Below, piece by piece: positions 1 to 39,447 of a DNA stretch of 39,447 nucleotides; within the stretch, counting starts at the first letter, position 1, and each line of letters starts with the position of its first letter. The notes beneath the pieces are model-generated. The model searched no databases. It was not told the origin of the DNA and was given only the letters and a program-made list of their open reading frames with translations. The DNA comes from an uncultured Bacteroidales bacterium (lineage in GTDB: Bacteria > Bacteroidota > Bacteroidia > Bacteroidales > WCHB1-69), in the NCBI GenBank assembly GCA_905233745.1, contig CAJODA010000013.1, forward strand, positions 1-39,447, written 5' to 3'. A program made the translations under genes and the position numbers.

Positions 1-1
1 T

Positions 2-163
2 ACAACACAGGAATTTAAGATTGTTGATGGTAAGAGATGCTCGAAGGCGTTACTTATCACCAAGATTAATGGCCGCGCTGACAATGGAGGAGGTTTTGTA
101 GTGGATTTCAATAATGATGGCAAAGTGGGAATGATTAACCTTACAATACCGACTTTCTTTTAA
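2..163 (+). CDS. C-terminal fragment of a protein truncated by the window edge
   Basis: Frame 2 is open from base 2 (TTQEFKIVDGKRCSKALLITKINGRADNGGGFVVDFNNDGKVGMINLTIPTFF*) to the TAA at 161-163; not on the ORF track because there is no start. Confidence 0.55.
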   Translation, partial: TTQEFKIVDGKRCSKALLITKINGRADNGGGFVVDFNNDGKVGMINLTIPTFF

Positions 164-486
164 AGCGAGATTGGACTGCTGATTCTGAAATCAACGACTA
201 ATACAGGATCGAACAAAAAGAATAAGAGATGATGATAAATCAAATCATGGCGAATAAAACCTGCACTTCCGCACCAATTATTAGAGCCTATCTCAAAGCA
301 GTATGAACACCAACAAAGAAACAAACAATCCGGACACGCCAAGTAAAACAAACAAAGTCGTTTTCTTGATAATGACCATCATTCATTCATGTTTCGCACC
401 CGAAATTCCAAAATAAGCATCGCCGATTTTTTCAAAACACCAGGAAAAGATGCCGATATATTCAGAAAAATAAAACAAATAATACA

Positions 487-1362
487 ATGAAACACCTGAA
501 GTACATACAATTCGCAATTCTCGCCCTCTGCCTCTTCGCCCTCTCCTCTTGCACCACCCCAAAAAAGATTTCAGACGGAACCGGGGAGACCAGATGGCCG
601 GATTTTCTGCGGGAGTGGGCGGTGGATTATGAAATCAATGACAGCCAAAGGGTATCGCTTATCAGCTTGATAGATTCCGTGTATTATTTTTTTGAGGATA
701 GTACACAACCTGTCGAAGCCCATTCCGGTCAGGTGTGCCGTATGGTGGACCGAGTAGCTGATGTCATCGCCAATGACTCCGTGTTCGAATTCACCCTGAT
801 GATGCGGGCTGCAATGTCCAATTTCTTGTGGTATGCATCGCATGATGACCGGTTTTATCAATGCGATTGTTCCGGCGAGTCGCTCTCCCGCTTTGTGGAA
901 TGGCAAATAGTATCTTCAACAGATGTGGAACTTATGTGCTACACTATTATACCCACATCTTGGCAAGCCCCTTGGCATTTTGCCAATATAATTTTTACCA
1001 TGGCAAAGGATGATGAAGTGCCTCTTGCCACTTTCGTCATTACCAATTACGAGAATTTTCAGATGGATAGTGTTCAAATCACTTTCTATGATAGTTTAGA
1101 TAATGTATTGGATGTGGTTCCTGAAAATGATGTTTATGTCGATTCTTCTAATGTGTCCAATGGCGTTAAGACTGTGGTCATGCCACCCAAGTATATGATG
1201 CTTGCTTTGTCGCAATCCTTATTTGTGGAGGTTTCTTATAAAACAACAGAAGGATGGTATTATATGAAAGGTAGTCCGGGAGCAACTTTTGTGGAACAAA
1301 TAAACGATTGCCCCCGATTGAAGAATGTTTTAGATCAAATAACGCTTTCCCGTGAACGGTGA
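487..1362 (+). CDS. Hypothetical lipoprotein
   Basis: Signal peptide with lipobox (MKHLKYIQFAILALCLFALSSCTT); 291 aa; no recognised domain. Confidence 0.8.
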   Translation: MKHLKYIQFAILALCLFALSSCTTPKKISDGTGETRWPDFLREWAVDYEINDSQRVSLISLIDSVYYFFEDSTQPVEAHSGQVCRMVDRVADVIANDSVFEFTLMMRAAMSNFLWYASHDDRFYQCDCSGESLSRFVEWQIVSSTDVELMCYTIIPTSWQAPWHFANIIFTMAKDDEVPLATFVITNYENFQMDSVQITFYDSLDNVLDVVPENDVYVDSSNVSNGVKTVVMPPKYMMLALSQSLFVEVSYKTTEGWYYMKGSPGATFVEQINDCPRLKNVLDQITLSRER

Positions 1363-1507
1363 AAATATTATGGCGAAGTTATGATTATTGCGTATTTTTG
1401 CACCCCGATAATCTATTAGTAATTGTCAAATTTTTCTGCGGCAGGACCGCGCTGGTAGTAGGGATAGTGGTCTGCGTTTGGGAAAATTGGATTTAAAACC
1501 AATTGAT

Positions 1508-3094
1508 ATGGAAAGTATGAAAAACAGAATCAGGAATCATTCCATTTGGATGTCACGACTTTTTGTGTGGATAGCCTGTGTAGTATGCTTGTTTGTGCCT
1601 GCGCGTGCCGATGCCCAAAGCGAACCTACTGAGCTGACCAATCTGGTGATTTTCGTGCGTTTTGCCGATGACGCCGAGATTACCCATTCGTTTGCAGACA
1701 TCGATTCCATGTTCAATGGGAAAACAGATGGCTTTTTAAGCGTGTATAATTTCTTTAAGGCCCTCTCGTACGACAAGATTCATTATAACACGGTATATAC
1801 CAATAATATACAGAATGGTCAGATTATCTCCTATCAGGATGTTTTCCCTCGCGCCTATTTCGAACCCTACAGTGCGTGGAATCCCATCGGTTATCAGGGC
1901 GAGAATCCATTTATGGGTGTCTCTATGCGCGAGGCGCTGTTGCTGGGCCGTATTGTGAGGTATGTGGACTCGCTGCATCTGGTGGACCCCAGCATCGTGC
2001 TGGACGGCGATGGCGACGGTGACATCGATAACATCAGCTTCGTCGTGAAAGGCGGCACGGGTGCTTGGGCATCCATTTTGTGGCCTCACATGGAGTATTT
2101 TCCGCATGATTCGCTCGACTATGTGGCGACCATCAATGGCGTTCGCCCTAACACGTTCAATTTGGAATTCGAGGGCGCGCCGTCATACTTCAACGCGAAT
2201 GTCTTCCGCCATGAGATGGGGCATTCACTGGATATGCCGGATTTGTATCACTATATGTATTATTCGGATGTTACCCCGGCCGGTTGCTGGGATATGATGT
2301 GCAACAATTATGTGCCCAACCATACGGCTGCCATTTACAAGAATAAGATACTGCATGTGTCGGACGATCCGATTGAAATTACCGAAGACGGCGACTACAC
2401 GTTGTTGAGTGTGGGCTCGAGCCCTTCGCAGAACTGCTATTACATCAAGTCAAGTATTGATCCCACACAATGGTTCGTGTTTGAGTACCGCAGTTATCTT
2501 GATTTGTTTGACTATGGTGTGCCGGGCATTGGGCTTGTGGCCGCCCGTTGGAACGACGCGGTGCCGTTGGATTACAATGGCATGTTCGCCACTGCTTTCT
2601 TCGATTATCACACACAGGCGCACCAGTACTGGATTTTCCGTCCGGGCAGTGCGATTGACACGGTTAACGGCCGTCTTTACGACGCGCATTTCAGTCAAGA
2701 GTCGGGGCGTACCTCATTCGGCCCCACCACAGATCCCCATCCTTATCTGACGGACGGTACGCCGGAGACGAGCTTTGAGATCACCAACATTCAAGAGAAC
2801 GGCAACCAGCTCACCTTCCATGTGCATTTTCTGAATACAGGCGTGGAGGATGTCCATCCAACTGACGCCTTGAAAGTGTGGCCGAATCCCGCTCACAATA
2901 TCATTTCCATCGAAGGGGAAGACATCAACCGCGTGGAACTGTATGATGCGGTCGGTCGCTTGGCTGTTTCGGAATCCAATGTGAATGAAAACCGCTGCAC
3001 CTTGTCGGTGTCGCACCTGCCTTCAGGTATCTACATTTTGAGAGCTTATACGGCTAACGGTTCCTCAGAGTCGAGGAAAGTGGTGGTGGAGTAG
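1508..3094 (+). CDS. M6-family-like secreted metalloprotease with C-terminal T9SS type A sorting domain
   Basis: HEMGHSLDMPDLYHY zinc-protease motif; signal peptide; C-terminus VWPNPAHNIISIEG...VELYDAVGRL...LPSGIYILRAYTANGSSESRKVVVE is a T9SS CTD. Start within the 1478 ORF is uncertain (ATG at 1508 or 1517). Confidence 0.88.
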   Translation: MESMKNRIRNHSIWMSRLFVWIACVVCLFVPARADAQSEPTELTNLVIFVRFADDAEITHSFADIDSMFNGKTDGFLSVYNFFKALSYDKIHYNTVYTNNIQNGQIISYQDVFPRAYFEPYSAWNPIGYQGENPFMGVSMREALLLGRIVRYVDSLHLVDPSIVLDGDGDGDIDNISFVVKGGTGAWASILWPHMEYFPHDSLDYVATINGVRPNTFNLEFEGAPSYFNANVFRHEMGHSLDMPDLYHYMYYSDVTPAGCWDMMCNNYVPNHTAAIYKNKILHVSDDPIEITEDGDYTLLSVGSSPSQNCYYIKSSIDPTQWFVFEYRSYLDLFDYGVPGIGLVAARWNDAVPLDYNGMFATAFFDYHTQAHQYWIFRPGSAIDTVNGRLYDAHFSQESGRTSFGPTTDPHPYLTDGTPETSFEITNIQENGNQLTFHVHFLNTGVEDVHPTDALKVWPNPAHNIISIEGEDINRVELYDAVGRLAVSESNVNENRCTLSVSHLPSGIYILRAYTANGSSESRKVVVE

Positions 3095-3126
3095 GCAGAC
3101 TATGACCAATGGCTAATAGCCAAAGG

Positions 3127-3250
3127 CTTCCAGACCAAATCGCGGGTGCAACTCCTCGACAACCGCGTGGGAAACGCCCTCGGCTACGCCGCCATCCTCT
3201 TCCTGCTGCCGTTCTTCGTGGCGGGGGTGGGGGTTGTGGTGGGGAAATGT
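3127..3250 (+). repeat. Dispersed repeat, copy 1 (CTTCCAGACCAAATCGCGGGTGCAACTCCTCGACAACCGCGTGG...)
   Basis: Near-identical to 3564-3688 over ~95 bp, with further similarity at 3' TTGTGGTGGGGA. Confidence 0.85.
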
Positions 3251-3256
3251 TGATGG

Positions 3257-3424
3257 AACCCCTAACGGGGTTTTGCGGCACACCGACACGAATCCCTACA
3301 GAGATTGATCCCCTACGGGGATGATGGCGGGCAAGTTCAGTCATTCCCATGAACCCCGTCAGGGGTTCCCTACCTGTAGCTCGGTGCGGTTCCCACGATG
3401 TTCCGCACAACCCCGTTAGGGGTT
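3257..3424. repeat. Cluster of four short palindromes (REP-like, NPVRG type)
   Basis: AACCCCTAACGGGGTT (3257-3272), ATCCCCTACGGGGAT (3308-3322), AACCCCGTCAGGGGTT (3352-3367), AACCCCGTTAGGGGTT (3409-3424). Confidence 0.8.
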
Positions 3425-3563
3425 GCATGTTGGATGTCATGTCGGAAATTGGCCACAATGCCATCGCCATCGGAACACATGTGTATGTCCTTGCGGGTGT
3501 CCTTTTGCTCGCGGGCTTCATTCTCGGTTTTACGAATTGGGCGTTGGATGTTCCCCAAAAATT

Positions 3564-3688
3564 CTTCCAGACCAAATCGCGGGTGCAACTCCTCGACAAC
3601 CGCGTGGAAAACGCCCTCGGCTACGCCGCCATCTTCTTCCTGCTGCCGTTCGTCGTGGCGGGTTGGCGGTTGTGGTGGGGAGGTTGTG
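3564..3688 (+). repeat. Dispersed repeat, copy 2
   Basis: Matches copy 1 with 3 substitutions over the ~95-bp core; the extended 5' part AATTGGGCGTTGGA..TT(C/T)CC is shared with copy 3. Confidence 0.85.
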
Positions 3689-3708
3689 AAATTTACAGGA
3701 CAGTCTTG

Positions 3709-4914
3709 CTAATACAGCAACCCGAACATCCACAAAGGGATGCGGTTGCCGTGGCCGAACTCCATACCGTCAAGAGCCAGAAAGCTGTCTGGTTCATCCT
3801 TTATTTGTGAAAAATCCTTCGATTTTCCACCGACTTCGAACAACCATTTCCCATCTACAAGGAAATCACCCTTTAGAGGAAGAACCGTTGAATGATTCAT
3901 CCGAAGCTGGTTGTTGAAAAAGGTTTCCCTTAGCGTACCTGTATCAACATTAGATGACAGACAATTCATAAGATTCGGGTTCCCCAGATATATCTTGTCC
4001 GGTTTCGATAACTGTTTGAGTGATTTTGCCTCTGTACTGAGCAGGGACACCAATCCGGCACGGTCCAACAGATTGAGCATTTTCAGCCCCTGGTCACGGC
4101 CTGTTTCCAATTGGGCATACAACTCGTTCATCTTAGGTGTTTGAGGCACTCGCTGCGCCAGAATCATCAGCATCTTCTTTATTTTCTGGATTGTGGCAAA
4201 AGAAACATCCTCCACTGCCGGCAAGTCTGACTCCAACACTTGCCTGACGGTGCCTTGCAACCGTTGCAGAAAGCCGTCGCCTTCCTCCGCATAGTAAGGA
4301 TAGTATCCACATCTGAGGTACTTTTCAAACAGTGGGAGTATCTTCACTTTGGATGTCAGATCCACCGCCAAATGCAGGTGATCTTGAAGCAGTTCCACCA
4401 ACGGCACAGGCTGCAATTGGGTGACTCCCTCGAACCACAAAAACTCCCTGAACGACATCCCATATAGTTCGTATGCCCTTAACCTACGGGAAAGATCCCC
4501 CTCTTTCGCATCCAATTCCAACATAGAAGATCCCGTATAAACGACATAGAGGTCATCATAACGGTCATAAATATTCTTAATGAGGGTTTGCCAATGATCG
4601 TGACGGTGGATTTCGTCCATAAAAATGTGCGTGCCTCCGTGGGTGACATGGTAGTCCACCAAATCCATCACCGAATGGGAAGCGAACCATAGGTCATCCA
4701 AAGAGACATACAACACCGCCTCCAATTCTTTGAAATTCTCTTTGATATGTTGTAAAACGAGCGTGGTTTTACCGACTCCGCGCACACCTTTTATCCCAAT
4801 CAACCGATTGTTCCAATTAATCATAGGATAAAGATAGCGTTTGAACTCGGTATTTACCGATAGGATCTTTCGTATTGAATTGTCATACAATGATTTAATG
4901 TCAGAATATTCCAT
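3709..4914 (-). CDS. AAA (AAA_14-type) ATP-binding protein
   Basis: Walker A GVRGVGKTT, Walker B-like HIFMDEIH, GSSMLELD; layout of the AAA_14/DUF4143-like ATPases common in Bacteroidetes. Confidence 0.85.
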   Translation of the reverse strand: MEYSDIKSLYDNSIRKILSVNTEFKRYLYPMINWNNRLIGIKGVRGVGKTTLVLQHIKENFKELEAVLYVSLDDLWFASHSVMDLVDYHVTHGGTHIFMDEIHRHDHWQTLIKNIYDRYDDLYVVYTGSSMLELDAKEGDLSRRLRAYELYGMSFREFLWFEGVTQLQPVPLVELLQDHLHLAVDLTSKVKILPLFEKYLRCGYYPYYAEEGDGFLQRLQGTVRQVLESDLPAVEDVSFATIQKIKKMLMILAQRVPQTPKMNELYAQLETGRDQGLKMLNLLDRAGLVSLLSTEAKSLKQLSKPDKIYLGNPNLMNCLSSNVDTGTLRETFFNNQLRMNHSTVLPLKGDFLVDGKWLFEVGGKSKDFSQIKDEPDSFLALDGMEFGHGNRIPLWMFGLLY

Positions 4915-5012
4915 TTTTTCATCTATTTAATCACACGGCAAAGATACAATAAAAAACATTTCCAAATGCTTTTATTAAATAAAAAAAACATCTTCATGTT
5001 TTATTTGTTGTA

Positions 5013-5170
5013 CAATTGGGCGTTAGACATTTTCCCGAAATTCTTCCGGACCCAATCGCGGGTGCAACTCTTCGACAATCGTGGGTGCAACTCCTCGACA
5101 ACCACGTGGGAAACGCCCTCGGCTACGCCGTCATCCTCTTCCTGCTGCCGTTCTTCGTGGCGGGGGGGGA
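5013..5170 (+). repeat. Dispersed repeat, copy 3 (with internal duplication)
   Basis: AATTGGGCGTTAGACATTTTCCCGAAATTCTTCCGGACCCAATCGCGGGTGCAACTC... followed by GTGGGAAACGCCCTCGGCTACGCCGTCATCCTCTTCCTGCTGCCGTTCTTCGTGGCGGG; CGxGGGTGCAACTCxTCGACAA is duplicated inside. Confidence 0.8.
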
Positions 5171-5212
5171 TTTTACGAAAACTGTCGTTACTCCGCTTTG
5201 TAGAACGGCAAC

Positions 5213-8200
5213 CTATTTTCTCAACTTCTTGGACAGCATTGTCTTGAGCTTTCTCAATTTGGTAATAGTCGTTGTCTCTTGTCCGTCATCCGTTTTTTCC
5301 AGAATATCCAGCCAGTGTTTGACCGTTTCATAATATAGATAGGCCACATCATTGGGATCAGAGGCTTTTCCGGCATATTCGACAGCCGACTGATAGCACT
5401 CTTGGGCCAGCTTGAAGTTGCTCATTTCTTCGGCAATGATTCCTTTGAAGAAATGATTGCGGATGATGTCCGACTCTGTTTCATCTTTGTACTGGTCGTT
5501 GTAAAGTCTAACGAGCATCTCGTTGGATTTGTCCAGCTGCGTCAGGGCTATGCTTTCCCAGCCTGTCTGAGTGCATAGGATGGCGTTGCGGTAGTATTGC
5601 ATGGCGATTTCGTATGTCTGTTGTGCATTATCGTCCGTGTACAGGAACTCCATGATTCGGATTAGCGTGTCACTTGCATCCAGGGCTTTGTCATACCACT
5701 CCTTGCTCAGATTCTCTTCGTGTTCGTACAGTTCACCCATAGTGGAGAAGCATTCAATCAGCGATTTGTAAATCTCAGTCTCGTTGGCCATTCGGAAGTT
5801 TGGAGCAGTGTCTTGGTACATAGTAGTATTGAGAGACAGACACTCCTTGAATTCGTTGATGGCTTGTTGGATGGAGTCAACGCCCTGCCATGCTTTTGCC
5901 AGCTGGAATTTGCGCTGCAGGTAGGAAAGGGAAAGGCCGGTGGTAGGAAGGATTATCCCGTAATCTGTCACGATGTTTTGGCAATAATGCAATTCCTCTT
6001 CAGGGGGGAGTTTGTACCGGAGATACTTGCCCGCATATTCTATGCTTTTGTTCACATAAAAGGTGTCGTATTCAGAGAATTGGTGGAAGTAGTCGGCTAA
6101 ATCCCGCAACGTTTTGGTGTAGCGGACACTGTCCTTTATGTTCCAATAGTAATCCTCCATGACGAACTTGGCCTGCACATACCGTTGCAGCGGCTTGTCA
6201 AAGGGACATGACTCGTAATATTTGACAGACTGTTCCATGAGAGGATACACTTTCTGCTCATTTCCCTTGTTATATTCTATGATGGCTTTTCCCATATACA
6301 TTTCGCCTAAAGAGTGGTAGGTGCTGGTTTCGCCCATCTTGATGGCCTTGAGGAAGAACTTTTCGGCTTTCTTATAGCATTTCTCTGCGGTGGCCGCATC
6401 ACCTTTCCCTTTCCAAACGTCGCCTTCATAATAAAAGACATCGCCTTTCATTGCGGTGAAGGCGGCGGCCTGGTCGGCCGGAATCTGGCTCTCGTATATC
6501 AACACCGTGCGGTAGGTGTTTAGCGCCTCGTCGAAATTGCCCTGGTTCAGATAGGCGTCACCCATCTGCAGGAAGTTGCGCAGGAACGGGATCCATTGCG
6601 AATGGTCCTGGACCGTGGCTTTCTGAAACTGCTCGTTGGCCTGTTCGTAATATTGGATGGCTTTCGGATAGTTTTTCTGCTGATAATGCTGTTCGGCCTG
6701 ATAGTTAAGATATTGGGCTTTCCATACTTCAAAGAACTGTCCGGCATGCTGGGCCGACTGCTTCAGCAAGTCGTCCATGAAAAGGTCTGCTTCGGCGGCT
6801 AATTGGTTGTGTTGCCTGTTGTGCGCCTCTTCACTGACGTAGGAGACAAAAGTGAGGTATGTGGAGGTGAAGATGTCAGGGTACAGCGAGTTGGCAGCAG
6901 TGTAGGCCTCTTTGAACGGGCGGTAGGAACGCAGTATGGCTGACTCTTCCTGGCCGGTGTCCAGATCGATGCCCAGTACCCGGGACTTGGTCACGATGTT
7001 CTCCACGACGAAGATTTCCGGATATTTTTGAACCAGAATGTCGTCAAGAGCAGACAGGTCGCGCACAGCAGCATCCCACAGTGAATCCGAGTTGTCAAGG
7101 ATGTCAATGTATTGATTGGTCCATGCGGCGTACTGCAACTGCAAGAAGAGGTTCTCCGGCTCCATTTCATAGTTCTCCTTGGCGGCTTGCCGGACGTCGG
7201 CGGCTACCTTCAACCGGATGGAGTCTATTCTGTAAGAGAAGTTAGGAGATAACATTTTTAACATCCTGGAGTAGATTCTGATCATCCGCTGGTTTTGCGC
7301 TTTCTTGGAAAGGCTGTAGGCTCCCATCCACTGTTTATATAATGAGAGAGAGCTGTCAATGGACTGGTTGGCGCTGAGTGTGTCGGAAAGATATGTGTGT
7401 ACGAGGGTCTGGATTAAGTAGTTCCAAGCCAGTTCGTCCATGAAGTCGTAACTGGGATAGCGGCGGTAGTTGTCCCGGATCATCTGGTTCTGCCGGCTGA
7501 ATCCAATACGGAGCGAATCATCGTCAATTCCGAAGAATTTCTGTGGAAGAGGATGAAAGACATATTCTTCAGATGGCAGGTGCGGGTTCGTTATTTCCTT
7601 ACGGGCGATGGCTTCCGCTTCATCGAAACGTTCCTCATTGCTGAGGGCGATGATGTAGTTTGTTGTGGAATTGATGGAATAATGCTGCTCGTAGAGCGTT
7701 TTCTGATATTCCAGAACCGACAGAGTGTCCTGAGTGGCGAGATTCAGGTCACGAAGAGTGAGGAAGAAGGCGATGCGATGCGATGCAGGTTGTCTAATGA
7801 GGTGTCACCCTCACGGATTTGGGCTTTGGCTTCGGCCACGGCCCGGTTTATGTCCCCGCTTCGCAGAATTTCCGTTATGCCCTCTTGTGTTTCGGGTGGG
7901 AAGGAGAAAAGCATGGACGGAAGGGTGTTGATGGCATCGGAATATGCATCGTCGACCAGTTGGTAGTAGCTTTCCGCAGCATAGCCCATGAGTCGTTGGG
8001 CGTATTCCTTGTCCATGTCGGGGTGTGTGCTAAGGGAGTCGTTGTGGGCGAGCATCGCTTGTGCGGTGGCCTGGTAGGCAAAGTTGAAGTACTGGTTGAA
8101 GAGATTGTGGACATCAGTGTCGTAATCGGACTTCTTGATCATGTACAGTCGGAGGGTGTCGCGGCTTTGGAAATACTGGTTCCGGGCATCGTAGCTTATC

Positions 8201-8463
8201 CGTCCGATGTAAACGTAGTTATCCAGAGTCCATCGGTCGCGGGGAATGAAGTCGCCCTTGCGCTCGACGGGGAGATTGAGTATGGCCACACCTTTTGCGT
8301 TGGAGGTGATAGTCTGCCCATAATAGGTGCACGTGGCGCCTTTGAGCGGCTTGTCGGTGGGGAACTCCATGATTTTGAATATCTGCCGAACCTGTTGCGC
8401 GGATGTAATTAGACAACAGATAGTTAGCAGGATAGTTAATAGAAGGGTGATTGTTTTTTTCAT
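5213..8463 (-). CDS. Secreted TPR-repeat protein, frameshifted between two ORFs (7744..8511 and 5213..7483)
   Basis: N-terminal ORF (signal peptide MKKTITLLLTILLTICCLITSAQ, start 8463) runs into the TPR ORF if one 5-bp unit is removed from the (CGATG)3 repeat at 7771-7786: ...DNLHRIAFFLTLRDLNLATQDTLSVLEYQKTLYEQ... 3251 nt minus 5 = 1082 codons. Confidence 0.8.
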
Positions 8464-8520
8464 ATTACTGTGTGTTGGGATATAATGTTGATTTTTGATT
8501 TTGTCCTGCAAAAATAATAA

Positions 8521-8563
8521 AAAAAATGTGGGGATATCACATTATGACGTCCCCACATTTTTT
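8521..8563 (-). terminator. Rho-independent terminator downstream of gcvT
   Basis: AAAAAATGTGGGGA / TCCCCACATTTTTT inverted repeat. Confidence 0.8.
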
Positions 8564-8583
8564 ATACGAAAAAATCCGATTGT

Positions 8584-9678
8584 TTACTCCGCCTTGTAGA
8601 ACGGCATCTTCACGGTGACGGCCTTCAGGAGGCGGTTGCGCACCTTGATGAAGATTTCCGTGCCGGCTTTGGCGAACTCCTTCTTGAGAAGTGCTGTTCC
8701 GATGCCTTTGTTGACGGAGGGGCCGAAGGTTCCGGAGCGGACTTCGCCGATGAGGTTGCCCTCAGCGTCACACACCTCGTAGCCGTTTCTCGGAATGCCG
8801 CGGTCGATGAGTTCGAAACCGGCAATGCGACGGGTCACGCCGTTGGCTTTGAGGTCTTCCATGAACTTGCGGTCGATGAAGTCCTTGCCATCCACAAATT
8901 TGGTGATCCAGCCCAAACCGGCCTCGATGGGGGAGATGGTGTCGTCAATCTCGTGGCCGTAGAGGCAGAAGCCCATTTCAAGACGCAGGGTGTCGCGCGC
9001 GCCCAAACCGATCGGCTTGATGTCGAATTCAGCGCCCGCCTCAAATACAGCGTCCCAAATCTGCATGGCAACCTCGTTCGGGAAGTAGATTTCACAGCCG
9101 CCGGAGCCGGTGTAGCCCGTGGTGGAGAAGAGGATGTTGTCGAAACCGGCGAACTTGATGATCTTGTTGGTGTAGTACTCCATGTCGATGACAGAAGCAT
9201 CCGTCAGTTTCTGCATGGCCTTGAGAGCCAAAGGACCTTGAACGGCCAGCTGGGAGATGTTGTCGGAGATGTTCTCGATTTCAGCACCGAAGTTCTTGTT
9301 CTGCTCCACAACCCAAGCCCAGTCCTTGTCGATGTTGGCGGCGTTCACCACTAACAGATAGTCTTCGTCGTGCAGATTGTAAACCAGAAGGTCGTCCACG
9401 ATACCGCCCTTGCCGTTGGGGAAGCAGGAGTATTGCACCTTGCCAGGATAGAGGGCAGCCACGTCGTTGGTGGTGATGTGCTGCAGCAAAGCCAGGGCCT
9501 TCGGACCTTTAACGGTGAACTCACCCATGTGGGAGACGTCAAAAACACCCACCTTGTTTCTCACCTGAAGGTGCTCGTTGGTGATGCTGTCGTATTGGAT
9601 GGGCATGTAGTAGCCCGCGAACTCTTCCATTTTGGCACCGAGTTTCTCGTGTGTCGCTCTGTAAACGGTTTCTTTCAT
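8584..9678 (-). CDS. gcvT: Glycine cleavage system aminomethyltransferase (T protein)
   Basis: [55 protein letters not shown]. Confidence 0.97.
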
Positions 9679-9719
9679 AGCAATTATATTTTAAAATTAG
9701 ATTCGGTTTATAACGGCGG

Positions 9720-9727
9720 CAAAGATA
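9720..9727 (-). promoter_or_regulatory. Bacteroidetes -7 element for gcvT
   Basis: TATCTTTG on the minus strand (TAnnTTTG consensus). Confidence 0.6.
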
Positions 9728-9760
9728 GTAAAAAGTGTTGAATCTTTACGTTTTTTTATT

Positions 9761-9768
9761 TACCTTTG
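9761..9768 (+). promoter_or_regulatory. Bacteroidetes -7 element for the 9821 gene
   Basis: TACCTTTG (TAnnTTTG consensus), divergent from the gcvT promoter. Confidence 0.6.
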
Positions 9769-9820
9769 CCGCCTCAAAAATGATTCCTGGCCCTGGCCGC
9801 TTATCCTTTTCTCAAAACTG

Positions 9821-10417
9821 GTGATGTTTAGACTTAGATCTCTGTTCCTGGCTGTTGCTCTAATGATAATGACAGGAAGTGTTGTAGCGCAAGACACCCT
9901 GCGTAAGTGTACGAAAAATGACATTAAAATAACCCTGTTGTCGCTTGGAAGCGGTTCGGCAAGACTTACTTACGAACGGGCCTTCACGCCTTTGATCTCC
10001 GCTGAGCTTACCGTCGGCGCAATTGGCTTGGGATGGGACTGGATCCATCACCTTCGTTCTCGTGGCGTGCTTCTGAAAGGTGCTGTCAAGTGGACGCTCA
10101 TCCCACAGAAGGGCGCAGACAGCTGGTTGGCAGGCTTCTATGTAAAACCAGAATTTGTGGCCTCCATATTCAACTATTGCGAAAAAGCGGATTGGCTGGC
10201 CGGAGACAGAAACTTGTCCAAAACGCGCCAATATGCACTTCTGGGAGAATGCGGCTACCAATTGGTCCTCCGGTGGTTCGTGTTTGACGTGTATGCCGGC
10301 ATGGGCGGGTCGCTTGGCACCGGAAACCGCTACAACTATTATCACAGCTTCATGCTGCTGCCCAAGAACACACCGCTGGCTTTTACCGCCGGATTCCGCC
10401 TCGGAGTGGCTTTCTGA
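9821..10417 (+). CDS. Hypothetical outer-membrane beta-barrel-like protein
   Basis: Signal peptide (FLAVALMIMTGSVVAQ); alternating aromatic C-terminus TAGFRLGVAF. Confidence 0.7.
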   Translation: MMFRLRSLFLAVALMIMTGSVVAQDTLRKCTKNDIKITLLSLGSGSARLTYERAFTPLISAELTVGAIGLGWDWIHHLRSRGVLLKGAVKWTLIPQKGADSWLAGFYVKPEFVASIFNYCEKADWLAGDRNLSKTRQYALLGECGYQLVLRWFVFDVYAGMGGSLGTGNRYNYYHSFMLLPKNTPLAFTAGFRLGVAF

Positions 10418-10499
10418 TTCTTCCTGCGCTTTTTTTCGTTACAATATTTAAGGTGTCCCATCGTTATACTATTTATATTTTTAAATAGCAACATTCATT

Positions 10500-11162
10500 A
10501 TGAAAAAAATTGGATTATTGAGCGTAATGCTCTTTTGTACGTTTGCCTTTACTTTTGCTCAAGAAGAAGAGCAAGATTGGCGAAAAATTTTTCCGCGCCA
10601 CGAGTTGAACCTGGGCATCGGCGACCCGGCGTATGCTAGCTTACAACGGGGTAGCATTTGGGACCTCTTGGCGTGGGATATTCTCTTTAGTGATGGTGAC
10701 AACCTGAACCAATGGTTTATGCCGGATACGTATCACGGTGAATACATTGCCACGTGCCCCATTTCATTGGGGTACATGTACCGTCTGCGCAAATTCCTGT
10801 GGCTGGGTGCATCCGTGTCCTACATGGGTGTGATCGGCGACGTGTTTGACGCGCACGACAACAGCTTCTTGTATCGCCATAAGGAAACTCAGATTGCCTT
10901 CCTGCCTTCCGTGCGTTTCTCCTATCTCAATAAAAAATATGTGACGCTGTATTCCGGCTTCTCATCGGGCTTCCTGCTCAATTTTGAGAAAGATAACGGT
11001 GCTACGAATGTCTATTTCCACCCCACTTTCCAAGTTACAGCCTTCGGCGTGTCCGCAGGACGCAAATTCTTCGGATATACGGAAGTCGGTTTCGGATACA
11101 AAGGCTATATCACCGCCGGAATAGGATACAGATTTAATGCAAAAACAAATAAAGAATTATAA
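10500..11162 (+). CDS. Hypothetical secreted/outer-membrane protein
   Basis: MKKIGLLSVMLFCTFAFTFAQ signal peptide; beta-rich C-terminus. Confidence 0.75.
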   Translation: MKKIGLLSVMLFCTFAFTFAQEEEQDWRKIFPRHELNLGIGDPAYASLQRGSIWDLLAWDILFSDGDNLNQWFMPDTYHGEYIATCPISLGYMYRLRKFLWLGASVSYMGVIGDVFDAHDNSFLYRHKETQIAFLPSVRFSYLNKKYVTLYSGFSSGFLLNFEKDNGATNVYFHPTFQVTAFGVSAGRKFFGYTEVGFGYKGYITAGIGYRFNAKTNKEL

Positions 11163-11173
11163 ATTTTACGAAG

Positions 11174-12076
11174 ATGAAAAAAATAACAACCATCATATTT
11201 GCCTGCTTGATTTCCGCCGCTTCTTTCCAGAGTTGTGTGGTTGAGGAATCCGATTATCAAAAGGACACATTGACCAGGTCTTCCGGCATATTCAATTATT
11301 GGCGTTATGGCTTCTGCAACGCCCAAATGCGTTTCCCTAATGTTGCCTTCAACTTCAATACATGGCTTTCTGCGCCCGAACAAGACAGAGATTCCATTTC
11401 CAAATTGTATTTTCCGAATTATTCTATTCGGGATAACGGGGATGGGAGTTGGTCGCTGAATTATAAAGGCCAGGAAGCCTATAACATCGTAACCAATGGC
11501 CAGTCCATTTCCGATGTCGGCGCATCATGGACGCTGAAGTCTTTTTTGATTGAAAATGATTTTAGCTCAAATCTGCATCTTGGATATAGCTATAATAAAG
11601 ATGTGTCCTTTAACCGTCCTTTTACTACGGCTGTTGTAACATGCTCATCCCCTGCGGAATGGACGGTGAGTGTGAATTCTCCGAATTCAATTGTTTTGGG
11701 CTCGTCGCCCAATTTCCTGTCCGTGACTCTGTCCACCCCTGATTTAACTACTATCCGGGATCTGCGCCAAGGCGGTTATTATATTAGTGGAAGCGGTCAG
11801 TTTGAGTTTGAAAACGGATCTTTATATGAGGAGACTGACCTTGACTACAAGACTGTTAAAATGTATTTTCAGATAGAAGAACCGCTGTATAGTGACGGTC
11901 GGTATGTTTGGGGTGCAGGCAAACTGAATATTGCGGTGAATAATGGCGAGGAGGGTTCCCAATATCGTTCAGAAGAAGTGAAGGCGGAACTCCTTTCTGT
12001 CATGGAACCGGGAACATACAGAGTGCGCCTTTTGTTCCATGGCCAAGAGAACTGGTGGACCTATGTAAGTAGATAG
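11174..12076 (+). CDS. Hypothetical lipoprotein
   Basis: MKKITTIIFACLISAASFQSC lipobox; starts 11 nt after the preceding ORF. Confidence 0.75.
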   Translation: MKKITTIIFACLISAASFQSCVVEESDYQKDTLTRSSGIFNYWRYGFCNAQMRFPNVAFNFNTWLSAPEQDRDSISKLYFPNYSIRDNGDGSWSLNYKGQEAYNIVTNGQSISDVGASWTLKSFLIENDFSSNLHLGYSYNKDVSFNRPFTTAVVTCSSPAEWTVSVNSPNSIVLGSSPNFLSVTLSTPDLTTIRDLRQGGYYISGSGQFEFENGSLYEETDLDYKTVKMYFQIEEPLYSDGRYVWGAGKLNIAVNNGEEGSQYRSEEVKAELLSVMEPGTYRVRLLFHGQENWWTYVSR

Positions 12077-12103
12077 CGTAGTAAACTTGGTGATTTAGGC
12101 AAG

Positions 12104-12136
12104 AGCGGTTTGCGAGAGCAGACCGCTTTGTTTTTT
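12104..12136. terminator. Terminator between convergent genes
   Basis: AGCGGT...ACCGCT stem followed by TTGTTTTTT. Confidence 0.65.
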
Positions 12137-12752
12137 ACAACAGTTCAGTGTCGCCCTTGCCTTCACGTACCACCTCAATCTCGCCACTGGTGCAGTCGAG
12201 CACGGTGGAGGGCACGTTGTCGCCGTAGCCGCCGTCAATGACAATGTCTACAAACCGGTCGTATTTCTCATGGATGAGTTCGGGGTCGGTGGTGTATTCC
12301 ACCACTTCGTCGTCGTCTTTCACGGAGGTGGAGAGGATGGGGTGCCCCAGTTGGCGGACAATTTCGAGGATGATGTTGTTGTCAGGCACGCGTATGCCGA
12401 CGGTCTTCTTGTTGCTCTGCAGCAACTTGGGTACATTGTTGTTGGCTTCCAAGATGAACGTGAACGGTCCGGGAAGCACCTTTTTCATGGTTTTGAATAT
12501 GTTGTTGGAAATAGGCTTCGTATAGTCGGACAGGTTGCTGAGGTCGGAACAGATGAAGGTCATGGCGTTCTTTTTCTTCTTGTCGCCCAGGATCTCTGTG
12601 ATCTTCTCGATGCTTTTGGGCTTGAAAATGTCGCAGCCGATACCATAGATGGTGTCGGTGGGATAGATGATGATGCCGCCGTCCTGGAGGCACTTCACCA
12701 CCTGGTCAATCGCCCTCTGGCTCGGATTTTCCGGATATATTTTCAACAACAT
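12135..12752 (-). CDS. Sua5/YciO/YrdC family protein (TsaC/YciO-like)
   Basis: GGIIIYPTDTIYGIGCDI, PGPFTFILEA, KTVGIRVPD, HPILSTSV, GGYGDNVPSTVLDC; single-domain length 205 aa, YciO-like. Confidence 0.92.
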   Translation of the reverse strand: MLLKIYPENPSQRAIDQVVKCLQDGGIIIYPTDTIYGIGCDIFKPKSIEKITEILGDKKKKNAMTFICSDLSNLSDYTKPISNNIFKTMKKVLPGPFTFILEANNNVPKLLQSNKKTVGIRVPDNNIILEIVRQLGHPILSTSVKDDDEVVEYTTDPELIHEKYDRFVDIVIDGGYGDNVPSTVLDCTSGEIEVVREGKGDTELL

Positions 12753-12859
12753 AGTCGATGATTATCGAAATTCAGAATTCAAAGTTCAAAATTCAAAGTT
12801 CCCCATGTACCTCATGTGCCAACTTCACCCCATTCACCCCATGTACCTAAATAAAAGAA

Positions 12860-12957
12860 GGGTAAGCTACTTGTATCGCATCGCTACAACCGACGTACCC
12901 TTGCTGTATTCCTACCCTGGGGGAGTTAGAAGGGAGCAGATCGTACAAGACTTACCC
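12860..12957 (-). ncRNA. ffs: Bacterial signal recognition particle RNA (small type)
   Basis: Minus strand GGGTAAG...CTCCCCCAGGGTAGGAATACAGCAAGGG...CTTACCC: the domain IV signature CAGG-GTA-GGAA-TAC-AGCA (GGAA tetraloop, symmetric loop), closed by terminal stems GGGTAAG/CTTACCC and CTTGTA/TACAAG. Confidence 0.85.
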
Positions 12958-12962
12958 GGCCG

Positions 12963-12970
12963 CAAAAATA
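12963..12970 (-). promoter_or_regulatory. -7 promoter element for the SRP RNA
   Basis: TATTTTTG on the minus strand, 5 nt before the predicted RNA 5' end at 12957. Confidence 0.65.
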
Positions 12971-12991
12971 GGAAATTTTTCTATTTTTTCA

Positions 12992-14410
12992 TTAATAGCC
13001 CAAAATTTTAAGCATTGATTTGTAACTCTGTTCTTTAGCAAACAGTTTTGTGCAAATCTCGCCCTCTTCGTCGCGATAGATGATGATGTGTTTCGGAGCG
13101 GGTGTCAGGCAATGTTGTATTCCGCCGTAGCCGCCCAGGGCCTCCTGGTATGCGCCGGTGTTGAACAATCCGATGTATTGGATGTCTTCCGGGCTGTCGC
13201 TTAAAGGGTAGTTCCCGGAGTCGATGTTGGGAAGGAATACTGCATTTAGGTGCGACTCGGAGTTATAATAGTCGTGGCTGTCGCATGTAAGCCCGCCGAG
13301 AAACACGCGTTCGTACTCCTTGTCCCAATTGTTGATGGCCAGAATGATGAACTGCTGGTTGATGGCCCACGTGTCGGGTAGGGTGGTCATGAAGGAATTG
13401 TCAATCATGTTCCATAGCTCTCGGTCATTCTGTCGTTTCTGCTGCAGGATGGAAAACAGGACCGCACTGGCCTCCCCAACGGTGTAGGAGCCAAATTCGG
13501 TGAAGATATCCGGTTCCTCTACGCCCTCACGATTGCATATCGTCTTAATCTGCGATACGATCTCCTCCGCCATGTACTCGTAGTCGTAATCAAACGACAA
13601 CGAATTCTTGATGGGGAATCCGCCTCCGATGTTCAAAGAGTCCAACTCGGGCGATATTTTCTTCAGTTCACAGTAGATGTTGACACATTTGGACAACTCG
13701 TTCCAATAGTAGGCGGTGTCCTGGATGCCGGTGTTGATGAAGAAGTGCAGCATCTTCAACTCGAATTTCGGGTTGTTCTTGATCTTCTCCTGATAGAATG
13801 GGATGATGTCGTTGTATCGGATGCCGAGCCGGGAGGTGTAGAACTCGAACCGGGGCTCCTCCTCGGATGCGATACGGATACCCACCTTGCATTTGGTCAT
13901 GATGTTCTTGTCCAACAAATCAAACTCCTTCTTGCTGTCCAATACAGGAATCGTATTCACAAAACCTTTCTCCAACATCATGGAGATGTTGTCAATGTAG
14001 GGCTGCTTCTTGAATCCGTTGCAAATGATGTAGTTGTCCTTCTGGAACTGTCCGTTCTCGTATAAGGTTTCAATCAGATTCAGATCGAATGCGGATGAGG
14101 TCTCCAAATGCACATCATTCTTCAGCACCTCAGACAGCACAAATTCGAAATGGGAGCTCTTTGTACAGTAGCAATAGTGGTAAGAGCTCTTGTAGTCTGA
14201 CTTTGCAATTGCCACATTGAACCATCTTTTCGCCTTTTGTATGTTCTGAGAAATCTTGGGCAGGTAGGTGATTTTTAATGGGGTTCCATACTGTTTGATG
14301 ATATCCATCAAAGGTACGTCGTTGAATAACAGTTCGTTGTCTTCTACATTAAACTCCTCTTGCGGAAATTCGTAGGTTTGTTGGATCAGGTCGATGTACT
14401 TAGTCTTCAT
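12992..14410 (-). CDS. speA: Biosynthetic-type arginine decarboxylase (PLP-dependent, group IV)
   Basis: ITYLPKISQNIQKAKRWFN, HYCYCTKSSHFEFVLSEVL (PLP lysine context), LNIGGGFPI; start MKTKYIDLIQQ at 14410 preferred over 14443. Confidence 0.82.
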   Translation of the reverse strand: MKTKYIDLIQQTYEFPQEEFNVEDNELLFNDVPLMDIIKQYGTPLKITYLPKISQNIQKAKRWFNVAIAKSDYKSSYHYCYCTKSSHFEFVLSEVLKNDVHLETSSAFDLNLIETLYENGQFQKDNYIICNGFKKQPYIDNISMMLEKGFVNTIPVLDSKKEFDLLDKNIMTKCKVGIRIASEEEPRFEFYTSRLGIRYNDIIPFYQEKIKNNPKFELKMLHFFINTGIQDTAYYWNELSKCVNIYCELKKISPELDSLNIGGGFPIKNSLSFDYDYEYMAEEIVSQIKTICNREGVEEPDIFTEFGSYTVGEASAVLFSILQQKRQNDRELWNMIDNSFMTTLPDTWAINQQFIILAINNWDKEYERVFLGGLTCDSHDYYNSESHLNAVFLPNIDSGNYPLSDSPEDIQYIGLFNTGAYQEALGGYGGIQHCLTPAPKHIIIYRDEEGEICTKLFAKEQSYKSMLKILGY

Positions 14411-14524
14411 CCTTTTTGAGTGATTTGATTTAAAACGCCGCAAAAATATAAAAATAACTTACTTGGATTAATGAAAAATATCCAATCCAAGTAAATCGGA
14501 TGAAAAAGTTATCAACAATCCGGA

Positions 14525-15160
14525 TTAGTTATGGTCGCGCCTGTTTTCGCATTCGCAAATGTCGGTAAAAAGAATTTCGGTGTTGGGCAGTAGCTCTTGC
14601 ACGGCATTATATTCCGATTTTGTGAGTGGAATCTGCCTTAAATCAAGTGTTTTTAAACTGTTTTGCAAGGAAATGATGCTTTCCGGGAGGATGTAAAGGG
14701 GGTTGTCCCAGGCATCAATGCAGACGAGTTGTGTTAAGTTGGATATGGAATTTGGAAGTGTCTCCAAAATATTCCGACTAATGCATAAAAATTTCAGATT
14801 TGTCAGTTTGCCAATCGATTCGGGAAGCCTTAAGAGTTTGTTTCTGTCTAAATTCAGTATCTCAAGTTTGGATAATTTGCAGATGTTTTGGTTGAGCACG
14901 CATAACCGGCACCCTTTCACGGTGAGTTCTCTCAGTTCGGTCAAGTTGAACAATTCTTCAGGTAATGAGTCGCGGTTGGCGAGTTTGGTGAGCTTTAGCC
15001 GATATACTTTTTCGGGTTCCATCAAGGCTTCCTGGAGCGAGGTGTATGTCTTGCCGTTATCCTGGCTGTCGTAATATACAATAGGTGTCTTCTGTGCTAT
15101 GGATGCAGAGCAGATGGTTAAGAAAATGAATATGGTTGTGATTTTTCGTTTGTTAGACAT
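14525..15160 (-). CDS. Secreted leucine-rich repeat protein
   Basis: Signal peptide; repeats LTELRELTVKGCRL, LSKLEILNLDRNKLLRLPESIGKLTNLKFLCISRNILETLPNSISNLTQL. Confidence 0.85.
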   Translation of the reverse strand: MSNKRKITTIFIFLTICSASIAQKTPIVYYDSQDNGKTYTSLQEALMEPEKVYRLKLTKLANRDSLPEELFNLTELRELTVKGCRLCVLNQNICKLSKLEILNLDRNKLLRLPESIGKLTNLKFLCISRNILETLPNSISNLTQLVCIDAWDNPLYILPESIISLQNSLKTLDLRQIPLTKSEYNAVQELLPNTEILFTDICECENRRDHN

Positions 15161-15221
15161 TCCCTTTTATTATATGAATTTTATGCGGTTGCAAAAGTAG
15201 TACAAATATGTGTGCAAGAAG

Positions 15222-16097
15222 CTAGAACAACTCCTTCTCATACGCCAACCGCTCTCCGTCGCGCACTTGTACGATGCCGCAGAATGTGAAGCCCGCCTCG
15301 CGGATGAGGTTGCGCATCGGCAGGTTGTCGTGGTGGGTGTCTATGCGGAACCAGCGAACGCCTTTTCTCACGGCCAGTCTCTCCGCGTATCGCAGGATAT
15401 GTAGTGCGATGCCATGGCCGAGGAATTTGTCGTGGACAGCCATACGGTGTGCTGTTACGTATGTTTCGTCGTTGCTTAGCCATTGGCCTTCAATATGCTG
15501 GTAGTAGGGGTCCGGTCCGAAGACGATGGCTGCATAAGCAGCGGTTTCTCCCTCTTTCAGGAAAACATGTCCCTGATGATTGGCATGATCCGCGCGGATG
15601 GCTGCTTCATTGGGATAACCGTCTTGCCATTGGTCTAGGTTCCGTTTCCGCATCCTCTGTCTGGCCTGCTCGATAATATCCATAACCTCGGGCACAAGGG
15701 CCCGGGTGAGAAGTGTATGTGTGGGATTTTTGAGGAGATTCTGGATTAACCGCATGTCATTTAGCATAGCGGCTGTTAGCTCCTTTTCATTCTTGAATCT
15801 TTTTTCCTCCCTGATTCTGCAGATGACACGGAAAGAGATTCTTTTATTGTATAGATTCCTGCGGATGCCGAAAATGTGAATCTCGTAGGTCAGCTCGTGC
15901 AGGCCCAGCGTGGGGCGCGTGCCCACGTAAAGCATGCCCTTGTGCCGTTGTCCGTCAATGATAACCCAAACGGCATAAACGCCCTTGGTGAGTTCAAGTG
16001 GGGCGTCAGGGGCCAAATTGGCGGTGGGGAACCCGAGCTTGCGCCCGTTACCCAGTCCGCGTATTACAGTGCCAGTATGCCAAATGTTCAAGTCCAC
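15222..16097 (-). CDS. Riboflavin kinase domain fused to GNAT N-acetyltransferase
   Basis: N-terminus GTVIRGLGNGRKLGFPTANL, GVYAVWVIIDG...YVGTRPT, YEIHIFG...LYNKRISFRVICRIREEKRF; C-terminus GNAT-like (VTAHRMAVHDKFLGHGIALHILRYAERLAVRKGVRWFRIDTHHDNLPMRNLIREAGFTFCG). GTG start. Confidence 0.85.
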   Translation of the reverse strand: MDLNIWHTGTVIRGLGNGRKLGFPTANLAPDAPLELTKGVYAVWVIIDGQRHKGMLYVGTRPTLGLHELTYEIHIFGIRRNLYNKRISFRVICRIREEKRFKNEKELTAAMLNDMRLIQNLLKNPTHTLLTRALVPEVMDIIEQARQRMRKRNLDQWQDGYPNEAAIRADHANHQGHVFLKEGETAAYAAIVFGPDPYYQHIEGQWLSNDETYVTAHRMAVHDKFLGHGIALHILRYAERLAVRKGVRWFRIDTHHDNLPMRNLIREAGFTFCGIVQVRDGERLAYEKELF

Positions 16098-16177
16098 AAT
16101 TCAAAAAACAAAAATTACCCATTTTACCTCATGCACCCCATTCACCCCATGCACCAACATCACCCATTTCACCTCTT

Positions 16178-17632
16178 TTATCCCACGCTTCCCGCCAGGC
16201 TGATGCTGAGCAGTTTCTGGGCCTCTACGGCGAACTCCATGGGCAGTTTGCTGAGCACGTCCTTGGCGTAGCCGTTGACAATGAGGCTGATGGCGCTTTC
16301 TTTGTCGATGCCGCGCTGCTGGCAGTAGAAGAGTTGGTCGTCGGATATCTTGGAGGTGGTGGCCTCGTGCTCCAGAATGGAGGAGGAGTTGGCGCATTGG
16401 ATGTCGGGCCAGGTGTGCGCGCCGCACTTGTCGCCCATCAGCAGCGAGTCGCACTGCGAGAAGTTGTGCGCGTTCTCGGCGTTCTTGTTCACCTTCACCA
16501 GACCACGGTAGCTGTTCTGGCTATGGCCGGCGGAGATGCCTTTGGAGACTATAAGACTGCGTGTGTTGCGGCCCAAGTGGATCATCTTCGTGCCCGTGTC
16601 GGCCTGCTGGTAGTTGTTGGTGACGGCCACGGAGTAGAACTCGCCCACGGAATTGTCGCCCTTGAGCACGCACCCCGGGTATTTCCACGTGATGGCCGAT
16701 CCGGTTTCCACTTGCGTCCACGAAATCTTGGAGTTGGCGCCCTTGCAGAGTCCGCGCTTGGTGACGAGGTTGTAGATGCCGCCGTTGCCGTCCTTGTCTC
16801 CGGGGTACCAGTTTTGCACAGTCGAGTATTTGATTTCGGCATCTTTCATCGCAATCAGTTCCACCACGGCGGCGTGCAGTTGGTTTTCGTCGCGTTGCGG
16901 GGCGGTGCATCCCTCCATGTAACTCACGTATGCGCCTTCGTCGGCGATGAGCAGCGTGCGCTCAAACTGCCCCGTCTTGGCCGCGTTGATGCGGAAGTAG
17001 GTCGAAAGTTCGATTGGGCAGCGCACGCCCTTGGGAATGTAGCAGAATGAGCCTTCGCTGAACACGGCGGAGTTCAGGGCGGCGTAGAAGTTGTCGGTGT
17101 AGGGCACCACGGAGCCGATGTACTGGCGCACCAGGTCAGGGTATTGCTGGATGGCCTCGCCGAAGGAACAGAAGATGATGCCCTCCTTTTTCAATGTTTC
17201 CGAGAAAGTGGTCTTCACGGAAACAGAGTCCATAACGGCATCCACGGCCACGCCGGCCAGCACTTTCTGCTCTTCCAGAGAGATACCCAGTTTGTTGAAG
17301 GTGTCCACCAGTTCGGGATCCACTTCGTCCATGCTGGCAAGCTGTTTTTTCTTCTTTGGTATGGCAAGATAGGTGATATCTTGATAGTCGGGGCGTTTGA
17401 AGTTCAGATGGCCCCATTCGGGCTCTTTCAGAGTGGTCCAGTGGCGGTATGCCTTGAGGCGGAACTCGAGCAGCCATTCGGGTTCGTTCTTGCGGGCGGA
17501 AATCATGCGCACAATGTCCTCGTTGATGCCTTTGGGAAATTCCTCCACATCAATATCGGACACGAAGCCGTATTTGTAATCCTGTTCGGTGACGTCTTTT
17601 AAGATATCTTGCTGTTCTTTTTCTTCTTTCAT
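16178..17632 (-). CDS. sufB: Fe-S cluster assembly protein SufB
   Basis: Full-length 484 aa; [74 protein letters not shown]. Confidence 0.97.
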
Positions 17633-17639
17633 GAGATAA

Positions 17640-17850
17640 GGGTGAAGTTGGTAAAAGGGGTAAAATGGGTGAATGGGGTGAAAGGTGAAATGGGTGAATG
17701 AGGTGAAATGGGTGAAAGGGGTGAATGAGGTGAATGAGGTGAATGAGGTGAAAGGGGTGAATGAGGTGAAAGGGGTGAAAGGGGTGAATGAGGTGAATGG
17801 GGTGAATGGGGTGAATGGGGTGGAGTGGGTGGAGTGGGGTAGATTAGGTG
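17640..17850. repeat. Degenerate ~9-bp tandem repeat tract (GGTGAATGA / GGTGAAAGG / GGTGAATGG)
   Basis: About 20 successive units; reads [16 protein letters not shown]... in one frame. Confidence 0.9.
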
Positions 17851-17869
17851 TTTTGAACGTTGAATTTCA

Positions 17870-18811
17870 TTATTGTTCCATCAGAAACCGTGATGCTTCT
17901 ATGCCGGCGATGGCACCGGAGCCGGCGGCTACGATGGCTTGGCGGTAGTTGGGGTCCTGCACGTCGCCGGCGGCAAACACGCCTTCCACATTGGTGCGGC
18001 ACGTGCCCGGTTGCGTGATGATATACCCCTGCTCGTCCATGTCCAGCTGGCCTTTGAAGAGCTCCGAAACGGGAGTCACGCCGATGGCTTCGAACACACC
18101 GTTCACCTCAAGAGTCGTTTCTTCTCCGGTCTGCACGTTCTTCACCTGCAAGCCGGTCACCTTCTTGATGAATCCCTGCTGCTCGCCCACGATGTCCACG
18201 GGCACAGTGTTCCATACCACTTCTATATTAGGTGTGTTGAGCACTTGGTTCTGGAGCGATTTGGTGCCGCGGAACTGGTCTCTGCGGTGCACGATATAGA
18301 CCTTGGTGCAGAGTTTCGACAAATAGAGCGCGTCTTCCAGCGCGGTGTCGCCGCCGCCGATGACGACAGTGGTCCTGTTGCGGAAGAAGTTGCCGTCGCA
18401 GGTGGCGCAGGTGGAGACTCCGAATCCGCGGAACTTCTGCTCGCCGGGCATGCCGAGCCAGCGGGCGTTGGCTCCGGTGGCCACGATGACCGTATCGGCG
18501 ATTATCTCGTCCTGGTTGTCCACGATGCAGCGGAACGGGCGCCGGGAGAAGTCCACGCTGGTGACCATGCCCGTGCGCATCTCCGTGCCCACGCGCAAGG
18601 CCTGTTGCCGGATGTCGTCCATGATGACGGGACCGGAAGACCCCCCGGGATAGCCCGGGAAGTTCTCCACCTCATTGGTTATGGTAAGTTGACCGCCAGG
18701 CTGCATTCCCTCAATCAAAAGAGGCTTCATCTCTGCGCGGGATAAATATATGCCGGCTGTGTAACCAGCAGGACCAGAGCCTATTATAAGGCATTTTACA
18801 TGTTCTGACAT
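17870..18811 (-). CDS. trxB: Thioredoxin reductase
   Basis: [36 protein letters not shown] redox motif, [43 protein letters not shown]; start MSEHVK at 18811. Confidence 0.96.
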
Positions 18812-18870
18812 ACAGTTTTTGTTTGGGTTGCAAAAATAAGAAAATGTGTTCAATCCAGGACTCCAGGAGT

Positions 18871-19338
18871 CTATCGTGCGTTCATTTGAATCCTCCAATG
18901 ATTGCCATCCTCGTCATCGTAATCGTATATCATCTCCCGATTTGAAAGCTTCTGGATGGCCGCCATGTAATTGTAGTGTTTGCCAATGATGCTAAATTGC
19001 ATGACCAGGTCTTTGAAATCGTTCTGGAAATACCAGTTTCCTGCCGAGGAGTAGCGTATTTCACCGTTATGGTATACCATCACCTGGAGGACATAGTCGG
19101 CATATATGTAATAATAGGTGCCGGGCACGTTGGCGCGGTAGCCGGTATCGTAGATGAGCTCCTTGTTGGTGGAGTCTATCTCCGTGCCATTGAGGTAGGT
19201 GTGGGTGATCTGCCAGGTTCCGATGATTCTGTATTCAGGGCTCTTGAGGCTGAAAGCGGGTTGCGGATAGCGGCAGGAAGAACCAACCAAGGCCATCAGA
19301 CCGACCGCCAGAATTATTAACGCAAAGTGTTTTTTCAT
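18871..19338 (-). CDS. Hypothetical lipoprotein
   Basis: MKKHFALIILAVGLMALVGSSC lipobox; lipocalin-like RIIGTWQITHTYLNG. Confidence 0.75.
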   Translation of the reverse strand: MKKHFALIILAVGLMALVGSSCRYPQPAFSLKSPEYRIIGTWQITHTYLNGTEIDSTNKELIYDTGYRANVPGTYYYIYADYVLQVMVYHNGEIRYSSAGNWYFQNDFKDLVMQFSIIGKHYNYMAAIQKLSNREMIYDYDDEDGNHWRIQMNAR

Positions 19339-19358
19339 GATGCGAACATTAAGGGTTG

Positions 19359-20042
19359 TTATTTCGTGAGCTCGTCAAAAAGTATTTTCATGCCAACTGT
19401 GGCTTTCTCTTTGATAAAGGTGACGTTTCGGGATATGGGTTGCACATCCTTTGGGTCGATGACGTAGATTTGCGCTTGGCTGGGGGCGTAGTAGAGCAGA
19501 CCGGCGGCAGGATACACATTCAGGGAGGTGCCGACAATGATGAGGATGTCGGCTTGTTCTACCACTTTTACTGCTTCGTCCATCATGGGCACAGCCTCTC
19601 CGAACCATACGATGAAGGGGCGCAGGCGCGCGCCGTCGGGGGCTTTCTCGTTGTGGGCGATGGGCCTGTAGCCTATCGCCTGCACGAAGCGCTTGCCGTT
19701 CTCACTGCACGCTTTGGTGGCCTCGCCGTGCAGGTGGATGATCTTGGTGGAACCGCCTCTTTCGTGCAGATCGTCAATGTTTTGCGTAACCACGGTGACA
19801 TCGTAGTAGGGCTCCAGCGCGGCCACCAGCTTGTGGGCGTCGTTGGGGCTGGTCTTGGCCAGTTCAGCGCGGCGCGCGTTGTAGAAGTCCGTCACCAGGT
19901 CGGGGTCGCGGTACCAGCCGTCAATGCTGGCCACGTCCTCCACGTTGTAGTTTTCCCAGAGACCGTCACTGTCCCGGAAAGTCTTGATGCCGCTCTCTGC
20001 GCTGATGCCGGCACCGGATAAAACGACAAGTTTCTTTTTCAT
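19359..20042 (-). CDS. cobB: Sir2-family NAD-dependent deacylase (class III-like, no Zn cysteines)
   Basis: GAGISAESGIKTFRD, FYNARRAEL, TQNIDDLHERGG, HLHGE, VGTSLNVYPAAGL. Confidence 0.93.
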   Translation of the reverse strand: MKKKLVVLSGAGISAESGIKTFRDSDGLWENYNVEDVASIDGWYRDPDLVTDFYNARRAELAKTSPNDAHKLVAALEPYYDVTVVTQNIDDLHERGGSTKIIHLHGEATKACSENGKRFVQAIGYRPIAHNEKAPDGARLRPFIVWFGEAVPMMDEAVKVVEQADILIIVGTSLNVYPAAGLLYYAPSQAQIYVIDPKDVQPISRNVTFIKEKATVGMKILFDELTK

Positions 20043-20147
20043 AATGGTAAAATGGGTGAATGGGGTAAAGTGGGTGAAATAGGTGAAGTAGATAAATATC
20101 TTCTTTTATCTTGAATCGCTAATCTTTCATCGTTTCTCGTTCATCGC

Positions 20148-21254
20148 TCATTCGTCCCCGAAGCAGATCCCGATGCTCTTGGCGGCGTGTACGAGGAAGT
20201 CCTTGTCGGGTTGCACTAGGTGGGGGCTTTTGAGGGCTTCTTCGAGGGGTACGTGGGAGATGTCGGGGTGGCGATAGACTACGAGGTTGCCGTACTTGTG
20301 CTCCTTCACCAGTTCGAAAGCCTTGACGCCGAACTCGGTGGCGAGGATGCGGTCGTAGGCCACCGGGGTGCCGCCGCGCTGCAGGTGACCGAGCACGGTC
20401 ACGCGCACGTCGTGCTCGATGCCGAGGTCGAGGAGCTCGCGCCGGAGCACTTCGCCCACGCCGCCGAGCTTGATGTGGCGGTCGCCGACGGCCTCCGGAG
20501 CGTTGCCGGTGACCTTGCCGTCGGCCTTCTTGGCGCCTTCGGCAATCACGATGTTACAGAACCCCATGCCGTTCTTGTAGCGGGTCTCGATCTTCTTCAC
20601 GATGTTGCGCGCGTCGTAGGGGATTTCGGGAATGATGCACACCTCCGCGCCGCCGGCCAGGGCCGTGTGCAGCGCAATCCAGCCCGCGTCGCGCCCCATC
20701 ACCTCCATGATGAACACGCGGTTGTGGCTCTCCGCTGTGGTCACCAGCTTGTCGAAAGCCTCCGTGGCAATCTGCACGGCGGTCTGGAATCCGAACGTGA
20801 AGTCGGTGCTCGACAGGTCGTTGTCAATAGTCTTGGGTACGCCCACGACATTGATGCCGATGTTCATGAGGTCAAGAGAGATGCCCTGCGAACCATCACC
20901 TCCTATGTTGATGACGGCTTCGAACCCCATATCTTGGAGCCGTTGCTTCATCAACAGGGAGCGATCCTCCATCACCCAGCTCCCATCGGGCTGTTTCACA
21001 GGGAAATGGAACGGGCCGCCGCGGTTGGTGGTCTTGATGATGGTGCCGCCCTTGACGTGCAAGCCGGAGACCATCTCGTCGGTGAGTTCCACCAGCTCCA
21101 CTTTGTCTTTCAGAATGCCGTTGAAGGACTCGATGCAACCGTAGATTTTCCAGTCCTCCTTCTCGATGCTGGCACGTTTCACTATGCCGCGGATAACGGC
21201 ATTGAGGCCCGGGCAGTCGCCTCCGCCAGTGGCTACTAATACTTTATGTGTCAT
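20148..21254 (-). CDS. pfkA: 6-phosphofructokinase (phosphoryl donor uncertain)
   Basis: GGGDCPGLNAVIRG, INIGGDGSQ, VPKTIDNDL, MGRDAGWIA, GHLQRGGTPVAYDRILATEFG. Confidence 0.94.
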   Translation of the reverse strand: MTHKVLVATGGGDCPGLNAVIRGIVKRASIEKEDWKIYGCIESFNGILKDKVELVELTDEMVSGLHVKGGTIIKTTNRGGPFHFPVKQPDGSWVMEDRSLLMKQRLQDMGFEAVINIGGDGSQGISLDLMNIGINVVGVPKTIDNDLSSTDFTFGFQTAVQIATEAFDKLVTTAESHNRVFIMEVMGRDAGWIALHTALAGGAEVCIIPEIPYDARNIVKKIETRYKNGMGFCNIVIAEGAKKADGKVTGNAPEAVGDRHIKLGGVGEVLRRELLDLGIEHDVRVTVLGHLQRGGTPVAYDRILATEFGVKAFELVKEHKYGNLVVYRHPDISHVPLEEALKSPHLVQPDKDFLVHAAKSIGICFGDE

Positions 21255-21286
21255 AACAGAGTTCAGTGTTTTGTGGCTGCAAAGAT

Positions 21287-21320
21287 AAAAAAAAGCCCTG
21301 ACAATGCAGGGCTTTTTTTC
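21287..21320 (-). terminator. Rho-independent terminator downstream of rplY
   Basis: AGCCCTG..CAGGGCT stem flanked by A and T runs. Confidence 0.85.
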
Positions 21321-21338
21321 AAGTTGTGTGTCAGACGC

Positions 21339-21941
21339 TTATTCAGCAGCTTCAGCACCTTCCTCGGCGCCTTCCTCAGCATCATTGGATGCGACCACGT
21401 TGCGGGTCTGGTTGACGGAGACGATGACTTTGTTGGGATTGTCAATGATGGAGATGTTGTCTATGTTGATGTCGCTGATGCGAATAACGTCTTCAATGTC
21501 CAAGTTGGAGATGTCGGCGGTGATGTCTTCCGGAATGTTCTCCAAAAGTCCGCGCACTTTCAGTTTTCTCACTCTCTTCTGGAGGGAGCCGCCCTTCAGA
21601 ACACCAGGAGAGGTACCCTTGATTTTGAAGGGGATTTCAATGGTGATGGGTTTGTTGTCCACCACTTCGAGGAAGTCCACGTGAAGCAGTCTGTCCGTGA
21701 TAGGATGGAACTGGGTCTCTTGGATGACAGCCTTGTAAGTGTTGCCGTCGATGGTGAGTTCCACATATTTCACCTCAGGGGTGTAGATCAGGTTGCGGAA
21801 CTGACTCTCTTCAACGACGAAGGTCTTTTGATTCTGACCGCCGTAAATGACGCACGGGATGAGGCCCTGGTTGCGTTGTGCTTTTGCATCTTTTTTCCCT
21901 ACGTTCTCACGGGGAGAACCGCTAATAGATACTGATTTCAT
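21339..21941 (-). CDS. rplY: 50S ribosomal protein L25 / Ctc
   Basis: RENVGKKDAKAQRNQGLIPCVIYGG; TL5 C-terminal domain; acidic Ala-rich tail EEGAEEGAEAAE. Confidence 0.95.
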   Translation of the reverse strand: MKSVSISGSPRENVGKKDAKAQRNQGLIPCVIYGGQNQKTFVVEESQFRNLIYTPEVKYVELTIDGNTYKAVIQETQFHPITDRLLHVDFLEVVDNKPITIEIPFKIKGTSPGVLKGGSLQKRVRKLKVRGLLENIPEDITADISNLDIEDVIRISDINIDNISIIDNPNKVIVSVNQTRNVVASNDAEEGAEEGAEAAE

Positions 21942-22188
21942 ACTTTTTTAATTTAATTGATAAATAGATAAATGTTGCTTTTATTTTGCGGCGGCAAAAG
22001 TACAAAATATTCTCAAATACTCCCACCACCATGGGGCCGTTTCTGGAAAAAATCGTTTCAGGTCTCGGAATATCCTCATAATGAGGTGCAAAAATAAATC
22101 TTGAAAAGAACAAACTTATTGAAAAAAACACTATTTTTGCACGCTTTTTTTGAAAATAATATTTGTATAACTAAAATAATAATTTGAC

Positions 22189-24354
22189 ATGGCAGCAATT
22201 AGCTCAATTCGTAAACACGGTGTGGCTCTGATGCTCATCATCGGCTTCGCATTACTCGCGTTTATTTTAGGCGACCTTTCGCAGGTTACGCGTACTTTCT
22301 CCAACAAAAACGTCATGACCAAGATTGACGGGAAGAACTTGGACAGAGTGTACAGTGAACAATATGAACAAAACACCGCGCTCATGCGCCTTCTCCAGAA
22401 TAAGTCCTCTTTTGACGAGAACGAGACCTATCAAATCCATGAGATGACCTGGAGACAGATGCTTCAGGATGCTGTAATGGACAAACAACTCAAGGCCCTC
22501 GGTCTGCAGTACACCGACGAGATGGTTGAGGATTTCAAAGCAGACATGATTGCCAGTTTGACAACCAACCAGCCCAACCAGTTCCTCGGCCAGTTCGCCA
22601 ACGCTTTGGCCCAACTGTATGGTCCGGAGAACACCATGGCCATTCTCTCCAACATCGAAGATTATGCCAACAACGATCAGGTGAGAGACATCTACAACGC
22701 CTACCAGGCCATCGTCCGTTTCGCCCTCTCCGCAGAGAAATCTTCCCATTACTCTGCTCTGGCTCAGAATACAATCTATTTCTCTGACGCTATGGCAAAA
22801 CAAATCTCCAAGGACAACCGTCAGGCTATGGTGTCCATGATGCCGGTTAATCCTCAAGCCGCTGCGTTCAATGCCATCACCCCTGCCGTGAGCGACAAGG
22901 AGATGAAGGATTTCTACAAAATTCACAAAGCCGACCTCTTCAAAGTTCATGAGAAGAGTCGTGATATCGATGTGGCTGTGTTCCCCATCAACCCGACCGC
23001 CGCTGACCTTAAGGCTATTGAAGACAGTGTGAATGCTGATTTCCAGAAATTTATGACATTCACCTCTCTCGCTGACTATAGTGCTGAGAAAGGCAATGGC
23101 TCCGTGGACAGCACCTACTACAAATCCGATGATATCAATATCGAGGCTTTGGACAGCCTTATTTTCAAATCTGCCGTGGGCAGTTACATCGCTCCTTTTA
23201 ACTATGAGAACCAAAGATGGTACTTTGGTAAGGTTTTCGGCGGTGCTTCACGTCCCGACTCAATCAACGTGGCTACCATCGAACTGCCCTTCAGGACCAG
23301 TGAAAATACTTCTGCCAAATATTCCAAATCTGAAGCTAAAAAACTCGCCGACAGTTTGAAGAATGTCATTGCAAGCAACCAGGCTTCCATCTTTGAACTT
23401 CAACCCAACTATCTGAATGGCCGTGAGCAGAGTGATACCACTTTCTGGTTGCCTGAGAGAGGTACCATTTCTGAAATCTATAACGGTTTGCTGGCTACTC
23501 CTCTGGGTGGTGTATATGTGTACAAAGCCGTCGGCGGCTATATCGTTTTCCAGGTTATCGGCCGTACCGCCCCGATTGAAAAGAGACAGTTCGTACTTTA
23601 TGACTATGACATTACCGCTTCTGAAGCTACCGTCAACAGCATCAAGTCCCAGGCTAACCAGTTCGCCGCTTCTGTCAGCAGTGCCGAAGAACTGACATCC
23701 GCCGCCGCTAAGAAAGGTATCCAGACCGTGCGTGGCCTCAATGTTCTCTCCATGGCATCCAATATCAGCCAACTCCCCAATTGCCGTGACATCGTCAGCT
23801 GGGCCTTCTCCGATGACGTTAAGAAAGACGACATCTCCGATGTGATCAATGTGGACAGAATGTTCTTCGCAGTGGCTGCCGTCCGTACCGTTCGCAACGA
23901 AGGCGTGCAGAAGTTCAAGGATGTGAAGAGCGAAATCGAGACGATGCTCATGGCTGAGAAGAAAGTGGATATGGTGGCTGACTATGTGAAGAACGCCATG
24001 TCAACGTCCGATATGAGCGCGCTTGCCCAGCAATATGGTACTCAGGTGATGGACAGTGTGGTGCTCTCCTTCACGGGTGACGCTTATCAGAACAGAGGTG
24101 TTGAAGGTCGCGCTATCGCTGGCATCTTCAATGCTACCAAGGGTAAACCCGTCACGTTGGCTGGCAAGAACATGGTATATGTGGTGAACGTTATGGATTT
24201 CCATCAGGTTGAAGCTTCCAAAGATATGATGCCTGAGAAATTCGCCCTCCGCAACATGCTTATGGGCCGTGAACGCAACGAGTCAACCGTTATCGAGTAT
24301 TTGGTGAATAACACCAAAGTCGTTGATAACCGCTACAAATTCTATCAGAAATAA
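22189..24354 (+). CDS. PpiD/SurA-like peptidylprolyl isomerase
   Basis: N-terminal TM anchor SSIRKHGVALMLIIGFALLAFILGD, SurA_N-type region, parvulin-like central region; 721 aa. Confidence 0.88.
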   Translation: MAAISSIRKHGVALMLIIGFALLAFILGDLSQVTRTFSNKNVMTKIDGKNLDRVYSEQYEQNTALMRLLQNKSSFDENETYQIHEMTWRQMLQDAVMDKQLKALGLQYTDEMVEDFKADMIASLTTNQPNQFLGQFANALAQLYGPENTMAILSNIEDYANNDQVRDIYNAYQAIVRFALSAEKSSHYSALAQNTIYFSDAMAKQISKDNRQAMVSMMPVNPQAAAFNAITPAVSDKEMKDFYKIHKADLFKVHEKSRDIDVAVFPINPTAADLKAIEDSVNADFQKFMTFTSLADYSAEKGNGSVDSTYYKSDDINIEALDSLIFKSAVGSYIAPFNYENQRWYFGKVFGGASRPDSINVATIELPFRTSENTSAKYSKSEAKKLADSLKNVIASNQASIFELQPNYLNGREQSDTTFWLPERGTISEIYNGLLATPLGGVYVYKAVGGYIVFQVIGRTAPIEKRQFVLYDYDITASEATVNSIKSQANQFAASVSSAEELTSAAAKKGIQTVRGLNVLSMASNISQLPNCRDIVSWAFSDDVKKDDISDVINVDRMFFAVAAVRTVRNEGVQKFKDVKSEIETMLMAEKKVDMVADYVKNAMSTSDMSALAQQYGTQVMDSVVLSFTGDAYQNRGVEGRAIAGIFNATKGKPVTLAGKNMVYVVNVMDFHQVEASKDMMPEKFALRNMLMGRERNESTVIEYLVNNTKVVDNRYKFYQK

Positions 24355-24374
24355 GATTCATTGAATCCCCCTAT

Positions 24375-24418
24375 AACAGCATAGATTTAATGATTCAAAT
24401 CTATGCTGTTTTTTTTTA
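24375..24418 (+). terminator. Strong rho-independent terminator after the PPIase gene
   Basis: AACAGCATAGATTT / AAATCTATGCTGTT perfect 14-bp stem followed by a T run. Confidence 0.9.
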
Positions 24419-24520
24419 CTATATATATATAATGTGAAACAAACTGGAATCCTATTTTTCTGGTTCTTCTTCTTGAATCTTTCCATATTGACATTGCCTC
24501 GGGCGTTTTAGTATTTTTTT

Positions 24521-24528
24521 TATCTTTG
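24521..24528 (+). promoter_or_regulatory. -7 promoter element for the 24547 gene
   Basis: TATCTTTG. Confidence 0.6.
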
Positions 24529-24546
24529 CAGGCTAATTGAAAAAAC

Positions 24547-25263
24547 ATGATTAAAAGAGTAATTGCATTGTCTCTCATCTGCTGTCTGTGTATGCAAACC
24601 ATTATGGCACAGACGGAGACAACTCCCTATACGGGCAAAGAGAAAACGGAGAAAGAGAGCAAACCGGTGGTTTTCCGCGACCGCCTGGTTATGGATATTT
24701 ATCACACATTCTGGATGGGCATGCCCACTGAAGTTTCGCATATGAAGTTTGATCCCGGTTTTACGGTTTCAGGCATCTGGGACTTCAAGATAAAAGAAAA
24801 GCCGATTGCAATCGGTTTGGGTGTTGGTATATCCTATTACACCCAATACAGCAATGCTTTGCTCCAGTATGAGGAGAGCTCAGACCTGATGCGATATTTT
24901 GTCTTGTCTGAGAATGTGAGTTACAAGCTGTTGAAGATGAATTATCTTAACGTGAATATTCCGGTTGAGTTCCGTTATCGTCACTCCAGTGGGTTCAAAT
25001 TTTCCATCGGTGCGCGTGCGGGGCTTATTTGTGAGGTCTCCCAAAAATACAAGGGACAGGATCCGCATAATCCGAGTGACACGGCCATGTACAAAAATCT
25101 TCACGTCATGAATAAGATGAAGTACAACATAGATGTTTACGCCCGTATCGGATGGAAATTCATTAACGCATATTACAGTTTCCAGCCCACGCCCCTGTTC
25201 ACTGTGGGCAAAGGCCCCAAAATTTGCCCCATGTCCGTCGGCATCTCCTTGAGCATATTCTAA
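24547..25263 (+). CDS. Outer-membrane beta-barrel protein
   Basis: Signal peptide; AIGLGVGISYYTQY, NIPVEFRYRHSSGFKFSIGARAGL barrel-like strands. Confidence 0.8.
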   Translation: MIKRVIALSLICCLCMQTIMAQTETTPYTGKEKTEKESKPVVFRDRLVMDIYHTFWMGMPTEVSHMKFDPGFTVSGIWDFKIKEKPIAIGLGVGISYYTQYSNALLQYEESSDLMRYFVLSENVSYKLLKMNYLNVNIPVEFRYRHSSGFKFSIGARAGLICEVSQKYKGQDPHNPSDTAMYKNLHVMNKMKYNIDVYARIGWKFINAYYSFQPTPLFTVGKGPKICPMSVGISLSIF

Positions 25264-25285
25264 TCTTTTAATCAAATATTTCTCT

Positions 25286-26650
25286 ATGGCAACTTTCTAC
25301 CTTATGATTATCCTGTTCGTGGTGGGGTATGCATGCATTGCGCTGGAACATCCGATCAAGATTAACAAAACAGCTACAGCCCTGATGCTGGGCGTTTTGA
25401 TATGGCTCTGCTATATCCTTACCGGCCCCTCGATTTTCGATATCACAGGTTTCAGGGCAGGCTATGAGCATTACTTGGCTATACACCCTGGTGCCACTTT
25501 TGTGGATTTTATCACCAAAAACGAGCTCATTGACCATCTGGGTGACATTTCAGAGATCCTGTTCTACCTGATGGGCGCCATGACCGTGGTGGAACTGATC
25601 GACTCCCACGGTGGCTTTAACATTATAACAGACCGCATCACCACTCGCAATAAGGTGAAACTGCTGTGGATTTTGTCTTTCGTCACCTTCTTCCTGTCAG
25701 CTGTGCTGGACAACCTGACCACCGCTATCGTGATGGTGGCCCTGTTGCGCAAGCTTTTGGCTGACAAGAAAGACCGCTGGTTCTTTGGCGGTATGGTGAT
25801 TCTGGCGGCCAATGCCGGTGGCGCATGGTCCCCGATCGGCGACGTGACTACAATCATGCTCTGGATTGCCGGCAAGATTTCCTCGGGCACCGTCATCGTC
25901 CAATGTATCGTCCCCAGTCTCATCTCCATGATTATCCCGCTTATCGTGGTCTCCTTTATGGAGAAGGGCGAACTCCCGGAAATGCCGAAGAACGCAGATG
26001 ATCTGGTACAGGCTAGAATCCCGATTTGGCGCCGTAACCTCATCTTTATCCTGGGTATTTGCGCCCTCATCTTCGTTCCTATCTTCAAGACACTTACTCA
26101 TTTGAAACCCTATATGGGTATCATGCTCGGTCTTTCCGTACTTTGGATTACAACGGAGATTCTCAATAGAAAAAGTGAGAACATCAACGACAAGCTGGCC
26201 ATCACCAACGTGCTTACCAGAATCGACCTGCCCAGTATCCTGTTCTTCCTCGGTATCTTGCTCGCGGTGGCAGGGTTGCAGAGTGCGGGACACCTCTCCA
26301 TGCTGGCCGGCGGGATGGATCATGTTTTCAACGGCAACTATTACATCATAGATGTAGTGATCGGTATGTTGTCCTCCATTGTGGATAATGTGCCATTGGT
26401 GGCTGGTGCCATGGGTATGTACGCCTTCCCGATTGATGATCCGTTCTGGATTTTCCTGACTTACTGTGCCGGTACCGGCGGTAGTCTGCTCATTATCGGT
26501 TCCGCTGCCGGCGTGGCTGTGATGGGTATGGAGAAGATAGACTTTATCTGGTATCTCAAGCATATCACCCCGTATGCTTTGTTGGGTTATCTGGCTGGCG
26601 CCGGTGTGTATGTGCTGATGGAGTTGTTTGTCTTTATTCCCGCCGTATAA
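25286..26650 (+). CDS. nhaD: NhaD-type Na+/H+ antiporter
   Basis: IALEHPIKINKTATAL, LFYLMGAMTVVELIDSHGGFNIIT, SAVLDNLTTAIVMVALLRKLL, ANAGGAWSPIGDVTTIMLW, SSIVDNVPLVAGAMGMY. Confidence 0.95.
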   Translation: MATFYLMIILFVVGYACIALEHPIKINKTATALMLGVLIWLCYILTGPSIFDITGFRAGYEHYLAIHPGATFVDFITKNELIDHLGDISEILFYLMGAMTVVELIDSHGGFNIITDRITTRNKVKLLWILSFVTFFLSAVLDNLTTAIVMVALLRKLLADKKDRWFFGGMVILAANAGGAWSPIGDVTTIMLWIAGKISSGTVIVQCIVPSLISMIIPLIVVSFMEKGELPEMPKNADDLVQARIPIWRRNLIFILGICALIFVPIFKTLTHLKPYMGIMLGLSVLWITTEILNRKSENINDKLAITNVLTRIDLPSILFFLGILLAVAGLQSAGHLSMLAGGMDHVFNGNYYIIDVVIGMLSSIVDNVPLVAGAMGMYAFPIDDPFWIFLTYCAGTGGSLLIIGSAAGVAVMGMEKIDFIWYLKHITPYALLGYLAGAGVYVLMELFVFIPAV

Positions 26651-26655
26651 AACTT

Positions 26656-27522
26656 ATGGATATGAAAACGCGAATCGCCATCTTAGGATATGGCAACATA
26701 GGAAAGGCAGTCGAGCAGGCTGCGCTGGCTTCCGAGGATATGGAGTTGGCCGGCATCTTCCATCATAACGATAACCCTGACACCATCGATGCGGATGTGG
26801 TGGCGCTTTGCACCCCCACGCGCGAGGTGCCCGCCTTTGCCGAACAGTTGCTCCAGCGCGGTATTGCCACTGTGGACAGTTTTGACATACATGGTCAGAT
26901 TTATGACTTGAGGAAACAGCTTGCCCCCATTGCGCGCGAGAACCGGACGGTATGCGTGATAGCTGCCGGCTGGGACCCGGGTTCCGACTCCGTGGTGCGT
27001 GCCTTGCTGCAGGCCATCGCCCCCAAAGGCATTACTTATACCAACTTCGGTCCGGGACGCAGCATGGGCCACACCGTGGCCGCCAAGGCCATCACCGGTG
27101 TGAAAGACGCCCTCTCCATGACTATCCCCTTGGGCACCGGCATTCATCGCCGCATGGTCTACGTGGAGCTGGAGGCAGGCGCTGACTTTGCCACTGTTGA
27201 AAAACTGCTGCTGAAGGACGACTACTTTGCCCATGATGAAACCCACGTGATACAGGTGTCCTCAATCGACGAGTTGAACAATGTGGCGCATGGCGTAAAC
27301 CTGGTGCGCTCCGGCGTGAGCGGTGAAACACACAACCAGCGCTTTGAGTTCAATATGGCCATCAATAACCCTGCCCTTACGGGACAGGTGCTCGTGGCGT
27401 GCGCCCGTGCTGCCATGCGCATGCGTGCAGAGGAGCACTACGGCACTTTTACGATGATTGAGATTCCGCCCATCTACCTGTTGCCAGGTAGCGAGGAACA
27501 ACTCATACGCAGCCTTGTGTGA
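26656..27522 (+). CDS. ddh: meso-Diaminopimelate D-dehydrogenase
   Basis: RIAILGYGNIGKAVEQA, VIAAGWDPGSDSVVRALLQAIAPKGITYTNFGPGRSMGHTVAAKAITGVKDALSMTIPLGTGIHRRMVYVE. Confidence 0.95.
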   Translation: MDMKTRIAILGYGNIGKAVEQAALASEDMELAGIFHHNDNPDTIDADVVALCTPTREVPAFAEQLLQRGIATVDSFDIHGQIYDLRKQLAPIARENRTVCVIAAGWDPGSDSVVRALLQAIAPKGITYTNFGPGRSMGHTVAAKAITGVKDALSMTIPLGTGIHRRMVYVELEAGADFATVEKLLLKDDYFAHDETHVIQVSSIDELNNVAHGVNLVRSGVSGETHNQRFEFNMAINNPALTGQVLVACARAAMRMRAEEHYGTFTMIEIPPIYLLPGSEEQLIRSLV

Positions 27523-27569
27523 TTTTTCAAAATACAAACTACGTCGTTAAAACGGCGTGGCTTTTGGAT

Positions 27570-27607
27570 ATCAGCCGGAAATGGAGGTGAACTCCTTTCC
27601 GGCTGAT
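27570..27607. terminator. Bidirectional terminator hairpin between ddh and the 27609 gene
   Basis: ATCAGCCGGAAA..GGAG..CTCC..TTTCCGGCTGAT. Confidence 0.75.
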
Positions 27608-27608
27608 T

Positions 27609-29141
27609 CTATTTTAAGCTGAATTTGTTGATGTTCAATCCGTTCTTGTTGATTCCGGAAACATAGATGTTCTCATTGTCGGAAAACTCGATAGCACGCA
27701 TCACTTGGTCTCCGTTGGGTAGCACCTGCTGGGTGACTTCCTGGTCCGGTGCAAGCCTCATAAGCACACATTTGGCTTCAGTGTTCATTTTCAGACCACC
27801 CATGTTGCACACCGCTCCGCTTCCGGGATAGGGTACGTTTTTGGGGTTGTCATTAAAAAGGAAGTACATGTCGTTGCCATTTGCGATGGCAGAGTAGGAT
27901 ATGTTGTTGAGAAGCCAGTCATCGGGGATGAAGGCGCCGCCGCCGATTTGCTGCTTGTCAATCATGGAGAAGTCTGTGGTCCCGTCAGTGCGAAGGGTGG
28001 CCGCCAGAATGTTCTTGGTCAGAAGCTGATACGTGGTGCTGTTGGTGTTCATGTCGCGGATGGCTTTCACAAACTGGTGTTCGCCGCAAAGCACAATGGA
28101 TCCGTTCTCCAACTCAAACAGCTTGAGGGCGTCGATGGAATACTGTTGGTTGCCGAGCACCCATGCCAGGCGCGCAGGCGCTTTCTTTTGCGCGTAGTTG
28201 CTGCTGAAATCGAAACTGTTGCCGGAAGAGAAATTCTCTTGTTTGGTGTCGAAGGTGTAGAAGAAGTAGCCGTTCGACTGGGTCATGATGTCCTCGTAGG
28301 TGTCGGTGAAAAAGCCACCAATAGCCAGATTGCCGTCCGAAAGCACTTTGGCGATGAAGTTCTGGGGTTTGCCGAAGGCAAGGTCGGCGGAATAGGTCTG
28401 CGATCCGTCGCCATTGGTCTTGATAATCAGGAACTGCACATCAGACACTTTCTTGCCCCTCACATTGCAGGTGTAAGCCGGAATGTAGAGGTCTCCATTG
28501 TTGTCCACGGTGATGTCACCCAGTGAAAAGGCCTCGCCGCTGAATTTCGGGGTCACGGCTCCGCTCCATACAAATTCGCCTTGGCTGTTCACCACCACGG
28601 CGAACAGGTTTTCAAGCTGGCTGTTTTTGCCTGTAACGGTGACCAGGGAGGCCAGCATCTTGCCGTCGGGCGAGGTGGCGGTCTTGAATTCCGGCCAGAA
28701 GCGCGGGTTTGCAGTGGTGCTCACGGAGTTGATGTCCGTAACGGAAACTTCACTCTCGCTCTTGTCGAGCGTTCCGATGGAAAAATTCACCACATCCCCT
28801 TTCTTGTTCAGACTTTGGTAGAGGGCGACAATCTGGTCGTCGGTGTTCAGCGCCCCCAGGAAGGTATGCATTCCCGAAACGGTGACTGCCATGTCTTTGA
28901 CAGTAAGATTGTCTTTTTCTATGGTGTAGATGTGGTCGGTGTAGCTTTTGGGCTTGCCTATCGAATTCGGGCGGGCGTTGGCGAAGTAGTAGTAGTTGTC
29001 GTTATCTTGCGCGATAGGAATCCCGTTGATAGAGTTGCGCATCAGCCACGTGTTTTGCGGTGATTTCAGCAGGAATTTCTGTTGTGCGAACGCAGACAGG
29101 GTGATGAAAATTCCGATGCAAAGAAGAAATGTCTTTTTCAT
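27609..29141 (-). CDS. Hypothetical secreted protein, probably beta-propeller-like
   Basis: Signal peptide MKKTFLLCIGIFITLSAFAQ; repeated beta-rich segments. Confidence 0.75.
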   Translation of the reverse strand: MKKTFLLCIGIFITLSAFAQQKFLLKSPQNTWLMRNSINGIPIAQDNDNYYYFANARPNSIGKPKSYTDHIYTIEKDNLTVKDMAVTVSGMHTFLGALNTDDQIVALYQSLNKKGDVVNFSIGTLDKSESEVSVTDINSVSTTANPRFWPEFKTATSPDGKMLASLVTVTGKNSQLENLFAVVVNSQGEFVWSGAVTPKFSGEAFSLGDITVDNNGDLYIPAYTCNVRGKKVSDVQFLIIKTNGDGSQTYSADLAFGKPQNFIAKVLSDGNLAIGGFFTDTYEDIMTQSNGYFFYTFDTKQENFSSGNSFDFSSNYAQKKAPARLAWVLGNQQYSIDALKLFELENGSIVLCGEHQFVKAIRDMNTNSTTYQLLTKNILAATLRTDGTTDFSMIDKQQIGGGAFIPDDWLLNNISYSAIANGNDMYFLFNDNPKNVPYPGSGAVCNMGGLKMNTEAKCVLMRLAPDQEVTQQVLPNGDQVMRAIEFSDNENIYVSGINKNGLNINKFSLK

Positions 29142-29198
29142 GATGTTTTGCTTTTAAGTGAATAATGAGCGCAAAGATAGTGTTTTTTTTGAATGGTG

Positions 29199-29228
29199 AA
29201 AAAAAAAACGGGGCGCAGCCCCGTTTTT
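29199..29228 (-). terminator. Terminator downstream of rocD
   Basis: AACGGGGC-GCA-GCCCCGTTTTT. Confidence 0.85.
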
Positions 29229-29254
29229 CTTCTTTGTTATGTAGAATAAGAATG

Positions 29255-30481
29255 CTATTCGAATGAGAGGATAGCCTCTTTGATTTTGGCGATGGCCTCG
29301 CGGAGCTCTTCCTCGGTGATGACCAATGGGGGAGCGAAGCGGATGATGTGCTGGTGGGTCGGTTTGGCGAGCACGCCCAGTTCTTTCATCTTCACGCACA
29401 CATCCCAAGCCTCTTTGCCGTTGGTGGGTTGGATGATGATGGCGTTCAGCAGGCCCTTGCCGCGCACTTGTTTGATGAGCGGGCTGTTCACCTTGTTCAT
29501 CTCGTCGCGGAAGATCTTGCCAAGGTATTCGGCACGTTCGGCGAGTTTTTCCTCTTTTACCACTTCGAGGGCTGCGATACCCACGCGGCAAGCGATAGGG
29601 TTGCCGCCGAAGGTGGAGCCGTGCTCACCCGGCTTGATGTTGAGCATGATGTCGTCATCAGCCAGAACGGCAGACACCGGCATGGTGCCACCAGAGAGGG
29701 CCTTGCCCAGGATCAGGATGTCAGGACGAACGCCTTCGTGATCGCAGGCCAGCATCTTACCTGTACGGGCGATACCGGTTTGCACTTCATCAGCCATGAA
29801 CAGCACGTTGTGCTGCTTGCAGAGGTCGTAGCACTTTTTCAGGTATCCCTCGTCCGGTACGTAAACACCAGCCTCACCTTGGATGGGTTCTACGAGGAAA
29901 CCGCAAACCATGGGATCTTCCAGGGCTTTTGCCAGGGCGTCAACATCGTTGTACGGGATTTTGATGAAACCCGGGGTGAACGGGCCGAATCCTGCGTAAG
30001 CGTCAGGGTCGATGGAAAGGGAGATGATGGTGATGGTACGTCCGTGGAAGTTGCCTTCGCAAACGATGATCTTGGCCTGGTTCTCAGGAAGTCCCTTCTT
30101 GTCATAACCCCAGCGGCGGGCGAGCTTCAAGGCGGTCTCGTCAGCTTCCGCACCGGAGTTCATCGGCAGAACCTTGTCATAACCGAAAGTTTCCGTGACA
30201 TATTTCTCGAACGGTCCGAGGCAGTCGTTGTAGAAAGCGCGGGAGGTGAGGCATACTTTTTGAGCCTGGTCCATCATGGCACCCACGATCTTCGGGTGGC
30301 AGTGACCCTGGTTCACAGCGGAGTATGCCGAGAGAAAATCGAAATATTTTTTACCCTCAACGTCCCATACGAATGGGCCCTGGCCACGGGAAATGACCAC
30401 GTCTAACGGGTGATAGTTGTGAGCGCCATACCTGGCCTCCATGTCGATAGCCTGCTGGCTGGAAGTAATTTTTTCTACCAT
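29255..30481 (-). CDS. rocD: Ornithine aminotransferase
   Basis: [94 protein letters not shown]. Confidence 0.96.
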
Positions 30482-30597
30482 AGGAGTGTTGTTTTAAAGA
30501 ATATTATTATTGTTGATTGTATCTGATATAAGCGGGTGCAAATATAGAAAAAATTCACAAATGAAATTCATGTCCGAAAGCCATACTGATTTTTTTG

Positions 30598-30605
30598 TAT
30601 CTTTG
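30598..30605 (+). promoter_or_regulatory. -7 promoter element for the 30631 gene
   Basis: TATCTTTG; it overlaps the 5' part of the 30595 ORF, which supports the 30631 start. Confidence 0.6.
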
Positions 30606-30630
30606 CCCGCTTATTAAAAAACATGCTATT

Positions 30631-31533
30631 ATGAAAAAATATGCCTTCTTACTTGCTTTGGCCGCAGTGCTTGCGGTTTCTTTCTCGTCTTGCAAGCCTG
30701 ACGATGAAATCTACAACCCCAAATGCAAGATCAGCAAAATTTGGTACTATAGCAACAGCGATTGGGACCATCCCGATGTGACGTTCCTGTATGGCAAAGG
30801 TGGTGTCCTCGACAGCATCCGCCTCGATTCCACGGCATCGTTCGTCTTCGGGTACAATAAGGACAAAACCGTCTCGAATATTGTGAATGCACAACCCGAT
30901 TATACGGAGGTGATTGAGATTACCTACACCGACCGCCTGGTGGATAAGATGGTATACAAGGTCGATGATGTCGTACGTAAGGAAATCACCTTCACACGCG
31001 ATGAGGAGACCACTCGTATTACCAAAATCGAAGAGGTGTACGACAAGGAATTCTATGAGAGTTTCATGTACCAGAAAAAGAGCAAACTCTATAACACCTT
31101 CCTCGGAGATGCCGATGCTGCGCACGAGTGGATTCAACGTGTGCCCACGAAGGACTTGATGGTGCACTGTACCAAGATAGTCACTTACGATCCGGGTGAG
31201 AAGAAGAAATATGAGAACATTTCCAAAATTGAAGAGTTCTATCCCAATCTCAATCAGGAGATTATCCATACCTATACGTATGATATGGAGACTTACAACC
31301 CCTACTACGGCTTGCAGTATGCATACGCCGACATGTCCGGTTATTATGTGAACAATGTTTTGAAAGAGCAGCAGACGGTCAAGACCAACGGCGTCCAGAC
31401 CAAATACGTGGAGTACACTTATGACTATTCCGGAGAGAATTTCATCAACAAAAAGAAATATCCGCGCCAGTTTACAAGAACCTCCAGCGAAAACAATATC
31501 CCTAGAAATATCTATATTCTTTACGTCAAGTAA
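30631..31533 (+). CDS. Hypothetical lipoprotein
   Basis: MKKYAFLLALAAVLAVSFSSC lipobox. Confidence 0.8.
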   Translation: MKKYAFLLALAAVLAVSFSSCKPDDEIYNPKCKISKIWYYSNSDWDHPDVTFLYGKGGVLDSIRLDSTASFVFGYNKDKTVSNIVNAQPDYTEVIEITYTDRLVDKMVYKVDDVVRKEITFTRDEETTRITKIEEVYDKEFYESFMYQKKSKLYNTFLGDADAAHEWIQRVPTKDLMVHCTKIVTYDPGEKKKYENISKIEEFYPNLNQEIIHTYTYDMETYNPYYGLQYAYADMSGYYVNNVLKEQQTVKTNGVQTKYVEYTYDYSGENFINKKKYPRQFTRTSSENNIPRNIYILYVK

Positions 31534-31543
31534 ATCCTAATCA

Positions 31544-32200
31544 ATGAAGTTTCACGAGGCAGGTCGGGTCAGTATTTCTGTTTGCATCCTGGTAACTATT
31601 CTCCTCACTCTCTTTTACGTGCTGTTTCTGGCAAATCTGTGGTGGGTGAACCTTGCTTTTTATGCGGTTATGTTGGTGGTTGCCGCCATCGTTATCCGTT
31701 TCTTCAGGATCCCATACAGAATCATCAACAAGGTGGAAAACGGGGTGCTTGCCCCGGCTGATGGAACAATCCTGACGGTTGGTCCGGCCTTCGAGTATGA
31801 GTATTTCAAGGATGAACGTATCAAGATTTCCATCTTCATGTCCATCAACAATGTGCATGTGAACAGCTACCCGATTGACGGAACTATCGAATACATCGCC
31901 TACCATCCTGGCAAATATCTGGTGGCGAAACGCCCGAAATCCTCTGTGGATAACGAACACAACACGATAGTGGTGTCTAAAGACGACCACCATAAGGTGC
32001 TGTTTCGCCAGATCGCCGGTTTCGTGGCCCGCCGTATCATCAGTTATCCGGAGGTCGGTGATGCCGTCGCCCAGGGCGAAGAAGTCGGCATGATCAAGTT
32101 CGGGTCCCGTGTGGATGTTTTCCTGCCTCTCGATAGCCAGGTGGTGGTCAAAAAGGGCGACAAGGTAATGTCGAAGAAAACCGTGCTGGCATACTTTTAG
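31544..32200 (+). CDS. psd: Phosphatidylserine decarboxylase (short form)
   Basis: VLAPADGTI, SIFMSINNVHVNSYPIDGTI, MIKFGSRVDVFLP (GS autocleavage site). Confidence 0.95.
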   Translation: MKFHEAGRVSISVCILVTILLTLFYVLFLANLWWVNLAFYAVMLVVAAIVIRFFRIPYRIINKVENGVLAPADGTILTVGPAFEYEYFKDERIKISIFMSINNVHVNSYPIDGTIEYIAYHPGKYLVAKRPKSSVDNEHNTIVVSKDDHHKVLFRQIAGFVARRIISYPEVGDAVAQGEEVGMIKFGSRVDVFLPLDSQVVVKKGDKVMSKKTVLAYF

Positions 32201-32203
32201 TGC

Positions 32204-34165
32204 GTGATGAAACTGAGTGTTATCATAGTCAACTATAATGTGGAACACTTTTTGGAGCAAGCGTTGAACTCCGTTTTCAAGGCCCTCCGGAATGTGGATG
32301 GGGAGGTGTTTGTGGTGGACAACAACTCCGCTGACGGTTCGTTGGCCATGATGGCGTCCAAGTTTCCTCAAGTGAAGGTTATCGCCAATAAGGACAATGT
32401 GGGTTTTGCGAAAGCCAACAACCAGGCTATCCGTTTGTCCCAAGGCGAATATGTACTGCTGCTGAACCCTGACACTGTGGTGGAGGAGGATACCTTCGAG
32501 AAGTGCATTCGCTTTATGGATGAGACCCCTGATGCGGGCGGCCTGGGTGTGAAGATGGTTAACGGCAAGGGCGAATTCCTGCCCGAATCGAAACGCGGTA
32601 TCCCGCTTCCTTCGGTGGCCTTCTATAAGCTGTTCGGCTTGTCCAAACTGTTTCCCCACTCCCGGAAATTCGGCTCCTACCACCTCACTTATCTCAGTAA
32701 CGATGAAATCCATTCCGTAGAAGTGCTCGCCGGAGCCTTCATGATGCTGCGCAAAAGCGTGCTGGACGAGATTGGACTGCTGGATGAGGACTACTTTATG
32801 TATGGTGAGGATATAGACCTTTCGTACCGTATCCTCAAAGGCGGATATAAGAACTATTATTTCCCCGAAACCCGGATTATCCACTACAAGGGCGAAAGTA
32901 CCAAGACGGGAAGCCTGAACTATGTGCATGTCTTCTATAAGGCTATGCAGATATTTGCCAGGAAGCATTTCTCCCAAAAGAACGCCAAGATATATAACGC
33001 GCTCATCAACTGCGCGATTTGGTTCCGGGCATCGCTGGCTGCCCTGAAGCGCATTTTCAGCACACTGCTGTTGCCGCTAATTGACTTCATCTTCATATAT
33101 GCCGGCATCTTTGTGCTGTCACGTTACTGGGACCTTAATATACTGGCTTCACGTCACAGCTTCTTCCCCAAGTCATACTATTATCTGGTCATACCTGCAT
33201 ATATCCTGGTTTGGCTGGTCTCCATTGCCTGCTGCAAAGGATACCGGAAACCCATAAGGCTCGCCAACGTGAACAAAGGCATCTTGATCGGCACGGTGCT
33301 CATCCTGCTGGTCTATGCTTTGCTGCCGGAAACATTGCGCTTCTCTCGTGCAGTTGTGCTGCTAGGTAGCATGTGGACCGTCATCATTGTGAACCTTATA
33401 CGCTATGTTATTGGCCGGTTGCATATCAAAGGCACGGCTCTTGCCGGGGAGGACCGCCGTCGGGTAGCCGTTATTGGCGCCCCGGACGAGGCACGCCGCG
33501 TGCTTGACATGATGCGGATGACAGATGCGAAGTGCGAATTCTCAGGCATTATAACACTGGAGGGCCAGTCCGATGTCACCTCGCCATATATTGGCTGCGT
33601 AGACCATGTTTCGGACCTTATTCCGCTCTATCACCTCAACGAGATTGTGTTCTGTGCCCGGGACCTCTCTTCCGAACAGATTATAGACTGGATGGGACGC
33701 CTCCAATCGTTTCAGGTGGAGTATAAGATTGCACCGGAAAACAGCGCCGCGGTTATCGGCAGCAATTCTATTTTCTCTTCCGATGACATGTACACCATTC
33801 CAGTGCATTCCATCCTGCAAAAGGAAAACCGGCGCAGCAAGCGGGCTTTTGATCTTTGCAGCTCTTTGGTTTTGTTGCTGCTGTTGCCGGTGGATATCTG
33901 GTTTGTGAACGGGAAATGCGGTTTTGTCCGCAATATTTTCCAAGTGCTTGCCGGCAAGAAGAGCTGGGTGGGCTGTCGGTTGCAGGAGTACCCACTGCTG
34001 CGCCCCGGAGTGCTTCACCCTGTCGATGCTTTCAGCAGCCACACCTTCTCTGAAGAAATGGTTGCCCTGGCCGAACGTTTATATACCCAAGACTATAAAG
34101 TGAAAGTGGATGTGATGACGATGACGAAGGGATTCCGATTGCTTGGACGGAACGATGAACGATGA
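32204..34165 (+). CDS. GT2 glycosyltransferase with C-terminal membrane/sugar-transferase-like region
   Basis: LSVIIVNYNVEHFLEQALNSV, LLLNPDTVVEEDTFEKCIRFMD; TM helices; C-terminal KRAFDLCSSLVLLLLLPV...GKKSWVGCRLQEYPLLRPGVL resembling a bacterial sugar transferase. Confidence 0.87.
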   Translation: MMKLSVIIVNYNVEHFLEQALNSVFKALRNVDGEVFVVDNNSADGSLAMMASKFPQVKVIANKDNVGFAKANNQAIRLSQGEYVLLLNPDTVVEEDTFEKCIRFMDETPDAGGLGVKMVNGKGEFLPESKRGIPLPSVAFYKLFGLSKLFPHSRKFGSYHLTYLSNDEIHSVEVLAGAFMMLRKSVLDEIGLLDEDYFMYGEDIDLSYRILKGGYKNYYFPETRIIHYKGESTKTGSLNYVHVFYKAMQIFARKHFSQKNAKIYNALINCAIWFRASLAALKRIFSTLLLPLIDFIFIYAGIFVLSRYWDLNILASRHSFFPKSYYYLVIPAYILVWLVSIACCKGYRKPIRLANVNKGILIGTVLILLVYALLPETLRFSRAVVLLGSMWTVIIVNLIRYVIGRLHIKGTALAGEDRRRVAVIGAPDEARRVLDMMRMTDAKCEFSGIITLEGQSDVTSPYIGCVDHVSDLIPLYHLNEIVFCARDLSSEQIIDWMGRLQSFQVEYKIAPENSAAVIGSNSIFSSDDMYTIPVHSILQKENRRSKRAFDLCSSLVLLLLLPVDIWFVNGKCGFVRNIFQVLAGKKSWVGCRLQEYPLLRPGVLHPVDAFSSHTFSEEMVALAERLYTQDYKVKVDVMTMTKGFRLLGRNDER

Positions 34166-34185
34166 ACGATGAACGATGAACGGGG
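34148..34185. repeat. 7-bp tandem repeat (AACGATG)4 plus AACGGGG
   Basis: ggaacgatgaacgatgaacgatgaacgatgaacgggg; contains the stop codon of the GT2 gene. Confidence 0.85.
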
Positions 34186-34255
34186 AACGACATTCGCTAA
34201 TCGCTCCTCGGTACTCGCTAAACGATATAAGTACGAACATTTTAACTGCAAAACT

Positions 34256-35887
34256 ATGAATTTTATTGAGCAAATTATCGAGGAAGACATTCAGAACCGG
34301 AAAAATGATGCCAAAGTACACACGCGTTTTCCGCCGGAGCCGAATGGTTATCTGCATATAGGCCACGCCAAGTCCATCTGCCTGAACTTCGGTATGGCGA
34401 AGAAATACAATGGCAAGTGCAACTTGCGTTTCGATGACACCAATCCGGTGAAAGAGGACACTGAATATGTGGACTCCATCCGTGAGGATATCAACTGGCT
34501 TGGTTTCCAATGGGCGGAGGAGCACTATGCCTCCGATTATTTCGACCAACTCTACCTGTGGGCAGAGCAGCTGATTACAGAGGGGCTTGCGTATGTGGAT
34601 GACCAGACACAGGAGGAGATCAGCAAGGGCAGGGGAGTGCCCACCGCACCGGGTGTGGAGAGCCCCTACCGCAACCGCACCGTGGAGGAGAACCTCGACT
34701 TGTTCCGTCGCATGCGCGCGGGCGAGTTCCCCGACGGCAGTCGCGTGCTGCGCGCCAAGATTGACATGGCGTCACCCAACATGCACTTCCGCGATCCCAT
34801 CATGTACCGCATTCTCCATGCCACTCACCACCGCACCGGCGACAAGTGGTGCATCTATCCGATGTATGACTTTGCGCACGGCCAGAGCGACTCCATTGAA
34901 GGCATCACTCATTCCATCTGCACGCTGGAGTTCGAAGTGCACCGCCCGCTTTACGACTGGTTCTGCGAAGCGCTGCGCATCCATCATCCCCAACAGATTG
35001 AGTTCGCACGGTTGAACCTTAACTATACGATTATGAGCAAGCGCAAACTGCTGCAATTGGTGAAGGAGAACTATGTGAACGGTTGGGACGATCCCCGTAT
35101 GCCCACCATCTGCGGTCTGCGCCGCCGTGGCTATACGCCTGCCGCCATCCGCAACTTTGCCGAGACCGTCGGCGTGGCCAAGCGCGACAATATCATCGAC
35201 GTCTCCCTGCTGGAGTTCTGTGCCCGCGAGGACCTCAACAAGACCGCTATCCGTACGATGGCCGTGCTGGATCCTGTGAAGCTCATCATAGACAACTACC
35301 CGGAAGATCAGGTGGAGGAGATGGATGCTGTGAACAATCCCGAGGATCCTGAGGCTGGCACGCGCAAGGTGCCCTTCTCCAAGGAACTCTGGATCGAACG
35401 CGCCGATTTCCGCGAGAATGCCGACAAGAAGTTCTACCGCCTCACCATTGACCGCGAGGTGCGCCTGAAATATGCCTATATCATCAAATGTACCCATGTG
35501 GTGAAGGATGATGCCGGCAATATCACCGAGATTCACTGTACATACGATCCGATGACCAAGAGCGGCATGCCCGACAGCAACCGCAAGGTGAAGGCCACCA
35601 TCCATTGGGCTTCCGTGAAACATGCCAAGAAGGCCGAAATACGCCTCTTCGACCGCCTGTTCAGCGTGCCCGATCCTGACAACTGCGAAGAGGGACAGAC
35701 CTTCCTCGACCATCTCAATCCCGATTCCCTGATTGTTCAGGAGGGCTGGATTGAGCCGTCACTCAACTTGGAGAAGGCCATGGCCATCAAACACTTCCAG
35801 TTCGAGCGTTTGGGCTATTTCTACGCCGACCCCGACTCCACGGAAGAGATGCTGGTGTTTAATAAAACGGTAAGTCTTAAACAGTAA
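34256..35887 (+). CDS. glnS: Glutaminyl-tRNA synthetase
   Basis: [52 protein letters not shown]; start [13 protein letters not shown] at 34256. Confidence 0.97.
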
Positions 35888-35993
35888 AGTTCAAAGTGCA
35901 AATTTCAAAAGAACTTTATAAACTTTAAGAACCTCACGACCTTTAAGAATCCCACCTCATTTACACTGTACCTTTTTACCAACTTCACCTTTC

Positions 35994-36413
35994 ATGCATT
36001 GCCTCACTGATTACGATACCAAAATCCTCATCGCCTTCAACATGAGTTTGCAGGGCGACAAGAAGTTCAGTGAGTTTTTGATGCAAAACGGATTCCCGGA
36101 GTTGGAGGCGTTGGCGGAGGCCATCCATTCCAACATTCAGGCGTTGGAGTGGTTGGCCAAGAACGGTTATCCGGAGTTTGCGGTGCTTAGCAATGCCATC
36201 GACGACGAGCCGGAGGCCATCGAGTGGTTGCAGAAGTACCATTGTGACTTTCTCTCCAAGTTTGCCGCTGCCTGCCGCAAGGACCCACGGGCCATGAAGT
36301 GGTTCGCAGACAATGATTTGAAGTTGTTCGTCATGATGATCGCCAACATCCAGAATATTTTGATGTACCAGTCGTGGGATTCTTCGGACATCCACAAGTT
36401 CCGCCGCTCGTGA
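35994..36413 (+). CDS. Hypothetical helical-repeat protein
   Basis: Four 25-residue repeats (A-[LIM]-[EK]-W-[LF]...). Confidence 0.65.
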   Translation: MHCLTDYDTKILIAFNMSLQGDKKFSEFLMQNGFPELEALAEAIHSNIQALEWLAKNGYPEFAVLSNAIDDEPEAIEWLQKYHCDFLSKFAAACRKDPRAMKWFADNDLKLFVMMIANIQNILMYQSWDSSDIHKFRRS

Positions 36414-36482
36414 TGGATGGGTACATGAGGCAAAAAGGGAACATGTGGCGCAAGAGGTGATGATGCAGAGTTCTCTTGGCTC

Positions 36483-36536
36483 CAGGTTCATAGTCATAGT
36501 TCATAGTCATAGTTATAGTCATAGTTCATCATCCAG
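36483..36536. repeat. Short tandem repeat of TTCATAGTCATAG-type units
   Basis: ttcatagtcatagttcatagtcatagttatagtcatagttcatcat. Confidence 0.85.
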
Positions 36537-36540
36537 TCCC

Positions 36541-37194
36541 ATGTCGGGGAATATCATATTGATTGTTTTTGTTGTGGTTGCCTTGCTCCTGCCGCGGATT
36601 CCGGTGGTGGGCAAGTTCTTCAATATCATCAACACAGGGTTGCACGAGTTGGGACATGCTCTGACGGCGTTGTTTGTGGGCGGGGAGGTGCATAAGATTG
36701 AGCTTTTTAAAGACACATCGGGCACCACGGTGACGCAGACCAAGCATAAGTGGCAGGCTGTTTTGGTGTCGTTGGCGGGTTACCCGTTTGCCGCTTCTGT
36801 GGCGTGGCTGGCCTTTTATCTCGTACAGAACGGAGGATCAACAGGGTTGTTGGCAGGTCTGTCCGTGCTGTTTGTGGTTATGCTGGTAATGTGGATACGC
36901 AATTGGTATGGTGCCTTGTGGGTGCTTCTGTTCTGTGCCATTAACGTTTTCCTGATTTACTATGACAATGCTGAGTTCATCCGATACACTGCCATGTTTT
37001 ATGCCGTGATGATACTCACGGAATCTGTGGTGTCCTCGGTCGTCTTGGTGGTGTTATCATTTAAGGATTCGTCGCGCGCGGGGGATGCCACCAATTTGGA
37101 GAAAATCACGCATGTTCCGGCTGCAATATGGAGCCTCCTGTTTCTGGCGTACACCTTATGGGTGGTGTATCGGGTAGTGGTGATGGTGATGTGA
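36541..37194 (+). CDS. M50-like integral membrane metalloprotease
   Basis: NTGLHELGHALTALFVGGEVHKIELF (HExxH) in a multi-TM protein; start MSGNIIL at 36541, because the upstream 36445 extension is repeat-encoded. Confidence 0.75.
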   Translation: MSGNIILIVFVVVALLLPRIPVVGKFFNIINTGLHELGHALTALFVGGEVHKIELFKDTSGTTVTQTKHKWQAVLVSLAGYPFAASVAWLAFYLVQNGGSTGLLAGLSVLFVVMLVMWIRNWYGALWVLLFCAINVFLIYYDNAEFIRYTAMFYAVMILTESVVSSVVLVVLSFKDSSRAGDATNLEKITHVPAAIWSLLFLAYTLWVVYRVVVMVM

Positions 37195-37245
37195 AGGGAG
37201 AAGGGTGAACGGTGAAAGGTGAACGGTGAACGGTGAAGGGTGAAT

Positions 37246-37510
37246 GGGGTTAACGTTGGGGGTTCCGCCGCCGGTGGCGGCGGAATGGTGGTGGGGTTTC
37301 GCTCAGCGCTGCGCGTTTCGCGGAATGGTGCCTGGCAGGCCGTAGGTCTGCCGTCATTTTGAATTAGGGTTAACGTTGGGGGTTCCGCTGCTTGCAAGAT
37401 TACGGGGTTAACCTTGGGGGTTCCGCCGCCGGTGGCGGCGGAATGGTGAGTGGGTTTCGCTCAGCGCTGCGCGTTTCGCGGAATGGTGCCTGGCAGGCCG
37501 TAGGTCTGCC
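37246..37510. repeat. Palindromic intergenic repeat family, copies A, B and C
   Basis: A 37246-37356, B 37367-37389 (partial), C 37404-37510; core GGTTAAC[G/C]TTGGGGGTTCCGC...GCGGAATGGT; perfect stem TTCCGCCGCC-GGT-GGCGGCGGAA in A and C. Confidence 0.88.
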
Positions 37511-37521
37511 TGTATCGGTAG

Positions 37522-37541
37522 CCGGGGGTGTTAACCCCCGG
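37522..37541. repeat. Palindrome CCGGGGGTGTTAACCCCCGG
   Basis: 7-bp perfect arms around TGTTAA. Confidence 0.8.
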
Positions 37542-37642
37542 GATGGATGGTGCGGTGGAAAATGGTCGCGGCGCGTGTGATGTTTGCGTCGGGGCAAAAT
37601 GCGTGCCGCCGCGAAATGGTAACATGGGAATTGAAGAAATCG

Positions 37643-37650
37643 TATATTTG
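37643..37650 (+). promoter_or_regulatory. Candidate -7 element for the FISUMP gene
   Basis: TATATTTG; implies a leader of about 280 nt. Confidence 0.5.
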
Positions 37651-37652
37651 CA

Positions 37653-37688
37653 CCGTTGTTATGCTGAAAAGCGGACAACGGTTTTTTT
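37653..37688 (+). terminator. Promoter-proximal intrinsic terminator/attenuator-like hairpin
   Basis: CCGTTGT...ACAACGG stem followed by TTTTTTT. Confidence 0.6.
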
Positions 37689-37936
37689 ATTGAAAAGAAA
37701 GCGCATTTTCGCTTATCCGTCTCGGTAAACCTGGACAGTTTAAATGTTAGTACGGATATCGGAAATCAAGCTTGCCTATGAGGTGTTTAATTGCCGAACA
37801 GGTGGGGCTTGTACTTCAGTATCTTACTAACAGGGAGTCCAGCCCTACCGGGAGGGTGCTGTCGGATAACGGCTCCACTTTCTTTGTGCTTTGTTCGCTA
37901 TGAACGGAATTATTGACAGTTAAACACAAATAGAAG

Positions 37937-39314
37937 ATGAAAAAGATTGTTTGTTTTTTGCTCATGACCATCATTGTCATGGCATCGGTTTTAGCACAGA
38001 CCGTCACACTGACGTTTACCGCACAGGATGCGGGCAGCCATTATGTGCAGCTTAATCGCGTTGTTATATCAAATCTGACCAAGAACTGGCAGGAAACCAT
38101 TTGTTGGCCCGATACGGTTTTGGTTATGCAGAACGGCGTGGGCGTTGTCAACTATAAAGAAGAAGTTGGTTTTTCGCTGTCTCAGAACAATCCAAACCCA
38201 TTCAGCACCAGCACCGAGGTGTGTCTGACGGTGGTGGAGGATGGCAGTGTGCGTTTGCAGATTGCGGATGCGAACGGTCGCATGGTGGAGGCGCGGAATC
38301 TCGTTGACCCGCGCCCCGGCACGCACCAGTTCCGCATATCCCTCGCTACCGCAGGCACCTATGTGGTGTCGGCTAGCCAGAACGGGAAAACGTCTTCTAT
38401 CAAAATGGTGTGCAACGGGGGAGGTGGAACCATATCTCGGCGAGAAGAATGCCATCACATACGTGTTGAAATCGAATACAACAAACCCGTTTGATTTCGG
38501 CGATATGATGGAGTATGTTGGGTATGCAACGATTAATGGCATGGAAGCGGAGAGCGAGTATATCACGCAGGCACAAGACTCCTCTCAGGCGTTTGTGATG
38601 CAGTTTGCCGAGAATCAGGTATCATTTCAAGACGGCCAGCCATGTCCTGGTGTTTCCACTGTGACGGACTGGGATGGTAATACCTACAATACGGTTCAGA
38701 TTGGCAACCAGTGCTGGATGAAGGAGAATTTGAGGACTACGCACTACGCCGATGGCACCAGTATCGTACTGGGTACCAGCTATAGTGACACTATTGCATA
38801 CCGCTATGACTACACCTCTTCAGATATTCCGCTTGAGCAGCGGGGTTACCTATACAACTGGCCCGCCGTGATGCATGGTATGAGCAGCAGTAGTTCCAAC
38901 CCCTCCATGGTGCAAGGCATCTGTCCCAATGGCTGGCACGTGCCGAGTGATGCGGAATGGACACAACTGACCAACTATGTGGGTAGCAACAGCCAATATC
39001 TGTGCGACAATAACAATTCATACATAGCTAAGTCATTAGCCGACACCACAGGGTGGTATGCTAGCCCATATACATGTGATGTGGGGAACAACCAAAGTAC
39101 CAACAACGCTACAGGCTTTAGTGCGTTGCCTGCGGGCAACTATGACGATATTGGTTACTGCAATTCCGGTCACTATGCCTACTTTTGGGGCTCTTCCGAC
39201 TTCTACAGTAGTTCGGGTGCTTACAGCTGTTTTTTCGGCCACGATTACGCCAATGTGATCTGGGGTGGCAGCAGTAAAGGCGATGGCTTTTCCGTTCGTT
39301 GCCTTCGCGATTAA
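37937..39314 (+). pseudogene. FISUMP-domain surface protein with internal T9SS-CTD-like module, frameshifted at a G5 tract
   Basis: ORF 37937-38494 (MKKIVCFLLMTIIVMASVLAQ...NNPNPFSTSTEVCL...GTYVVSASQNGKTSSIKMV) joins the frame of ORF 38241-39314 (EPYLGEKNAITYVLKSN...VTDWDGNTYNTVQIGNQCWMKENLRTTHYADGTSI...GFSVRCLRD) if one G is removed near 38417-38421; 1377 nt = 458 aa plus stop. Confidence 0.82.
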
Positions 39315-39335
39315 GCAATGGACAGTGAACAGTTA

Positions 39336-39369
39336 AGGGCGCGGCCGAGGGGCTGCGCCCTGGTTTTTT
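39336..39369 (+). terminator. Rho-independent terminator after the FISUMP gene
   Basis: AGGGCGC...GCGCCCT followed by GGTTTTTT. Confidence 0.8.
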
Positions 39370-39380
39370 ATGGCTTGTCG

Positions 39381-39432
39381 AGGTTAACCTTGGGGGTTCC
39401 GCTCAACGCTGTCGCGTTTCGCGGAATGGTGG
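39381..39432. repeat. Palindromic intergenic repeat family, copy D
   Basis: AGGTTAACCTTGGGGGTTCCGCTCAACGCTGTCGCGTTTCGCGGAATGGT, related to 37246-37510. Confidence 0.85.
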
Positions 39433-39447
39433 GTGCGCCATTGCGAT

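Follow-up and report, generated by a model that had tools for sequence, protein, structure and literature searches.

The occurrence of a short pentanucleotide repeat at the point where a gene is interrupted raises the question of whether the repeat acts as an on/off switch or marks an ordinary mutation. We examined such a case in the genome of an uncultured Bacteroidales bacterium, in which the window (the whole stretch of DNA analysed here, 39,447 nucleotides) contains open reading frames (ORFs) of 239 and 756 aa on the minus strand in different frames. A sequence-only reading had described the two ORFs as one secreted TPR gene split at a GCATC repeat, and had proposed that the repeat is a phase-variable switch.

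Reading frames at the repeat tract

The pentanucleotide tract CGATGCGATGCGATG occurred once in the window (7771-7785, plus strand), where 0.01 occurrences were expected from window shuffles. The full perfect period-5 run was 17 nt long, corresponding to 3.4 units, with GCATC on the coding strand; it lay inside the interval 7744-7810 that had been assigned to it, but spanned only part of that interval (Table 1). The minus-strand reading from the ATG at 8463 runs through ... GACAACCTGCATCGCATCGCATCGCCTTCTTCC ..., which holds the 17-nt run, and ends as ...LHRIASPSSSLFVT*. The other (third) frame opens just before the repeat (HLIRQPASHRIAFFLTLRDLN...) and holds 863 codons without interruption until the stop at 5213-5215; only around the repeat do the two frames overlap. 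The gene span is 3251 nt (8463-5213+1), and the removal of one 5-nt unit leaves 3246 nt, or 1082 codons including the stop; the earlier length arithmetic, which had this total divisible by 3, is therefore correct. As would be expected of a simple-sequence-repeat phase-variable gene, the unit length is not a multiple of 3 and the copy number sets the frame. The first ATG, GTG or TTG of the downstream ORF, at 7483, does lie downstream of the repeat as stated previously, but at a distance of ~95 codons instead of ~80.

Table 1. Features of the split TPR gene and their positions in the window.
Feature	Position	Strand	Evidence
N-terminal ORF of 239 aa with an apparent signal peptide and an N-terminal domain; final 9 residues out of frame, after the repeat	7744..8463	-	
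Perfect tract of 3.4 pentanucleotide units (coding strand, GCATC); frame broken by the extra unit	7770..7786	-	
Premature TGA stop codon downstream of the repeat	7744..7746	-	
C-terminal part in the other frame, with TPR repeats; ~851 codons, FFLTLRDLN up to the stop	5213..7769	-	Pfam, orthologues
756-aa mechanically called ORF within the C-terminal part, whose ATG corresponds to an internal methionine	5213..7483	-	

The N-terminal part starts with an apparent signal peptide, as judged by eye (MKKTITLLLTILLTICCLITSAQQ...), and searches of Pfam, NCBIfam and PDB with this 239-aa part returned zero matches. The C-terminal part belongs to the TPR proteins, as Pfam TPR models scored above their curated cut-offs on the 756-aa ORF (TPR_2, E 9e-15 and 53.9 bits with a cut-off of 27; TPR_1, 44.9 with a cut-off of 27.8); further matches were to TPR_12, TPR_16, TPR_8 and TPR_14. 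The predicted truncated product retains the signal peptide and the N-terminal domain and is without any TPRs. Translation of the C-terminal part is predicted to be very unlikely, because 261 nt separate the stop of the 239-aa ORF from the next in-frame start, the ATG of the 756-aa ORF.

Orthologues in the genus

The 239-aa part was used as a query against 40 genomes of the genus, and 30 of them, including the window's own genome, showed a match. There were 31 matching places including the window's own; one other was a 43-aa fragment, and the 29 orthologues were aligned. No stop was found inside the match at any of the orthologous places besides the window's own, and 28 of the 29 aligned orthologues were single-frame ORFs of ~1070 aa or more, the exception being G023, where a divergent frame of 711 aa matched only weakly (E 1.5e-4). 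The four nearest orthologues (G010, G013, G005 and G025) each consisted of one ORF of 1082-1085 aa from the ATG. The N-terminal part was 64-53% identical to the start of these ORFs. For the C-terminal part, identity was 60-64% across 851 codons, and in the orthologues this part shares the frame of their N-terminal part. These nearest-relative ORFs thus matched both window halves in two different frames, which met at 7774-7780. In particular, the junction codons of the orthologues (CTG CAG CGC ATC GCC TTT TAC CTG in G010 and CTG CAA/CAG CGC ATA GCC TAC TAC CTG in G013, G005 and G025) aligned without gaps to the reading that lacks one unit, and the GCATC repeat was absent from this site in all 29 aligned orthologues.

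Because at least 28 same-genus orthologues are unbroken across this point, the 239-aa and 756-aa ORFs are, as judged from the alignment, halves of one gene split by a net 5-nt gain. An alignment of orthologues had been proposed as a check on the locus, and this result, together with the ORF coordinates, confirmed the frame split at the GCATC repeat, its junction and the presence of one secreted TPR gene cut in two. A search of 104 family genomes for the DNA of a closer relative gave a best match of 70% identity, a contig scan aimed at another genome of this species yielded a distant TPR match and nothing closer, and the 20-nt junction pattern was absent from viral contigs. The adjoining gcvT showed 99% protein identity to that of G013, compared with 55-62% for the TPR gene. 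We dismissed this uneven divergence, since gcvT shows 92-99% identity across the genus and is simply a conserved gene.

Age of the break and origin of the tract

The dN/dS values calculated by the Nei-Gojobori method against the four nearest orthologues were 0.26-0.36 for the N-terminal part and 0.19-0.25 for the C-terminal part, values similar to the 0.13-0.27 obtained for pairs of intact orthologues; the synonymous sites were near saturation, so these values are a rough guide only. The C-terminal frame had zero stops in 863 codons, and no second lesion was found in 851 codons. Because both halves still look constrained and a second lesion is missing, the break would be recent, or switched, or a consensus error. 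The intact relatives, the one lesion and the constrained remainder correspond to those expected of a recent frameshift null allele.

At the site of the break, the closest orthologue has the codons CTG CAG CGC ATC GCC (L-Q-R-I-A), of which the R-I-A codons account for CGCATCGC. Two steps would therefore have been required for the tract on this lineage, first a change of CAG to CAT and afterwards the duplication of 5 bp. A change of CAG to CAT before the R-I-A codons would yield GCATCGCATC without any slippage; in this lineage, CTG CAG CGC ATC GCC would have become CTG CAT CGC ATC GC, which contains two tandem GCATC units by chance. Replication slippage may then have duplicated one 5-bp unit and shifted the frame, after which translation would stop 9 codons later. 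The frame break and the junction are read directly from the DNA and the alignment, and it is the slippage and the order of events that we infer. The slipped-strand configuration described by the sequence-only reading fits this origin, as a slipped-strand duplication would be the simplest account of a copy-number change of the 5-bp unit.

Repeat tracts in the same genome

Tracts were counted in 1,188,100 bases (1.19 Mb) of stretches from the same genome, and the expectation was obtained from four second-order Markov simulations. Only one pentanucleotide tract of at least three units was observed, the one in the TPR gene, while the simulations gave 3, 0, 2 and 3. Two-unit pentanucleotide runs were also not in excess (871 observed versus 939-1010 simulated). 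Thus, over this 1.19 Mb, the pentanucleotide class does not exceed chance, and with one tract observed versus 0-3 simulated, the genome shows no sign that pentanucleotide tracts serve as switches. A three-unit pentanucleotide tract somewhere in the genome is unremarkable by chance; that the sole tract falls exactly at the frame break is not chance, and is the expected trace of a 5-bp duplication.

Heptanucleotide runs were in excess (5 observed versus 0), and period-7 and period-9 runs are generally over-represented in this genome. The longest perfect period-7 run in the 1.19 Mb is a GAACGAT tract at 34150-34190 of the window (33 nt perfect, with a unit that is not a multiple of 3), which covers both the stop codon that ends an ORF for a family 2 glycosyltransferase (32204-34165) and, at 34169, the first ATG of an ORF for a Glu/Gln-tRNA synthetase. 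By its length, this tract is a better candidate for slippage, although it touches gene ends only. Additionally, intergenic tandem repeats were observed at 17640-17840, 20046-20091, 37191-37244 and 12768-12842 of the window, with related units that include GGTGAATGG, GGTGAAATG and GTGAACG.

Other frame breaks in the genome

Comparison of the ORFs of relatives with the 1.19 Mb revealed 112 homologues that were whole in a single frame, some of which may be shadow ORFs. Besides the TPR gene, one conserved gene was clearly broken and one was probably broken. The former, near 2878 of contig C25 (G000, locus L120), corresponds to a conserved 734-aa gene of relatives and is split by a frameshift that is not at a tandem repeat. 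The latter lies in the window (37937-38494 and 38241-39314), with a probable junction near 38430-38450, where a GGGGG run is present; its N-terminal ORF contains a signal peptide and a Por_Secre_tail-like stretch and is followed by a Fib_succ_major domain in another frame, and a 649-aa ORF of a relative (L135) matches both parts in one frame. Two further split candidates, C8 near 2080 and C1 near 42550, were discarded because inspection showed them to be shadow ORFs or matches to intergenic DNA. Given the 112 whole homologues and the one clear and one probable break, ordinary indels, whether real or derived from the consensus, hit about 1-2% of conserved genes.

Interpretation of the split gene

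We consider it likely that the locus carries a recent 5-bp tandem duplication and represents a loss-of-function allele of a single-copy secreted TPR gene (~1081 aa). Because at least 28 of the 29 orthologues are unbroken and none has the repeat, the break resembles an ordinary mutation of recent origin and not a switch that has evolved to turn the gene on and off. The change from two to three units is reversible in principle, and the same picture would be produced by the 'off' phase of a switch or by a consensus error.

If the tract were a phase-variable switch, units would be gained and lost frequently, the population would contain on and off cells, and the assembly would have caught an off cell. 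The perfect tract, the unit length not divisible by 3, the secreted product and the undamaged, constrained remainder of the gene are in line with such a switch; in Haemophilus influenzae, the (GACGA)4 tract of hsdM offers a precedent and a two- versus three-unit LPS tract a possible one (PMC2651432). However, the tract is only 17 nt long, none of the 29 orthologues carries it, whereas related strains or species would be expected to keep the tract of a phase-variable gene, and its class is not in excess in this genome. It also lies amid a conserved coding motif, so that the required codons and one CAG-to-CAT change explain the two-unit state, and the assembly contains further frameshifted genes whose breaks do not coincide with such repeats. 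These observations speak against the switch proposed by the sequence-only reading, which we regard as unlikely. To our knowledge, slippage-based switching is little described in this bacterial group, and it is distinctly unlikely that a pentanucleotide tract of two to three units forms a species-specific on/off switch of the secreted TPR protein. If the unit numbers varied within the species, the site would count as a new, minor contingency locus.

A consensus or assembly error, in which the living gene would be intact and the extra 5 nt artefactual, is quite unlikely. The source is a 130-contig assembly, the C-terminal part shows no decay, and at least one other conserved gene (in C25) and possibly the window gene near 38440 are also frame-broken away from such repeats, all of which would fit an error. 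In contrast, the 112 sampled homologues are whole in one frame, and the assembly is therefore not generally error-ridden; moreover, a perfect 5-nt duplication in a 17-nt tract is a typical product of slippage and is easily spanned by short reads. Programmed -1 frameshifting by the ribosome, or a gene pair that is stably split, either of which would keep the C-terminal part in use, was rejected as highly improbable: a -1 shift would likewise join the two frames, which overlap around the repeat, but no slippery heptamer was evident by eye in the overlap, the frame transition was conserved in none of the orthologues, and a start codon in the second frame appears only 261 nt past the stop.

With the recent duplication as the preferred reading, the 756-aa and 239-aa ORFs should be recorded in annotation as one frameshifted gene copy, encoding a protein whose gene is intact in most genomes of the genus.

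Comparison with known systems

In Neisseria, the opa genes contain CTCTT repeats and switch at ~1e-3 per cell per generation (PMC3745409). In Haemophilus influenzae, rapid switching occurs at the four-unit GACGA tract of hsdM, and the hmg locus contains a putative LPS flippase gene with a two- versus three-unit pentanucleotide tract that is consistent with on and off states (PMC2651432); three units alone therefore do not exclude a switch. The TPR gene resembles opa and hsdM in that a 5-bp unit lies in the coding region and the gain or loss of one unit disrupts the frame, and, like opa, it codes for a secreted protein, although the opa repeats are located in the leader peptide sequence, unlike those of the TPR gene. 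It differs from both contingency loci in that its tract is absent in relatives and has only 3.4 units. A survey of prokaryotic frame transitions treated singletons as indel mutations or sequencing errors (PMC3711429). The TPR gene is similar to these singletons, as its break is present in one genome only, with intact orthologues and without a conserved motif at the break, and its tested features show no difference from those of a slippage-generated frameshift pseudogene or null allele (PMC3711429).
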